This document shows, piece after piece, positions 1 through 64,000 of a DNA stretch of 64,000 nt (positions are counted from its first letter, which is position 1; each line of letters begins with the position of its first letter). The position numbers and the translations under genes are program-made. Below the pieces are notes generated by a model. It was given only the letters and a program-made list of their open reading frames with translations. It did not search any database and was not told the origin of the DNA. Origin of the DNA: Candidatus Frackibacter sp. WG13 (GTDB taxonomy: Bacteria > Bacillota > Halanaerobiia > Halobacteroidales > Acetohalobiaceae); NCBI RefSeq assembly GCF_900114655.1, contig NZ_FOTT01000002.1, positions 62,001 through 126,000 of the forward strand, given 5' to 3'.

Positions 1-279
1 GAATTATCAGGAGGAGAACAGCAAAGGGTCTGTATTGCTAGAGCATTAATTAATTATCCTAAATTGATTTTAGCCGATGAGCCGACAGGAAACTTAGATA
101 AAGAGAATGAAAATATAGTCCTAGATCTATTTAATGAACTACATGATCAAGGACATACGATTATGATGGTAACTCATGATCCTAAAGTTGGTCAACTAGC
201 AGAACGACAGATTAATTTAGATCATGGTAAGTTAAAAGATACGCCACAAATAAGCAAAGAAAGAGGATTAGTAAGTTAA
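1..279 (+). CDS. ABC transporter ATP-binding protein (3' part only)
   Basis: The reading frame is open from base 1, so the gene begins before the window and only its last 92 codons are here. In order they show the ABC signature (LSGGEQQR), a Walker B segment ([12 protein letters not shown]) and the H-loop histidine (MMVTHD). The EPTGNLD form is typical of the MacB/LolD/FtsE-like subgroup, which powers export or lipoprotein-release permeases; the partner permease is not visible. Family is certain, substrate is not. The gene ends just before a hairpin terminator. Confidence 0.9.
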
Positions 280-299
280 AATTATAGATATTTCATATT

Positions 300-331
300 A
301 GCTCTATGCCTATTGGGTATAGAGCTTCTTT
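300..331 (+). terminator. Rho-independent terminator after the ABC ATPase
   Basis: An 11-bp stem (300-310 with 316-326, one G:U pair) is followed by TCTTT. It lies about 20 bases after the ATPase stop codon. Confidence 0.75.
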
Positions 332-447
332 ATATCTAATATAATAGATTTATGCTTTTAGGAAGTTCCAGAATATAAGGTTAGGATTTGCTCCATAATA
401 TTATTATAATTGAAAGGTGACTTTAACTTAAAGGAGGTGTCAGAAAA

Positions 448-609
448 ATGAGTATAAATGAAAATATTAAATGTACAGTCAGCAACTGCACTTACTGGGA
501 TAATAAATACTGTACAGCTAGTGCCATAGAAGTTAATGTAGATGGTGGAGGGGCCCAAGCTTCTAATGAAGAAAAGACAAACTGTCATACTTTTGAATCT
601 CGGTCTTGA
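448..609 (+). CDS. DUF1540 domain protein, 53 aa
   Basis: A small protein that starts at an ATG eight bases after a strong ribosome-binding site (AAGGAGG, 431-437). Four cysteines (residues 9, 14, 22 and 46) and the pattern CTVSNCTYWDNKYC match DUF1540, a short family thought to bind metal through its cysteines and common in spore-forming Firmicutes. Its cellular role is unknown. It stands alone between two terminators, so it is probably monocistronic. Confidence 0.8.
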   Translation: MSINENIKCTVSNCTYWDNKYCTASAIEVNVDGGGAQASNEEKTNCHTFESRS

Positions 610-620
610 TAGATTCTTTA

Positions 621-646
621 ATCCCCTGCGTGCAGGGGATTTTTTA
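621..646. terminator. Terminator between convergent genes
   Basis: A perfect 9-bp GC-rich stem (ATCCCCTGC with GCAGGGGAT, 621-640) with a two-base loop is followed by six T residues on the plus strand. It ends the DUF1540 gene and touches the end of the convergent polyprenyl synthase gene. Confidence 0.85.
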
Positions 647-1612
647 CTTACTCCTTTTAAAGGAATATCTAGCTAGTTTAATGAGATAACCTTTATATTC
701 AGAGCTAGGGAGAGGGTCAATTGTTTCAATAGCTTTTTGACTAAATTCTTGTGCTAAAGTTAGTGATGCGTCTAAGGCGCTTGAAGCATTTACTTGCGAA
801 ATTATATTTTGTACCTGTTGGTCACTAGGCTGGTCATTAAGAATTTCATTAAATTCTGCTTGCTTGGAGGTTGATAATGACTGGAAATAATGGATAAAAG
901 GTAACGTAATAATTCCTCGCTGTAAATCATTCTGGGTAGTCTTACCTGTAGTTTCTGGTTTGTTTTTATAATCAAGAATATCATCTTGGATTTGAAAACT
1001 AATACCTAGATAATAACCATAAGTGGTCAATCTTTCTATTTTGTCCTCATCTAACCGACCAATTATAGCTCCAATTTTACAACTAGTAGCCAATAAGGAG
1101 CCAGTCTTTTTTTTAATGCAGAGCAAATATTCATCCTTACTTAAATTAGCTTTAAATCTATTTCGCTGTTGCTGCATTTCTCCTTCTACCATCTGTACAA
1201 TTGTTCTAGCTAATATAGAAGTAATATTATTAGGTAGTCCATCCAAATAGCTCAAACTTTTAGCATACAAAAAATCACCAAATAAGATCGCTACATTTAC
1301 GTCCCATTTTTGGTAAATAGTCGATTGGCCGCGGCGTAACTGAGCTTTATCAAGTATATCATCATGGACTAAGGTAGCCATATGAAGAATCTCTAAAGAA
1401 GCAGCGGCTTTAGTTAGCATTTCTTGACTCTCTCTATTCTCTAATTTACCAGATAATAAGGTTAATAATGGGCGTAGTAACTTACCTTTTTGGTGAGTAA
1501 AATAATCCTTAATTTCAGCTAAAAAAGGCTCCGAAGTTTCAAGGAGCTTTTGAAGATATTCATAAACACTTTTTAGTTCTGATTTTAGTTCTTTACTTAA
1601 TTGCTTCATCAT
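644..1612 (-). CDS. Polyprenyl diphosphate synthase (HepT/IspB type)
   Basis: A trans-type prenyl chain elongation enzyme of 322 residues that condenses isopentenyl diphosphate onto an allylic primer to make the long chain of a menaquinone-like lipid. Both aspartate-rich motifs are intact: DDILD at residues 84-88 and again at 210-214, with RRG just after the first. The start is the first of two adjacent ATG codons, behind an AAGGA site. No partner small subunit (HepS) or quinone genes lie next to it, so chain length and end use cannot be told from context. It could equally be a longer-chain octaprenyl synthase. Confidence 0.85.
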   Translation of the reverse strand: MMKQLSKELKSELKSVYEYLQKLLETSEPFLAEIKDYFTHQKGKLLRPLLTLLSGKLENRESQEMLTKAAASLEILHMATLVHDDILDKAQLRRGQSTIYQKWDVNVAILFGDFLYAKSLSYLDGLPNNITSILARTIVQMVEGEMQQQRNRFKANLSKDEYLLCIKKKTGSLLATSCKIGAIIGRLDEDKIERLTTYGYYLGISFQIQDDILDYKNKPETTGKTTQNDLQRGIITLPFIHYFQSLSTSKQAEFNEILNDQPSDQQVQNIISQVNASSALDASLTLAQEFSQKAIETIDPLPSSEYKGYLIKLARYSFKRSK

Positions 1613-1731
1613 AATTACTTATTATCCTTTCTGATAGGGAATGATATAGGTATATTATTTAAATAAATTTTATAATTAGCTTTTTGAGCATAATTGATTG
1701 ATGTTAGCCATTTAAAATGAAGCAGACTGGA

Positions 1732-1807
1732 ATAAAGAAAAGCATGATTAAGGTTGTTTTCTGTTTGACCGTTAGGGAGTTTGGAAACAACCCATGCTTT
1801 TCTTTAT
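1732..1807. repeat. Imperfect long hairpin element, MITE-like
   Basis: Bases 1732-1746 are the exact reverse complement of 1793-1807 (15 bp), and 1752-1759 of 1785-1792 (8 bp). The two stems stack with only a five-base bulge and a 25-base loop. The trinucleotide GGA flanks both ends (1729-1731 and 1808-1810), as a short target duplication would. It lies in the 335-base gap 1613-1947, in which I see no gene; the rest of the gap is AT-rich and ends with the terminator of the next minus-strand gene. Confidence 0.6.
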
Positions 1808-1912
1808 GGAAGTCGTTGCGGAATTTGTAGGCGGTATCAATTAATTATGCTAAAATCGTGAATGTTTGAATAAGATGTACTATTACTATTTATCAGAATA
1901 GGGTTTTTTATT

Positions 1913-1952
1913 AAAAAAATAAAGCCTAAACAAAAGATTGTTAGGCTTTATT
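1913..1952 (-). terminator. Terminator of the M24 peptidase gene
   Basis: Read on the minus strand, a 12-bp stem (1941-1952 with 1918-1929) is followed by a run of T residues (complement of 1913-1919). It overlaps the stop codon of the peptidase gene. Confidence 0.8.
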
Positions 1953-3138
1953 TAACAGTAATTAATTCTTCAGAAGTATGAGTTAATTTTTGTGGTTTAT
2001 CTTCAGTTACCAAATATGTATTTTCAATACCGATAGCTCCTACATCAGGAACTAATAACTTAGGTTCTAAGGCAATAGCCATACCTGGTTCTAAATCAAA
2101 ATTAAGGCCATCAGCTAAAAAAGGAAACTCGTTTAGTTCTAATCCAACTCCATGACCAACAAATCTTACTTTGTTATCGCCATAACCCATAAAGTATTCA
2201 GCAACTTCTAATTCTTCAGCTATTCTCTTGCCTTCTTCATAGATTTCCTTCCAGCTATGTTGAGGGATCAAATATTCACTGAGTCTATCTAGAAAATTCA
2301 CCATCTTTTCATGAGTTTCTTGTAAGTAAGCACTAGGCTCTCCTAAGACTGCTAAGCGAGTCTGATCAACATGGTATCCTTGATAATTACTAACAAAATC
2401 GACAACTATCGGTTCGCCTTCAGTAATCTTTTTATGGGATGATCCAATCCCTATACTAGCATGTAGACCAGAACCACCACATAAAGCATCAGTTTTAATA
2501 GATATTTCTGCATTATCACCAACAACGCAGACTCCCATTGGGATTTCATTATTTAAGCCGCGCATTCTTACTAAGCCACTATGCCCTTGCTTACGAAGAT
2601 GATTCTCAATAATAGCTGATAATTCCAATTCGCTCATTCCAGGTTGTAAATTCTCACTAATTACTTTAGGAATCGTACTTAAATGATTAGCAGCTCTCTT
2701 CATTAATTTAACTTCGTAATCTGACTTAATCATTCTTGATTGGCGAATTAAGGTTGTAATATTAACTAAATTATTGACTTCTAAAAGGCTTTGTAATTTA
2801 GTTGCTGTTTGATAAGGTAAGATATCTAGTTCTAAACCTAATTTCTTAGGAAAATTAATACCTTCTTTAGCTAAGACATCAGGAATTTCTCGTGAACTTT
2901 TAAATTCAACTACCTTCTCAATACCGGTTTCATTTTCAGCTCGTTCAATACCACGACGAACAAACAAAATAGGATCACCTGTCTGAGGAATAAAAAGATA
3001 CTCTGCTTGAATAGTACCAGCAAAGTAATAAAGGTCAGCGTTCTGAATAATTACAGCTAGATCAATTCCCTTGTCAGTTAATTTTTCTTGTAAGCCTTCT
3101 TTCCTCTTGATTAACTCTTCTTTTGGAATTGTTTCCAA
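1948..3138 (-). CDS. M24 family metallopeptidase (Xaa-Pro aminopeptidase/dipeptidase type)
   Basis: A 396-residue cytosolic peptidase with an N-terminal creatinase-like domain (about residues 10-140) and a C-terminal pita-bread catalytic domain. The five metal-ligand positions of the family are recognisable: Asp in VVDFVSNYQG, Asp in HVDQTRLAV, His in VGHGVGLELNEFP, Glu in ALEPK and Glu in GIENTY. Such enzymes remove an amino acid before proline and help recycle peptides. The start is a TTG with AAGGAGGAG seven bases upstream. It is monocistronic. Subfamily (PepP or PepQ) is not resolved. Confidence 0.85.
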   Translation of the reverse strand: METIPKEELIKRKEGLQEKLTDKGIDLAVIIQNADLYYFAGTIQAEYLFIPQTGDPILFVRRGIERAENETGIEKVVEFKSSREIPDVLAKEGINFPKKLGLELDILPYQTATKLQSLLEVNNLVNITTLIRQSRMIKSDYEVKLMKRAANHLSTIPKVISENLQPGMSELELSAIIENHLRKQGHSGLVRMRGLNNEIPMGVCVVGDNAEISIKTDALCGGSGLHASIGIGSSHKKITEGEPIVVDFVSNYQGYHVDQTRLAVLGEPSAYLQETHEKMVNFLDRLSEYLIPQHSWKEIYEEGKRIAEELEVAEYFMGYGDNKVRFVGHGVGLELNEFPFLADGLNFDLEPGMAIALEPKLLVPDVGAIGIENTYLVTEDKPQKLTHTSEELITVK

Positions 3139-3241
3139 TTTATCTCCTCCTTTTTTTGAGTCATAAGCATAATGAAATGTTTATGTGATATTAAATAGTA
3201 TACCATAATTAGCAGAATATTAAAAATAATTATTAGTTATC

Positions 3242-3269
3242 TTTAAGTTTAACCCTATTATGATATAAT
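3242..3269 (+). promoter_or_regulatory. Probable sigma-A promoter of nadE
   Basis: A perfect TATAAT (3264-3269) lies 23 bases before the start codon with a weak -35 (TTTAAG, 3242-3247) 16 bases upstream. Confidence 0.45.
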
Positions 3270-3292
3270 AGGTAACAAAAGGAGGTTTTGGT

Positions 3293-4024
3293 ATGCGGGA
3301 TTATGCAGAATTAAGTGATAAGTTAGTGAATTGGATTAGAAAGCAAGTAAAAGATGCTGGTTGTAAAGGGGCAGTTGTTGGCTTAAGCGGTGGAATTGAC
3401 TCAGCTGTAACAGCAGTTTTATGTAAGAAAGCGTTTCCTGATACTACTTTAGGTCTAATATTACCTTGTCATAGCAATTTAGAAGACGCAGTAGATGCTA
3501 AGCTAGTAGCAGAAAAGTTTGATATTGAATATAAAGTAGTAGATTTGGATGAAACTTTTGATGTTCTATTGTCAGAGCTTAGGGATACTCAAAATTCAAA
3601 AGGAAAGAATGAATTAGCAACTGCTAACATTAAGCCTAGATTAAGAATGACAGCTCTTTATTATTACTCAGCTTCTTTAAACCGATTGGTAGTAGGTACT
3701 GATAATCGTAGTGAATTAAAGATAGGTTACTTTACTAAACATGGTGATGGAGGAGTTGACATTGCTCCATTGGGCAACTTAGTTAAAACAGAAGTCAGAG
3801 AATTAGCAGCCTATTTAGGTATCCCAGAAAAGATAATTGAGCGTCCACCAACAGCAGGATTATGGGCTGATCAGACTGATGAAAAGGAATTAGGTATTAC
3901 ATATGAAGAGTTAGATCATTATATTTTAACCGGTGAAGCAGATTTAAAAGTAAAAGAAAAAATTGAAGAATTAGCTAAAAAAAATGCTCATAAATTAGGA
4001 TATCCCCCAGTTCCAGAATTTTAA
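3293..4024 (+). CDS. nadE: NH3-dependent NAD+ synthetase
   Basis: Catalyses the last step of NAD+ synthesis, amidation of deamido-NAD+ with ammonia and ATP. The ATP-pyrophosphatase loop SGGIDS is at residues 32-37 and the family segments GTDNRSELKIGYFTKHGDGG and ADQTDEKELGITYEELD are present. At 243 residues it has only the synthetase domain, with no N-terminal glutaminase, so it should use free ammonia. It starts at ATG behind AAAGGAGG and stands alone. Confidence 0.96.
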   Translation: MRDYAELSDKLVNWIRKQVKDAGCKGAVVGLSGGIDSAVTAVLCKKAFPDTTLGLILPCHSNLEDAVDAKLVAEKFDIEYKVVDLDETFDVLLSELRDTQNSKGKNELATANIKPRLRMTALYYYSASLNRLVVGTDNRSELKIGYFTKHGDGGVDIAPLGNLVKTEVRELAAYLGIPEKIIERPPTAGLWADQTDEKELGITYEELDHYILTGEADLKVKEKIEELAKKNAHKLGYPPVPEF

Positions 4025-4128
4025 TAAATTCACCATTTGAATAATACTACTCTTTAATCGGCAATAATATAACATAGCAGTGAATTAGATATCTATTATT
4101 TAGATTAATATCGGCTAAAAATTTAGCT

Positions 4129-4158
4129 TTCGTGCATAATCAATTGATTATGCACGAA
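4129..4158. repeat. Perfect 30-bp palindrome
   Basis: Every base from 4129 to 4158 pairs with its mirror (centre 4143/4144). An 11-bp inverted repeat (TATCGGCTAAA, 4109-4119, with TTTAGCCGATA, 4231-4241) encloses it. No T-run follows, so it is not an ordinary terminator. The right arm continues into ATTATGCACGAATCTTA (4147-4163), which recurs in altered form near 21.5 and 53.6 kb. Confidence 0.75.
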
Positions 4159-4270
4159 TCTTAGATGGCAATTATAATTGAAGTGATCAAAAATATAGGG
4201 GCTTACGACTTCTTATAAATATTAGATGTATTTAGCCGATAACATTCATTTATGATTAGGGAGTGTAATT

Positions 4271-5677
4271 ATGTTAAGAGATGATAGAAATGAGCTAACT
4301 CAACCTTTAATAGATAATCAAGTACAAAAAGGTGATTCAGAACAAGGGGAAACTGATAGTTTAAGTGTTAATGAGTTAACTTTAGTAGGATTAGGTGCTA
4401 TTATTGGTGCCGGTTTCTTTTTAGCTAGTAGTATATCGATTGTTAATGCTGGACCATCAGTGATTTTAGGGTTTTTACTTGGTGGCTTTCTTATGTGGCA
4501 GGTCTTTTCTGCTTTGGCAGAGATGTCAGTAGCTAATCCTACTAGTGGTTCGTTTCGTGTGTACGCTGAAGAAGCATTAGGACCTTATTTTGGCTATTTA
4601 AGCGGCTGGATGTATTGGACAGCAGGTGTGCTAGTTATGTCTAGTGAAGTAACAGCCTCAGCTATCTTTACTCAGTGGTGGTTGCCTAAGGTTCCCCTTT
4701 GGGTTTTTGCAATTGTTTATTCAGGGTTGATTGTTGCTGTTAATACGATGGGGGTTAAGAACTTTGGCAAGATAGAATCTTTCTTTTCTATAATTAAAAT
4801 TATAGCTATAATCTTATTTGTAGTTTTAGGTTTATTAATTTTAGGGGGATTCTTTACTAAACCTAGCGGCAGCGGAATTCAGAATTACTATCAACATGGA
4901 GGTTTCTTTCCTAATGGTACTTTAGGTTTGTTTAGTTCGATGTTGATGATTTTACTTTCTTTTGGAGGAGTAGTAGTTACAGGAATGGCTGCTAGTGAGA
5001 CTAGGGACCCAAGTGAAAGTATTCCTCGTGCTATTAGAAGGATAGTTTTAGGGCTTTTAGGCCTTTATGTGAGTGCTTTATTAGTTTTACTAGCATTAGT
5101 GCCTTGGAGTCAAATTAGTACAGAAGCTAGTCCGTTTACTATTGTATTTGAGCTAGTTAATTTTCCTTATGCAGGTTCGATTATGAATTTTGTAATCTTA
5201 ACTGCTGCCTTATCGACTATGAATGCAGCAATGTATGCTGTGATTCGGGTTTTAGCTTCTTTAGCTGAAGCAGAAGAAGCTCCTTTATTTTTAAAGACTA
5301 GGAATGAAGACGGTGTTCCTATTTATGCTTTATTAGTAAGTAGTGCTGGATTAATAATAGCAATTATTATGTCTTTTTTGCTTCCAGATAAAGTATATGA
5401 GTATATAACTAGTGCTGCCGGTTTTATTATCTTCTTTAATTGGATTATAATCTTAGCTAGTCAGATTAAATACCGCCCTCTTTTAGAAGAAAACTTTTCT
5501 GATACTCTTAAGTTTAAAATGTGGGGGTATCCCTATTCAAGCTGGGGGACTATTATTTTAGTTGCTGCAATTTTGGTCTTTTCAAGCTTTAATCCTGACC
5601 AGTTAATAGGTTTAATCGGAGGTTTAATAATTATTTCTGTCTTATCTATCTTTTATTTTATAAGAAGTTACAATTAA
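4271..5677 (+). CDS. APC-family amino acid permease
   Basis: A 468-residue inner-membrane protein with a soluble N-terminus of about 35 residues and then roughly twelve hydrophobic segments. The first helix carries the helix-breaking substrate motif (GLGAIIGAGFF) of the amino acid-polyamine-organocation superfamily, and the second the LGGFLMWQVFSALAEM pattern. It should import or exchange an amino acid by secondary transport; the substrate is not predictable. ATG start behind AGGGAG. It is a single gene, ending before a promoter and a terminator. Confidence 0.88.
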   Translation: MLRDDRNELTQPLIDNQVQKGDSEQGETDSLSVNELTLVGLGAIIGAGFFLASSISIVNAGPSVILGFLLGGFLMWQVFSALAEMSVANPTSGSFRVYAEEALGPYFGYLSGWMYWTAGVLVMSSEVTASAIFTQWWLPKVPLWVFAIVYSGLIVAVNTMGVKNFGKIESFFSIIKIIAIILFVVLGLLILGGFFTKPSGSGIQNYYQHGGFFPNGTLGLFSSMLMILLSFGGVVVTGMAASETRDPSESIPRAIRRIVLGLLGLYVSALLVLLALVPWSQISTEASPFTIVFELVNFPYAGSIMNFVILTAALSTMNAAMYAVIRVLASLAEAEEAPLFLKTRNEDGVPIYALLVSSAGLIIAIIMSFLLPDKVYEYITSAAGFIIFFNWIIILASQIKYRPLLEENFSDTLKFKMWGYPYSSWGTIILVAAILVFSSFNPDQLIGLIGGLIIISVLSIFYFIRSYN

Positions 5678-5705
5678 TTTATTAGTTAGATAAGATTTGT
5701 TGTCG

Positions 5706-5734
5706 TTGACAAGTGAATAGGAATAGATTATAAT
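5706..5734 (+). promoter_or_regulatory. Consensus sigma-A promoter with a terminator just downstream
   Basis: TTGACA (5706-5711) and TATAAT (5729-5734) are both perfect and separated by the ideal 17 bases. The expected start point is near 5741, only about 20 bases before the terminator hairpin at 5762. Confidence 0.8.
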
Positions 5735-5761
5735 ATTATTAAGAAGCATATAAAATTATAG

Positions 5762-5787
5762 AAAGGGTGGATTAAACCCTTTTTTTT
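5762..5787 (+). terminator. Terminator before a gene remnant
   Basis: A 7-bp stem (AAAGGGT with ACCCTTT) with a seven-base loop ends in a run of T residues to 5787. Confidence 0.8.
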
Positions 5788-5998
5788 GTTTTGGACTGAT
5801 AATAATAATCATAATCATAAATGTGCTAAACGAGATGCTTGGGATGCAATGACTACGGATCGTTCTTATCGTCCTGCTTTATCATTAGAAGAAGCACTTA
5901 AAGAACTATGTAAGAATGCTGGGACTCAATTTGATTCAAAAATTATAACTCATTTAAAGCATTCTTCTTTTCAAGCTTTAACTCAGAAAGAGGTTTAA
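5786..5998 (+). pseudogene. Fragment of an HD-GYP phosphodiesterase (C-terminal end)
   Basis: About 55 codons read DAWDAMTTDRSYRPALSLEE followed by ALKELCKNAGTQFD, the well-conserved C-terminal end of HD-GYP domains that hydrolyse cyclic di-GMP. The HD and GYP motifs and all upstream parts of the domain are missing, and there is no proper ribosome-binding site, so this is a remnant. Its last 56 bases overlap the convergent minus-strand gene at 5943-6299. Confidence 0.8.
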
Positions 5999-6299
5999 AT
6001 TGGATTTTCTCCTTAGTTTTAAGTTCATAATTTAAACCAATAATGCGATCAAAATTAAATATATCTTCTTTGTTAGTAGAGTGATTAATCTTTAAGTATT
6101 CTAATTCGTTATCCTGATCCCTAAAGATTATAACTTTTTCTAAATTATTTCTAACTATCCTACCGCCACCTTCGATCGTAATTACTAATTCGTTTTTTGG
6201 TTTTTGTTGGACCTCAACTTCATTCAATTTATAACCTAATCCTAAGATTAATAACAAAACTGCAATAAAAATAATTAAATTAACTATATTCTTTTTCAA
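5943..6299 (-). CDS. Membrane-anchored hypothetical protein, 118 aa
   Basis: I do not recognise this family. The N-terminus is one strongly hydrophobic segment (residues about 4-24) after two lysines, so it is probably anchored in the inner membrane with a charged, beta-rich tail outside. I chose the TTG at 6299 because AGGAGG lies eight bases before it; the in-frame GTG at 6308 overlaps that site. The last 56 bases run into the HD-GYP remnant on the other strand. It directly follows a 39-codon fragment on the same strand. Confidence 0.5.
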   Translation of the reverse strand: MKKNIVNLIIFIAVLLLILGLGYKLNEVEVQQKPKNELVITIEGGGRIVRNNLEKVIIFRDQDNELEYLKINHSTNKEDIFNFDRIIGLNYELKTKEKIQFKPLSELKLEKKNALNEL

Positions 6300-6311
6300 T
6301 CGATCCACCTC

Positions 6312-6431
6312 CTAATGAATAATTCTAGGGATAAAGGTTATTTCCTCTTTTTGAAAGTTTAATTCCAAAATCTTGCTGTCAAATATTAAACCACTTTGCA
6401 GGAATTTGCTATCTTCATCTAGAAGATAAAT
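6312..6431 (-). pseudogene. 3' fragment of an unrecognised gene
   Basis: On the minus strand 39 open codons (…LLDEDSKFLQSGLIFDSKIL…) end in a stop that overlaps the ribosome-binding site of the next gene, the usual spacing of a real upstream operon gene. The frame is closed by a stop at 6432-6434 and has no start codon with a ribosome-binding site, so only the tail is left. Family not recognised. Confidence 0.4.
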
Positions 6432-6451
6432 TTAAAGCACAAGACAAAAAA

Positions 6452-6652
6452 TTGAAGATTAATTATTTAGTTTTTAAAGGAAGTACATATCTTCTGGTTA
6501 AAAATAATTATAACGAATATCATGGGTTAAAGAATATAAAGGAGAGGGCTAGATTATTAAAAGGAAAATTTAATTTAAACTCAATTAAGGGAAAAGGAAC
6601 AGAGATAAAAATAAAAATTCCTTATGAGGTGATAAGAGGTGTCAAAAGTTAA
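6452..6652 (+). pseudogene. C-terminal fragment of a NarL-type sensor histidine kinase
   Basis: The last 35 residues (HGLKNIKERARLLKGKFNL and then GKGTEIKIKIP) match the end of the HATPase domain of DegS/LiaS-type kinases. The dimerisation helix, phosphoacceptor histidine and N-box are absent. It overlaps the start of the response regulator gene by 14 bases, as an intact kinase-regulator pair would. It is a truncated kinase whose partner regulator survived. Confidence 0.75.
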
Positions 6653-7301
6653 AATAATGTTAGTTGATGACCATGAGGTGGTGAGAGTAGGTTTAGCTGC
6701 CTTGTTAGAGCGAAAGGCTGAGTTTGAAATCGTTGCTCAAGCTAGTTCTGGGCAAGAAGCTGTCAAGAAGGCTGCTCAGCATGAACCTGATGTGATATTA
6801 TTAGATATTAGAATGCCCTCAGGTAGTGGGATTGATGCTTGTCGTGAAATATGTGATAAACATCCTGATACTAAGGTTGTTATGTTGAGTTCATATACTG
6901 ATGATGAAGTAATCGTTAAGTCAATCATGGCTGGTGCGTGTGGATATATATTAAAAGAGATTAATAGTCAAGAATTGATCAAAGCAGTAGAAGCAGTTAA
7001 TAGAGGAGAATCACTTTTAGATCCTAAAATTACACAAAAAGTTTTGGAACATATGCGTAAATCTAATAATGAAGACGAGAAAGAAGATAAATTAACTGAG
7101 AGGGAAGAAGCAATTCTTGAATTCTTAGCTGAAGGTTTGACTAATCGAGAAATTGCTAAAAAGGTACATTTAGCAGAAAAGACGGTCAGGAATTATGTTA
7201 GTAAAATTTTGAAGAAGCTAGACTTAAATAATCGTGTGGAGGCCGCAACCTATATTACCAAGAAAAAGATGAGACAACAGAATAAATACTTAGAACTTTA
7301 A
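6639..7301 (+). CDS. NarL/FixJ-family response regulator
   Basis: A 220-residue two-component regulator. The receiver domain (residues about 4-120) keeps the acidic pair D10-D11, the phosphoacceptor D56 and the conserved K106. A LuxR-type helix-turn-helix follows (about 150-210: LTEREEAILEFLAEGLTNRE). It starts at a GTG inside the end of the kinase remnant. With its kinase reduced to a fragment it is now an orphan; it may be driven by another kinase or by small phosphodonors. Targets unknown. Confidence 0.9.
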   Translation: MSKVKIMLVDDHEVVRVGLAALLERKAEFEIVAQASSGQEAVKKAAQHEPDVILLDIRMPSGSGIDACREICDKHPDTKVVMLSSYTDDEVIVKSIMAGACGYILKEINSQELIKAVEAVNRGESLLDPKITQKVLEHMRKSNNEDEKEDKLTEREEAILEFLAEGLTNREIAKKVHLAEKTVRNYVSKILKKLDLNNRVEAATYITKKKMRQQNKYLEL

Positions 7302-7312
7302 GCTAAATTACT

Positions 7313-7344
7313 AAGACAAATGGATTTCCATTTGTCTTTTCTTG
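7313..7344 (+). terminator. Terminator after the response regulator
   Basis: A perfect 11-bp stem (AAGACAAATGG with CCATTTGTCTT) and a four-base loop, then TTCTTG. Confidence 0.85.
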
Positions 7345-7404
7345 TATTCAATCTAAATAGTAATCTTTGTTTTAGGAAATAATACATAAAAAGGAGTATT
7401 GATT

Positions 7405-8313
7405 ATGCCAAAAGTAATCATGGTCTTTATTGATGGATTTGGTTTAGGGGAAAACTCATCAACAACTAATCCTTTGGTTACCGCAGAAACTCCAGGATTT
7501 AATTATATGTTAGGAGGAAATGATTTAATAGCTGACATAGGAAGGTGTGATTCTAAGCTTGCTTCACTTATTCCAACAGATGCTTCGCTAGGGGTAGAAG
7601 GCTTGCCTCAGAGTGCTACAGGACAGACTGCTATTTTAACTGGGGTTAATGCTTCTCAAAAGCTTGAAAGACACATTAGTGGTTTTCCTACGCCTACTTT
7701 AAAGGAAATTATTAAAGAGGAAAGTGTTTTTAAAAAGATAAGTAATTTAGGCCTTAAGCCGCACTTTATTAATACTTATACACGAGAATACTTCCAAAAA
7801 CAAGTTGAATCTAAACGGTATGCAGCCACTACTTTAGCAGTAATGGCAGGGGGAATAGAATTTAATTATGTTGATAAAGAGTTGTTAGCCGGGAAATCGA
7901 TTTATCATGATCTTAAACAAGAAGTTTTAATTGAGCGTGGTTTTAATCTTCCTTTAATTACTTCTCATGATTCAGCTATTAGATTGTATAATGTTATTGA
8001 TAAATATGATTTTATTCTATTTGAATATTTCTTGTCTGATGTTGTGGGGCATAAGCAGGATTTAAAAGAAGCGATAAAGGTTGTTGAAGATTTAGATGAA
8101 TTTATCTTTACTTTAATTAAGAGAATAAATTTAGAAGAAGTTTTATTAGTGATTACTAGTGACCATGGTAATATTGAAGATTTAAGTGTTAGAACTCATA
8201 CTAAAAATTTAGTGCCTACTATTTTGGTCGGGGCTTATAAAGATCAAATTAAAGATAGAATTACAAGTCTGACTGATCTAACACCAGCAATAATTAGCTT
8301 ATTTCAAAGTTGA
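7405..8313 (+). CDS. Metalloenzyme-superfamily protein (cofactor-independent phosphoglycerate mutase/phosphopentomutase-like)
   Basis: A 302-residue member of the alkaline-phosphatase-like metalloenzyme superfamily. It has the N-terminal metal-binding segment VFIDGFGLG, a nucleophile-region motif (PQSATGQTAILTG), a histidine segment (SDVVGHKQD) and the C-terminal TSDHGNIED. It is about 200 residues shorter than true GpmI, so it is not ordinary phosphoglycerate mutase. The reaction is unknown. The ATG at 7405 is eight bases after AAGGAG; an in-frame TTG at 7399 is too close. Confidence 0.8.
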   Translation: MPKVIMVFIDGFGLGENSSTTNPLVTAETPGFNYMLGGNDLIADIGRCDSKLASLIPTDASLGVEGLPQSATGQTAILTGVNASQKLERHISGFPTPTLKEIIKEESVFKKISNLGLKPHFINTYTREYFQKQVESKRYAATTLAVMAGGIEFNYVDKELLAGKSIYHDLKQEVLIERGFNLPLITSHDSAIRLYNVIDKYDFILFEYFLSDVVGHKQDLKEAIKVVEDLDEFIFTLIKRINLEEVLLVITSDHGNIEDLSVRTHTKNLVPTILVGAYKDQIKDRITSLTDLTPAIISLFQS

Positions 8314-8324
8314 TGTAAAATAAA

Positions 8325-8341
8325 TGTTAAAAATGCTAACA
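8325..8341 (+). promoter_or_regulatory. GlnR/TnrA-like operator upstream of glnA
   Basis: TGTTAAAAATGCTAACA fits the Bacillus GlnR/TnrA consensus TGTNANAWWWTNTNACA at every defined position but one. It sits six bases before the -35 of the glnA promoter, a place typical for nitrogen control. No glnR gene is seen in the window. Confidence 0.55.
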
Positions 8342-8346
8342 TATAC

Positions 8347-8375
8347 TTGACATACGTTAAAAAAGTTGCTAAACT
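8347..8375 (+). promoter_or_regulatory. Sigma-A promoter of glnA
   Basis: TTGACA (8347-8352), a 17-base spacer and TAAACT (8370-8375). Confidence 0.6.
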
Positions 8376-8412
8376 ATAGCTAACATATAATTAATATTAG
8401 GAGGCAATTAAA

Positions 8413-9744
8413 GTGACATTAAGAAAAGAAGAGATTCTCAAAGAAGCAGAGGAGAATGATGTTAAGTTCGTTAGACTACAATTTACTGATGTTTTAGGAA
8501 TAACTAAGAACGTGGCAATTACAGTAGAGCAGTTAGAAGATGCATTAGATGGAGAGATTATGTTTGATGGTTCATCTATTGAAGGGTTTACTCGAATTCA
8601 AGAATCAGATATGTATTTAAAGCCTGATTATGACACCTTTACAATATTTCCATGGAGACCTACAGATGATGGTGCCGTAGCTCGATTAATTTGTGATGTA
8701 TATGATGCTGATGGGAAGCCATTCTCTGGTGGACCTCGAAATATCTTAAAGAAGGTGATTGCTGAGGCTGAGGAATTAGGATATGAGATGTTTGCTGGTC
8801 CTGAACCGGAGTTTTTCTTATTTGAAACTGATGAAGATGGAGAACCTACTACTAAGACTAATGATAAAGGTGGATACTTTGACCTATCTCCAGTAGATTT
8901 AGGTCAGAATACTCGTCGTGATATTTCATTAGCATTAGATGAGATGGGTTTTGAAGTAGAAGCTTCTCACCATGAGGTAGCACCAGGACAGCATGAGATT
9001 GATTTTAAGTATGCTGACGCGTTAAAAACGGCAGATAATATAGCTACATTTAAGTTTGTAACTAAGGCAATTGCTAAAGAGCATGGCTTGCATGCTACTT
9101 TTATGCCAAAGCCGATCTTTGGTGAAAATGGCTCAGGAATGCATGTGAATCAATCATTATTTAAAGATGGTGAAAATGCATTTTATGATCCAGAAGATGA
9201 GCGGGGATTAAGTGAAATAGCCTATTATTACATTGGTGGTTTATTAAAGCATGCCAAAGCTATTGCAGCTATCACTAACCCAACAGTTAACTCTTATAAG
9301 CGATTAGTACCAGGTTATGAAGCTCCAGTTTATATCTCTTGGTCAGGTGCTAATAGAAGTGCGTTAGTGAGAATTCCTGCATCTAGAGGGGTAGGAACTA
9401 GAGTTGAGTTAAGAAATCCTGACCCAGCAGCTAATCCTTATTTAGCCATGGCTGTTATGTTGAAAGCAGGTTTAGACGGTATTAAGAATGAAATCGATCC
9501 AGGAGAAGAGGCCTTAAATAATATTTATGATATGACAGCAGCTGAAAGAAAAGAATCAGGAATTGAAAGTTTGCCTGGTGACCTAATGACAGCTATCCAG
9601 GAATTACAGAATAATGAACTTATTAAATCTGCTTTAGGAGAGCACACTTATAACCACTTTGTTAAGGCTAAGCAGATTGAATGGAATGTCTATAAGACAC
9701 AAGTTCATCAGTGGGAATTAGATCAATATTTAGAAACATTCTAA
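8413..9744 (+). CDS. glnA: Glutamine synthetase, type I
   Basis: Makes glutamine from glutamate, ammonia and ATP; a cytosolic dodecamer. At 443 residues it has the length of the Firmicutes GSI-alpha group. The signatures [30 protein letters not shown] and [15 protein letters not shown] are present. GSI-alpha enzymes are controlled by feedback inhibition and GlnR rather than by adenylylation. The start is GTG eight bases after AGGAGG. It is a single gene with its own promoter, a GlnR-like box and a terminator. Confidence 0.97.
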
Positions 9745-9786
9745 ATGAAAATAAGTTAAATAAATATTAATTTTTAAATTAATATA

Positions 9787-9830
9787 ATCGAGGATTTAGC
9801 TTTATGCTGAATTCTCGATTTCTATTTTTA
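9787..9830 (+). terminator. Terminator of glnA
   Basis: A 14-bp stem with two G:U pairs (9787-9800 with 9806-9819) is followed by a T-rich tail. Confidence 0.8.
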
Positions 9831-10081
9831 TAGTAAACAATTTTTCTTGATATTAGCGTTTTCTATGCCTCCTGAAACACTAGAGTCACCATGCTTAAGG
9901 AGATTATAATTGACTATGAGTAGTAGTGTCTCATATAAATTATTAATCCTCTCTAGCAGGAAAATTGATAATTAATGCTGAAAAACATATTATATAGTTA
10001 AACAGTAATAATATACTAAATATATACTTAAAGTTACTTTTTTATGGTTCTATCAATTTGGTTGAGGAGGCATTAATAAAG
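9831..10081 (+). other. Intergenic leader of the dehydratase-activase cassette
   Basis: I find no gene in these 251 bases. ATGCCTCCT (9865-9873) is the exact reverse complement of AGGAGGCAT (10065-10073), which is the ribosome-binding site of the next gene, so long-range pairing could hide that site. No convincing promoter is visible. Confidence 0.4.
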
Positions 10082-11062
10082 ATGTCAGTTAGAATTGGAA
10101 TTCCTAAGACTCTATCCTATTATGTTTACTATCCGTTATGGGAAAAGTTCTTTACTGAGTTAGGAGCGGAAGTAGTAGTATCACAGAATACTTCACGACG
10201 AATAGTAGATGATGGGGTAAAGGAGACGGTGAATGATGCCTGTGTTCCTATTAAATTATTTCATGGTCATGTTTTAAATTTAAAAGATAAGGTTGACTAT
10301 ATATTTATTCCACGATTGGTTAGTGTTAATGGAGAGCAGATATATTGCCCTAAATTCTTAGGGTTACCGGATATGATCAAGAGTACGTTAAGGGGTTTAC
10401 CAGAGGTTATTGCTCCTAAGATTGACCTTCGTAAAGGTAGGTTTGAGTTGTTAAAGATAGTCTATCAAGTTGGATCTATTTTAACTAAGAATCTTTTACA
10501 GATATATTCTGCTTTTAAAGAAGCAAAGAGTTATTTTGAAGATTTTAATAACTTATTAAAAGAAGGTTACACAGTAGAGGAATCACTAAAGTTATTAGAA
10601 GGTGAAGAAGTTAACGTTGATTTAGGGCAAGAAGAAAGCTCGTTGAAAGTGGCTGTTTTGGGATATCCGTATATAACTTATGATCCTTATATTTCTGTTA
10701 ATATGATTCAGAAATTACGAGGACTAGGAGCTGAAGTTGTAACTACTGACATGCTTACTCATAGGCAGCTAGATAAGCAGAAGCCAAAACTAAAGAAAGA
10801 TCTATTCTGGACTTTTAGTGGCGAAGTAGTTAAAGCTGGTTATCACTATTGTGAAACTGGTGAGATTGATGGTCTTATCCATGTCACTGCTTTTGGTTGT
10901 GGTCCAGATTTTATGGTAGATAAATTGTTAGAGTTAGCTGCTAAAGATAAAGAAGATATAGCTTTTATGACTTTGACTATCGATGAACATACTGGAGAGG
11001 CAGGCATTGTTACTAGGTTAGAAGCGTTCGTTGATATGTTAAATTTAAGGAGGAAGCACTAA
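10082..11062 (+). CDS. DUF2229/CoA-enzyme-activase-type protein (COG3580-like)
   Basis: A 326-residue soluble protein starting SVRIGIPKTLSYYVYYPLWE, the typical start of the acyl-CoA dehydratase activase-related family. Four cysteines lie in conserved-looking contexts (NDACVPIK, YCPKFLG, HYCETGE, FGCGPDF), suggesting an iron-sulfur cluster site as in HgdB-like dehydratase subunits. The TLTIDEHTGEAG…TRLEAFVDML tail is shared with both related genes downstream. The start is the ATG behind GAGGAGG. It overlaps the next gene by one base. Substrate and reaction are unknown. Confidence 0.75.
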   Translation: MSVRIGIPKTLSYYVYYPLWEKFFTELGAEVVVSQNTSRRIVDDGVKETVNDACVPIKLFHGHVLNLKDKVDYIFIPRLVSVNGEQIYCPKFLGLPDMIKSTLRGLPEVIAPKIDLRKGRFELLKIVYQVGSILTKNLLQIYSAFKEAKSYFEDFNNLLKEGYTVEESLKLLEGEEVNVDLGQEESSLKVAVLGYPYITYDPYISVNMIQKLRGLGAEVVTTDMLTHRQLDKQKPKLKKDLFWTFSGEVVKAGYHYCETGEIDGLIHVTAFGCGPDFMVDKLLELAAKDKEDIAFMTLTIDEHTGEAGIVTRLEAFVDMLNLRRKH

Positions 11063-12147
11063 TGAAGGTAACCTTTCCGTATATGGGAACTTCTAATATT
11101 GTTTTTAAATCTATTATGGAAGAGTTGGGACATGAAGTAGTTGTTAAAAAGCCTAGCAAAAGAACTCTTAGTTTAGGGACTGAACATGCTCCAGAGTTTG
11201 CCTGTATTCCGTTTAAAATCTTATTAGGAACATACTTAGAGTCATTAGAAGAAGGAGCAGATTTAATCGTTACCTCTGGAGGGAGAGGGCCTTGCCGAGC
11301 TGGACATTATGCTCAATTACAAGAGAAGATTTTGCATAATTTAGGTTATGATTTTGAAATGGTAGTCTTTGAAGCATTGACAGATAGTTTTAAAGATTTC
11401 TTTAGTAACATAAGAAAAGTGGCTGGCTCAGAGCTATCTTGGTGGCAGATATTTAAACTTATAAAAAAAGAATGGTATAGATTGATGGTGCTAGATGATA
11501 TAGAAAGGTTGACTCATAAGGTGCGGCCTCGGGAATTAAAAAAAGGCACTACTACTAATGTCTTTGCTGAAGCTCAAGAAATAGTGGCAGTTGCTAAAAC
11601 AGAGGAAGAGATTAAAAAGGCTAAAGAGAAAAGTTTTGAGTTATTAAATGATGTACCACAGGACCCGAATTATGAACCACTAAAGATAGGTATTATCGGT
11701 GAGATTTATGTAGTCTTAGAACCATTTGCTAATTTAGAATTAGAGAAGACTTTAGGAGAGATGGGAGTAGAAGTTGATCGTTCAATCTATTTAACAGGTT
11801 GGACTAAAGATCATACTTTCTTTGTCCCTAAAAAGGATGGAGTAGAAGAAGCGGCAAAACCATACTTAGATCAGTTAGTAGGCGGGCATGGGCTAGATTC
11901 AGTAGGGAATACGGTGCTATATGCTCAAAATGGATTTGATGGAGTAATTCAATTGGCTCCTTTTACTTGTATTCCAGAAATTGTAGCTAAAAGTATCTTA
12001 CCAGAGGTAAGTAAGGATTGGAATATCCCTTTTTTAACTATCTTTTTAGATGAAAAGACAGGAAAAGCTGGGGTGACAACTCGTCTAGAAGCATTTGTTG
12101 ATTTAATAGCTAAAAAAAGAGATGAAGCGAGGGATAGGATTTCATGA
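11062..12147 (+). CDS. HgdB/DUF2229-type iron-sulfur protein (COG3581-like), copy 1
   Basis: A 361-residue relative of 2-hydroxyacyl-CoA dehydratase subunits. Three cysteines are in the same contexts as in the paralogue at 13185 (FACIPFK, GPCRAGH, FTCIPEI), likely ligands of a cluster buried near the subunit interface. The C-terminus has the family tail LDEKTGKAGVTTRLEAFVDL. The ATG overlaps the stop of the upstream gene and the last four bases overlap the ATPase gene, so translation is probably coupled. No substrate genes lie nearby. Confidence 0.75.
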   Translation: MKVTFPYMGTSNIVFKSIMEELGHEVVVKKPSKRTLSLGTEHAPEFACIPFKILLGTYLESLEEGADLIVTSGGRGPCRAGHYAQLQEKILHNLGYDFEMVVFEALTDSFKDFFSNIRKVAGSELSWWQIFKLIKKEWYRLMVLDDIERLTHKVRPRELKKGTTTNVFAEAQEIVAVAKTEEEIKKAKEKSFELLNDVPQDPNYEPLKIGIIGEIYVVLEPFANLELEKTLGEMGVEVDRSIYLTGWTKDHTFFVPKKDGVEEAAKPYLDQLVGGHGLDSVGNTVLYAQNGFDGVIQLAPFTCIPEIVAKSILPEVSKDWNIPFLTIFLDEKTGKAGVTTRLEAFVDLIAKKRDEARDRIS

Positions 12148-13103
12148 ATGGGTACTTAGGAATTGATGTTGGTTCAGTTAGTACTAATTTGGTTGTAATT
12201 AATTCTGAAGGGGAAGTATTAGAAAAGATATACCTTCGTACCAAAGGACAGCCGATCGATGTAGTACAGAGAGGGTTAAAAGAGTTAAAGCAGAGTCTGG
12301 CAGATGATATAGAAATTAAAGGTGTAGGTACTACTGGCAGTGGTCGTAATTTAACTAGTGTCGTGGTTGGTGCAGACACAGTAAAGAATGAAATTACGGC
12401 TCATGCGGTAGCTTCTTCACATATTGTGCCAGATGTAAGAACTGTTTTAGAAATTGGGGGACAAGATTCTAAAATTACAATTTTAAGGAATGGCATTGTC
12501 GTTGATTTTGCTATGAATACTGTCTGTGCAGCAGGAACCGGTTCATTTTTAGACCAGCAGGCTGCTAGATTAGGAATTCCGATAGAAGACTTTGGTAAGA
12601 TGGCTCTTAAATCCAAGAATAAGGTGCGGATAGCAGGACGTTGTTCTGTCTTTGCTGAATCAGATATGATTCATAAACAGCAGATGGGTCATAATTTAGA
12701 GGATATTATTGCTGGTTTGTGCGAAGCATTAGTAAGGAATTACTTAAATAATGTTGGGCAAGGTAAAGATATATTAGCACCGGTTGTCTTCCAAGGAGGA
12801 GTAGCAGCTAATGAAGGGATTAAAGAAGCTTTCGCTGAGGCTTTAGAGACTGAAATCGTAGTCCCTGAACATCATGATGTAATGGGGGCGATTGGAGCAG
12901 CATTATTGGCTAAAGATAAGATAGTAAATGACGGAGAAGAGACCAGTTTTAAAGGGTGGAATGTAACAGAGATAGAATATACACCTTCTAGTTTCGAGTG
13001 CGAAGGCTGTGCTAACTTATGTGAGGTAATAGAGATTCGGATGGATGGTGAAATAGTTTCCCGTTGGGGGCATAGATGTAATAAATGGGATTTGGCTCAA
13101 TAA
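12144..13103 (+). CDS. BadF/BadG/HgdC-type ATPase (acyl-CoA dehydratase activase family)
   Basis: An ASKHA-fold ATPase of 319 residues that, in this family, donates low-potential electrons to a partner protein at the cost of ATP. Visible are the phosphate loop GIDVGSVSTN (6-15), the second nucleotide motif GGQDSK and the two cysteines C128 (CAAGTGSFLDQQ) and C167 (GRCSVFAESDM), which match the pair that bridges the [4Fe-4S] cluster between monomers in HgdC. A C-terminal extension adds C286, C289, C293 and C312, perhaps another metal site. It sits between the HgdB-like genes. Confidence 0.9.
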   Translation: MNGYLGIDVGSVSTNLVVINSEGEVLEKIYLRTKGQPIDVVQRGLKELKQSLADDIEIKGVGTTGSGRNLTSVVVGADTVKNEITAHAVASSHIVPDVRTVLEIGGQDSKITILRNGIVVDFAMNTVCAAGTGSFLDQQAARLGIPIEDFGKMALKSKNKVRIAGRCSVFAESDMIHKQQMGHNLEDIIAGLCEALVRNYLNNVGQGKDILAPVVFQGGVAANEGIKEAFAEALETEIVVPEHHDVMGAIGAALLAKDKIVNDGEETSFKGWNVTEIEYTPSSFECEGCANLCEVIEIRMDGEIVSRWGHRCNKWDLAQ

Positions 13104-13126
13104 CATTTTGGTGATATTTGATTAAT

Positions 13127-13177
13127 CTCCTAGTTAATTGTTAATAATAAGTTTGAAGTGAATTATTAACTAGGAGG
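13127..13177 (+). promoter_or_regulatory. Possible ribosome-binding-site switch (alternative hairpins)
   Basis: CTCCTAGTTAAT (13127-13138) can pair perfectly with 13165-13176 and so hide the AGGAGG (13172-13177) of the next gene. GTTAATAAT (13140-13148) can instead pair perfectly with 13162-13170, leaving AGGAGG free. Both left arms compete for 13165-13170, so only one hairpin can form at a time. Confidence 0.55.
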
Positions 13178-13184
13178 AAGAAGT

Positions 13185-14273
13185 ATGAAGGTGACCTTTC
13201 CCCAGATGGGGAGTTTAAATATTCCATTAGAAACTTTGCTACAGGGATTAAATATAGAGATAGTTTCACCGCCACCTTTGACTAAAAGAACTTTAAACCT
13301 GGGGGTTAAATATTCTCCAGAGTCAGCCTGTCTTCCGTTTAAATTAGTTTTAGGTAACTTTATTGAGGCATTAGAACTAGGAGCTGAAGCGATAATTATG
13401 GCTGGAGGGAACGGCCCTTGTCGTTTTGGCCATTTTGGAGAATTAGCTAATGATATTTTAACTGATCTTGGTTATGAATTTGAGTTGTATATTCTAGAAC
13501 CACCAGTTAAATCAATTGTAGATATCTTTGTTAAATTATCGCCTAATTTCAACTGGGTACAGGTTATTAAATCTTTAAGGTTTGCTTGGAAGAAACTAAT
13601 CTTAATTGAAGAGATTAAAAAGTATAGATTAAAGCACGGTGTCTTTCTTTCTAAAAACCAGATTAACAAGTTAGAGGATGAGTATCTACAATTAATTAGA
13701 GAAGCAAAAAATAAGGAAGAGTTAGCAAGTATAGACCATAATTATAAGAAAGAAATAGATGAATTTACTGATGGGCAACAAACTTCACTTTTAAAGGTTG
13801 GCTTAGTAGGGGATATCTATACAGTTTCTGAGCCTTTTGCTAATCTAAATGTATCTAAGCGACTTAATGAGTTAGGAGTGGCAATAGACCGAGCTGTATT
13901 CGTAAGTAAATGGGTCAAGGATAATTTGATCTGTGGTGCATTAAATATTTCTAGTAATCGTAAGGTAATTAAAGCAGCTAAAAGATATTTGCAAGAAGGA
14001 GTTGGAGGCTTGGGTCTAGAAACTGTAGGGGAGACAGTTCTTTATGGGGAACAAGGGTATGATGGAGTAATTCAACTAGCGCCTTTTGGTTGTATGCCAG
14101 AGATAGTTGCAAAAAGTTTGTTAACTGAGGTTGAACGTGATTTTGGGCTCCCAGTTTTAACTTTAACTTTAGATGAACATGCTAGTGCTACTGGGGTTCA
14201 AACCCGTCTAGAAGCTTTCGTTGATCTTTTAACACAAAAGAAAAATTTGAATAAGAAAACATTCCTGAATTAA
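13185..14273 (+). CDS. HgdB/DUF2229-type iron-sulfur protein (COG3581-like), copy 2
   Basis: A 362-residue paralogue of the protein at 11062-12147, alike from the first residues (MKVTFPQMGSLNIP against MKVTFPYMGTSNIV) to the tail (TLDEHASATGVQTRLEAFVD). The three cysteines are at matching places (SACLPFK, GPCRFGH, FGCMPEI) and one extra is present (LICGALN). ATG follows a strong AGGAGG that may be hidden by the hairpin described just upstream. It closes the cassette; a terminator overlaps its stop codon. Function unknown, probably a second redox partner of the ATPase. Confidence 0.75.
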   Translation: MKVTFPQMGSLNIPLETLLQGLNIEIVSPPPLTKRTLNLGVKYSPESACLPFKLVLGNFIEALELGAEAIIMAGGNGPCRFGHFGELANDILTDLGYEFELYILEPPVKSIVDIFVKLSPNFNWVQVIKSLRFAWKKLILIEEIKKYRLKHGVFLSKNQINKLEDEYLQLIREAKNKEELASIDHNYKKEIDEFTDGQQTSLLKVGLVGDIYTVSEPFANLNVSKRLNELGVAIDRAVFVSKWVKDNLICGALNISSNRKVIKAAKRYLQEGVGGLGLETVGETVLYGEQGYDGVIQLAPFGCMPEIVAKSLLTEVERDFGLPVLTLTLDEHASATGVQTRLEAFVDLLTQKKNLNKKTFLN

Positions 14274-14285
14274 GGGATGTTTTTA
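14256..14285 (+). terminator. Terminator overlapping the end of the cassette
   Basis: A 10-bp stem (AAAACATTCC with GGGATGTTTT, one G:U) carries the stop codon of the last gene (14271-14273) in its loop and ends in T residues. Confidence 0.7.
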
Positions 14286-14320
14286 TCTATTTAAGGTTAT
14301 AAGAGGAGGAGACGATAAAA

Positions 14321-14773
14321 TTGCAGATTAATCTAGTATTCTTTGTTCTATTAATTCTTGGGTTACTATCAAAAAATAATTCATTAATTATTTCCTCGCT
14401 ACTTCTTTTTGGTATCCGGATATTTAAATTAGATGACTTACTACCTGTGATTGACCAGTATAGTGTTAAGGTAGGTATTATTTTAATTATGTTAGGTGTT
14501 TTGACGCCAGTGGCTACTGGAGATGTGGATTTATTACAGATTGTAGATACTATTAAGAGTCCGATCGGTTTAATTTCGGTTATAATGGGGGTTTTAGTAA
14601 CACAATTTACTAGAGAAGGTTTAAGCTTAATGGACACAGCCCCAGAAGTGATTCCTAATTTAGTAGCTGGGATTATTGTGGGGATTGCTTTTTTTAGAGG
14701 TGTACCAAGTGGTCCTTTGATTGCTAGTGGAATTACAGCTTTTTTAATTAAAATATTTAGGAGCTTAGGTTAG
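14321..14773 (+). CDS. DUF441 family membrane protein
   Basis: A 150-residue protein of four or five hydrophobic helices. The segments SKNNSLIISSLLLFGIRIF and GVPSGPLIASGITAFLI match the DUF441 (YeaL-like) family, whose role is unknown. The start is TTG with GAGGAGG upstream. A terminator lies upstream and a promoter downstream, so it may be a short separate unit. Confidence 0.8.
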   Translation: MQINLVFFVLLILGLLSKNNSLIISSLLLFGIRIFKLDDLLPVIDQYSVKVGIILIMLGVLTPVATGDVDLLQIVDTIKSPIGLISVIMGVLVTQFTREGLSLMDTAPEVIPNLVAGIIVGIAFFRGVPSGPLIASGITAFLIKIFRSLG

Positions 14774-14785
14774 GTGAAAAATTTC

Positions 14786-14814
14786 TTGCAAAAAGATACT
14801 GGAAGATGTATAAT
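14786..14814 (+). promoter_or_regulatory. Sigma-A promoter of the DUF1934-argS unit
   Basis: TTGCAA (14786-14791), a 17-base spacer and a perfect TATAAT (14809-14814), about 35 bases before the first start codon. Confidence 0.7.
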
Positions 14815-14849
14815 ATAGTGATGTTGAGAGATAAGTGGAGGTCGATATC

Positions 14850-15275
14850 TTGCAATCAGTATTAGTAGAAGTAGAAAGTATTCAGATTGATGATGTAGGA
14901 AATAAAGAAGAGATTGCCTTTAGTACAAGTGGTCAGCTTTATAAAAAGAAATTAGGCTATTACTTACGGTACATAGAAAAATTAAGTGAAGAAGATGAAA
15001 CTACTACTACTCTTAAGATTCAGGATATGGTAGTGACTTTAATTCGTGATGGTGGAGTGAGAATGAAACAAGAATTCGAGGCTGGAGAGAAAAGTTCTTT
15101 TAATTATAGTACTCCTTATGGAGATTTAAGCTTTGAATTAATAGTGAATAAAGTTGAAACAGAGGTTACCCCTAATAATGGGAATATTAAATTAGAGTAT
15201 GATTTGCGAGATCAAGGGGAATTAATTAATAGAAATCAATTAACTATTAAGTACAAGGAGGATACTAATGGCTAA
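14850..15275 (+). CDS. ywiB: DUF1934 (YwiB-like) protein
   Basis: A 141-residue, strand-rich protein of the DUF1934 family, a small beta-barrel of unknown role that lies before argS in Bacillus as well. The TTG at 14850 is chosen because GGAGG (14837-14841) is eight bases upstream; an in-frame GTG at 14835 overlaps that site. Its end overlaps argS by eight bases, so the two are translated together. Confidence 0.8.
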   Translation: MQSVLVEVESIQIDDVGNKEEIAFSTSGQLYKKKLGYYLRYIEKLSEEDETTTTLKIQDMVVTLIRDGGVRMKQEFEAGEKSSFNYSTPYGDLSFELIVNKVETEVTPNNGNIKLEYDLRDQGELINRNQLTIKYKEDTNG

Positions 15276-16950
15276 TTTAGTTACTCAGGCTAAAGGGAAA
15301 CTAGCTACAACTATTGAAAATGCTATTGATGATGCTATAGCAATGGAGGAATTAGATTTAGAAACAGTTCCTGAAATCATGTTAGAAGTTCCTCGCGAAG
15401 AAGAACATGGTGATTATGCTACGAATGTTGCTATGGTTTTGGCTGGACAAGCAAAGATGGCGCCGCGAGATATTGCACAGATTATAGTCAATAATTTAAA
15501 AGAAGCAGATTTGATTGATAAAGTTGAGGTGGCAGGCCCAGGCTTCATTAACTTTCATTTAAATAATAATTGGCTTTATCAGACTATTGAGCTGGCTTTG
15601 AATGAAGGTGAGGATTACGGAAAGAGTGATTTTGGGCAAGGTAAAAAAGTGCAGATAGAGTTTGTGAGTGCCAATCCAACCGGACCTTTACATGTAGGGC
15701 ATAGTCGTGGAGCAATAGTAGGTGATGTATTAGGGAATATTATGTTAGAGGTAGGTTTTGATATTACTAAAGAGTATTACATAAATGATGCCGGCAACCA
15801 GATGGACTTATTAGGGAAGTCTGTTGCTTTACGTTACCAGCAATTAAATGGTGAGGAAGTTGAACTTCCAGAGAATGCTTATCATGGAGAGTATATCAAG
15901 AGGATTGCTAATGATATATTTGAAGAATATGGAGAAGATTATTTAGAAAGTGCTAAGCAGGGGGATTATGAGTTCTTTAGAGAATATGCTTATGAGGAAT
16001 TATTAGCCAATATTAAACGAGACTTAGCTGAATTTGGAATCGAGTTTGATAATTGGTTTAGTGAAAGAAAATTGCATACAGAAGATAAGATAGAAGATGT
16101 AGTTAAAGAATTAAAGACTAATGATTATATCTATGAGCAAGAAGGAGCCTTGTGGTTTAAATCCACAGACTTTGGGGATGATAAAGACAGAGTTGTGATT
16201 AAAGCCGATGGGACGCCTACTTATTTAGCGGCTGATATTGCTTACCATAATAATAAGTATCAACGTGGTTTTGAAGAAGTTATAAATATTTGGGGAGCGG
16301 ATCACCATGGCTATATAGCGCGAATGAAGGCGGTTGTAGAAGCATTAGGATATGATCGAGAGATGCTAAGAGTAATTATAGTGCAGATGGTGACATTATT
16401 AAGAGAGGGTCAACAGATTTCTATGTCAAAAAGAGCCGGCAATTTTGTTACTTTAAAGGATGTAGTAGAAGAAGTTGGTCGCGATGCAGCGAGATATTTC
16501 TATATTATGCGGAGTACAGACAGTCATTTAGATTTTGATTTGGAGTTGGCTAAAGAAGAATCAACAGAAAATCCGGTTTACTATATCCAATATGCTTATG
16601 CAAGGATCTGTAGTATTCTTGAACAATTAGAGACGAAGGAGATTGATGTTGATGATGTAGAAGAAGTTAATTTAGAAAAGTTAGCTACTGATGTAGAGTT
16701 AGATTTAATTCAAGAACTAGCTAAATATCCTGATGAATTAGAGAAGAGTGCAGAAAGTAGAGCTCCACATCATATGGCAAGGTATGCACACGAGTTGGCT
16801 GCAAAGTTTCATAGTTTTTATAATAAGTGCCGAGTATTAATTGATGACATAGAATTAATGCAGGCAAGGATAAAGTTAGTTTTGGCAACACAACAGGTTC
16901 TTTCTAATTTATTAAGAATTCTAGGAATTTCAGCACCAGAGAATATGTAA
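15268..16950 (+). CDS. argS: Arginyl-tRNA synthetase
   Basis: A class I synthetase of 560 residues that charges tRNA-Arg. The N-terminal tRNA-recognition domain (about 1-110) is followed by the catalytic HVGH motif at 142-145, a KMSK-like SMSKRAGN segment and the anticodon-binding DALR domain at the C-terminus. Co-transcribed with the DUF1934 gene and probably with the small XapX gene behind it. Confidence 0.97.
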   Translation: MANLVTQAKGKLATTIENAIDDAIAMEELDLETVPEIMLEVPREEEHGDYATNVAMVLAGQAKMAPRDIAQIIVNNLKEADLIDKVEVAGPGFINFHLNNNWLYQTIELALNEGEDYGKSDFGQGKKVQIEFVSANPTGPLHVGHSRGAIVGDVLGNIMLEVGFDITKEYYINDAGNQMDLLGKSVALRYQQLNGEEVELPENAYHGEYIKRIANDIFEEYGEDYLESAKQGDYEFFREYAYEELLANIKRDLAEFGIEFDNWFSERKLHTEDKIEDVVKELKTNDYIYEQEGALWFKSTDFGDDKDRVVIKADGTPTYLAADIAYHNNKYQRGFEEVINIWGADHHGYIARMKAVVEALGYDREMLRVIIVQMVTLLREGQQISMSKRAGNFVTLKDVVEEVGRDAARYFYIMRSTDSHLDFDLELAKEESTENPVYYIQYAYARICSILEQLETKEIDVDDVEEVNLEKLATDVELDLIQELAKYPDELEKSAESRAPHHMARYAHELAAKFHSFYNKCRVLIDDIELMQARIKLVLATQQVLSNLLRILGISAPENM

Positions 16951-16964
16951 GGAGGTTCTTAACG

Positions 16965-17120
16965 TTGCGTGTAGTATTACTATCAGGATTGTCAGGGTTT
17001 ATTTTAGGAAGTATATTTTCTATGTTAAATTTACCTATTCCTGCTCCTCCAAATCTAGCTGGTATTATGGGGGTTGTTGGCATTTATCTAGGCTATTTAG
17101 CATTTAATACTTTCTTTTAA
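16965..17120 (+). CDS. XapX-domain small membrane protein, 51 aa
   Basis: TTG start behind GGAGG (16951-16955). The protein has two hydrophobic halves around LNLPIPAPPNLAGIMGVVG, the hallmark of the XapX domain (glycine-rich helices flanking LPxPAPP). Members are small membrane proteins of unknown role. It is the last gene of the argS unit and is followed at once by a terminator. Confidence 0.8.
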   Translation: MRVVLLSGLSGFILGSIFSMLNLPIPAPPNLAGIMGVVGIYLGYLAFNTFF

Positions 17121-17134
17121 ATGAGTCATGCATC

Positions 17135-17184
17135 GACTAGGATTGTTAATAGGGGAATTGATCCCTAAATCTCCTAGTCTTTTC
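17135..17184 (+). terminator. Terminator after the argS unit
   Basis: GACTAGGA (17135-17142) pairs with TCCTAGTC (17172-17179), enclosing a second small stem (GGGA with TCCC), and is followed by TTTTCTCTT. Confidence 0.7.
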
Positions 17185-17250
17185 TCTTGGATTAAAATTT
17201 ATAATTAAGACAAAATTATAGAGGAATAAAGCAATTAATATAGAAAATAG

Positions 17251-18864
<1,614 letters not shown>

Positions 18865-18879
18865 TTAGAGGTGAAAAAA

Positions 18880-19173
18880 ATGTCTAGAAAGATGATAGCT
18901 ATAGTATTGGTCCAGGTCTTAATATTGATAGGGGGAATAGTTTGGTATTTGAATCGAACTACTAGTGAATACCAAGCTACTAACAGAACAGGCAAGCAGA
19001 TATATGAAGATGCCTGTATATCTTGTCATCCAATAGAAGAATTTGATGGTCGAAGTATATCGGTTGAGTATACAAAGAGGTTAGTTAGAGACGGTAAAGG
19101 TGTTATGCCTAAATATTCTAACATTAAAGAACCGGAGTTAACTAAGTTAGGCGAATATGTTAATCAATTATAG
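18880..19173 (+). CDS. Small membrane-anchored monoheme cytochrome c
   Basis: A 97-residue protein with an N-terminal anchor or signal segment (residues about 5-24) and one heme-attachment motif CISCH (C46, C49, H50). The methionine in GVMPKYSN is a good candidate for the sixth heme ligand. It should be an electron carrier outside the inner membrane. ATG at 18880 is chosen behind AGAGGTG; it follows pyrG by 15 bases and may share its transcript. No cytochrome maturation or terminal reductase genes are in the window. Confidence 0.8.
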   Translation: MSRKMIAIVLVQVLILIGGIVWYLNRTTSEYQATNRTGKQIYEDACISCHPIEEFDGRSISVEYTKRLVRDGKGVMPKYSNIKEPELTKLGEYVNQL

Positions 19174-19184
19174 TAAAAAATAGT

Positions 19185-19251
19185 ACCTCTCCATGTATAA
19201 TTTGGTTATTTATGGTAACGATATTAATATAACCAAATTAAATGGAGGGGT
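19185..19251 (+). promoter_or_regulatory. Long hairpin hiding a ribosome-binding site
   Basis: Bases 19185-19209 and 19229-19251 form a near-perfect stem of about 23 pairs around a 19-base loop. The right arm ends in GGAGGGG (19244-19250), the ribosome-binding site of the gene starting at 19258, so the stem would block its translation. No T-run follows, which argues against a terminator. Confidence 0.65.
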
Positions 19252-19257
19252 ATTATT

Positions 19258-19797
19258 ATGCGTTTAACAACTAGATATTTAACTTTATTTTTAATCTTAA
19301 TATTTGCTTCGCAGTTTGTAATGGCAGGACAGAGTGGGGAATTGATTAAGGGGAAGATAGTAGCAGTTAATGTTCAACAAGGAGTTTTTTTGGTAAAGAG
19401 TGGAAATAACCTTAAAGAATATCGAGTGAATATAGACACTCGAATATTACGTAATGGAGCATCTGTCTCGTTATCATCTTTACGACCAGTTACTGTTCAA
19501 GATTTTCAACCGGCTTTAATTAGGTTAAATGAAAAAGGAGAAGTAATGGAAGTTAGAGTAGAATATGATGTCTTGCCGATACAAGTTAAGGATGTTAATT
19601 ATGCTCAGTCACGAATAAAGTTACTGCTATTAAACTCGAATACATTATTAGAATTTAATTATAATTCTAAGATGAATTTAGTTCGAAATAGTCAACAAGT
19701 TATGCTTAAAAGTTTAAAAGTTGGGGACCAAGGCTTAGTAGTTTTAGGCTTGAATAATCAGATCGAAAAGGTTCAGGTTAGACATTATGAATACTAG
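19258..19797 (+). CDS. Secreted hypothetical protein, 179 aa
   Basis: A signal peptide (residues 1 to about 23, ending FVMAGQS) is followed by a strand-rich body containing what looks like two related halves (GKIVAVNVQQGVFLVKSG and VKDVNYAQSRIKLLLLNSN), reminiscent of small OB- or DUF5666-like folds. No family assignment is firm. ATG is seven bases after GGAGGGG, which is buried in a strong hairpin, so expression is likely controlled after transcription. Confidence 0.65.
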   Translation: MRLTTRYLTLFLILIFASQFVMAGQSGELIKGKIVAVNVQQGVFLVKSGNNLKEYRVNIDTRILRNGASVSLSSLRPVTVQDFQPALIRLNEKGEVMEVRVEYDVLPIQVKDVNYAQSRIKLLLLNSNTLLEFNYNSKMNLVRNSQQVMLKSLKVGDQGLVVLGLNNQIEKVQVRHYEY

Positions 19798-19870
19798 ATA
19801 ATATTTCTAATACCCTAAAGGAATTTTTCGCTAGATAGAGAATAATATTAGGTAAAGGGGGTTAAGATAG

Positions 19871-20509
19871 ATGATAATTGATCTTAAAGCAACTCTAGCT
19901 CTTAGGTGTCCAATTTGTGGTGAATTAGAAAGACATTCTTTTACTATATTTGATTTTTCTGGCCGTCAAAATTTAGAGATTAAATGTAAGTGTGGGTTTA
20001 ATAAGTTAGTTATTGGAACTAATAACTATAAACAGTACTGGTTTCAGTTTCCTTGCATTATTTGTGAGGTAGAACATATAATTTTCTATGATAATCAAGA
20101 ATTATGGTCTTCGCAGATAAAGGAGATTGCTTGTTTAGAGAATGAGGTTGAGTTAGGTTATTTAGGTTCGGAAGAAAAAGTAGAAGGATTAATTGAGGAA
20201 GAAGAGGAATATTTTGAATTTATGTTTGATGAGGTAGGTTTTGAAAACTACTTCAGTAGCCCTGAAATTATGTTATCAGCTTTAAATTTACTTCATGATA
20301 TTGCAGAAACTGGTGGTCTTTCTTGTCAATGTGGAAATGATGATATTGATATCGATATGTTCCCAGGAAAAATCGAACTACTTTGTAACCATTGTGATGG
20401 ATTAACTACAGTTAGTGCTGAAACAGAAGAAGATCTGACTTTCTTAAAAAACATTAAAAAAATTGAAATGCTTGAAGGAGTAGTGAGTGCTTTAGAGAAA
20501 AGAAATTAA
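19871..20509 (+). CDS. Cysteine-rich (zinc-ribbon-like) hypothetical protein
   Basis: A 212-residue acidic, cytosolic protein with repeated cysteine pairs: CPIC (residues 13-16), CKCG, CIIC, CQCG and CNHC, suggesting two or more zinc-binding knuckles, one near each end. The middle is rich in glutamate. I do not recognise a named family. ATG lies behind a G-rich site (GGGGGTTAAG), and the aldolase gene follows 49 bases later. Confidence 0.65.
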   Translation: MIIDLKATLALRCPICGELERHSFTIFDFSGRQNLEIKCKCGFNKLVIGTNNYKQYWFQFPCIICEVEHIIFYDNQELWSSQIKEIACLENEVELGYLGSEEKVEGLIEEEEEYFEFMFDEVGFENYFSSPEIMLSALNLLHDIAETGGLSCQCGNDDIDIDMFPGKIELLCNHCDGLTTVSAETEEDLTFLKNIKKIEMLEGVVSALEKRN

Positions 20510-20558
20510 ATGTGTACATAATTAACATATATGAGTAACTTACATAGGGGGTTTTAAT

Positions 20559-21410
20559 ATGTCATTAGTGCCAATGAGTGATATTCTAGAAAAAGCAAAT
20601 AAGGGAGGATATGCTGTTGGTGGCTTTAATATGAATAATCTAGAAGCTTTACAAGCAATTATTGAAGCTGCTGAAGAAGAAAATTCACCGGTGATTGTCC
20701 AGGCCAGCGAAGGCGCAATTCGTTATATTGATATGGAGTATGCAGTAGCTATGGCTAAAGCAGCTGGTGAGAAAGCTTCTGTTCCTGTAGCATTACACTT
20801 AGATCATGGTAGTAATTTTGAAAAGACTATTCAGTGTATTAGAAATGGTTTCTCTTCTGTAATGATTGATGGTTCTAAATTACCTTTTGAAGAGAATATT
20901 GATGTAACTAATAAGGTTATTGAAGCTGCTCATGCAGTAGGGGTTAGTGTCGAAGCAGAATTAGGAAAGATAGGTGGCACTGAGGATGACCATACAGTTG
21001 AAGATAAAGCTGCTACTATGACTGATCCTGATGAAGCAGTAGAATTCATAGAAAAGACAGATGTTGATGCTTTAGCAATTGCCATTGGAACGGCGCATGG
21101 AGTTTATAAAGGGGATCCAGAATTAGATTTTGATAGACTTAAGACTATTAATGAGAAAGTAGATATTCCGTTAGTTTTACATGGTGCTTCTGGAGTTCCA
21201 AATGACGACATTGCCAAAGCGATTGAGTTAGGAATTAATAAGATTAATGTTAATACAGCTTTTCAGCAAGCATTTACTGCTAAAATGAGAGAAGTTTTAG
21301 AAGATCCTGATGTTTATGACCCACGCAAGATTTGTGGTCCTGCAAGAGATGCAATGAAGGAGAAAGTAATCGAAAAGATTAGATTATTTGGTAGTAATGA
21401 TAAAGCATAA
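20559..21410 (+). CDS. fba: Class II fructose-1,6-bisphosphate aldolase
   Basis: A zinc-dependent glycolytic aldolase of 283 residues. The metal-binding histidines and neighbours are seen in HLDHGSN, EAELGKIGG, GTAHGVYKG and VLHGASG. This short form is the usual Firmicutes type. The catalytic residues look intact. It follows the cysteine-rich gene in the same direction and ends before a strong terminator. Confidence 0.95.
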   Translation: MSLVPMSDILEKANKGGYAVGGFNMNNLEALQAIIEAAEEENSPVIVQASEGAIRYIDMEYAVAMAKAAGEKASVPVALHLDHGSNFEKTIQCIRNGFSSVMIDGSKLPFEENIDVTNKVIEAAHAVGVSVEAELGKIGGTEDDHTVEDKAATMTDPDEAVEFIEKTDVDALAIAIGTAHGVYKGDPELDFDRLKTINEKVDIPLVLHGASGVPNDDIAKAIELGINKINVNTAFQQAFTAKMREVLEDPDVYDPRKICGPARDAMKEKVIEKIRLFGSNDKA

Positions 21411-21456
21411 TATTAACTGTAACTGAGTAACCAGTAAAAATAACATGATTTTATTG

Positions 21457-21487
21457 AAAAGGTGCAGAATCTTATTCTGCTCCTTTT
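21457..21487 (+). terminator. Terminator of fba
   Basis: A 14-position stem with one T:T mismatch (21457-21470 with 21474-21487), GC-containing, with a three-base loop; the right arm ends in CCTTTTT. Confidence 0.85.
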
Positions 21488-21494
21488 TCTATGT

Positions 21495-21511
21495 ATTATG
21501 CAAGAATCTTA
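21495..21511 (+). repeat. Dispersed intergenic motif, copy near fba
   Basis: ATTATGCAAGAATCTTA differs from 4147-4163 by one base and from 53623-53639 by two. All three copies are between genes. Confidence 0.45.
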
Positions 21512-21549
21512 ATTATGAAAGAAGAAAAATTAGCTATTATCGTTTGAAG

Positions 21550-21579
21550 TTGACTTTAAAAAGTAGTTAGTGATATAAT
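21550..21579 (+). promoter_or_regulatory. Sigma-A promoter of the antiporter gene
   Basis: TTGACT (21550-21555), an 18-base spacer and a perfect TATAAT (21574-21579). Confidence 0.7.
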
Positions 21580-21627
21580 AAACATGTTGTTAATTATTAG
21601 AGGGAGCCTGTTAGGAGGAGAATAGTT

Positions 21628-22635
21628 TTGACACAAGCTTGGATTATATTTATTATTTCTGCATTAGCGATTATAATAGCGGGAACAAAACTTTCTAAAT
21701 ATGGAGATGTAATAGCAATTGAGACCGGATTAGGTCAGGCTTTAGTTGGTAGCATATTAGTAGCAGGAGCTACCTCGCTACCAGAGGTGGTAACTAGTGC
21801 TACGGCTTCATTAATTAATGCTCCAGATATTGCGATCGGTAATGTTTATGGTAGTAATACTTTTAATATCATGATTTTGGCAGTGGCTGATTCATTAAAA
21901 GGGACTAGTCCTTTTCTTCTCAATGTTCAGTCTAAGCATATTCTATCGGCTTTATTAGGAATTCTATTATCTGCTATTGGTGCAATGGCTATTTTATCCG
22001 GTAACCTTTTAGGTAGTAGTGTTGAAGTTTTTGGGATTGGCATAGGAGCCTTAGCTATTGTAGTTACATATATTATAGGAGCTCGCTTGATCTTTCGTTA
22101 TGAACGTAAGAATCCTGAATTAGAAGATGAAGAGGAAGCGGTTGTCGGAGATATGTCTTTAAAAGAAGCAGCGATGAAGTTTGCTATAGTAGCAGTAGTT
22201 ATTATTGTGGCTGGAATTAAGTTGAGTCAGTCAGCGGATCAGATTGCTACTGCAACTGGAATGGAACAGACATTTATTGGTAGTACTTTAGTAGCGGCAG
22301 CTACTTCTCTACCTGAGATGGTAGCTTCTATTGGTGCCCTTAGAATTAATGCCTATGACATTGCAGTTGGGAATGTATTAGGAAGTAATATCTTTAATAT
22401 GACAATTATCTTTGTGGCTGATATATTCTATCAACAAGGGTCGGTTTTAGCCAATGCTTCTTTAAATCATACGGTTACTGCCTTACTTGGTTTAATTCTA
22501 AGTTCTATTGTAGTTATCGGTCTCTTCTATCGTTCTAAGAAGACATTCTTTAATATTGGTTGGGACTCTTTTGCTAATATATTTGTTTATCTAGTAGGAG
22601 CATACTTATTATTTAATCTCGGAGTTAATTTTTAA
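21628..22635 (+). CDS. Calcium/sodium antiporter family (YrbG/CaCA) protein
   Basis: A 335-residue inner-membrane exchanger with about ten helices and the two inverted alpha repeats of the cation/Ca2+ superfamily: [16 protein letters not shown]…[10 protein letters not shown] and [16 protein letters not shown]…[10 protein letters not shown]. Each repeat keeps the acidic residue that binds cations. It should exchange sodium for calcium or a related cation. TTG start behind AGGAGGAG. Confidence 0.87.
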
Positions 22636-22667
22636 GAGTTAGAATTTCAAGGGAGGCAGTTTGGTTG

Positions 22668-23921
22668 ATGAATATTACTGAGTTAGAATCAAAGACGATT
22701 ACGGAATTACATGAAGTGGCTAAAGATTTAGGAATTAATGGTTATACCCGTTTAAAGAAGAAGGAGTTAATCTTTGAAATTTTGAAGGTAGAAACAGAGA
22801 ATGGAGGATTGATCTTTGCGGAAGGGGTTTTAGAGATTCTTCCTGATGGTTATGGTTTTTTGAGACCATCTAAGTATGTACCTAGTACAGATGATATCTA
22901 TATTTCAGCTTCTCAAATTAGAAGATTTGATCTAAGGACTGGTGATGTAGTCTCTGGACAGGTACGAAGACCTAAAGAGAATGAACGTTATTTTGCATTA
23001 TTAAGAATTGAGGCAGTTAATTATTCGGATCCAGAACTTGCTAAAGAAAGAGTTCACTTTGAAGATTTAACTCCTTTATATCCAGAAGAAAGAATTGCTT
23101 TAGAGAGCACCCCTAGTGATGTTTCGACACGTTTGATCGATGTAATAGCTCCTATAGGTAAAGGACAGCGTGGTTTAATTGTTGCTCCTCCGAAAGCAGG
23201 AAAGACGGTCTTGTTAAAGAAAGTAGCTAATAGTATTGTTAAGCAGTGTCCTGATGCAAAATTAATGATCTTGCTGATTGATGAGAGACCAGAAGAAGTT
23301 ACTGACATGAAAAGGTCAGTTGATGCAGAGGTGATTAGTTCTACTTTTGATGAACCACCACAGAATCATATTAAAGTTTCAGAATTGGTCTTAAAGAAAG
23401 CAAAGAGGTTAGTAGAGCAGAAACGGGATGTAATCATTCTTTTAGATAGTATTACCCGTTTAGCTAGGGCTTATAATGTTAATGTTCCTTCTAGTGGTAG
23501 GACATTATCTGGTGGTCTAGACCCAACGGCTCTTCATAAACCAAAACGTTTCTTTGGAGCCGCAAGAAATATTGAAGAAGGAGGTAGCTTGACTATTTTA
23601 GCTACTTCGTTAATCGAAACTGGGAGTAGAATGGATGATGTAATCTACGAAGAGTTTAAAGGGACTGGGAATATGGAACTTCATTTAGATAGAAATTTAG
23701 CCGAAAAGCGTTTATTCCCTGCTATTGATGTTAAACGGTCTAGCACTAGAAAAGAAGAATTGCTATTAGAAGAAGCTGAATTAGAAACGATGTGGACTTT
23801 ACGAAAAGAGATTAATGACCTATCTAAATCACAGATTATTACTTCTTTTATTAAACATATTAAGAATACTAAATCTAATAAGCAGATGTTAGAATCATTA
23901 CGAAAGGCATTTGTAGAATAA
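22668..23921 (+). CDS. rho: Transcription termination factor Rho
   Basis: A hexameric RNA helicase of about 417 residues that ends untranslated transcripts. It has the Rho N-terminal helix bundle (about 1-45), the cold-shock-like RNA-binding domain (about 50-125, [11 protein letters not shown]) and the RecA-type motor with Walker A (PPKAGKT) and Walker B ([16 protein letters not shown]). GGGAGG lies 11 bases before this ATG and eight before an in-frame TTG at 22665; either could be used. No insertion in the N-terminal domain. Confidence 0.96.
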
Positions 23922-23925
23922 ATGG

Positions 23926-23954
23926 TTGAAATCGATTAATAACTATGTTATAAT
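23926..23954 (+). promoter_or_regulatory. Sigma-A promoter of rpmE
   Basis: TTGAAA (23926-23931), a 17-base spacer and a perfect TATAAT (23949-23954). Confidence 0.7.
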
Positions 23955-23998
23955 ATAACAGTTGAAACTAGGTGTAATTAAGAAAGAGGTGACTTAAG

Positions 23999-24199
23999 AT
24001 GAAAAAGGGAATACATCCAGAATATAATGAAGCAACGATCTTATGCGCTTGCGGAGAAGAATTCAAAACTAAGACAACAAAGGGCAACCTACGTGTAGAA
24101 GTTTGTTCTAATTGTCATCCATTCTATACAGGTAAGCAGAAGAAAGCCGCTAAGGGTGGACGAGTTGAAAGATTCAAGAAAAAATATGGTATTGAATAA
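23999..24199 (+). CDS. rpmE: 50S ribosomal protein L31 (zinc form)
   Basis: A 66-residue ribosomal protein with the zinc-binding cysteines CAC (16, 18) and CSNC (36, 39) of the C+ type. ATG start behind AGAGGTG. It follows rho, as in Bacillus, but has its own promoter and terminator. Confidence 0.96.
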
Positions 24200-24203
24200 T
24201 CTT

Positions 24204-24236
24204 AAACGCAGGGCAATTTTGCTCTGCTGTTTTCTT
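24204..24236 (+). terminator. Terminator of rpmE
   Basis: A 9-bp stem (GCAGGGCAA with TTGCTCTGC, one G:U) and then TGTTTTCTTT. Confidence 0.8.
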
Positions 24237-24273
24237 TATTACTCTATTTTCTCTAAAGAAAAGAGGTGTGAGA

Positions 24274-25161
24274 ATGTCAGATAAAGAGCATTGTAATCAT
24301 AATCACCAATACGGCGGTCAAGCTGTAATCGAAGGTGTAATGATGCGTGGTGAAAAAGACTTAGCTATCGCTGTTAGAAAAGGCGAAGGCGATATTGTAT
24401 TACGTAAAGAGAAGGTTAATTCTGTTACTGATAGATTTTCTATCTTAGGAAAGCCTTTTGTACGTGGTGTTGTTGCTCTTTTTGAATCTTTAATTATGGG
24501 TATGCAAGCATTAACTTTCTCTGCTAATCAAGTTGCGGAAGAGGAAGAAGAGGAATTAACTACTTTTGAAATGGTTACAACGATTGTAGTAGCTCTAGGT
24601 TTAGCAATTTTGTTATTCGTTATTTTACCAGCAACAGCTATTAAATTCATTCAACAATATATCGAATCTAACTTAGTATTAAATTTTATTGAAGGAATGA
24701 TTAAGATATCGGTCTTCTTATTATATATCATAGGGATCTCACAATTGAAAGATATTAAACGAGTCTTTCAATACCATGGTGCTGAGCATAAAGTTATCTT
24801 TAATTATGAATCCGACCTACCTTTGAGTATTGAAAATGCTAAACAACATAGCCCGCTACATCCAAGGTGTGGAACTAATTTTTTATTAATTGTAATGGTA
24901 GTTAGTGTCTTAATCTTTTCATTCTTTGGTAGACCAGCATTTTTAAATCGAATCTTAATTCATATTGCCCTACTACCAATAGTAGCTGGAGTTTCATATG
25001 AAATTATTAAACAAGCAGGAAAGAAAGATGCTAATCCAATTATAAAACTAGTTGCAACCCCTGGACTTTGGTTACAGAAGTTAACTACAAGAGAACCAGA
25101 TGACGAGCAGATAGAAGTAGCAATTAAGGCTTTAGAAGGGGTTTTAGAACAAGAAGACTAA
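24274..25161 (+). CDS. DUF1385 (YqhQ-like) membrane protein
   Basis: A 295-residue protein that begins with a histidine-rich stretch, then the family segment GGQAVIEGVMMRG, and has about four hydrophobic helices in its middle and late part. The FQYHGAEHKVIFNYE and HSPLHPRCGTNFL motifs carry histidines and a cysteine that could bind metal. Function unknown; the family is often found between rpmE and prfA. ATG at 24274 is chosen behind AAGAGG. Confidence 0.85.
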   Translation: MSDKEHCNHNHQYGGQAVIEGVMMRGEKDLAIAVRKGEGDIVLRKEKVNSVTDRFSILGKPFVRGVVALFESLIMGMQALTFSANQVAEEEEEELTTFEMVTTIVVALGLAILLFVILPATAIKFIQQYIESNLVLNFIEGMIKISVFLLYIIGISQLKDIKRVFQYHGAEHKVIFNYESDLPLSIENAKQHSPLHPRCGTNFLLIVMVVSVLIFSFFGRPAFLNRILIHIALLPIVAGVSYEIIKQAGKKDANPIIKLVATPGLWLQKLTTREPDDEQIEVAIKALEGVLEQED

Positions 25162-25180
25162 TTCTATCAAAGACTTATGA

Positions 25181-25208
25181 AAGTCGCCTATTAAAGGGCG
25201 GCTTTTTT
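25181..25208 (+). terminator. Terminator after the DUF1385 gene
   Basis: An 8-bp stem (AAGTCGCC with GGCGGCTT, one G:U) followed by TTTT. Confidence 0.8.
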
Positions 25209-25223
25209 AATAATGCAGAATAA

Positions 25224-25252
25224 TTGAATTACTGTAAAAAAGATGATAGAAT
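25224..25252 (+). promoter_or_regulatory. Sigma-A promoter of prfA-prmC
   Basis: TTGAAT (25224-25229), a 17-base spacer and TAGAAT (25247-25252). Confidence 0.55.
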
Positions 25253-25321
25253 ATATAGATAGTATGTGGTTGTACCATGTGGTATAAATAGCAAAATCAA
25301 AATGTGATGGAGGTTAATTAT

Positions 25322-26401
25322 ATGTTTGATTTAAAAGAAGCACTGGATGAAGTAGAAGTTAGATATGAAAAAGTAGGAAAAATGTTAAGTGATCCAGAAG
25401 TGATTAATGATCAAGATAAATTCCAGAAATTAGCTAAGGAGCATGCTGAACTGAAAGAGATAGTAGCTAAATATCGTGAATATAAGAAAGCATTAACAGG
25501 AATTGAAGAAGCAGAAGAATTATTAGAGATAAGTGATGATGAAGATACAATAGAATTAGCTAATATGGAGCTTGAAGAGTTAGAGCCTAAAAGGGAAAGG
25601 CTAGAAGAGAAGTTACCATTGATGCTAGTACCAAAGGACCCTAACGACGAAAAGAACGTAATTGTAGAGATTAGAGCTGGCGCTGGGGGAGACGAAGCAG
25701 CATTATTTGCAGGCGATCTATATAGAATGTATTCTCGTTATGCTGAAAATAATGGTTGGAAAGTAGAAACTATGAGTTCTAGTGCTGCTGGAGTAGGTGG
25801 ATTGAAAGAGATTATCTTTAGTGTAGAAGGGGAAGGTGCATATAGTAGGCTTAAGTATGAAAGTGGAGTCCATCGAGTGCAGAGAGTACCATCTACTGAA
25901 TCTAGTGGACGAATTCATACATCAACAGCTACTGTAGCCGTACTACCTGAAGCAGAGGACGTTGAAATAGAGATTAATCAGAATGATTTAACTATTGATA
26001 CTTATCGTTCTAGTGGGCCTGGAGGGCAGAGTGTAAATACTACTGATTCAGCTGTTAGAATTACTCATGAACCAACAGGAATTGTAGTTTCTTGCCAAGA
26101 TGAAAAGTCACAACATAAGAACAAGAGAAAAGCAATGCGGATTTTGAGATCTAGAGTTAAAGAGAAGATTGAAGCTGAGCAACAAGCTGAAGTTGATGAA
26201 GCACGAAAGACACAGATTGGTACTGGAGGTCGTAGTGAGCGAATTAGAACCTATAACTTCCCGCAAGGAAGAGTTACTGATCATAGAATTAATTTAACTA
26301 TGCATCAATTAGATAGTATTCTTGATGGAGATATTGATGAAGTAATTGAAGAGTTAATAACAGCTGATCAAGCAGAAAAATTAAAGAAGATGCATTCCTA
26401 A
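25322..26401 (+). CDS. prfA: Peptide chain release factor 1
   Basis: Recognises UAA and UAG stop codons and releases the finished chain. The 359-residue protein has the catalytic GGQ motif ([18 protein letters not shown]), which is the methylation target of the next gene's product. The ATG at 25322 is eight bases after GGAGG. Forms an operon with prmC. Confidence 0.96.
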
Positions 26402-26422
26402 GGAAGTGGGTGGAGTAGTTCG

Positions 26423-27316
26423 ATGGAGAAGCTTGATATTAAAGAAATATTAAATAGAACTACGGAACATTTTAAAAAGTATGATATTGCTACTCCTAGA
26501 TTAGATGCAGAGGTGCTTTTAGCTGATCTTATAGGTGTTGAGAGAATTCAGTTATATGTACAATTTAATAGACCTTTAACGAAAGAAGAAATAGATGAGT
26601 ACAGAGAAAGAGTAATTAAACGTTCTAAAAGAGTACCGGTAGCTTATATAATTGGTCAACAAGAATTTATGTCGCTTGATTTTAAAGTTACTCAGGATGT
26701 ATTAATTCCTAGGCCAGAGACTGAACATTTAGTCGAAAGAACTATTCAAGAAGTTAAAGAATCAGATAAAGAAGAACTGACAGTGCTAGACCTTTGTACT
26801 GGGAGTGGAGCAATTATTATCAGTTTAGTGAAGGAATTAATTAGTGGAATGGAGATTAAGGTTAGATATATTGCTGTAGATATTTCAGAAGAAGCTCTTA
26901 AGGTAGCTAAAGAGAATGCTAGATTACATGGTGTTTTAGATAAAATCGAGTTTATTAAAGGTGATCTTTTAGAACCGATTGTCAAAAAAGGTTTACAGAT
27001 AGATATTTTAGTTTCTAATCCTCCTTATGTTCCTAACCAGGATTTAGATGAGTTGCAACCTGAATTGCAATATGAACCAGAGATTGCCTTAAAAGGTGGT
27101 CAAGATGGGTTAGATTTTTATAAGAGGATTATTACTGGGGCTCAAAAAGTAATTACTGATAGTGGTATAATTGCTTTAGAGATAGGGAATCAACAATTGC
27201 TAGGAGTAAAGGATTTATTAGTGAAGAATGATTTTAGTGATATAGAGATTATTGATGATTATTCAGAGGTTCCTAGGGTGATATTAGGCAAGAATAATAA
27301 TGAAAGGAGTGACTAG
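26423..27316 (+). CDS. prmC: Release factor glutamine methyltransferase
   Basis: Methylates the glutamine of the GGQ motif in release factors using S-adenosylmethionine. A helical N-terminal domain (about 1-85) is followed by a Rossmann methyltransferase domain with VLDLCTGSGAIII and the substrate-binding NPPY motif. The 297-residue length is typical. It lies 21 bases after prfA. Confidence 0.95.
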   Translation: MEKLDIKEILNRTTEHFKKYDIATPRLDAEVLLADLIGVERIQLYVQFNRPLTKEEIDEYRERVIKRSKRVPVAYIIGQQEFMSLDFKVTQDVLIPRPETEHLVERTIQEVKESDKEELTVLDLCTGSGAIIISLVKELISGMEIKVRYIAVDISEEALKVAKENARLHGVLDKIEFIKGDLLEPIVKKGLQIDILVSNPPYVPNQDLDELQPELQYEPEIALKGGQDGLDFYKRIITGAQKVITDSGIIALEIGNQQLLGVKDLLVKNDFSDIEIIDDYSEVPRVILGKNNNERSD

Positions 27317-27318
27317 TT

Positions 27319-27777
27319 ATCGAGCTAAAAGATATTATGACTTCAGATGTAATTACTGTTGGGCCTGATGCTACTATGCGTGACGTAGCATATTTACTGG
27401 TAGAAGAAAGGATTAGTGCTGTACCAGTTGTAGATCCATATGAAGGTTTACTAGGGATGATTACTGAACGAGTTTTAATTGAAATGCCACTACCTAGTTG
27501 TTTAGAGCTGTTAGGAGATAATTTCTATCTTCCTGATGTAGAAGTTTATCGTAAAAAGTTATTAGAAGGTTTAAGTGAAAGTGTTTTAGATTATCTTACA
27601 AAAGCGTATACTTTTAGTTATGAAACACCAGTAACTCAGATTGCAGCAACTATGGTTAGCCAAAGGATAAGAGAAGCTATAATTATGGAAGAAGATAAAA
27701 TTGTAGGAATAGTTAGTAAGTCAGATATAGTTAGGGCGATGTTGAATGTAAATGGTAGAAACAAGTATAATGATTAG
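27319..27777 (+). CDS. CBS-domain pair protein, probably with an ATC start
   Basis: Two CBS modules (about residues 1-60 and 85-150) make a small cytosolic sensor of adenine nucleotides or similar ligands. The first strand, IELKDIMTSDVITV, matches the usual start MxVKDIMT only if translation begins at the ATC at 27319, nine bases after GGAG. The first ordinary start, ATG at 27337, would lose that strand and is 27 bases from the site. It follows prmC by two bases and precedes a transporter gene it might regulate. Confidence 0.75.
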   Translation: MELKDIMTSDVITVGPDATMRDVAYLLVEERISAVPVVDPYEGLLGMITERVLIEMPLPSCLELLGDNFYLPDVEVYRKKLLEGLSESVLDYLTKAYTFSYETPVTQIAATMVSQRIREAIIMEEDKIVGIVSKSDIVRAMLNVNGRNKYND

Positions 27778-27831
27778 GTGTTGTAGGAGTCTAGATAGCT
27801 TAATTTAGTCAGCATTATTTAGGTATGATAT

Positions 27832-27963
27832 AGAGCTGGGGGCAGCTTGGTTACTGTTTTTCAGCTCTGAGATTAATTAAATTTAAGCGAAGAACTAAGC
27901 TAGAGATGGGTTAAGACTTTTATAGAGGTTGTTGATAACCTAGATAAAAGTATTAACCTTTTT
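27832..27963 (+). promoter_or_regulatory. Structured leader with terminator-like hairpin before the transporter
   Basis: AGAGCTG (27832-27838) can pair with CAGCTCT (27862-27868), while its inner AGCTG can instead pair with CAGCT (27843-27847). Downstream, 27916-27923 pairs with 27944-27951 and 27926-27930 with 27937-27941, with a TTTTT run at 27959-27963. The layout resembles an attenuator, but I cannot match it to a known riboswitch. Confidence 0.45.
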
Positions 27964-27999
27964 AGCTATAATTTTTGAAAATAATAGGAGATGATATTA

Positions 28000-29277
28000 A
28001 TGCAAGATGTAATTATAGCAATTGCAATCTTTGCTATAACATACTGGTTCATAATTACTGAAATTGTGCATAAGGCAACAGTTGCTTTATTAGGTGCAGT
28101 TTTGATGGCATTATTTAAAATTTTAACTCAGGAAGAAGCATTTTCTTATATAGATTTTAATACGATTGGCTTACTAATAGGAATGATGATTATTGTGGCT
28201 ATTACTAAAAAAACAGGTCTCTTTCAATATTTAGCTATTAAAGCAGCTAAGTTGGCTGAGGGTGACCCATTAAGGATACTATTAAGTTTTGCATTTGTGA
28301 CTGCTGTTTCGTCGGCTTTACTGGATAATGTAACGACGGTTCTTTTAATGGCACCGGTTACTCTATTAATTACTGATTCGCTAGAGATTGATCCTACGCC
28401 ATTCTTAATTACGCAGATTTTAGCATCTAATATCGGTGGAACAGCGACAATGATAGGAGACCCGCCGAATATTATGATAGGCAGTGCAACAGATTTAGGT
28501 TTTGTAGATTTTGTTGTAAATTTGGCTCCAGTAGTAGTTGTGATTTTTGGAGTTATTATTTTGATTATTAAAAAGATGTATGCTAATCAATTAAAGGTTT
28601 CCAGTGAAGTAAAAGAAAGAATTAAAGATTTTGATGAGCATAAGGTATTACAAGATAAGAAATTATTAGTGAAATCGTTATTCATTTTAGGTTTAACAAT
28701 TCTCGGTTTTGCTTTTCATCAATTCTTAGAATTAGAATCAGCTATAATAGCATTAGCAGGTGCTGCAATTCTATTATTTTTAAGTAATTTAGACCCCGAA
28801 AAGATATTAGAAGATGTCGAATGGCCTACTATCTTCTTCTTTGCTGCTTTATTTGTAATAGTAGGAGGTTTAGAAGAAGTAGGGGTTATTGAATGGGTAG
28901 CTCATAAAGTTTTAGGATTAACACAAGGAAACTTAGTATTAATGGCATTATTGATCTTGTGGGTTTCTGCTTTAGCATCTACAGTAATCGATAATATTCC
29001 TTTTGTTGCTACTATGATTCCATTAATTCAAGCATTATCTATTGCTGACCCCACTTTACAGATAGAACCTTTATGGTGGTCTTTGGCATTAGGTGCTTGT
29101 TTAGGAGGTAATGGTTCATTAGTAGGTGCTTCAGCTAATGTAGTAGTAGCCGGAATAGCTGCTAAGCATGATAATCCTATCTCTTTTAAAGAATATTTAA
29201 AAGTTGGCTTTCCATTAATGTTGATTATGATATTCATTTCTTCAATATATATATATTTGAGGTATTTAATGCAATGA
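28000..29277 (+). CDS. ArsB/NhaD-type ion transporter
   Basis: A 425-residue inner-membrane protein of the ion transporter superfamily with about eleven helices. Two related halves carry the motifs SALLDNVTTVLLMAPVT / IGGTATMIGDPPNIMIG and STVIDNIPFVATMIPL / GGNGSLVGASANVVVAG, which form the paired re-entrant transport core of ArsB, NhaD and citrate transporters. NhaD-like sodium/proton exchange would suit a halophile, but the ion is not certain. ATG at 28000 is nine bases after TAGGAG. Confidence 0.85.
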   Translation: MQDVIIAIAIFAITYWFIITEIVHKATVALLGAVLMALFKILTQEEAFSYIDFNTIGLLIGMMIIVAITKKTGLFQYLAIKAAKLAEGDPLRILLSFAFVTAVSSALLDNVTTVLLMAPVTLLITDSLEIDPTPFLITQILASNIGGTATMIGDPPNIMIGSATDLGFVDFVVNLAPVVVVIFGVIILIIKKMYANQLKVSSEVKERIKDFDEHKVLQDKKLLVKSLFILGLTILGFAFHQFLELESAIIALAGAAILLFLSNLDPEKILEDVEWPTIFFFAALFVIVGGLEEVGVIEWVAHKVLGLTQGNLVLMALLILWVSALASTVIDNIPFVATMIPLIQALSIADPTLQIEPLWWSLALGACLGGNGSLVGASANVVVAGIAAKHDNPISFKEYLKVGFPLMLIMIFISSIYIYLRYLMQ

Positions 29278-29364
29278 TTAAAGTATAAACGGGTTATTAG
29301 AGTACTTAATATTTTAAAAGGTCTATGATAAGTTCTATTTAGTTTGGTAATATTAAATAATAAT

Positions 29365-29402
29365 AAAACCACTAATTTTTAAAAAAATTAGTGGTTTTTA
29401 AA
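29365..29402. terminator. Long terminator after the transporter
   Basis: A perfect 16-bp stem (29365-29380 with 29383-29398) with A-rich and T-rich ends; it could act in both directions. Confidence 0.85.
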
Positions 29403-29430
29403 CTGAAATAAGAGAGGTTATTGAAGATAA

Positions 29431-30486
29431 ATGAAAGTGATCAAAGGAACTAAGATATTTAAAGGAAGAGATAATAGCTCTATAATTGACTGTAGTAAAA
29501 TTTTGAACAAAGGAGAATTAGTGGCCTTTCCCACAGAAACGGTCTATGGTTTAGGGGCTAATGCTTTAGATGAGGAAGCAGTAAGAAAGATATTTAAAGC
29601 TAAAGGAAGACCGGCAGATAACCCATTGATAGTACATATTGCTTCATTGAAACAGATAGAGGACTTAGTTTTAGAAGTGCCAGGGGATGTCAAACAGTTA
29701 AGTAATAAGTTTTGGCCAGGACCACTAACTTTAGTTCTGAAAAAGAAAGATATAATACCCGATATAACAACTGGTGGTTTAGATACAATAGCAATTAGAA
29801 TGCCAGACCATGAAGTAGCTTTAAACTTATTGCGGACAAGCCAATTACCAATAGCGGCTCCTAGTGCTAATTTATCCGGTCGTCCTAGTCCAACTACTGC
29901 TCAACATGTTATCATGGATTTAGCCGGTAGAATTGATGCTGTCATTGATGGAGGAGCTACTGGAATTGGAGTAGAGTCAACGGTGCTTAGCTTAGTAGAT
30001 GAGCAACCTACCTTATTGCGCCCGGGAGGCATAACCTATGAAGAGCTAGAGAGTCTTTTAGGTGAAGTTATAATCGATTCAGCAGTTAAAGCAGAGATGG
30101 CTGATGATGATCAATTAGCTCTTGCTCCTGGGATGAAGTATCAACACTATTCACCGGAAGCTAAGGTTATTCTAATAGAAGGAGAGAAAGATAGGATAGC
30201 TAAAAGAATAACCAAGTTAACGGATAAGTATTTATCTGAAGGGTTAGAGGTAGGAGTTATGGCTACTAAAGAGAATGTAGATTTTTATGATGATGGAAGA
30301 ATTAAGGTAATGGGTAGTCGTAATAATTTGCACGAGATAAGCGCTAATATATTTAAGTTATTAAGAGAGTTCGATGAAATAGGTATAGATATCATTTTGG
30401 CAGAAGGATTGCCAACAGATGGTTTAGGCTTAGCAATTATGAATAGATTAAGAAAGGCAGCTGCATATCAGATAATTAATGTCTAA
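29431..30486 (+). CDS. tsaC: Threonylcarbamoyl-AMP synthase (Sua5/YwlC type)
   Basis: Makes threonylcarbamoyl-AMP from threonine, bicarbonate and ATP for the t6A37 modification of tRNA. The N-terminal YrdC domain (about 10-210) has FPTETVYGLGANA and GRPADNPLIVHI; the C-terminal Sua5 domain (about 240-350) begins after the linker LAPGMKYQHYSPEA. The 351-residue length marks the longer Sua5 form. First gene of the tsaC-ywlE-rpiB-glyA run known from Bacillus. Confidence 0.94.
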   Translation: MKVIKGTKIFKGRDNSSIIDCSKILNKGELVAFPTETVYGLGANALDEEAVRKIFKAKGRPADNPLIVHIASLKQIEDLVLEVPGDVKQLSNKFWPGPLTLVLKKKDIIPDITTGGLDTIAIRMPDHEVALNLLRTSQLPIAAPSANLSGRPSPTTAQHVIMDLAGRIDAVIDGGATGIGVESTVLSLVDEQPTLLRPGGITYEELESLLGEVIIDSAVKAEMADDDQLALAPGMKYQHYSPEAKVILIEGEKDRIAKRITKLTDKYLSEGLEVGVMATKENVDFYDDGRIKVMGSRNNLHEISANIFKLLREFDEIGIDIILAEGLPTDGLGLAIMNRLRKAAAYQIINV

Positions 30487-30506
30487 TTGGTTATAGGGGG
30501 TGAATT

Positions 30507-31193
30507 ATGAAACATAAGATTCTCTTTGTTTGCACAGGCAACACATGTCGCAGTAGTATGGCAGAATATATATTAAATGATTTAGTTGAAAATGAAAAGT
30601 ATCAAGTCAAATCTGCAGGTCTTTCAGCAATGGAAGGTGATTCAGCAGCACCTCAGGCTGAACAGGTTATGGATGAAAAAGGGATAGATATGTCTGGACA
30701 TCAGGCGCAAAGGTTAACAGAAGAGTTAGTAGATGAGGCCGATTTAATCTTAACTATGACTACACAACATAAGAGTTCAATCTTAAATATGTATCCTGAT
30801 TGTAGAGGCAAGGTCTTTACGTTAAAAGAATTCGCTGAAGACGCAGATGAATTAGAAGGTTTAACTGAAGAGTTACAAGAAGTTTATAGTAGAATCAATA
30901 ATAAGCGTGAAATCTTTTTAGATGAGAATGGTGCTAAAATTGAAAGGTTAAGAAAGAGACACCAGGAGTTAATGCAAGAGATAGGTGAAATTGAAGATGA
31001 ATTAAATCGATTAGAGGAAGAGTTATCCAAAGAGATAGCTGAGGATAAGAAGGAATTAAAACGATTACAGAATGAAATGCAAAGTTTAAATGTTAGTGAT
31101 CCTTTTGGACAGCCTATTTCTGTTTATCGCCAGTGTGCTAAGGAAATAGAGAAACATATTAAACTATCTCTTGACAAGATAGATGATTTTTAA
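30507..31193 (+). CDS. ywlE: Low-molecular-weight phosphatase, probably protein-arginine phosphatase, with coiled-coil insertion
   Basis: The phosphatase loop CTGNTCRS (C9, R15) and the general-acid loop DPFG (D198) are present. The threonine T13 within the loop is the residue that in Bacillus YwlE favours phosphoarginine over phosphotyrosine. The usual protein is about 150 residues; here it is 228, because a charged, heptad-like segment (about residues 118-193, LRKRHQELMQEIGEIEDEL and following) is inserted before the acid loop. It lies between tsaC and rpiB as in Bacillus. Confidence 0.85.
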   Translation: MKHKILFVCTGNTCRSSMAEYILNDLVENEKYQVKSAGLSAMEGDSAAPQAEQVMDEKGIDMSGHQAQRLTEELVDEADLILTMTTQHKSSILNMYPDCRGKVFTLKEFAEDADELEGLTEELQEVYSRINNKREIFLDENGAKIERLRKRHQELMQEIGEIEDELNRLEEELSKEIAEDKKELKRLQNEMQSLNVSDPFGQPISVYRQCAKEIEKHIKLSLDKIDDF

Positions 31194-31265
31194 AGTATAA
31201 AATTCAATTTGTGAGCAGGAGTATACTTAAAATTCAAGAATAAATATATGGAGGTGGCAAAAAAT

Positions 31266-31697
31266 ATGAAAGTGGCCTTAGGAAGTGATCATGGAGGGTA
31301 CGAGATAAAAGAAGAGATAAAAGAGTATTTAGAAGAAGCAGAAGTAGAGTATAAAGATTTTGGGACGTTTTCTACAGATTCAGTGGACTATCCTGATATT
31401 GCTATACCAGTAGCTGAAGCAGTTTCTAAGAGGGAATATGATAGAGGTATCTTAGTCTGTGGGACTGGAATCGGGATGTCAATTACCGCTAATAAATTTA
31501 AAGGAGTTAGAGCAGCTTTATGCCATGACTTATTTTCGGCCAAAGCAACAAGAGCACATAACGATTCAAATGTTTTAACTATGGGAGAGAGAGTGGTTGG
31601 TAAAGGCCTAGCTTTAGAGATAGTTAAGGTGTGGTTAGGAACAGAGTTTGATGGTGGACGACACCAAAGAAGGATTAATAAAATTAAAGAACTTTAA
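31266..31697 (+). CDS. rpiB: Ribose-5-phosphate isomerase B
   Basis: Interconverts ribose 5-phosphate and ribulose 5-phosphate. The 143-residue protein begins MKVALGSDHGGYEIKE with the phosphate-binding DHGG and has the cysteine loop VCGTGIGMSITANK. The ATG at 31266 is chosen because AGGTGG is eight bases upstream; an in-frame ATG at 31248 precedes the site. Same operon order as in Bacillus. Confidence 0.94.
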   Translation: MKVALGSDHGGYEIKEEIKEYLEEAEVEYKDFGTFSTDSVDYPDIAIPVAEAVSKREYDRGILVCGTGIGMSITANKFKGVRAALCHDLFSAKATRAHNDSNVLTMGERVVGKGLALEIVKVWLGTEFDGGRHQRRINKIKEL

Positions 31698-31746
31698 TAA
31701 TATATGAGAAGTATAGTAGAAGAGTAGAGATTAAGGAGTGTTATTA

Positions 31747-32985
31747 ATGAGCAAACTAAAGCAAATAGATCCTGAGATATCAAAAGTAATCAAACAAGAA
31801 GAAGAGAGACAGAGGGAGAAGATTGAATTAATAGCTTCGGAAAATTTTGTTAGTGAAGCGGTTTTAGAGGCTATGGGAACTGTCTTAACTAATAAGTATG
31901 CGGAAGGATATCCAGGTGCGAGGTATTATGGTGGATGTGAATATGTAGACGTTGCAGAAGAGCTTGCTATCGAACGAGCTAAGGAGCTATTTGGAGCTGA
32001 TCATGCTAATGTACAGCCCCATGCAGGCTCACAGGCTAATGCTGCTGTTTATGCTGCTGTTTTGGATCACGGCGATACTGTCTTAGGTATGGACTTGACA
32101 CATGGAGGACATTTAACCCATGGAAGTAAAGTTAACTTTTCTGGAAAACAATTTAATTTTATTTCTTATGGAGTTAGTAAAGAGACTGAAGCGTTAGATT
32201 ATGATGAACTTTTAGATATTGCCAAGCAGTATCAACCTAAGCTAATCGTTGCAGGAGCTAGTGCGTATGCGAGAGAGTTAGACTTTGCTAAATTTAGGGA
32301 GATAGCAGATGCAGTAGATGCATATTTAATGGTAGACATAGCACATATAGCTGGCTTAATAGCAGCTGGATTACATTCTGATCCGGTTCCTTATGCTGAA
32401 TTTGTGACTACCACAACTCATAAGACTTTACGAGGCCCGCGAGGTGGAATGATTCTTTGTAAAGAAGAGTTTGCAAAAGCTATTGATAAAGCAATCTTTC
32501 CTGGCTTACAAGGTGGTCCATTAATGCATGTGATTGCTGCTAAGGCAGTCGCTTTAAAAGAAGCCTTAGAACCAGAGTTCAAGGAATATCAAAAGCAGAT
32601 TATTGATAATGCAAAAGTGTTAGCCGAAGGGATCAAAGCAGGAGGATATAGTTTAGTCTCTGGCGGTACTGATAATCACTTAATATTAATCAATTTAAAG
32701 GATAAAGATATTACCGGCTTAGCAGCAGAAGAAGCATTAGATGAGGTTGGAATTACTGTTAATAAGAATACAGTACCTTTTGAAACTCGAAGTCCTAAAG
32801 TAACTAGTGGAGTAAGAATTGGTACTCCAGCAGTTACAACTAGAGGAATGAAGGAACCAGAAATGAAGAAGATTGCTGAATTAATTACTAAGGTATTGAA
32901 TAACATAAATAATGATGAAGTAAAAGAGGAAGTTAAAGAAGGCGTTAAAGAGTTAGTAAGTAGATTTCCTTTACATCAAAAATAA
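31747..32985 (+). CDS. glyA: Serine hydroxymethyltransferase
   Basis: A pyridoxal-phosphate enzyme that converts serine and tetrahydrofolate to glycine and methylene-tetrahydrofolate. The 412-residue protein has the cofactor lysine in [14 protein letters not shown] and the N-terminal [16 protein letters not shown] at 31747 is eight bases after AAGGAG. The C-terminus is slightly extended by a charged [12 protein letters not shown] stretch. Confidence 0.97.
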
Positions 32986-33005
32986 TTCAAGGAGGCAGTT
33001 TACCG

Positions 33006-33635
33006 ATGAGTGAAGTACATATTATTGATCATCCTTTAATTCAACATAAGTTAACTTATATTCGAGATAAGAGTACAGGTGCTAAGGAATTTAGAGAATT
33101 AGTAGAAGAGGTTTCAACTTTGATGGCTTATGAAGTAACTCGTCATTTACCGTTGAAAGATATTGAAATTGAGACACCAGTAATTAAGACTGACTCTAAA
33201 GTTATTGCTGGTAAGAAGTTAGGAATTGTACCTATTTTAAGAGCTGGCTTAGGAATGGTAGATGGAATTTTGAAATTAATTCCTGCTGCTAAGGTAGGTC
33301 ACGTAGGCTTATATAGAGATCCAGAGACTTTAGAGCCGGTAGAATATTATTGTAAAATGCCAACAGATATAGAGAATAGAGAATTAATTGTAGTTGACCC
33401 GATGTTAGCTACCGGAGGTTCTGCCGAAGCAGGGATTCAATTTGTAAAGGATAGAGGTGCTAAGAAGATTAAATTTGTATGCTTAATAGCTGCCCCAGAG
33501 GGGATTGAAAGAATACAGAAAGCTCATCCTGACGTAGATATCTATACTGCTTCCGTGGATGAAAAATTAAATGATCATGCTTATATCGTTCCTGGACTAG
33601 GAGATGCTGGAGACCGGCTTTATGGAACCAAATAA
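33006..33635 (+). CDS. upp: Uracil phosphoribosyltransferase
   Basis: Salvages uracil to UMP using PRPP. The 209-residue protein has the PRPP-binding [10 protein letters not shown] and the uracil-binding end [15 protein letters not shown]. It follows glyA by 20 bases and overlaps the next gene by 14 bases, so both pyrimidine genes are translated together. Confidence 0.97.
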
Positions 33636-34101
33636 TGTAAAACGACCTGAGTTGGACGATAGGCCGAGTTGGAATGAATATTTTATGGAATTGACTTCAG
33701 TAGTAGCTAAGAGGTCTACTTGCCTGCGTAGAAATGTAGGAGCTATATTAGTAAAAGAGCGTAGAGTCTTAGCCACTGGTTATAATGGTGCTCCTAGCGG
33801 ATTGGGACACTGTGCTGAAGTCGGTTGTATTAGAGAAACACATGAAGTTCCATCTGGAGAACGTCATGAATTATGCCGAGGATTGCATGCTGAACAGAAT
33901 GCAATTATCCAGGCTGCATTACATGGTACTTCTATTGATGGGGCAATTTTGTATTGTACTCATCAGCCATGTGTTCTCTGCGCAAAAATGATTATTAATG
34001 CGGGAGTAAAGAGAATAGTATTTGCCGGTTCTTATCCTGATGAGTTATCAACTAATATGCTAAAAGAGGCAGGGGTTGAATTAACAGAGTTTAGCAAATG
34101 A
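33622..34101 (+). CDS. comEB: dCMP deaminase (ComEB type)
   Basis: A zinc-dependent deaminase of 159 residues that turns dCMP into dUMP. The zinc-binding HAEQNAI and PCVLCAK motifs are intact, and the extra cysteines and histidine before them (GHCAEVGC) are also seen in dCMP deaminases. ATG at 33622 follows GGAG by nine bases; the earlier ATG at 33604 has no spacing. It overlaps upp. Confidence 0.93.
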
Positions 34102-34124
34102 CATAAGATGGTAAGCTGCTATTG

Positions 34125-34153
34125 TTGACAATTGGCTTATAACTATATAGAAT
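34125..34153 (+). promoter_or_regulatory. Sigma-A promoter of the glycosyltransferase gene
   Basis: A perfect TTGACA (34125-34130), a 17-base spacer and TAGAAT (34148-34153). Confidence 0.7.
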
Positions 34154-34191
34154 ATGGAAAGACAGTAGCGGAATAGAAAGGATGATTTTAG

Positions 34192-35238
34192 ATGCTTAAA
34201 TATATTTTAGCTTTTGGAATTGCGGCATCGATAACTTATGTTTTAACCCCTGTAATTGAAAGGTTAGCTATACAAGTGGGAGCCGTTGATATTCCTAATG
34301 ATCGGCGGGTTAATCGACATCCAGTGGCTAATCTAGGTGGGATAGCGATTTATTGTGGTTTTATAATAGCTGTTTTATTATTACTAGAACATGATCTTAA
34401 ATTAGTAGGGATTATAATAAGTAGTACTTTAATGTTAATTGTTGGTTTAGTTGATGATCTTAAAGAAATTTCACCTAAAAGTAAGTTGTTATGGCAGATT
34501 ATTGCTGCGTTAACTTTAGTTTCATTTGGAATTAGGATAGAGTTTATTACTAATCCATTAGGAGGAATGTTTTATTTAGGTGCACTAAGTATACCATTTA
34601 CTATCTTTTGGTTAGTGGCAATTACAAATACAGTTAATTTAATTGATGGATTAGATGGTTTAGCAGCAGGTGTATCGACAATCGCCTCTTTAACCTTATT
34701 TATTGTGGCTATGCAAGAAGCAGAATTATTGGTTATGGCTTTAGCGATTACTATAGCAGGAGCATGCTTAGGTTTTTTGCAGTATAACTTTAATCCTGCT
34801 CAGATATTCATGGGAGATACTGGTTCTTTATTTTTAGGGTTCTTATTGGCTACGATTTCTACAGTAGGAGCTTTAAAGAGTGCTGCTACTATGACATTGG
34901 TGATTCCTATTTTGGCTTTAGGGGTTCCTATCTTTGATACTCTATTTGCTATTATTAGAAGACATCAAAATGGGAAGCCTATCTTCAAAGCTGACAAAGG
35001 TCATATTCACCATCGCTTATTAAAGTTAGGTCTGACGCATAAACAAGCAGTAATAGTAGTTTATTTAATCAGTCTTTCTTTAGGGTTAATAGCTATTGCT
35101 ATTAATGGTGCCTCGGAGGTACAGACCCTATTTATCTTAATTACTATCATAACTATCTTGCTTTCTGGCTCCTATAAATTAGGAATCATTAACTTAGATA
35201 TTGGTTCTACTAAAGAAGAATATAAGAAAGTTGGTTAA
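34192..35238 (+). CDS. Undecaprenyl-phosphate sugar-1-phosphate transferase (WecA/TagO, MraY family)
   Basis: A polytopic inner-membrane enzyme (348 residues, about ten helices) that moves a sugar phosphate, probably GlcNAc-1-phosphate, onto undecaprenyl phosphate, the first step of surface polysaccharide synthesis. The family motifs VGLVDDLKE, LIDGLDGLAAG, FNPAQIFMGDTGSLFLGF and the late KGHIHHRL are all present. The neighbour wecB makes the related sugar UDP-ManNAc. It starts at ATG behind AAAGGATG. Confidence 0.92.
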   Translation: MLKYILAFGIAASITYVLTPVIERLAIQVGAVDIPNDRRVNRHPVANLGGIAIYCGFIIAVLLLLEHDLKLVGIIISSTLMLIVGLVDDLKEISPKSKLLWQIIAALTLVSFGIRIEFITNPLGGMFYLGALSIPFTIFWLVAITNTVNLIDGLDGLAAGVSTIASLTLFIVAMQEAELLVMALAITIAGACLGFLQYNFNPAQIFMGDTGSLFLGFLLATISTVGALKSAATMTLVIPILALGVPIFDTLFAIIRRHQNGKPIFKADKGHIHHRLLKLGLTHKQAVIVVYLISLSLGLIAIAINGASEVQTLFILITIITILLSGSYKLGIINLDIGSTKEEYKKVG

Positions 35239-35250
35239 CCTTTAGATAAG

Positions 35251-35288
35251 ACCGACTAGTTTATTAATTAATAAACTAGTCGGTTTTA
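35251..35288 (+). terminator. Perfect 34-bp palindromic terminator
   Basis: Bases 35251-35284 read the same on both strands (ACCGACTAGTTTATTAA and its mirror) and are followed by TTTAT. Confidence 0.8.
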
Positions 35289-35331
35289 TACATAGTTTTT
35301 TAAAGAAATCATATAATAGAGTAGTGGTGAG

Positions 35332-36471
35332 ATGGTTATAAAAAGGTGGTGGCGAAAGATTAAGAAGGTTGCAGTTATATTTGGAACTAGACCAGAGGCG
35401 ATTAAGATGGCACCGGTGATTAAAGAGTTAGAAGGGTCTCCAGGTTTAGATGTGTTTGTAATTGTAACTGCTCAGCATAGAGAGCTATTAGATCAGGTTT
35501 TAGATCTATTTACAATTACTCCTGATTATGATTTAGATATTATGGAAACCGAGCAGAGTTTAGAGCAGATTACTAGCAAAGTCATACAAGGTTTAGACCA
35601 AATTCTAAGCAATGAAAGGCCAGATATGATTTTAGTACATGGTGATACAACTACTACTTTTGCTAGTGCTTTAGCTGGGTATTATAAACAGATTCCGATC
35701 GGTCATGTAGAGGCGGGATTAAGAACTTATAATAAATATAATCCGTTTCCAGAAGAGATGAATAGACGTTTAAGTGGTGTTTTAGCAGGGCTTCATTTTG
35801 CACCAACAGAAGAAGCGAAGGGTAATCTATTACAAGAGAATGTAATGAAAGAGAAAATATTTGTAACCGGCAATACTGTAATCGATGCTCTATTACGAAC
35901 GTTTGATAAGGATTATGAGTTTGTAGACCCATTAATAAAAGACGTAGATTTTAAAAATAAAGATATTATCTTACTAACTGCTCATCGAAGGGAGAACTTA
36001 GGCAAAGCTTTAACTGAGATCTGTGAGGCAGTCAAAAAGATTTTAATACAGAAGCCACAAGTAGAGATTATCTTTCCGATGCATCCTAACCCTAAGGTCC
36101 GTAGAACGGTAAGGAGGTTATTGGAAGAAGAATCGAGAATACATTTAATTGAACCTTTAGGATATAAGGAGTTTGTTAACCTAATGGGGAGGGTAGATAT
36201 TATTTTAACTGATTCTGGTGGTATACAAGAGGAGGCACCATCTTTAGGTAAGCCAGTATTAGTCTTGCGAGAGAGGACAGAGCGACCTGAAGCGATAACT
36301 GCTGGGACTGTGCAGCTAGTAGGACATAGTCAAGAGACGATCATAAGCAAGAGCCTTGAATTATTAGAGGACGATAAGGTTTATAAGAGAATGGCTAAGA
36401 AGAAGAATCCTTACGGTGACGGTAAAGCATCTAAGAGAATAAGAGAAGCTTTAATTACATATTTTTTCTAA
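35332..36471 (+). CDS. wecB: UDP-N-acetylglucosamine 2-epimerase (non-hydrolysing)
   Basis: Converts UDP-GlcNAc to UDP-ManNAc for surface polymers. The 379-residue protein has GTRPEAIKMAPVI, HGDTTTTFASAL, HVEAGLRT and the late TDSGGIQEEAPSLGKPVL of the GT-B epimerase family. This ATG has a poor ribosome-binding site. An in-frame ATT at 35359, nine bases after AGGTGG, would give the usual N-terminus (KKVAVIFGTRPE) and may be the true start. Confidence 0.93.
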   Translation: MVIKRWWRKIKKVAVIFGTRPEAIKMAPVIKELEGSPGLDVFVIVTAQHRELLDQVLDLFTITPDYDLDIMETEQSLEQITSKVIQGLDQILSNERPDMILVHGDTTTTFASALAGYYKQIPIGHVEAGLRTYNKYNPFPEEMNRRLSGVLAGLHFAPTEEAKGNLLQENVMKEKIFVTGNTVIDALLRTFDKDYEFVDPLIKDVDFKNKDIILLTAHRRENLGKALTEICEAVKKILIQKPQVEIIFPMHPNPKVRRTVRRLLEEESRIHLIEPLGYKEFVNLMGRVDIILTDSGGIQEEAPSLGKPVLVLRERTERPEAITAGTVQLVGHSQETIISKSLELLEDDKVYKRMAKKKNPYGDGKASKRIREALITYFF

Positions 36472-36500
36472 TTAATTTTGTAATAAATTTAACAATATCC

Positions 36501-36529
36501 TTGCTTTTAATGGTCATTTTTGGTATTAT
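36501..36529 (+). promoter_or_regulatory. Possible promoter of the atp operon
   Basis: TTGCTT (36501-36506), a 17-base spacer and TATTAT (36524-36529). It would give the atp transcript a leader of about 255 bases. Confidence 0.45.
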
Positions 36530-36587
36530 TATAATTGGATTTGTATTATTTATTTATTTTTCATTGTAAGGAAAAAAATTCAATAAA

Positions 36588-36672
36588 AGAAAGATGGTTT
36601 GTCTATTTTTTGCACATAATATCGGGATATGTATGGATTTTGTACATGATTAATGAAGGAGAACCATCTTTT
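36588..36672. repeat. Inverted repeat in the atp leader
   Basis: AAAGATGGTT (36590-36599) is the reverse complement of AACCATCTTT (36662-36671), and a smaller palindrome (ATATC with GATAT) lies inside. It occupies the middle of the 320-base gap 36472-36791, in which I find no gene. Confidence 0.5.
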
Positions 36673-36791
36673 ATGTAGAAATCTATTTATGGGTTTAAAG
36701 ACTTAAGAGGCTTTATGATAAAGGAACTATGGTATTTTCACAATTGTCTGATAATTATAATTATGAAATATAGAAGTGGTGATCCAATTAA

Positions 36792-37019
36792 ATGCTAAAC
36801 AAAGAGGATGTTAAGAGTATTTTAAAGATGTTAAGCATGGTGTCTCAGTTAGGATTAATTATGGTAGCATCTATTGGAATTGGTTTTTTTATCGGACGTT
36901 TTATTGATGGCTTTTTGGACCTCAATTTTATATTTACTGCCATCTTCACTATATTAGGAGTAATTGCTGGATTTTGGAATATATATAAAAGTATTGATTT
37001 TATATTTAATAAGGAGTGA
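36792..37019 (+). CDS. atpZ: AtpZ/AtpI-like small membrane protein
   Basis: A 75-residue protein with two hydrophobic helices (about 17-38 and 45-67) and the family segment GFFIGRFIDGFL. Such proteins open atp operons and are thought to help c-ring assembly or magnesium/calcium handling. It lies directly before the AtpI-like gene. Confidence 0.8.
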   Translation: MLNKEDVKSILKMLSMVSQLGLIMVASIGIGFFIGRFIDGFLDLNFIFTAIFTILGVIAGFWNIYKSIDFIFNKE

Positions 37020-37026
37020 CACTTGG

Positions 37027-37422
37027 TTGCAAAAGGAATTGAAAGAAACAGAAGTTGAAGTTCGTAATAATGTACTCAAAGTAGCAGGGTTAATTACTAT
37101 CTGCTTAGCCTTAACTTTACGAACTGATTGGATATTAGGATACATATTTGGTACAAGCATTTCGTTACTAATGTTTAGGTTATTAGCAGTTACAGTAGAT
37201 GGAGCAATAGAGAAGGGGTTTGATGGTGCTCGAGCTTTAGTCTTTAAAAGATATCTTATTCGCTATTTAATCTATGGTTTAGTGCTTTATGTAGCTTTGC
37301 ACCGTAGTTATTTAAACTTCTTGGCTGTATTAATTGGCTTATTTATGGTTAAGTTTATCATATTAGGTGAAACTTTGTACAAAAAGTTTAAAGACTACTT
37401 AGATAGTTTAGTGGAGAAATGA
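37027..37422 (+). CDS. atpI: ATP synthase protein I-like
   Basis: A 131-residue inner-membrane protein with four hydrophobic helices. Position between atpZ and atpB, size and the LYVALHRSYLNFLAVLIGLF end fit ATP synthase subunit I, an assembly helper for the c ring. Sequence identity in this family is low, so the call rests largely on context. TTG at 37027 is chosen ten bases after AAGGAG. Confidence 0.75.
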   Translation: MQKELKETEVEVRNNVLKVAGLITICLALTLRTDWILGYIFGTSISLLMFRLLAVTVDGAIEKGFDGARALVFKRYLIRYLIYGLVLYVALHRSYLNFLAVLIGLFMVKFIILGETLYKKFKDYLDSLVEK

Positions 37423-37443
37423 TAATAAAGGAGGTGAAGAAGA

Positions 37444-38094
37444 GTGGGACAAGGTCCACAGGAACTCTTTCAACTGTTTGGAATTCCAGTAACAGATACT
37501 GTTGTAGTCTCTTGGGCTATTATGTTAGTTCTCTGGATTTTTGCTATCTTTGCTAGTAAAAATATAGAGATGGTACCTAGCGGGGCGCAGAATGCAGCAG
37601 AATTATTTTTAGAAGCAATTTTAGATTTGATTGAGGGTATGATGCCTAACGAGGGGAAAAGGTTTTTGCCATTAATCGCAACCATAGCTTTATTTATAGG
37701 AATGGCTAATTTAGTAGGGATAATTCCAACTGTACCTAATCCAACCGCAGATTTAAATACAACTCTAGGAATTGCATTAATCGTCTTTGTAGCTACTCAT
37801 TATTATGGTATAGAGAAGAAGGGTGTTGGAACTTACCTAAAAGAGTTTATAGAGCCTTCAATAGCATTGTTACCACTTAATATTATTGGAGAGTTAGCGA
37901 AGCCTATTTCATTGGCATTCCGTCTATTTGGTAATATGGCTGGTGGTGGTGTTATCTTAGGTATTATTGCTATGTTTGTACCGTGGGTAATTCCGGTTCC
38001 TTTAATGGCTTGGTTTGATGTCTTTGTTGGTGTTATTCAGGCGTTTATTTTCACTATGTTAGCTATAGCTTACATCTCAGTGGCTAGAGGTTAA
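37444..38094 (+). CDS. atpB: F-type ATP synthase subunit a
   Basis: The 216-residue membrane stator that carries ions to and from the c ring. The essential arginine lies in GELAKPISLAFRLFGNM. Five or six hydrophobic helices are visible. GTG start behind AAGGAGGTG. Together with the sodium signature of the c subunit it is expected to conduct sodium. Confidence 0.95.
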   Translation: MGQGPQELFQLFGIPVTDTVVVSWAIMLVLWIFAIFASKNIEMVPSGAQNAAELFLEAILDLIEGMMPNEGKRFLPLIATIALFIGMANLVGIIPTVPNPTADLNTTLGIALIVFVATHYYGIEKKGVGTYLKEFIEPSIALLPLNIIGELAKPISLAFRLFGNMAGGGVILGIIAMFVPWVIPVPLMAWFDVFVGVIQAFIFTMLAIAYISVARG

Positions 38095-38113
38095 TATTTG
38101 AATTAGCTATAAT

Positions 38114-38442
<329 letters not shown>

Positions 38443-38489
38443 AGAAGAAGGGGCTGAAAGTTTTTTGAAATTTTAAGAAATCACGAGGG

Positions 38490-38518
38490 AAGGAAAGTAA
38501 TTGTGCTTTTCTTTCCTT
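38490..38518 (+). other. Intercistronic hairpin between atpE and atpF
   Basis: AAGGAAAG (38490-38497) pairs exactly with CTTTCCTT (38511-38518). It lies in an unusually long gap of 185 bases for this operon and could stabilise or process the mRNA. Confidence 0.5.
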
Positions 38519-38627
38519 ATATTTCCTTTCAGTTATCATGGTTATCTTTGTTTTAAAGAGGACAAGAGTTGATAATGAATATCTTTGAATTTCTGAATAT
38601 ATATTTTGGAAAGGAGGGGCTAAGAAT

Positions 38628-39131
38628 ATGGTAAGTATTGACTGGGGAATGTTTTGGGAAATAGTTAACTTCTTTATTTTGTTATTCTTATTAATTAAGT
38701 ATCTTTATGGTCCTATTACTGAGGCGCTAGAAAAGCGAAAGAATAAGATTGAGAATACATTAACTGAAGCAGATAAGAAACGAGAGGAAGCAGAAGATTT
38801 AAAACAGAAGTATGAGAATGAATTAGCTAACGCTCGTCAAGAAGCACAAGCAATTATAAATAAAGCAAGACAGCAAGGTGAAGAGGAAAAGAAGGATATT
38901 ATTAAGGAAGCAAATGAAGAAGCAAACAGAAAGCTAAAGCGAGCTGAAGAAGAGATTGTTCGCGCTAAGAAGCAAGCAGTTTCTGAACTTCGTGATGAAG
39001 TGGCAAGCGTTTCTATTTTAATTGCACAGAAGTTAATTGAAAAGTCTATTGATCAGCAAGCTCAACAGCAGATTGTAAGTGAATATATCGACAAATTAGA
39101 TGGTGAGAAGATAGGTGAGGCTAAATGTTAA
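38628..39131 (+). CDS. atpF: F-type ATP synthase subunit b
   Basis: A 167-residue stator stalk protein: one N-terminal membrane helix (about 8-26) and then a long charged coiled coil rich in lysine and glutamate. Overlaps atpH by seven bases. Confidence 0.94.
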   Translation: MVSIDWGMFWEIVNFFILLFLLIKYLYGPITEALEKRKNKIENTLTEADKKREEAEDLKQKYENELANARQEAQAIINKARQQGEEEKKDIIKEANEEANRKLKRAEEEIVRAKKQAVSELRDEVASVSILIAQKLIEKSIDQQAQQQIVSEYIDKLDGEKIGEAKC

Positions 39132-39688
39132 GTAATCAAGTAGCTAAAAAATATGGGCGAGCTTTATTTGAATTGGCTGTTGAGAAAGGGAAGTTACAAG
39201 ATATCCAGACTGAATTGACTGAAGTTGTGGAAGCCATTAAAGAGCATGAAGAGTTAAATGATGTCATCTATCATCCACAAATTTCACGTGATAAGAAGAA
39301 GAGGTTGTTAGATGAACTCTTTGGTTCAGAAGTTTCTAAAATTTTGTTACACTTCCTTAAGCTTTTAATTGATAAGAGGCGGGAAAAGTTTTTAGAATCT
39401 ATTTTAGAACGCTACATAGAGTTGGCGAATGAAGCAAATGAGATATTAGAAGTGGAAGTGAAGTCTGCCTTTACACTCTCTGCTACTAACAAGACTAGGC
39501 TAAAGAATAAGTTAGAACAGTTGACGGGGAAAGAAGTTAGATTAGAACCTAAGGTTGACTCTAATTTAATCGGTGGTTTAGTTCTTAAAATAGGAGATAA
39601 AGTGATCGATGGCAGTCTTTATAAGCATCTCCAGGTTATGAAAGATAATCTTAATAAAATAGAAGCAAGTAAGTTAGGGGTGAATTAA
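39125..39688 (+). CDS. atpH: F-type ATP synthase subunit delta
   Basis: A 187-residue soluble stator protein that ties subunit b to the alpha-beta crown. It has the typical start [17 protein letters not shown] and the end [20 protein letters not shown]. Overlaps atpF and is four bases from atpA. Confidence 0.94.
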
Positions 39689-39692
39689 TTCG

Positions 39693-41225
39693 ATGAAGCT
39701 AAGACCGGAAGAAATTAGTTCCATCATTAAGCAGCAGATTGAAGGATATGAGAAGGATTTAAAGACAGTTAGTGTTGGTACTGTATTAAATGTTGGTGAC
39801 GGTATTTCACAGATTCATGGATTAGAAGATGCCATGGCTGGAGAATTATTAAAGTTTTCTAGTGGAGTTTATGGAATGGCATTAAACTTAGAAGAAGATA
39901 GTATTGGTTGTGTAATTTTAGGTGACGAAACAGAGATTGAAGAGGGCGACACTGTTGAAAGAACAGGGGAGCTTGTAGACGTTCCAGTAGGTGAAAATTT
40001 AATAGGACGAGTAGTTAACGCTTTAGGTGAGCCGATTGATGGTAAAGGACCTATTGATACAGATAAGAAACGACCAGTAGAATCAGATGCACCAGGTATT
40101 ATTGATAGAACACCGGTTAAGGTTCCGCTACAAACTGGATTAAAAGCGATTGACTCATTAGTACCGATTGGTCGTGGACAGCGGGAGTTAATTATCGGTG
40201 ACCGTAAGACTGGTAAGACAGCAATCGGTATCGATACTATTATTAATCAGAAAGATAAAGACGTAATTTGTATCTATGTTGCGATTGGACAGAAAGCATC
40301 TACAGTAGCACAGGTAGTAAATAGGTTAGAAGATAACCAAGCTATGGAGAATACTATCGTAGTTGCTGCTAATGCTAGTGATCCAGCACCTTTACAGTAT
40401 ATCGCACCATATGCTGGTTGTGCAATGGGTGAAGAATTTATGCATAACGGCAAAGATGTATTAGTTATTTACGATGATTTATCTAAACATGCCGTTGCCT
40501 ATCGTGAAATGTCACTATTATTAAGAAGACCACCAGGGCGAGAAGCTTATCCAGGTGATGTTTTCTACTTACATTCTAGATTATTAGAGAGAGCAGCGAA
40601 GTTGAATGATGATTTAGGTGGAGGTTCTTTAACAGCTTTACCTGTTATCGAAACTAAGGCTGGAGACGTTTCAGCTTATATTCCAACAAACGTTATTTCG
40701 ATTACTGATGGTCAGATATACTTAGAGAGTGAATTGTTCTATTCTGGTGTAAGACCAGCGATTAACGTAGGTATCTCTGTATCTCGAGTTGGTGGAGATG
40801 CCCAGATAGGAGCAATGAAAGATGTAGCTGGTACATTACGTTTGGATTTATCTCAGTATCGTGAGTTAGAAGCTTTTGCACAGTTCGGTTCTGATTTAGA
40901 TGAAGCAACTCAGCAGAAGTTAGCTCGTGGTGATAGAGTAGTTGAAGTTTTAACTCAGCCTGAGAATAGTCCAATGGAAGTAGAAGACCAGGTAATCAGT
41001 ATTTATACTGTAACGAAAGGATATATGGATGATATTCCTGTAGATGATATTAATCGTTTTGAAGAAGAGCTATTAGGATTTGTTCATAGTAATTACTCTG
41101 AAATCCCAGAAACGATTGCTGATACAGGAGAGTTAGAGGAAGATGTTGAAGAGAAGTTGGTTTCTGCTATTGAAGAGTTTAAGAAGACCTTTGTAACTAA
41201 TGATAAGACTAACGAGACTGCTTAA
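39693..41225 (+). CDS. atpA: F-type ATP synthase subunit alpha
   Basis: The non-catalytic nucleotide-binding subunit (510 residues). Walker A GDRKTGKT and the signature [14 protein letters not shown] are intact, and the N-terminal barrel domain and C-terminal bundle are full length. Confidence 0.98.
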
Positions 41226-41276
41226 ATATATGATATAGAGATTAATTTGATCTCCTAAAAAAGTGAGGTGATCATT

Positions 41277-42131
41277 ATGCAAACCATGCGCGATATTAAG
41301 CGAAAGATTAATAGTGTTGAGAACACTAAAAAGATAACACGAGCTATGAAGCTAGTAGCGGCAGCTAAATTAAGAAAAGCTCAAGAAGGTGCAGAAGCTG
41401 CTAAACCTTTCTTCAAAAAGACTCGACAGGCCTTAATAGATGTTACGGGTAGAATAGAGGGAGATTTACATCCGCTCTTAGAAGAAAGAGAACAGGTGGA
41501 GAAGGTTGGTTATATAGTCATTACTGGTGACCGTGGCCTTTGTGGTCCTTATAATTCTAGAGTTTTAAGAGAGGTAGAAGAAGAAACAAATAACGAAGAT
41601 AATATAGGTGTTATTGCCATTGGGAAGAAAGGGAGAAATTACTTTCGAAGAAATGGTGTAGAAATTGTTTCAGAATACCTTCATCTTGATGATAATCCTT
41701 CGGTTAGAAGAGCTAAGGATATAGCTGAAGAGATAATTGATTTTTATCAAGAGAATGTCTTTGACAAAGTATACTTAATCTATACTCAATTTAACACTGT
41801 GCTTGACCATGATGTTAAATCGATACAACTATTACCGGTTCAACCAGATGATATAGAAGAAGAGGGGCTACAGAGTGAGTATATTTATGAACCTTCACCT
41901 GGAAAAGTATTAGATGCGATTATACCTAAGTATATACGTAATATAATGTACAGTGCATTATTAGAAGCAAAAGCTAGTGAATTTGCTTCACGAATGACTG
42001 CTATGGATTCAGCAACTGAGAATGCTGAAGAGATAATTGATGATTTAACATTATCATTTAACCGCGCAAGACAGGCAGAGATTACACAGGAAATTTCTGA
42101 GATTGCTGCCGGTGCAGAAGCATTAGACTAA
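41277..42131 (+). CDS. atpG: F-type ATP synthase subunit gamma
   Basis: The 284-residue rotor shaft. N-terminal RDIKRKINSVENTKKITRAM and C-terminal MDSATENAEEIIDDLTLSFN coils, which form the central stalk, are both present. ATG at 41277 is chosen behind GAGGTG. Confidence 0.96.
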   Translation: MQTMRDIKRKINSVENTKKITRAMKLVAAAKLRKAQEGAEAAKPFFKKTRQALIDVTGRIEGDLHPLLEEREQVEKVGYIVITGDRGLCGPYNSRVLREVEEETNNEDNIGVIAIGKKGRNYFRRNGVEIVSEYLHLDDNPSVRRAKDIAEEIIDFYQENVFDKVYLIYTQFNTVLDHDVKSIQLLPVQPDDIEEEGLQSEYIYEPSPGKVLDAIIPKYIRNIMYSALLEAKASEFASRMTAMDSATENAEEIIDDLTLSFNRARQAEITQEISEIAAGAEALD

Positions 42132-42143
42132 AGTTTGAAATGA

Positions 42144-43583
<1,440 letters not shown>

Positions 43584-43585
43584 TA

Positions 43586-43990
43586 ATGGCTAAAACTATC
43601 CAGCTTGACGTCGTAACTCCGGAGCGGGTTCTTTATAGTGAAGACGTCGATATGGTGATAGTTCCTGCTATAGATGGGGACTTAGGTGTCCTACCTAAAC
43701 ACGCTCCTTTAATTACAGGATTACAAGTTGGTTCAATAAGAATTAAAAATAATGGAGAAGAGTTAGAGATATCTACTAGTGGTGGTTTCGTTGAAGTGAA
43801 GCCAGACCAGGTAAATATCTTAGCTGATGCAGCAGAATTTCCTAGCGAAATTGATGTTGAACGAGCTAAACAAGCTAAAGAGAGAGCTAAGAAACGCTTG
43901 CAGCAAGGGGGGCCTAGTATTAATGAGGCCAGAGCTGAGGCAGCTTTAGAAAGAGCGATAAATAGAATTAAGGTAGCTAAAGGGGAGTAA
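43586..43990 (+). CDS. atpC: F-type ATP synthase subunit epsilon
   Basis: A 134-residue protein with the N-terminal beta-sandwich (GDLGVLPKHAPLITGL) and a two-helix C-terminal arm that can inhibit hydrolysis. It follows atpD by two bases, and its stop codon lies inside the terminator stem. Confidence 0.95.
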   Translation: MAKTIQLDVVTPERVLYSEDVDMVIVPAIDGDLGVLPKHAPLITGLQVGSIRIKNNGEELEISTSGGFVEVKPDQVNILADAAEFPSEIDVERAKQAKERAKKRLQQGGPSINEARAEAALERAINRIKVAKGE

Positions 43991-44017
43991 GAGAGTATCT
44001 CTTACTCTTCTTTTTTT
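43985..44017 (+). terminator. Terminator of the atp operon
   Basis: A perfect 10-bp stem (GAGTAAGAGA with TCTCTTACTC), a three-base loop and a TTCTTTTTTT tail. Confidence 0.9.
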
Positions 44018-44136
44018 ATCGCATAGGAAATTATACTTGATTTTAAATTACGGGTAACTTTGTTCTTGATTATGGTTGATGTTTAATCATGAAATTCGCT
44101 TAATTAGGAATAATATATCCTAGGGAGGAGATATTA

Positions 44137-44727
44137 TTGTGTTCTAAGCAGAGGGATGTAGAAAGAGAGGCTACAATTAATCAGAATAAAAGTGAGTTAG
44201 AGCAGGTAGTTTCAGCAGGAGTTCATGGAGAGCCGGAGCTTAGAAAAGGAGAGAAGAGAAGATATTTAGGTGAGTTTAAAGAGAGGGTTATTAAATCTTT
44301 AACTTTTGAGCAGATTGCGGAACCAGGTGTTTATCCTGAAATTTTAGAAGCAATTAAGAATTCGGAAGCAAAAAAATTAATTATTCATCGTAAGGCTAAT
44401 TTAGAAGCGGCTAAGAAGTATATTGAATTAGCACGTGAAAATGAACTTTCGTTTAAAAAATTAGATTCGCCAGAGCTTAAAGGAGATATTGGGTTAGTAG
44501 TAGTTAGTGACCACGCGGTTAATAGTGATCAAATTAAAGTAATAGATAAAGAGAAGAAATTTAAAGAATTAGGATTACCTGTTGAATTATTAGAGAGCAT
44601 TGGTGACAAAATATGTAAAGATTGTTATGAAAAGATTACTGAAAAAGCCCCAGAGGAATTAATTAATTTTAAGAAGATAGACTGGTGGGAGGGATTATTT
44701 AACAACTCTTGTGCTTGTAAGCACTAA
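44137..44727 (+). CDS. DUF1694 (YueI-like) protein
   Basis: A 196-residue soluble protein with the segments HGEPELRKGEKRRYLGEFKE and RVIKSLTFEQI that mark the YueI/DUF1694 family. Function unknown; some structures resemble tRNA- or ribosome-binding folds. It ends with a cysteine-rich tail (CACKH). TTG start behind GGGAGGAG. It lies between the atp operon and murA, the place of other small unknowns in Bacillus. Confidence 0.75.
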   Translation: MCSKQRDVEREATINQNKSELEQVVSAGVHGEPELRKGEKRRYLGEFKERVIKSLTFEQIAEPGVYPEILEAIKNSEAKKLIIHRKANLEAAKKYIELARENELSFKKLDSPELKGDIGLVVVSDHAVNSDQIKVIDKEKKFKELGLPVELLESIGDKICKDCYEKITEKAPEELINFKKIDWWEGLFNNSCACKH

Positions 44728-44887
44728 ATTATTAATCATTTATCATTTTTAAGCAGGATATTTTATTATTATCACGAAGCTAAATAAAGGAGTAGTATTT
44801 AATTAGCTAACTAACGCTATACACATATATATAATTTAAATATAATTAAATTTTAAATAAGAATTACTAACAGGAGGCAATGAATTG

Positions 44888-46135
44888 ATGAAGAAATTAG
44901 TAGTTCAAGGAACTGAACGATTACAAGGAAAGATTAATGTTAGTGGTGCTAAGAATGCAGCTTTGCCGATTATTGCTGCTTCTTTATTAGCCAAAGGAGA
45001 TAGTGTACTTAAGGGAATTCCTGACTTAAGAGATGTAAATAACTTAGTTGATATCTTAAATGACTTAGGAGCGGAAGCTAGTTTTGCTAATAATATGATT
45101 CAGGTTCAGGCTGATTCGGTCAATAAGTATCAGACGGATGATGACCTAGCTAGGAAGCTGAGAGCTTCTTACTATACTTTAGGTGCGTTATTAGGAAGAT
45201 ATGGTGAAGCATGTACTGTATTACCTGGAGGTTGTGAGATTGGGAATCGACCTATTGACCTTCACTTAAAAGGGTTTTCCGCTTTAGGGGCAGACGTTGA
45301 GTTAGACCATGGGCTAGTAAAATTAAAAGCAGATAGGTTGACAGGGGCTAAGATATATCTTGATTACCCTAGTGTAGGAGCAACGATGAATATAATGTTA
45401 GCGGCGGTTCTAGCTGAAGGGCAGACAGTTATTGAGAATGTTGCTCGTGAACCAGAGATTATAGATTTAGCAAACTATCTTAATGTTATGGGCGCTAAGG
45501 TTAAGGGAGCTGGAACTGATATAATTAAGATTGAAGGTGTTAAAGAATTAATAGGTACTGACTATACAATTATTCCAGATCGGATTGAGGTTGGTACTTA
45601 CATGATGGCAACAGCTGCAATTAGTGGTGAAGTAATAATAGAGAATGTCTTAGTAGAACATGTGCGTTCTTTAATTTCAAAATTGAAAGAGATGGGTATT
45701 GAAATAATTGAGGATGTTAATCGTGTTAAAGTAAAAGCTGATAAAGGATTATCTGGTGTGGATATTAAGACTATGCCTTATCCTGGCTTTCCAACCGATA
45801 TGCAGTCGCAGTTTATGGTTCTATTAACTCAGGCTAGCGGTGAAAATGTAGTAATTGAGACTGTCTTCGAAAATCGGTTTGGACATGTTGATGAATTAAG
45901 AAGAATGGGAGCGCAAATAAAAGTCGATGGTAGAAGTGCAGTAGTTGCAAAGGCTTCTTTAGAAGGGACTCAGGTTGAAGCAACTGATTTAAGAGCAGGA
46001 GCAGCATTAATTATTGCTGGTCTAGCCGCTGAAGGAGAGACTGAGATTTATAATGTTTATCATATAGAGCGTGGTTATGAGGATGTTACTGAAAAATTAA
46101 GAGGAATCGGTGCTAAGATAGAGTTGAAGAGTTAA
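44888..46135 (+). CDS. murA: UDP-N-acetylglucosamine 1-carboxyvinyltransferase
   Basis: First committed step of peptidoglycan synthesis: transfers enolpyruvate from PEP to UDP-GlcNAc. The 415-residue protein has K22 and N23 in AKNAALP and the catalytic cysteine C116 in PGGCEIGNR, so it should be fosfomycin-sensitive. AGGAGG is ten bases before this ATG; a TTG three bases earlier is an alternative. Followed by sporulation genes as in Bacillus. Confidence 0.96.
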   Translation: MKKLVVQGTERLQGKINVSGAKNAALPIIAASLLAKGDSVLKGIPDLRDVNNLVDILNDLGAEASFANNMIQVQADSVNKYQTDDDLARKLRASYYTLGALLGRYGEACTVLPGGCEIGNRPIDLHLKGFSALGADVELDHGLVKLKADRLTGAKIYLDYPSVGATMNIMLAAVLAEGQTVIENVAREPEIIDLANYLNVMGAKVKGAGTDIIKIEGVKELIGTDYTIIPDRIEVGTYMMATAAISGEVIIENVLVEHVRSLISKLKEMGIEIIEDVNRVKVKADKGLSGVDIKTMPYPGFPTDMQSQFMVLLTQASGENVVIETVFENRFGHVDELRRMGAQIKVDGRSAVVAKASLEGTQVEATDLRAGAALIIAGLAAEGETEIYNVYHIERGYEDVTEKLRGIGAKIELKS

Positions 46136-46174
46136 TGTAACATTTTTATTTTTAAATCATAATATATATTAATG

Positions 46175-46204
46175 ACCATCATCCATTATGGATGATGGTT
46201 TTTT
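46175..46204 (+). terminator. Terminator of murA
   Basis: A near-perfect stem (ACCATCATCCAT with its complement, 46175-46199) and a TTTTT tail. Confidence 0.9.
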
Positions 46205-46263
46205 GTATATACCTTCTTTGCATAGCATAAGGTTTAATAAGGCCTAGTTAGGAGGGAATTAAA

Positions 46264-47190
46264 ATAAAGAAAGTAATAATTGCTATTTTGATCTTTAATT
46301 TAATAACTCTACTGGGGATTCCGACAGTTTTAATTAAAGGCTTGTCAGAACTAAGGAATAATAAACAGATTACTGTTAAAGTTAAAATATCGGAAGACCA
46401 GGTGCTTAATTTAAGTTTAGAAGAGTACCTGAAAGGAGTAGTAGCTGCAGAGATGCCTGCTAGTTTTAATTTAGAGGCACTTAAGGCACAAGCAGTAGCA
46501 GCAAGAACTTATGCTTTGAGAAGAGTGCAAGGAAGTGGTAGTCGAGTAATTAGAATTTCTGCTGATAGTAATATAGACCAAGCTTGGCTATCAAAATCAG
46601 AACTTTTGCAAAAATGGGGAAGTTTAAAGTATTGGCTTAAGATTAGCAAAGCAGTTGAAGAGACATCAGGAGTCTTCTTAACTTATGATGGACAAATAAT
46701 TTTAGCAGCTTATCATTCTGCTAGTGGTGCGAGGACAGCGATGGCTAAGAATGTTTGGGGGAAGAATGTTCCGTATTTACAGGTTGTCAGTAGTCCTTAT
46801 GAAGATAGCTCGCCTTATAATCACTATGAGATGAAGTATACTTTAGATGAATTTGCAGATAAGATAGGTTTAAAGTCGTGGGAAGAACGGAATAATTTAA
46901 AGAATAAGATTCAAATCATATCCCGAAGTAGGAGTGGAAGAGTTTTAAGTATTAGGATTGCTGATGAAATTTTAACTGGACGAGAGGTAAGAGATAGATT
47001 AAACTTAAAATCTACTAATTTTACTTATCAAATTAGTAATGATTATATTAAATTTATTACTAAAGGAAATGGTCATGGAGTAGGAATGAGTCAATACGGG
47101 GCTAATGGAATGGCAAGAGCAGGTTATGATTATTTAGAAATTCTCAAACATTATTATCCAGGTGCCAAGGTTAAAAGATTAGCTGATTAA
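46264..47190 (+). CDS. spoIID: Stage II sporulation protein D, with an ATA start
   Basis: A membrane-anchored lytic transglycosylase that thins septal peptidoglycan during engulfment. GVVAAEMPASFNLEALKAQ carries the catalytic glutamate; AYHSASG and GHGVGMSQYGANGMA are the other family motifs. The only good ribosome-binding site, AGGAGG at 46250-46255, is eight bases before an ATA codon; starting there gives a normal N-terminus, KKVIIAILIF, ahead of the membrane helix. The first standard start, TTG at 46288, is 32 bases away from the site and would cut into that helix. Confidence 0.9.
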   Translation: MKKVIIAILIFNLITLLGIPTVLIKGLSELRNNKQITVKVKISEDQVLNLSLEEYLKGVVAAEMPASFNLEALKAQAVAARTYALRRVQGSGSRVIRISADSNIDQAWLSKSELLQKWGSLKYWLKISKAVEETSGVFLTYDGQIILAAYHSASGARTAMAKNVWGKNVPYLQVVSSPYEDSSPYNHYEMKYTLDEFADKIGLKSWEERNNLKNKIQIISRSRSGRVLSIRIADEILTGREVRDRLNLKSTNFTYQISNDYIKFITKGNGHGVGMSQYGANGMARAGYDYLEILKHYYPGAKVKRLAD

Positions 47191-47217
47191 TAAAAAATAG
47201 AATTCAAGTAAATAAGT

Positions 47218-47246
47218 GTATATTTATCACACCTCTGGATATAATA
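47218..47246 (+). promoter_or_regulatory. Possible forespore (sigma-F/G-like) promoter of spoIIQ
   Basis: GTATA (47218-47222) and GGATATAATA (47237-47246), 14 bases apart, resemble the Bacillus sigma-F pattern GYATA and GGNRANAYTW with two mismatches. The place fits, since spoIIQ depends on sigma-F in Bacillus. Confidence 0.35.
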
Positions 47247-47265
47247 GATTATGGAGGTGGGGTAA

Positions 47266-48084
47266 ATGTCTAAAGATGATAAAAAATTCCCTTTTTTCAT
47301 TAAAACTGATAAAGAAGATATTAAATTAAAGTTAAAAGAGAATATGCAGGATTTAGCAGATAAATTTTCATGGCAAAGATTTCTAACTAAGACCATAACT
47401 AATAAGAAATTTCTTATTTCAATGCTATTTATAATTATAGTTGGAGGTTTATATTTAGGCAACGTTTATGATTCAGGTTCTGATTCTACTTATCAAGAGA
47501 AGATTACTATTAACGAAACTATTCCTGCTCAAAATAATGCAGAGAAAGAACTAGAAGTTGAAAGAAATTCGACAAGTTTAGAAGGATCTAAAGTACAGAC
47601 GGGAAGCGAAGTAACACAGAACAAAGCAGTTCAAAAGGTAACTGAAGAGGCAACTGAAAAAAGTCAGGAGGCAGTACAGCAAGCAAGTCCTCGACCACAA
47701 TTTAATTTACCAATTAAAGGCACAGAAGTTAAACGACAATACGGATGGAGCAAGCATCCAGTCTTAGAAGATTGGCGTTATCATGAAGGTGTTGACTTTG
47801 CTGCTTCACCAACTACTCCAATCAGGGCAGTTGCTGCGGGTAAGGTAGAGGAGATAAAAGAAGATGATTATCTAGGGTTTGTCTTAATTTTAGAACATAA
47901 TAATGGTTTTCAAAGTGTTTATGGACATGCTAGCAAGTATTATTTAGAAGAGGGTCAACAAGTGAAAGCAGGACAAGCTATCGGCGAAGTAGGAGATTCA
48001 GGTCTAGTTTTAGAGCCTACATTACATTTTGAGTTATGGAAAGGGAAAGAGCGACTGAATCCTAATGAATATTTAGATTTATAG
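47266..48084 (+). CDS. spoIIQ: SpoIIQ-like M23 (LytM) protein, catalytic histidine replaced
   Basis: A 272-residue protein with a cytoplasmic N-terminus, one membrane helix (about 49-64), a glutamine- and glutamate-rich linker and a LytM domain (about 148-272). The zinc ligands appear kept: H173 and D177 in HEGVD and H254 in LHFE. The first histidine of the usual HxH is T252, so the catalytic base is missing. SpoIIQ bridges forespore and mother-cell membranes with SpoIIIAH. ATG behind GGAGGTGG. Confidence 0.85.
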   Translation: MSKDDKKFPFFIKTDKEDIKLKLKENMQDLADKFSWQRFLTKTITNKKFLISMLFIIIVGGLYLGNVYDSGSDSTYQEKITINETIPAQNNAEKELEVERNSTSLEGSKVQTGSEVTQNKAVQKVTEEATEKSQEAVQQASPRPQFNLPIKGTEVKRQYGWSKHPVLEDWRYHEGVDFAASPTTPIRAVAAGKVEEIKEDDYLGFVLILEHNNGFQSVYGHASKYYLEEGQQVKAGQAIGEVGDSGLVLEPTLHFELWKGKERLNPNEYLDL

Positions 48085-48168
48085 ATTAGTTGTAGTATAA
48101 ATTATGTCTTAATTATGCTTGCAATCTAATGATTAAATTTGCTTAATTAACGAGTTAATCTTATAGAG

Positions 48169-48209
48169 CGATATATTCTGAGATTATATCTGAGGATATA
48201 TCGTTTTTT
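48169..48209 (+). terminator. Terminator after spoIIQ
   Basis: An 11-bp stem (48169-48179 with 48193-48203, one G:U) with a T6 tail. Confidence 0.8.
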
Positions 48210-48236
48210 GTATTACCAACTTCTTCTAGCCAAAAA

Positions 48237-48264
48237 ACATATTTTGTTTATTATTGCATATATA
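48237..48264 (+). promoter_or_regulatory. Possible sigma-E-like promoter of spoIIID
   Basis: ACATATT (48237-48243) and CATATATA (48257-48264), 13 bases apart, resemble the Bacillus sigma-E elements KMATATW and CATAYAHT with one mismatch each. spoIIID depends on sigma-E in Bacillus. Confidence 0.4.
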
Positions 48265-48305
48265 TTTAGCAAGGAGTAACAAGTAGGGGCTAGGAGGGAC
48301 AGTTA

Positions 48306-48566
48306 ATGAAAGATTATATTTATCAAAGAGTTTTAGAAGTGAGTGACTATATATATGAAACGAAGGCTACGGTTAGACAGGCTGCTAAGGTCTTTGGGGT
48401 GAGTAAGAGTACGATTCATAAAGATATTACTGAAAGGCTGAGTAAGATAGATGGACAGTTGGCTGATAGAGTTAAAGAGGTTTTAGAGTATAATAAGGCG
48501 GAGAGACATATTCGTGGTGGTGAGGCTACTAAAAGGAAGTATATGTCCGAGAATGATGCCGATTAG
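48306..48566 (+). CDS. spoIIID: Sporulation transcriptional regulator SpoIIID
   Basis: An 86-residue mother-cell DNA-binding protein. The helix-turn-helix (about 20-45, TVRQAAKVFGVSKSTIHKD) and the basic tail are intact. ATG behind GGAGGGAC. Its place before the flagellar rod genes is as in Bacillus, except that mbl is absent here. Confidence 0.95.
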   Translation: MKDYIYQRVLEVSDYIYETKATVRQAAKVFGVSKSTIHKDITERLSKIDGQLADRVKEVLEYNKAERHIRGGEATKRKYMSENDAD

Positions 48567-48631
48567 CGTGCTTTTTTTCACTTTTTAAACAGGAGTTTGG
48601 GTTTATATGTCGAATATATTGAATAAGTAAG

Positions 48632-48660
48632 GTGAAAAAAATTATAGAAAAAGATATAAT
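48632..48660 (+). promoter_or_regulatory. Possible promoter of the flagellar gene run
   Basis: GTGAAA (48632-48637), a 17-base spacer and a perfect TATAAT (48655-48660). I did not find a convincing sigma-28 promoter. Confidence 0.4.
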
Positions 48661-48713
48661 GAGGAGGAATATCTAATTACTAAGTAGTAATAATTAACAA
48701 GTGAGGTGAAGCT

Positions 48714-49451
48714 ATGTTAAGAGGGATGTATACTGCTGCTTCAGGAATGAATGCTGCTTTAAAACGTACTAATACAATTACTAACAATTTAGCTAATGCT
48801 AATACCACCGGTTATAAGAAAGATGAAGCAGTTAATAAGTCGTTTTCTGAAATGTTATTAAGACGCTTACCAGATGGGAAAGTGATTGGTGAAACAGGAC
48901 AAGGTGTTAAAGTAGATGAAACTAGTACTGATTTTAGTGAAGGCGGACTACATAAGACAGATAATCCTTTAGATTGGGCAATTACTGGTGAAGGGTTCTT
49001 TACAGTTCAAACTCCTCAAGGAATTAGATACACTAGAAATGGTAATTTCACATTGAATCAGAATGGACAAGTAGTGACTCAGAATGGCAATTTAGTTTTA
49101 GGACAGGCGGGGCCATTAGAGGCTTTAGGTGAAGATGTACAATTGGATAATAGTAATAATTTAGTAGTTGATGGGCAGATTATTGACCAAATTCGGATAG
49201 TAACTTTTGCTCAAAATGATGGATTAGTTAAAGAAGGGAATAGCTTATATCGTGCTACTCCGGATGTAGGCAATCAGTTTATTGCTACTGGTGATATTGA
49301 GCAAGGCTATTTAGAATCAGCAAACGTTAATGTTGTTGAATCGATGACTAATATGATTGAGGCTACACGCCATTATGAGGCAAATCAGAGGATAGTAAAG
49401 ACTTATGATAAGAGTTTAGAAAAGACAGTTAATTCTGTAGGTAGAGCTTAA
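48714..49451 (+). CDS. flgF: Flagellar basal-body rod protein FlgF (FlhO-like)
   Basis: A 245-residue rod protein. It has the N-terminal rod signature AASGMNAALKRTNTITNNLA and the C-terminal helix EATRHYEANQRIVKTYDKSL shared by flagellar axial proteins. It corresponds to flhO, the first gene of the flhO-flhP pair behind spoIIID in Bacillus. The distinction between FlgF and a shorter FlgG is by position. Confidence 0.87.
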   Translation: MLRGMYTAASGMNAALKRTNTITNNLANANTTGYKKDEAVNKSFSEMLLRRLPDGKVIGETGQGVKVDETSTDFSEGGLHKTDNPLDWAITGEGFFTVQTPQGIRYTRNGNFTLNQNGQVVTQNGNLVLGQAGPLEALGEDVQLDNSNNLVVDGQIIDQIRIVTFAQNDGLVKEGNSLYRATPDVGNQFIATGDIEQGYLESANVNVVESMTNMIEATRHYEANQRIVKTYDKSLEKTVNSVGRA

Positions 49452-49598
49452 AGAAGATAGATTTAAAGACTTAAGTTAAGGCTGGACTTTTAAAAAGAGG
49501 CCGAGAATCGTGGACTGAATGAAGCGATTCAGGATTAGGAAATGATTAAGAGAATAATAGAGGCATAGAGAGTGCATAAATAGGAGGTCATAATTGAT

Positions 49599-50384
49599 AT
49601 GATTAGATCATTATGGACGGCAGCAACCGGAATGAAGGCGCAACAGTTAAATATTGACACTATTTCCAATAATTTAGCGAACGTTAATACTAGTGGTTTT
49701 AAGAAGAGTCGGGTTAACTTTCAGGATTTGATGTATCAATCTTTACGAGCGGCAGGAACACCTAATAACCAAGGTTCACAGGTGCCAACAGGAATAGAGG
49801 TAGGGCATGGTGTAAGACCAGCAGCTACTCAGAAGCTCTTTTCACAAGGTAGCTTTAAAAAGACTGGAAACCCTTTAGATGTTGCTATTGAAGGCGATGG
49901 TTTCTTCCAAGTAATAAGACCAGATGGACGGATTGCATATACTCGTGATGGGTCATTAAAAAGAGATAATAATGGTCGTATAGTAACGTCGGATGGCTAT
50001 CCGATTCAACCAGAAATCACTATTCCTGAAGATTCAGTTAAAGTGACGGTAACTGCTGAAGGAAACGTATTAGCTAAGCAAGCTAACGGTCAATTAGAAG
50101 AGCTTGGTCAGATTGAATTGGCACGTTTTTCGAATGCAGCAGGTTTAAAGAGCATTGGACGTAATCTATTTGTTCAAACCCCAGCTTCTGGCGAACCGAT
50201 CGCAGGAGTACCGGCCGAAGATGGTTTTGGAACTTTAGCGCAAGGCTATTTAGAGATGTCAAATGTAAAAGTAGTAGAAGAGATGGTTAATATGATTGCA
50301 GCACAACGGGCTTATGAAATTAATTCTAAAGCAATTAAGGCTTCTGACCAAATGTTACAACAGGCTAATAACTTAAAAAGATAA
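49599..50384 (+). CDS. flgG: Flagellar distal rod protein FlgG
   Basis: A 261-residue distal rod protein with the N-terminal [21 protein letters not shown] and the C-terminal [19 protein letters not shown] and [15 protein letters not shown]. Length and motifs are typical of FlgG. It lies just before the ring genes. The 147-base gap before it holds small alternative hairpins (GAATCG with CGATTC) but no clear promoter. Confidence 0.95.
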
Positions 50385-50400
50385 AGTGAGTTGATCAATA

Positions 50401-51396
50401 ATGAGGAAGTGGAGGCAGTTGCCATTAAATAGAGTGAAGGTAATGGGCCTGATTTTAGTCTTTGTATTGGTATGTAGTTCGGTGGCTGTAGGCAAGACCG
50501 AAGCAAAAGTTGAAATTGATTATAGAGTGAAGGCTAAGGGACGGAGTTTGCAGCTAGGTGATATAGCAACTATTAAAGGGAATAAACAGTTTAAACAAAG
50601 GTTAGCTACTATTAATTTAGGACAAGCTCCTCTTCCGGGTTATACTAGTGTCTTAAAACGAGAGTATATTCTTGCTTTGATACAGAACGCTGGTTTTAAT
50701 CTTAGAGAAATTGATTATAAGATTCCTAAGCAGATTAGAGTTACTACTCCTTATCAACTTCTAGATAAAGAAGAGTTAGTTACAAAGGTTAGGGAGTATA
50801 TACAGCAAAATTTAGACTTACCTCTTGAAGATGTTGAGGTTAAAGTTGGACGGCTTAATGGTCAGATTAAGGTGCCGACCGGTAAAGTTGATTTGAGAAT
50901 AGGTCAGCTTTATAGTCGTGATTTGATCGGAAGCAGTATGATTCCGGTTGAAGTCTATGTTGATGGTAGACTGACCAAAAAAGAGTATATACAGGTTCAA
51001 GTTACAGCCTACGAGGAGGTACTAGTAGCAAAGGATTTAATTAAACGACATCAATCTATATCTAAAGCAGATTTCAAATTAGAGAGAATAGATATTTCTA
51101 CTCTTTATGGATATGAACCATTTATTGATTTCGATTCTATCAAGAATTATAGAACTGAAAGAACAATTAATCCAGGGCAGGTATTAACTAGAAATTTATT
51201 AGAGATCCCTCCTTTAGTCAAACGAAGGAGACAGGTAAAGATTATCGCTGAAGTAGGTCAAGTTAAGGTTAGTACTAAAGGGATTGCTCTTGAGTCAGGT
51301 GTAAAAGGACAGATTATTAAAGTTGAGAATATGAGTAGCGGGCAGGAATTAATGGCTAAGGTATTAGCAAAGAATACCGTGAAGGTGATCTTATAA
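50401..51396 (+). CDS. flgA: P-ring assembly chaperone FlgA
   Basis: A secreted chaperone of 331 residues. After a positively charged start and a signal segment (about 13-33), it has the SAF-type domain (about 205-265, VLVAKDLIKRHQSISKADF) and the C-terminal FlgA domain ending MAKVLAKNTVKVIL. It helps FlgI polymerise in the periplasm, so its presence implies a true periplasm. Confidence 0.88.
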   Translation: MRKWRQLPLNRVKVMGLILVFVLVCSSVAVGKTEAKVEIDYRVKAKGRSLQLGDIATIKGNKQFKQRLATINLGQAPLPGYTSVLKREYILALIQNAGFNLREIDYKIPKQIRVTTPYQLLDKEELVTKVREYIQQNLDLPLEDVEVKVGRLNGQIKVPTGKVDLRIGQLYSRDLIGSSMIPVEVYVDGRLTKKEYIQVQVTAYEEVLVAKDLIKRHQSISKADFKLERIDISTLYGYEPFIDFDSIKNYRTERTINPGQVLTRNLLEIPPLVKRRRQVKIIAEVGQVKVSTKGIALESGVKGQIIKVENMSSGQELMAKVLAKNTVKVIL

Positions 51397-51413
51397 ATTT
51401 TGAGGTGGAAAAT

Positions 51414-52004
51414 ATGAAAACTTTTTTGCAAAGAGGTTTGGTAGTAAGTTTGATATTATTATGTAGCTTGGTATTAGTTACTAATCCGTTATTCGCTACT
51501 TCGTTATATTCAGATGAAAATTCAATTTATACTGAAGCTAAAGCACGTGAAGTTGGTGATATCTTGACAGTCATTATTCGTGAACAATCAACAGCAACAC
51601 AACAGGCAAATACTGATACAGCACAGAGTAATAATTTACAAGTAGGTCCTGGTGGTGGGCTATTAGACTTTATTAAGTTGATTCAGATGGATCAACAAGA
51701 TAGTTCATCAGCTAGCGGAAGTACTACTCGAAGTGGCAATTTAAGTGCTCAGATGACGGTACAAGTTGAGAAAGTCTTGCCTAATGGAAACTTAAAGATC
51801 CATGGGACTAAAGAGATTACTATCAATAATGAAACCCAGAAGATTGAATTGTCAGGCATAGTAAGACCTGAAGATATCAGTGTACAGAATATAATCGATT
51901 CGACTAAGATAGCTAACGGCAGGATTAATTACAAAGGCAACGGAGCAATTGGTGATAAGCAACGGCCAGGTCTATTGACTAGACTATTAAATTGGATCTT
52001 TTAA
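51414..52004 (+). CDS. flgH: Flagellar L-ring protein FlgH, without a lipobox
   Basis: A 196-residue L-ring protein with ARDVGD-like AREVGDILTVIIREQSTATQ, GNLSAQMTVQVEKVLPNGNL and the late NGRINYKGNG. The L ring sits in the outer membrane. The signal segment (about 9-32) ends in FATSLYS, and its only cysteine follows leucine rather than G, A or S, so the protein is probably not a lipoprotein, unlike most FlgH. ATG at 51414 follows GAGGTGG. Confidence 0.9.
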   Translation: MKTFLQRGLVVSLILLCSLVLVTNPLFATSLYSDENSIYTEAKAREVGDILTVIIREQSTATQQANTDTAQSNNLQVGPGGGLLDFIKLIQMDQQDSSSASGSTTRSGNLSAQMTVQVEKVLPNGNLKIHGTKEITINNETQKIELSGIVRPEDISVQNIIDSTKIANGRINYKGNGAIGDKQRPGLLTRLLNWIF

Positions 52005-52019
52005 AGAGGTGTACTTAAT

Positions 52020-53174
52020 ATGAAAGTTAATAAGAAGATAATTATAGTACTTATGGTTTTAATCTTAAATTCTATCTTTGCTCTGCCGGTTATTGCTAAA
52101 GGACAGCAATCGTTTCAAGACCCTTTAGTAAGGGTTAAAGATATTACTAGGATTCAAGGAGTAAGGATTAATCAACTGATAGGTTATGGGTTAGTAGTCG
52201 GTTTAAATGGTAGCGGCGATAGTAGTTCTGCACTAACAGCAAGGACTAAGGCCAATATGTTAAGAAGGTTCGGGATTGATCTAAGTCCTTCGCAAGCTCA
52301 GTCTGAAAATGTAGCCGCAGTGATGGTTACCGCTGAATTGCCTCCTTATAGTAGAAGTGGTGACCGAATAAACGTAACTGTTGCTTCGATTGGTGATGCA
52401 GATAGCCTGCAAGGGGGCACCTTGTTGATGACTCCTTTAACGGGACCTAATCAGCAAGAAGTCTATGCTATGGCACAAGGACCGCTTTCTATCGGCGGTT
52501 TTAATGCTAGTCAAGGCGGGAACTCTATTCGGAGGAATCATACTACGGTAGGTATGATTCCTAATGGTGCAATTATTGAAAAGAATGTTACGACAGATTT
52601 TAGTAGTGATGAAGGAGTAACTCTAATATTAGATAATCCTAATTTCATGACTGCTCAGAGGATTGCCAGTTCAATCAATCAACGGTATGGTTATAACTCT
52701 GCTGGTCATAACTTTGCGCAAGCAATAGACCCTGGAAGAGTAGAAGTCTCTATACCTAGTTATTATCAGGATAACCAAGTTAGTTTCGTAGCGCAATTAA
52801 ATAGTTTACTTGTGAGACCTGATACAGAAGCTAAAGTAGTTATTAATGAAAGAACGGGGACTATAGTTATGGGACATAATGTACGGATTTCTACTGTTTC
52901 AGTAGCCCACGGTAACTTAACAGTTACTATTTCGTCACAAGAGAATATTTCACAACCACCACCGTTATCTGGTGGTGAGACTGCTAAAGAGAAAGAGACT
53001 AAAATTAAGGCTAAGGAAGAGAAGGATAGTTTATTAGTCATTCCTAAAGGTTCTAGTATTGCTGATGTTGTTAAGGCTTTAAACGGGGTAGGAGCTACTC
53101 CTCGTGATACTATAGCTATCTTACAGGCTATTAAAGAAGCAGGAGCATTGCATGCTAAGCTAGAAATTATGTAA
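52020..53174 (+). CDS. flgI: Flagellar P-ring protein FlgI
   Basis: A 384-residue periplasmic ring protein around the rod. Signal peptide (1 to about 26, PVIAKG), then VRVKDITRIQGVRINQLIGYGLVVGL-like start (split by a few residues), and the conserved end ALNGVGATPRDTIAILQAIK. ATG lies behind AGAGGTG. Its middle part (about residues 313-328) is rich in lysine and glutamate. Confidence 0.95.
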   Translation: MKVNKKIIIVLMVLILNSIFALPVIAKGQQSFQDPLVRVKDITRIQGVRINQLIGYGLVVGLNGSGDSSSALTARTKANMLRRFGIDLSPSQAQSENVAAVMVTAELPPYSRSGDRINVTVASIGDADSLQGGTLLMTPLTGPNQQEVYAMAQGPLSIGGFNASQGGNSIRRNHTTVGMIPNGAIIEKNVTTDFSSDEGVTLILDNPNFMTAQRIASSINQRYGYNSAGHNFAQAIDPGRVEVSIPSYYQDNQVSFVAQLNSLLVRPDTEAKVVINERTGTIVMGHNVRISTVSVAHGNLTVTISSQENISQPPPLSGGETAKEKETKIKAKEEKDSLLVIPKGSSIADVVKALNGVGATPRDTIAILQAIKEAGALHAKLEIM

Positions 53175-53193
53175 AGTAGGCAGGTGATTTAAA

Positions 53194-53574
53194 ATGAAGA
53201 TTGCTAGTAATCAGCATTTAAATCTATTACAGGCTGAAGGTCAGATTCAGAAGGATAAACAACAGGTAAGTGAGTTTAAGGAGTTAGTCAATAACTTACA
53301 AGAGTCAAGTGCAGGTTTAGATAAAGTTACAGATTCTGATAAAGTCCAGGAAGCAAAGTTAAAAGAAGTAACCCAAAAATTTTCACAACTCTTCGTTAAT
53401 TTGATGTTAAAAGAGATGCGCAAAACGGTTCCAAAGTCTAGTTATTTAGATGGAGGGTTACAAGAGGATATATTTAGAGAGCGGTTAGACCGCGAGTATG
53501 TTAAGGGAATTTCTAATTCAGGCCAACTAGATTTAGCGAAAAAACTTTATGAACAGTTAAGTAGAAAGAAATAA
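53194..53574 (+). CDS. flgJ: Rod-binding protein FlgJ (N-terminal domain only)
   Basis: A 126-residue cap-like protein with the rod-binding segment FSQLFVNLMLKEMRKTVP and the end GQLDLAKKLYEQLSRK. There is no muramidase domain, so another enzyme must open the cell wall. Last gene of the flagellar run. Confidence 0.88.
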   Translation: MKIASNQHLNLLQAEGQIQKDKQQVSEFKELVNNLQESSAGLDKVTDSDKVQEAKLKEVTQKFSQLFVNLMLKEMRKTVPKSSYLDGGLQEDIFRERLDREYVKGISNSGQLDLAKKLYEQLSRKK

Positions 53575-53622
53575 TCAGATTTCGAGCATAATTAATATAG
53601 AAATTTTGGGTGTCAGCGATTA

Positions 53623-53639
53623 ATTATGTAAGATTCTTA
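53623..53639 (+). repeat. Dispersed intergenic motif, copy after flgJ
   Basis: ATTATGTAAGATTCTTA lies in the 206-base gap after flgJ; it differs from the copy at 21495 by two bases. An inverted partial copy (GAGCATAATTAAT, 53584-53596) precedes it. No gene is seen in this gap. Confidence 0.4.
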
Positions 53640-53780
53640 ACGTGCAACCGCTTCAAGTAAGTTAGAAGATTATGTGTAATAGTTTGGAATAATTGATTTA
53701 GGGAATTAGTAATAATAATAGTGTGTAATAGTAGTATTTAAGGAAAGTGAAATGGTTTGTTAGGAAGGGAAGGGATTTAG

Positions 53781-55622
53781 TTGCGGAGAAGGTCGTTTTT
53801 CTTATTAGGTTTATTGATGTGCTTATTGATTATTACTTCAATAATGGTTAACGGACCAATATTGGCTAAAGAACAGGCTAATCAGCGTCAGATTATGCCG
53901 ATCGAAGAAGTACAGAAAGGAATGGCTGGTATCGGTAAGACCGTGGTATCAGGTACGGAAGTTGAAGAGTTTAAAGTTAAAGTACTAGGAGTTTTAAAGA
54001 ATAAAGGGATAAAGCGAGGTTTAATCCTTGTTAGAGTTAGCGGTGATTTAATTGAAGAGACTGGTGGAATAGCAGCAGGTATGAGCGGTAGTCCGGTATA
54101 TATTAATAATAAGTTAATTGGTGCTATTGGTTATGGATGGCAGATGACTGACCACAAGGTAGGGTTAGTTACTCCTATTCAAGATATGCTTGATATTTGG
54201 AAGTTAGACCAAATAAGTAAGAAAGAAATAGCATATCTATCTGATCCATCAAAGCCGATTAAGGTAGCGGATAATAAAGTGGCTTATCCAGTTCAGGCGC
54301 CGTTATTGGTTAATGGTTTAGATGGGCAGGCGCTAAATTATCTAACAGATGAATTAGCTAGCTACAATTTAAAACCGATTAAGACCGGTGGTGTAATGCG
54401 GTCGAAAGAAAAAACTAGTAATAAATTAGTGCCTGGTAGTGCGATTGCAGTTCAATTAGTTAGAGGAGATATTGATGTTTCAGCTATTGGAACTTTAACG
54501 TATAAAGAAGGAAATCGTATTTTAGGATTTGGTCATCGTTTTATGGCGGCAGGAGATAGTAATTATTTCTTATCTTCAGCATATATTCATCAAATGATTA
54601 AGAATTTAGAGATGCCTTTTAAATTAGGAACGCCATCAGATTTAAAAGGTATCATTACCCAAGACCGTTCAGCAGGTATAGGTGGAAAGGTAGGAACTTT
54701 TCCTAAAGTAGTGCCTTTAAAAGTGACAGTCAATGATAAGGATTTAAATCGGACTCGAGAGATTACTGTTCAATTAATTAGGAACGAAGATTTAATTGGG
54801 TCTTTAGCAGGTTCAGTTGTATATCAGGCCATTAACCAAACTATTGACCGACGCGGTGGAGGAACTGCTCAAGTAAAGATGGAGATTATGGTTAATAATT
54901 TAGAAGAAAATATTATTCAACGAAAGAATATCTTTTATAGTAAGCAAGATGTAGCTTCGGTAGCACTAAATGACTTCTTACATGGTCTGACATTAATTAG
55001 CCAGAATCCTTTTCAAAAGCTTAATCTAGTCAACATTAATTTAGATATTAGTGTTAAAGAAGAACCACAGGTTGCTCTAATAGAGGAAGTTAACTTTTTA
55101 CAGAAGAAAGTAAAACCAGGTGAAAAAGTTGATTTTGAAGTTAAGTTACGACCATATCGTGCGGAGCCTATAATCAAAAAGTATAGTTTTAAGATGCCAG
55201 AGGATATAGAATCTGGTGTGGCGAACATAACTTTAATTGGTGGGAGAGAAGCTAACTTTACGGCCCAACAAGAGGTAGAACCACAAGCGACCGAATATGG
55301 TTATGGTAAGAATGAGAACTTTAAAAATTTAGAAGAAGTAATAGACTCGTTTAAAGAACAGAAGATTAATAGTGATTTAGTAATCAAAATTATGCCGAAT
55401 TATAAAGGGGAGGCAATTCCGGTTAATGGCGAAGGAGTACCACCAAAATCACAGCAGGATAGCCGGAACCATGCGAATGCACAGAAGAAAGGAAATCAAG
55501 AACAAGAAGTTAATCCGGAGTATGAAGAGTCTTTTGCAACTGATTATATTTTAGAAGGCAGTATAGATACAGAAATAGAGATTAAAGCTAAAGAAGATAA
55601 CCAGAGTCAAAGTAAAACTTAA
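53781..55622 (+). CDS. Secreted S55 (SpoIVB-type) protease-like protein
   Basis: A 613-residue protein with a signal segment (about 6-29). The serine motif GMSGSPVY (S102) in IAAGMSGSPVYINNKLIGAI and a histidine motif (H252, GFGHRF) after GTLTYKEG match the Peptidase_S55 domain. In SpoIVB the histidine part comes before the serine part; here the order is reversed. The second half (about 430-613) is beta-rich with an acidic tail. TTG start. It stands just before tamB, so a role in envelope assembly is plausible but unproven. Confidence 0.75.
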   Translation: MRRRSFFLLGLLMCLLIITSIMVNGPILAKEQANQRQIMPIEEVQKGMAGIGKTVVSGTEVEEFKVKVLGVLKNKGIKRGLILVRVSGDLIEETGGIAAGMSGSPVYINNKLIGAIGYGWQMTDHKVGLVTPIQDMLDIWKLDQISKKEIAYLSDPSKPIKVADNKVAYPVQAPLLVNGLDGQALNYLTDELASYNLKPIKTGGVMRSKEKTSNKLVPGSAIAVQLVRGDIDVSAIGTLTYKEGNRILGFGHRFMAAGDSNYFLSSAYIHQMIKNLEMPFKLGTPSDLKGIITQDRSAGIGGKVGTFPKVVPLKVTVNDKDLNRTREITVQLIRNEDLIGSLAGSVVYQAINQTIDRRGGGTAQVKMEIMVNNLEENIIQRKNIFYSKQDVASVALNDFLHGLTLISQNPFQKLNLVNINLDISVKEEPQVALIEEVNFLQKKVKPGEKVDFEVKLRPYRAEPIIKKYSFKMPEDIESGVANITLIGGREANFTAQQEVEPQATEYGYGKNENFKNLEEVIDSFKEQKINSDLVIKIMPNYKGEAIPVNGEGVPPKSQQDSRNHANAQKKGNQEQEVNPEYEESFATDYILEGSIDTEIEIKAKEDNQSQSKT

Positions 55623-55631
55623 AAGAGATAT

Positions 55632-55661
55632 AAAAACAAGTCCGGTTCGGGCTTGTTTTTT
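55632..55661 (+). terminator. Terminator after the S55 gene
   Basis: A 13-bp stem (55632-55644 with 55648-55660, one G:U) with a three-base loop; the right arm ends in T residues. Confidence 0.85.
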
Positions 55662-55717
55662 AATGATTCAATAGTTACTTACTAGTATAAATGTAAATAA
55701 ATAACTGAAAAGAAGTG

Positions 55718-55746
55718 TTGCATATTTTGATGAGATATAATATTAT
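55718..55746 (+). promoter_or_regulatory. Probable promoter of the tamB-bamA-skp run
   Basis: TTGCAT (55718-55723), a 17-base spacer and TATTAT (55741-55746), about 45 bases before the start codon. Confidence 0.5.
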
Positions 55747-55792
55747 AAGAGTAGTTTGAAGAAATCATGAGATTAAAACTGGAGGCTATAGA

Positions 55793-58700
55793 ATGATACC
55801 AGTAGCCAAGAAATCTAAGTTCATAATACCTTTCTTTCTGTTAATTTTAATTATAGGCATCATTTTTTTCACTCTATCATCTGCTTGGGAAGAAGTTTCT
55901 AAAGGGATTAAGAGTGAGCTACTCTTAAAGATTGAGGAAAGATATGGTCAGCAGGTCAAATTAAAAGAGATTAAAATTGCAGGTTTGAATAAACTAATAT
56001 TCAAAGAATTTAAATTAAATGAAGAAGATAATTATAATTTATCGATTGATAAGATTGAATTTTCTTATGATTTATTAGATTTAGTATTACAACGAACTGA
56101 TATAATTAATAGCATTAGAAGGATTGAAGTAGTAAGTCCAAGGATTAAAGTTGATGGGATAAAGAACTACCAAGAAGATACTAAGGAAGGAGTAAGCTTA
56201 ACTTCTCTTTCATTACCAAATGATTTAAAGATAGACCTATCTATTAATAATGGTATTTTAGTTAGTGAGATTACTGATAAAATCAAGACTGTTAATGATA
56301 TTAATGGAGAATTGCAACTTAATCAAGGTAGATTACAGGGAAATTTACGAGCAGAGATTCCTGGTATTAAGAAGAATCAGATTAATATTGTTATGCATAC
56401 TAACTTGAAAAGCTTTAATCTAGGTATTAACTTAAATGAATTTAATATAAATCTTCTGTCTAACAAGTTACAGAAATATTTACAAAGAACAGAAATCGAA
56501 GTAACCAAAGGCATTATTAATGGAAAGATTAATTTAGCAGGAGATTTAACGTCTGGTTTCAAATCGGACCTTAATTATGAGGCAAAATTAAGGTTACAAC
56601 AAGGGGAATTTAAACTTAATAGATTTGCTGATGAAATTCAGGTTAAAGATAGTGAAATAATTATTAAGCCAGGAGTTATTTCCATTAAGAAGTTAGTAAC
56701 TAATATTGGTAATTCTCAATTCAGATTAAATGGAGTGGTTAAGGATTGGCACGAACCTGAATTATACTTAAATTATGATAGCTCACAATTAGCTTTAAGT
56801 ATATTGGAGCCTTGGTTGCCATCTGGATTAAATTTAAAAGGACAAGCAACTATTAATGGTGAATTAAGGGGGCCTATAAATAATCCGACAATAAAGACGG
56901 AGTTTATACTATCTAGTGGAAAAATCAACTCATATCAAGTTAAAGATATGCAATTTAAATTGAGTTATAAAGACGCTTTGATTAATATTAATGATTTAAA
57001 GGCTAAATTAGCTGAAGGGATGATTAATGGTCAAGGGACTATCAGTTGGGCTAAGTCTAATCAGGCTTTATATACGGCTTCGTTAGATTTAAAAGGAGTT
57101 AATCTAAAAGAATTAGAAGCTAATAAATTAAATTTAACTGGAAAATTAAACGGTAATCTAATAATTAGTGGTCAGAATGCTCTTGCTGATTTAAATCTTT
57201 TTGGCAGTGCGCAGATAAAAGACGGTAATTGGAAAGGTTATAAATTTAACGGTTTAAATAGTAATTTTTGGTTTAATGATCAACAATTAGTCTTCAGCGA
57301 TTTAATTATGGAGACTAAAGATAGTAAATGGCAAGCTAGTGGCATGATCGATACTGATAAAAATTTAGATTTAGATATTTTAGCCGAGGATGTTACTCTC
57401 GCAAATTTACCAGGGTTACATAATTATCAGACCCTGCAGGGAGTAGCTAATTTACAAGGAAAGTTAAAAGGAAATTTAGACTCTCCTAAGTTTTCAGGAG
57501 ATATTAAAATAGATAATTTAAGTTATAGAGGTAGAAGATTAAAAGAAGTAACAGGAGAAGTTAATTATAATGCAAAGACTATCGAGTTAAAAAATGTTAT
57601 CTTAAAACATCAAGATTCAAAATATGAGTTAGAAGGAGATATAAGATTAGCAAATAAACCAGAATTTAACCTTGATTTAAGTACTAAGGGAGGAACTTCT
57701 AAAAGTTTATATAAATTAATTACTAATCAAAGGCTTATTGGAATTAATAGTAAATTAAATGGTAAGGTGAAGATAAGTGGGCAGTCTACTAATATCAAGG
57801 CAGAAGGACGTTTAGGGTTATTAGAAGGGCAGGTAAGAGATTTTGATTTAGAGTCTGGCTATTTGAAATTTATTTGGCAAGATAATGAATTACAGATAAA
57901 GCAGTTTGAACTAAATAGTTTTGAAACAGAAGTAACAGGATATGGAAAGATAAAGCAGAATGGTAATTTGAATTTTAAGCTAGTAGGTAAAGAGATAGAT
58001 TTAGCCAAAGTAAATCTTCCTTATGAACAATTAAGGGATATAAGAGGCATGTTAGATTTCATGGGTCAACTTAAAGGCTCTGTTTCTAAACCTGAGTTAG
58101 TTGGAAGAATCAATTTGGAGCAGGTAGTAATAGTTGGACATGAATTCCAAAGTGTTGAAGGGAATATTGCGTATGATCAAAGTATAGTAAGCTTAAAGGA
58201 ATTGAGAATCAATGAAGAGATGACAGAGTATGAATTAAATGGTGAGGTTGATATAGGTGAAAAAGAATTTTCTAACCTTAATATTAGGATGTTTGATGGA
58301 AGAGTAAAGGAATTAACAGAGTTTTTACCATTAAAGAATGCATATGAAATCCCTCATAACTTCTTTGGTACAGTAGAGATTGATGGTAAATTTATTGCTC
58401 CCCAAATTAAAGGACGTATTCTGTTAGAAGATATGGACCAAGACGGATACTTAATTATTAATGGGGACTATGATTTTAATACAGGAGCAGATTTACATTT
58501 GGATGCTAATAGGTTTTCTTTGGCTCCTTTTAATAAGTTTATTCCAATAGAAACGCAATTATTAGGAAGTCTACAGGCACAAGCAGATTTAAAAGGGAAA
58601 TTAAGTAGTTTAAGGATTAATTCAGATATTAAGATTAAAGATGGTTATATTGGAAAGCAACATTATGATTCATTAAGAGGAAGTTGGGTTTTAGAAGAAG

Positions 58701-60106
58701 GTAGTCAAATAAAGTTGACTAAACCACTGAAACTTTCACTTAATGAAGAGAATTTAGTAATTATTAATGGTTATTTTCCTCTGTTATCTAAAAGTGCCCC
58801 GCTTTATATTGATGCTGACTTGAAGCAAGGTGATTTAAGTATATTATCATCTTGGTTAGAGGGGTATAGAGTAGTTAAGGGGCGAAGCAATTTATCGTTG
58901 ACTGTCTTTGGAAGTAGAGAAGAGCCATACTTTACTGGTCAATTAGAAGTAGCGGCTGAGGAATTAAATGCAGCTAATCTATCAGCAAAAATTAATGATT
59001 TAAAAGGAAATTTAGATATTGAAGGGCAAAGTATAAATATTAGGCGATTGAATGGTCATTATGGAGGAGGTAGATTTAGGACTAGAGGAAAGATTGCACT
59101 TAATGATTGGAACTTTGGTAAGCTTAATATAAATTTTGATGGTAATGATATCCCTATTTCTCACGGCTCATGGCAAGGGGAGAATGATGCCAACTTGACA
59201 GTGACCGGAACTTTACAGCAACCATTAATAAGTGGTAATATATTAGCTCATGATACTAAGATATTAATACCATTTAAGTGGCCAACTGGTTCAGCAAGTT
59301 CTGATCCATTTATTAGACCTAAATTCGACCTAAGAATTACGCCTAATGAAGATGTGAAGGTTTATAATGATAATATAGATATTTTGGTTGAAGAAGGTGA
59401 ATTACAACTAGTTACGACTGAAAACGGTTTAGAGTTAAATGGTAAGTTAAGGTCTAAGACAGGTAACTTTAACTATTATAATACAGATTTTGAATTACAA
59501 TCAGGAGTAGCTAATTTTGATAACTACAAACGTTATATCCCAGAACTTAATTTAGTAGCTAAGACAGAAATAGTTAATTTGACTCAACAACAGAACGATA
59601 ATTCTAATGAATTAACTAAAACTGACGAGGTTCAAATTACGCTGAAGTTAAATGGTCCTGCCAACCAGATGAATATTAATTTTGAATCTGATCCACCTTT
59701 AAGTCAAAAAGAGATCATTAATCTATTAGCTAGTCGAGGAGGCTTAGGCAGTCTTTTAAATGGGAATTATGAAGAGATAATTCAAGATGAGCTATGGAGA
59801 ATGATTGAGACTGGAATTAGAGTTGAGTTATTCTCAAATATTGAAGAAACTTTAGAAGCTAAATGGAGCCTTGATGAGTTTAAGATTTATTCAGGCTTAG
59901 GAGATAATTGGAAGTTTAGAATGGGCAAATATTTAACAGATGAACTATTTGTTAAGTATAATCACGTCTTTAATGAAGAGGAAGAACGTTCAATTGGCTT
60001 TGAGTATCAGATGATCGACGGATTAAAGGATATTATTTTGGATGGCTCTATAAATAATCAGAATGAATATCAATTAGAGTTAGAAGCTAATTTTCCGTTT
60101 AATTAA
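55793..60106 (+). CDS. tamB: TamB-like translocation/assembly protein
   Basis: A 1437-residue protein with one N-terminal membrane anchor (about 11-29) and then a very long, repetitive beta-rich body. This is the AsmA/TamB layout: a hydrophobic groove spanning the periplasm for lipid or outer-membrane protein transfer. The C-terminal DUF490 domain is recognisable (about 1170-1437, RSKTGNFNYYNTDFELQSG and SQKEIINLLASRGGLGSLL). The direct partner is the Omp85 gene behind it. ATG behind TGGAGG. Confidence 0.9.
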   Translation: MIPVAKKSKFIIPFFLLILIIGIIFFTLSSAWEEVSKGIKSELLLKIEERYGQQVKLKEIKIAGLNKLIFKEFKLNEEDNYNLSIDKIEFSYDLLDLVLQRTDIINSIRRIEVVSPRIKVDGIKNYQEDTKEGVSLTSLSLPNDLKIDLSINNGILVSEITDKIKTVNDINGELQLNQGRLQGNLRAEIPGIKKNQINIVMHTNLKSFNLGINLNEFNINLLSNKLQKYLQRTEIEVTKGIINGKINLAGDLTSGFKSDLNYEAKLRLQQGEFKLNRFADEIQVKDSEIIIKPGVISIKKLVTNIGNSQFRLNGVVKDWHEPELYLNYDSSQLALSILEPWLPSGLNLKGQATINGELRGPINNPTIKTEFILSSGKINSYQVKDMQFKLSYKDALININDLKAKLAEGMINGQGTISWAKSNQALYTASLDLKGVNLKELEANKLNLTGKLNGNLIISGQNALADLNLFGSAQIKDGNWKGYKFNGLNSNFWFNDQQLVFSDLIMETKDSKWQASGMIDTDKNLDLDILAEDVTLANLPGLHNYQTLQGVANLQGKLKGNLDSPKFSGDIKIDNLSYRGRRLKEVTGEVNYNAKTIELKNVILKHQDSKYELEGDIRLANKPEFNLDLSTKGGTSKSLYKLITNQRLIGINSKLNGKVKISGQSTNIKAEGRLGLLEGQVRDFDLESGYLKFIWQDNELQIKQFELNSFETEVTGYGKIKQNGNLNFKLVGKEIDLAKVNLPYEQLRDIRGMLDFMGQLKGSVSKPELVGRINLEQVVIVGHEFQSVEGNIAYDQSIVSLKELRINEEMTEYELNGEVDIGEKEFSNLNIRMFDGRVKELTEFLPLKNAYEIPHNFFGTVEIDGKFIAPQIKGRILLEDMDQDGYLIINGDYDFNTGADLHLDANRFSLAPFNKFIPIETQLLGSLQAQADLKGKLSSLRINSDIKIKDGYIGKQHYDSLRGSWVLEEGSQIKLTKPLKLSLNEENLVIINGYFPLLSKSAPLYIDADLKQGDLSILSSWLEGYRVVKGRSNLSLTVFGSREEPYFTGQLEVAAEELNAANLSAKINDLKGNLDIEGQSINIRRLNGHYGGGRFRTRGKIALNDWNFGKLNINFDGNDIPISHGSWQGENDANLTVTGTLQQPLISGNILAHDTKILIPFKWPTGSASSDPFIRPKFDLRITPNEDVKVYNDNIDILVEEGELQLVTTENGLELNGKLRSKTGNFNYYNTDFELQSGVANFDNYKRYIPELNLVAKTEIVNLTQQQNDNSNELTKTDEVQITLKLNGPANQMNINFESDPPLSQKEIINLLASRGGLGSLLNGNYEEIIQDELWRMIETGIRVELFSNIEETLEAKWSLDEFKIYSGLGDNWKFRMGKYLTDELFVKYNHVFNEEEERSIGFEYQMIDGLKDIILDGSINNQNEYQLELEANFPFN

Positions 60107-60139
60107 TTTTTGAATTAGAATAATAAGGAGGAGTCAACT

Positions 60140-61876
60140 TTGCGTAGAAGATTAAAGGTACTATCAGTATTAGTTAGTCTAATAATTTTAATAAGTACTA
60201 GCGGTTTGACTTTAGCAGCAACTAAAAAACCAGTAGAACAAGGTAATCTTATTACGGCTATTGAAGTAGCAGGGAATAATAGAATTCCTGCTAAAGAGAT
60301 TTTAGATGTTGTTAGTACAAAGGTTGGAGAAGAAATTTCTAATAAAAAGTTACAAGATGACTTACAAGCAATATTCGATTTAGGCTACTTCTTTGATGTA
60401 CAAGTTTCTTTTCAGAATTACAAGAATGGTGTTAAGTTAATCTTTGAGGTAGTAGAAAATCCTGTCTTAAATAAGATTAAATTTAAAGGCAATAAGGTTA
60501 TAACTGATAAAAAGTTAGAGGAAATACTAAATTTGAAGACGGATGAAATGTTAAATACTAATCAGCTAAATAAAAAATTACGAGAAGTAGAGTCATATTA
60601 TCAGGATAAAGGTTATATCTTAGCCTATGTAAAAGATATTTTAGTTAAGAATGATGGGACTTTAGTGGTTAGTATCGATGAAGGTACCTTAGCTGGCATT
60701 AAGATTAAAGGAAATAAGAAGACTAAGGATTTTGTTATCAAACGTAAGTTATCTTTACAAGTAGGTGATGTCTTTAATGTTAAACAGATGCAAGAGGATT
60801 TAAGGGCAGTTTATAATTTAGGGTTCTTTAAAGATATTAAACCTAAGTTAGAGAAGAAATCATCAAATAAGAATGATGTAGTCTTAACTATCGAAGTAGA
60901 AGAAGGAAAGACTGGTAACTTCGGTATAGGTGCTGGTTATAGTAGTGCTGATGGTTGGCTTGGTTATTTTGAAGTACAAGAGAAGAACCTAATGGGAAGA
61001 GCACAAAGACTTAGTTTTCGTTGGGAGTTTGGCGAAAAAGACACTTATGAGTTAAGTTTTTTTGAACCATGGGTCTTTGGTACAGAGACTTCATTTGGCT
61101 TTAGTATTTATGATCGTACGGATGAGAAGACAGGAACTTTTACTGATGAGAATAATAATGTCTCTGAAATTGATTATGAGGAACAAGAAAAAGGAGGTAG
61201 TATTACCGTAGGGCATCCATTAGGATTTGATATAGATGGATATCTAAAGTATGAATATGAAAATACAACTAAAGAAGCTTTGAATAGCGAAACAACTGCT
61301 GAAATTCCTGTGGAAGAACGGGAAGGTAGTACACGAAGCTTGACTTTCTCTGCAGTAAGAGATACAAGAGATAATATCTTTAACCCAACTGATGGGCGTA
61401 AGGACCGTTTTTCTGTTAAATATGCTGGGCAATCATTAGGCGGTGATTATGACTTTACTAAGTATCAGCTAGATTTAAGAGATTATACGCCGGATTTTTG
61501 GTTTGAAGATAATAGCTGGGCTTTTCGATTTAAGACAGGATTAAGTGAGGGAGAACTTCCAAATCATGAACTTTATCGAATAGGTGGTGCTCAATCTTTA
61601 AGAGGTTTTAAAGAGGATAAGTTTAGTGGTGATTCGATGGCATTAGCAAATATAGAGTATAGAATTCCAATAGCTGATAATTTTACTGGCGTTTTATTTA
61701 CTGATGTTGGTGAGGCTTGGAAAGAAAGCGAAGGTCAAACTTTTGAAATGGATAATTTAAAGAAATCAGCAGGTTTAGGTGTCAGATTTAAGACACCGAT
61801 TGGACAATTAAGGTTAGATTATGGTTTCCAAAAGAATGATTCTAGATTACACTTTAGTTTAGGACAGTCATTCTAA
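60140..61876 (+). CDS. bamA: BamA/TamA (Omp85) outer-membrane assembly protein
   Basis: A 578-residue protein with a signal peptide (1 to about 27), three POTRA domains (about 36-112, 113-186 and 187-258) and a 16-strand-type barrel (about 262-578). The barrel has the lid-lock motif SLRGFKED and ends in phenylalanine (LGQSF), as outer-membrane proteins do. It inserts barrel proteins in the outer membrane. With three POTRA domains and a TamB neighbour it could act as BamA or TamA. TTG start behind AAGGAGGAG. Confidence 0.92.
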   Translation: MRRRLKVLSVLVSLIILISTSGLTLAATKKPVEQGNLITAIEVAGNNRIPAKEILDVVSTKVGEEISNKKLQDDLQAIFDLGYFFDVQVSFQNYKNGVKLIFEVVENPVLNKIKFKGNKVITDKKLEEILNLKTDEMLNTNQLNKKLREVESYYQDKGYILAYVKDILVKNDGTLVVSIDEGTLAGIKIKGNKKTKDFVIKRKLSLQVGDVFNVKQMQEDLRAVYNLGFFKDIKPKLEKKSSNKNDVVLTIEVEEGKTGNFGIGAGYSSADGWLGYFEVQEKNLMGRAQRLSFRWEFGEKDTYELSFFEPWVFGTETSFGFSIYDRTDEKTGTFTDENNNVSEIDYEEQEKGGSITVGHPLGFDIDGYLKYEYENTTKEALNSETTAEIPVEEREGSTRSLTFSAVRDTRDNIFNPTDGRKDRFSVKYAGQSLGGDYDFTKYQLDLRDYTPDFWFEDNSWAFRFKTGLSEGELPNHELYRIGGAQSLRGFKEDKFSGDSMALANIEYRIPIADNFTGVLFTDVGEAWKESEGQTFEMDNLKKSAGLGVRFKTPIGQLRLDYGFQKNDSRLHFSLGQSF

Positions 61877-61903
61877 ATATTAGCACGGGAAGGGGCTAAA
61901 ATA

Positions 61904-62407
61904 ATGTTAAAAATGAAAAGTTTAAAAGGAGTATTGGTTCTATCACTAGTTTTAATGATGGGAGTAGGTGCATTCGTTCTATTATCACCACAGGTGCAAG
62001 CAGAATCTAATGAGCAGCATAAGATTGCGTATGTAAATTTGCAGAAGATATTTAATAATCATCCAGAAAAACTTAAGGCTGAATCAAGATTTAATCAAGT
62101 AGTACAAACTTTACAACAGAATTTAAAGACAGAGTTAGAAGCTAAGCTTAAAGATGTATCAGGAGAAAAAAGACAACAATTAATTAATCAATATAAGCAA
62201 AGACTAAATAGAGAAGTTAATGAGCGGCAGCAAAAGTTAATTAAACCTGTCATGCAAAAGATTGATGCTACTATTAAAGAGGTAGCTGCTGAGCAAGGTG
62301 TAGATATTGTGGTAGAAAAAGGTGTCGTTATCTATGGTGGATATGACTTAACTCCTAAGGTTTTAGCTAAAGTTAAAGCAGAAACAGGAGACAAGACGAA
62401 GAATTAA
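61904..62407 (+). CDS. skp: OmpH/Skp-family periplasmic chaperone
   Basis: A 167-residue secreted protein: signal peptide (1 to about 33, ending VQAES), the first strand KIAYVNLQKIF, a helical arm (about 60-130) and the closing VDIVVEKGVVIYGGYDLT. Skp trimers hold unfolded outer-membrane proteins. It lies directly after bamA, the classical place. Confidence 0.9.
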   Translation: MLKMKSLKGVLVLSLVLMMGVGAFVLLSPQVQAESNEQHKIAYVNLQKIFNNHPEKLKAESRFNQVVQTLQQNLKTELEAKLKDVSGEKRQQLINQYKQRLNREVNERQQKLIKPVMQKIDATIKEVAAEQGVDIVVEKGVVIYGGYDLTPKVLAKVKAETGDKTKN

Positions 62408-62445
62408 TTTAGCAGAATATGCATTAGGAAGTAGGTGGACTTAGA

Positions 62446-63660
62446 GTGCTAAAAAAGTCTTTAAGTAGATTATTCTTTATGTTCTTTTTGCTAATCTTAT
62501 TGGTTCAGTTGGTAGGTTGTAGTAGTGATAGTTTAGCTGTTAATAAACCTGACCAAAATAATAAGACTAAGGTTATTAATAATGAGACAAAAGAGCCTAA
62601 GCAACAATTAGAAGATAAGTCTAATGACAGCAATCGAATAGGGGCAGTAGATTTAGAAGAAATTAGAGCTGCACATCCTGAAATTGCATCACTGATGAAT
62701 TTGAACGAACGAATTAAAGAGATTAAGGTAAATTTAAAAGAACAGAGTGAACTTGCAAAATTAACTAAGAATAGTCAAAAAGATAATACTGAAAGTATGA
62801 ATTACCAATTAGAAAGACGTTTAAAAATGATCAAGAAGAAGTATCAAGCACGAATAGATAAGAGAGTTGAAGAAGCAAAGAGCTCTCTATCAGCATATCA
62901 AGATAATATTAAACAAGAACTACAAAATAAAATTGAAAAGAAAAAAAGGGAGATCCAGAAGGATTTAGAGGCTAAAGTAACTCAGAAGAAGTTAGAACAG
63001 CAAGAGAATTTGAAAAAATATAGTAAGAAACTAAAGGATGAATACTATCTTAAGCTTTTAAATATAAGATTAAAATTACAGATGTTGCAATTATCTCCTA
63101 AAGAGAAGCAGGAGTATCAGGAGAAATTAAATAAATTAAAGAAAGAGCGGGCAGAGAAGCTAAAGACAAAACAAGCTGAATTAGAGAGTGAGTATAGGGA
63201 CTTTGTCCTCAAACAGCAAAAGCAAGCTGATAAAGAATTTAAGAATTATCAACAAGAATTAACTAAAACTATGCAAAAGAAGGTTACGAAGAAGAAAGAG
63301 GCGGTTAACCAAGAATTACAAGATTATATTGCTAAACAGAAGAATCTTTTAGAAGCAGAAACTAAGGAAAAACGAACTAATTTAAAGAATAAATTTAAAG
63401 AGACGGTTATGGAGACTAGTAAGGAATTAAGTACCAACCTTGAGCAACGAAATAAAGAGTTATTAGATAATTTAAATGAATTAAAGAATGAACGTAGTAA
63501 ACTACAAAGAAAGATCATGCAGGATATTAAAGAACAGATAGCTAAGATAGCAAAAGACAGAGGGTTAGAAACAGTTTTAGTTAACTATTATAGTAATTTA
63601 TCAGCAATTGATATTACAAGTGAAGTAATCACTGGTTTGAAAAATTCGATAGAAGAATAG
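62446..63660 (+). CDS. Long coiled-coil OmpH-like lipoprotein
   Basis: A 404-residue lipoprotein with lipobox LVGC (about residue 25). The two ends match OmpH/Skp (RIGAVDLEEIRAAHPEIASL near the start; KDRGLETVLVNYYSNLSAID near the end), but the helical arm between is about three times longer than in Skp, a nearly unbroken lysine/glutamate-rich coiled coil (about 80-365). GTG start behind AGGTGG. It may span more of the periplasm or tether the outer membrane. Confidence 0.82.
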   Translation: MLKKSLSRLFFMFFLLILLVQLVGCSSDSLAVNKPDQNNKTKVINNETKEPKQQLEDKSNDSNRIGAVDLEEIRAAHPEIASLMNLNERIKEIKVNLKEQSELAKLTKNSQKDNTESMNYQLERRLKMIKKKYQARIDKRVEEAKSSLSAYQDNIKQELQNKIEKKKREIQKDLEAKVTQKKLEQQENLKKYSKKLKDEYYLKLLNIRLKLQMLQLSPKEKQEYQEKLNKLKKERAEKLKTKQAELESEYRDFVLKQQKQADKEFKNYQQELTKTMQKKVTKKKEAVNQELQDYIAKQKNLLEAETKEKRTNLKNKFKETVMETSKELSTNLEQRNKELLDNLNELKNERSKLQRKIMQDIKEQIAKIAKDRGLETVLVNYYSNLSAIDITSEVITGLKNSIEE

Positions 63661-63674
63661 AGGGAGGTTGTTAG

Positions 63675-64000
63675 ATGAGAGGTAATAGACTACTAAAATT
63701 ACTTTTATTAAGTATAGTAATTTTAGTTCTGGTTGCTGGTTGTGCTTCCCAAGAGCTAAAAATAGCTGTTGTTGATATGAAGAAGGTAGTTGAGAATAGT
63801 AAACAGGTTCAGGTTTATCAAAAGAATCTGGATAAAGAATTGAATGCATTACAGGAAGAATATGCGGCTAAGTTAAAGAAGATAGAGGATGTACAGGTTT
63901 TAGAACAAAAACGCCAAGAGGCGTATGAAAAGAGTCAAAAGATAAAGAAGAAGATGGAGTCACAGCTTAAAGATACTATTAACGGAGCGATTGAAAAAGT
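63675..64000 (+). CDS. OmpH-like lipoprotein (5' part, cut by window end)
   Basis: The first 108 codons of a third OmpH/Skp-type protein. It has a lipobox (VAGC, about residue 24), then KIAVVDMKKVVENSKQV, the first strand of the family, and the start of a coiled coil. ATG behind GGGAGG. The gene runs past base 64000, so length and end are unknown. Confidence 0.82.
   Translation, partial: MRGNRLLKLLLLSIVILVLVAGCASQELKIAVVDMKKVVENSKQVQVYQKNLDKELNALQEEYAAKLKKIEDVQVLEQKRQEAYEKSQKIKKKMESQLKDTINGAIEK

Follow-up and report, generated by a model that had tools for sequence, protein, structure and literature searches.

An operon for a putative ATP-driven iron-sulfur enzyme of the 2-hydroxyacyl-CoA dehydratase superfamily in Candidatus Frackibacter, and its spoVA-linked sister cassette

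The superfamily of 2-hydroxyacyl-CoA dehydratases and benzoyl-CoA reductases uses ATP to drive electrons uphill. Three described systems are the closest to the locus analyzed here. In HadBC with HadI (3o3m, 4eht), a heterodimer works with an activator ATPase, and three cysteines hold each [4Fe-4S] cluster. DCCP with DCCP-R (6eno, 7yyl) consists of a homodimer with an [8Fe-9S] double cubane and a short activase. BzdNOPQ and MbdONPQ (8s02, 9gai) are ATP-driven electron modules with two different ATPase subunits; the [4Fe-4S]-OH2 cluster of BzdO is bound by Cys95, Cys128, and Cys380, and six cysteines serve the [8Fe-9S] cluster of BzdN (PMC11971306).

We compared these systems with four co-directional genes of Candidatus Frackibacter sp. 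WG13, here called D, A, H, and B. They occupy positions 10082-14273 on the forward strand of the window, by which we mean the whole 64,000-nucleotide stretch that was analyzed. The features are as follows:

9786..9820, +, terminator-like hairpin of 15 pairs after glnA, at the upstream border (consensus match only)
9965..9993, +, sigma-70-like promoter match upstream of D (consensus match only)
10064..10070, +, ribosome binding site GAGGAGG of D
10082..11062, +, D, DUF2229 protein with an HGD-D-like C terminus, 326 aa; C54, C89, and C273 invariant in the family
11062..12147, +, A, HgdB-like "CoA protein activase," 361 aa; C48, C78, and C303 invariant in the family
12144..13103, +, H, HgdC-type ATPase, 319 aa; C128 and C167, and a C-terminal CxxCx3C...C (286, 289, 293, 312)
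13185..14273, +, B, second A-type subunit of an old separate subfamily, 362 aa; C49, C79, and C303 align with those of A
14255..14284, +, terminator-like hairpin of 12 pairs at the end of B, at the downstream border (consensus match only)

The start of D was placed at ATG 10082, behind GAGGAGG; the mechanical ORF opens at TTG 10058, and numbering from there turns cysteines 54, 89, and 273 into 62, 97, and 281. D and A overlap by 1 nucleotide and A and H by 4, and a gap of 81 nucleotides separates H from B. The initial annotation had described four tightly packed genes, and the ORFs lie where it placed them, far beyond chance. Promoter matches were no more frequent than in shuffled sequences, and an Rfam search returned no match. 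The neighboring genes are glnA, DUF441, DUF1934, argS, and pyrG (the last two named from sequence), and no CoA transferase, ligase, or dehydrogenase adjoins the operon, which agrees with the earlier remark that no substrate gene is nearby. Upstream of glnA, at 7399-8313 of the window, is a gene for a 304-aa protein of the metalloenzyme superfamily (phosphoglycerate mutase-like), which scored far below every equivalog cutoff.

D matched DUF2229 (PF09989; cutoff, 29.4 bits) over its full length with 185 bits (E value, 1.5e-54), while the matches of A and B to this family were weak and not full length (39 and 41 bits). Scores against HGD-D (PF06050; cutoff, 28.4 bits) were 25.5 for D, 28.6 for A, and 21.7 for B; none of the three exceeded the cutoff over the whole protein, and D and B fell below it with a match at the C terminus only. 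H matched BcrAD_BadFG (PF01869) with 162 bits (3e-47; cutoff, 31.5) and the acyl-CoA dehydratase activase model TIGR00241 with 191 bits (2e-56; cutoff, 125.4), and its sequence matches include HadI, HgdC, MbdQ, and DCCP-R. The benzoyl-CoA equivalog models scored far below their cutoffs.

D, A, and B each have three conserved cysteines. The homology between D and A runs along their length (hhalign E value, 1.4e-31) and brings these cysteines into register; A and B are 42% identical, which bears out their earlier description as paralogues. A two-sequence alignment of A with the genome's HGD-D protein likewise matches all three cysteines. As for the six cysteines pointed out in H, C128 and C167 are invariant in 16 of 16 sequences (a DCCP-R-like outlier included), and these two, as well as C286, C289, C293, and C312, are each conserved in at least 90% of aligned family members.

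PDB searches with the single sequences of D and A gave chance matches only, and their solved relatives were reached by profiles and folds. For the AlphaFold models (pLDDT, 91.9 for D and 89.2 for A), the top PDB matches were HadBC chains, DCCP, and BzdNO/MbdON, ahead of everything else, with loose Foldseek superpositions over whole chains (rmsd, 6.5 to 9 Å; TM, about 0.55 to 0.6). DCCP was the only solved relative found with the D profile, which aligned the third cysteine. The sequence matches of H and the modeled folds of D and A point to an ATP-driven redox enzyme of the HgdB/HgdC superfamily, as the initial annotation had proposed. The cysteines of D (54, 89, 273) and A (48, 78, 303) are spaced as in BzdO, with two about 30 to 35 residues apart and one near the C terminus. 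Because of the three cysteines per subunit, this spacing, and the predicted fold, D, A, and B most likely carry one site-open [4Fe-4S] cluster each, and a double cubane is unlikely. Of the dehydratase/double-cubane superfamily named earlier, the superfamily thus stood, but its double-cubane option was rejected, as six cysteines would be needed.

The operon resembles HadBC/HadI in the fold of D and A, the homologous ATPase, the heterodimer-plus-activator plan, and the three cysteines per [4Fe-4S] cluster, but its D is shorter and matches DUF2229 instead of giving a full HGD-D match, its H has a Cys4 tail, B is an extra, optional subunit, and acyl-CoA pathway genes are missing. With DCCP, it shares the fold and a homologous ATPase; against that homodimer stand a predicted heterodimer with three cysteines per subunit and a Cys4-tailed H. 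BzdNOPQ and MbdONPQ share the fold, the ATP-driven electron module, and, in BzdO, the three-cysteine cluster, but they have two ATPase subunits where the operon has one, BzdN carries a double cubane, and the operon is without aromatic-degradation genes. Neither the two different ATPase subunits nor the aromatic-degradation context by which a class I benzoyl-CoA reductase is recognized was found here.

Fused DUF2229 homologues of about 1440 aa read H1-H2-D-A (e.g., L121 to L125 and L138 to L140). They have the modules and cysteines of the operon but differ from it in having two unequal ATPase domains and no B. The two cluster cysteines are present in each ATPase domain, only H2 has the Cys4 tail, and the D and A parts retain their three cysteines in most fusions. 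Next to H-H-D fusions of about 1000 aa, a separate A gene adjoins in three of four cases. In the split loci, D and A overlap in 137 of 169 and A and H in 101 of 156. The proposal that the four proteins form one complex is therefore favored by gene structure: the H-H-D-A order of the fusions indicates that the D, A, and H parts would form one machine, and the translational coupling is conserved. The fusions suggest H2:D:A as the equivalent of the split form. The basic unit is D-A-H, and the fourth gene, B, probably encodes an alternative A-type subunit. In fusions of about 1350 aa (L130 to L132), the A part is without all three cysteines and H2 is without the Cys4 tail; this one case of joint loss is a hint that the tail and A work together, and a zinc site is a possible alternative role.

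Eleven proteins of the B type group in a single clade (UFBoot, 100 in a tailored IQ-TREE run; FastTree support, 0.977), while a FastTree run with a larger set did not recover a wider B clade. B immediately follows H in five genomes of the family to which the window belongs, the source genome included, and likewise in L152, L177, L182, L189, L194, and L196, which belong to other lineages. We rejected the idea that B arose by a recent local duplication of A, since the clade is old and spans lineages. In L182 and L196, the cassette reads D-H-B and has no A. Because A is missing while B remains in these two loci, B probably replaces A beside D; a single D and a single H would then serve two heterodimers. 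A further gene order, D-H-A instead of D-A-H, occurs in L226 to L228 and L252, where the protein in third place is A-type, not B-type.

DUF2229 was found in 179 of the 199 sampled genomes of the phylum, encoded either by split genes (about 330 aa) or within larger fusions (about 1000 or 1440 aa), and matches also occurred in the control genomes of Thermotoga, Lactococcus, Thermus, and Deinobacterium. Far from being restricted to the source genome, the module is among the phylum's commonest protein sets. The word "undescribed" in the initial annotation suits the biochemistry, in the literature searched, but not the proteins themselves, which belong to an annotated family of very wide distribution. 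Common as it is, this family is a blank in biochemical terms, and the operon's subunit plan is unlike those of the solved relatives found. The source genome has three clear HgdC-type ATPases: the H of the operon, that of a second cassette on contig C18 (L010), and the activase on contig C14 (L011). At the latter locus (6098-7854; G000:C14), a 328-aa HGD-D protein is followed by a 249-aa activase between murI and lactate-utilization-like genes; no other protein of the genome matches HGD-D over its full length.

The clade of the window cassette comprises 67 loci with a support of 0.963 (74 loci with a support of 0.77 in another tree), and no linkage to sporulation genes was seen within it. The nearest relatives fetched for the cassette include Moorella, Pelotomaculum, Desulfofundulus, Syntrophomonas, and Tepidanaerobacter. 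Neighbors vary by lineage and show no shared theme. The combination of glnA with DUF441-DUF1934-argS-pyrG was found beside the cassette only near the order of the source genome, and selA-selB and branched-chain amino-acid (liv) transporter genes were found only in Syntrophomonadaceae-like loci. In L077, L087, L094, and seven more loci, D-A-H comes immediately after selA-selB and is itself often followed by a branched-chain amino-acid ABC transporter. We found no recurring substrate gene in the operon or in about 180 related loci; genes for a CoA transferase, a 2-hydroxyacid dehydrogenase, or an acyl-CoA dehydrogenase were absent from the window and did not recur in the related loci. The initial annotation had named a constant pairing of the homologues with a known dehydratase operon as an outcome that would speak against its reading, and no such pairing was seen.

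The second cassette of the source genome (L010, 6243-9213; G000:C18) belongs to a sister clade and has the same three subunits, translationally coupled as D-A-H, but it is without B and stands in a sigF-spoVA block. This block reads sigF-spoVAC-spoVAD-spoVAE-spoVAEa-spoVAF-(ZIP-type transporter)-D-A-H, with the marker identities confirmed by Pfam. The clade of the window cassette and the spoVA clade of Halanaerobiia group together (support, 1.0). Among the matches listed, 71 genomes had both a split D and SpoVAD, and D lies within 12 kb of spoVAD in 44 of them, compared with a chance expectation of about 0.9 such pairs; these linkage counts are inflated by genome relatedness and gene-order inertia. 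In all 44, drawn from many families among the matches listed, D is on the same strand as spoVAD and downstream of it. The median gap between the preceding gene and D in spoVA-linked loci is 31 nucleotides, and lysA often follows the cassette.

Of a set of 61 relatives, 29 have SpoVAD, and D-A-H adjoins spoVAD or spoVAF in 27 of these (22 in one survey plus G216, G218, G223, G234, and G243). None of the 17 D loci placed for 16 relatives lacking SpoVAD belonged to the spoVA-linked clade; all fell into other clades. A third D-A-H clade (L230 to L239 and L221 to L225; support, 1.0) comes from relatives without SpoVAD. The spoVA genes are expressed in the forespore in Bacillus and Clostridium. Our literature search found one paper that mentions DUF2229 and none joining the family with sporulation, and the main text of a paper on the C. 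difficile sporulation regulon has nothing on the family. The spoVA linkage is a strong association, not a function.

We think it probable that the operon encodes one ATP-driven, low-potential [4Fe-4S] enzyme of the 2-hydroxyacyl-CoA dehydratase/benzoyl-CoA reductase superfamily, and that this enzyme follows its own subunit plan. In such an enzyme, an H homodimer would hold a [4Fe-4S] cluster between its subunits through Cys128 and Cys167 of each and would receive electrons from ferredoxin or flavodoxin, possibly via the C-terminal Cys4 site. ATP hydrolysis would then drive electrons from H to the D:A heterodimer, or to D:B. In D and in A, three cysteines would bind a single [4Fe-4S] cluster and leave one iron free; one of the two clusters would relay electrons and the other would meet the substrate. 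B would be the alternative to A, with the same D and H serving both D:A and D:B. Because the module recurs without catabolic neighbors and the sister clade travels with a spore-formation block, the substrate is more likely to be a widespread metabolite, cofactor, or protein target than a catabolic acyl-CoA.

Other readings of the operon were weighed against this one. An ordinary (R)-2-hydroxyacyl-CoA dehydratase, with its CoA transferase and dehydrogenase genes elsewhere in the genome, would belong to the same superfamily and would have the same heterodimer with activator and three cysteines per subunit, as in HadB; we nevertheless consider it rather improbable, given HGD-D matches of D, A, and B near or below the cutoff, the lack of any acyl-CoA pathway gene recurring in about 180 loci, a spread (179 of 199 genomes) ill-suited to specialized amino-acid fermentation, and the binding of one clade to spoVA. 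A reductase of small molecules of the DCCP type is highly improbable: although DCCP is among the best structural matches and is the one solved relative that the D profile reached, both the cysteine count required for [8Fe-9S] and the homodimer with short activase differ from what the operon encodes. ATP-driven activation of other metalloenzymes is known for corrinoid proteins and MCR, and D:A might in the same way pass low-potential electrons to another protein or cofactor, with no metabolite converted. The near-universal spread and the absence of metabolic neighbors fit such a reductive activase or repair machine, and members of the spoVA clade could plausibly act while a cell develops or lies dormant; but no target gene co-occurs consistently and the fold of D:A is still that of a heterodimer that converts a substrate, so that we give this reading a low probability as well.

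For the spoVA linkage, we tentatively propose, at a likelihood a little short of even, that D-A-H is an ATP-driven iron-sulfur enzyme specific to anaerobes and that an old branch of it joined the forespore block (sigF-spoVA-D-A-H-lysA) in most anaerobic spore-formers, where it would serve spore formation, dormancy, or germination; the window operon would be the vegetative sister with an exchangeable second partner, B. The linkage may instead reflect gene-order inertia only, D-A-H having been placed by chance and kept without a role in the spore. The spoIIA-spoVA-lysA block is itself an old synteny, related genomes are not independent, and some SpoVAD-bearing genomes have no DUF2229 at all, all of which favor inertia. 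The uniform strand and downstream position of D in all 44 linked genomes, which come from many families (among the matches listed), the short median gap, and the failure to find this clade in the relatives without SpoVAD, which keep other D-A-H clades, argue against it, and we regard inertia alone as somewhat unlikely.

D-A-H is among the most widespread uncharacterized enzyme sets of anaerobic Firmicutes, a family left unassigned because of its lack of pathway neighbors. The D-H-B operons amount to a natural experiment on which subunit can be exchanged. The most interesting lead, the spoVA-linked sister clade, lies outside the window; its linkage is the first strong hint of when one branch of the enzyme works and, together with the absence of this clade from the SpoVAD-less relatives examined, it makes the question of DUF2229 function testable.
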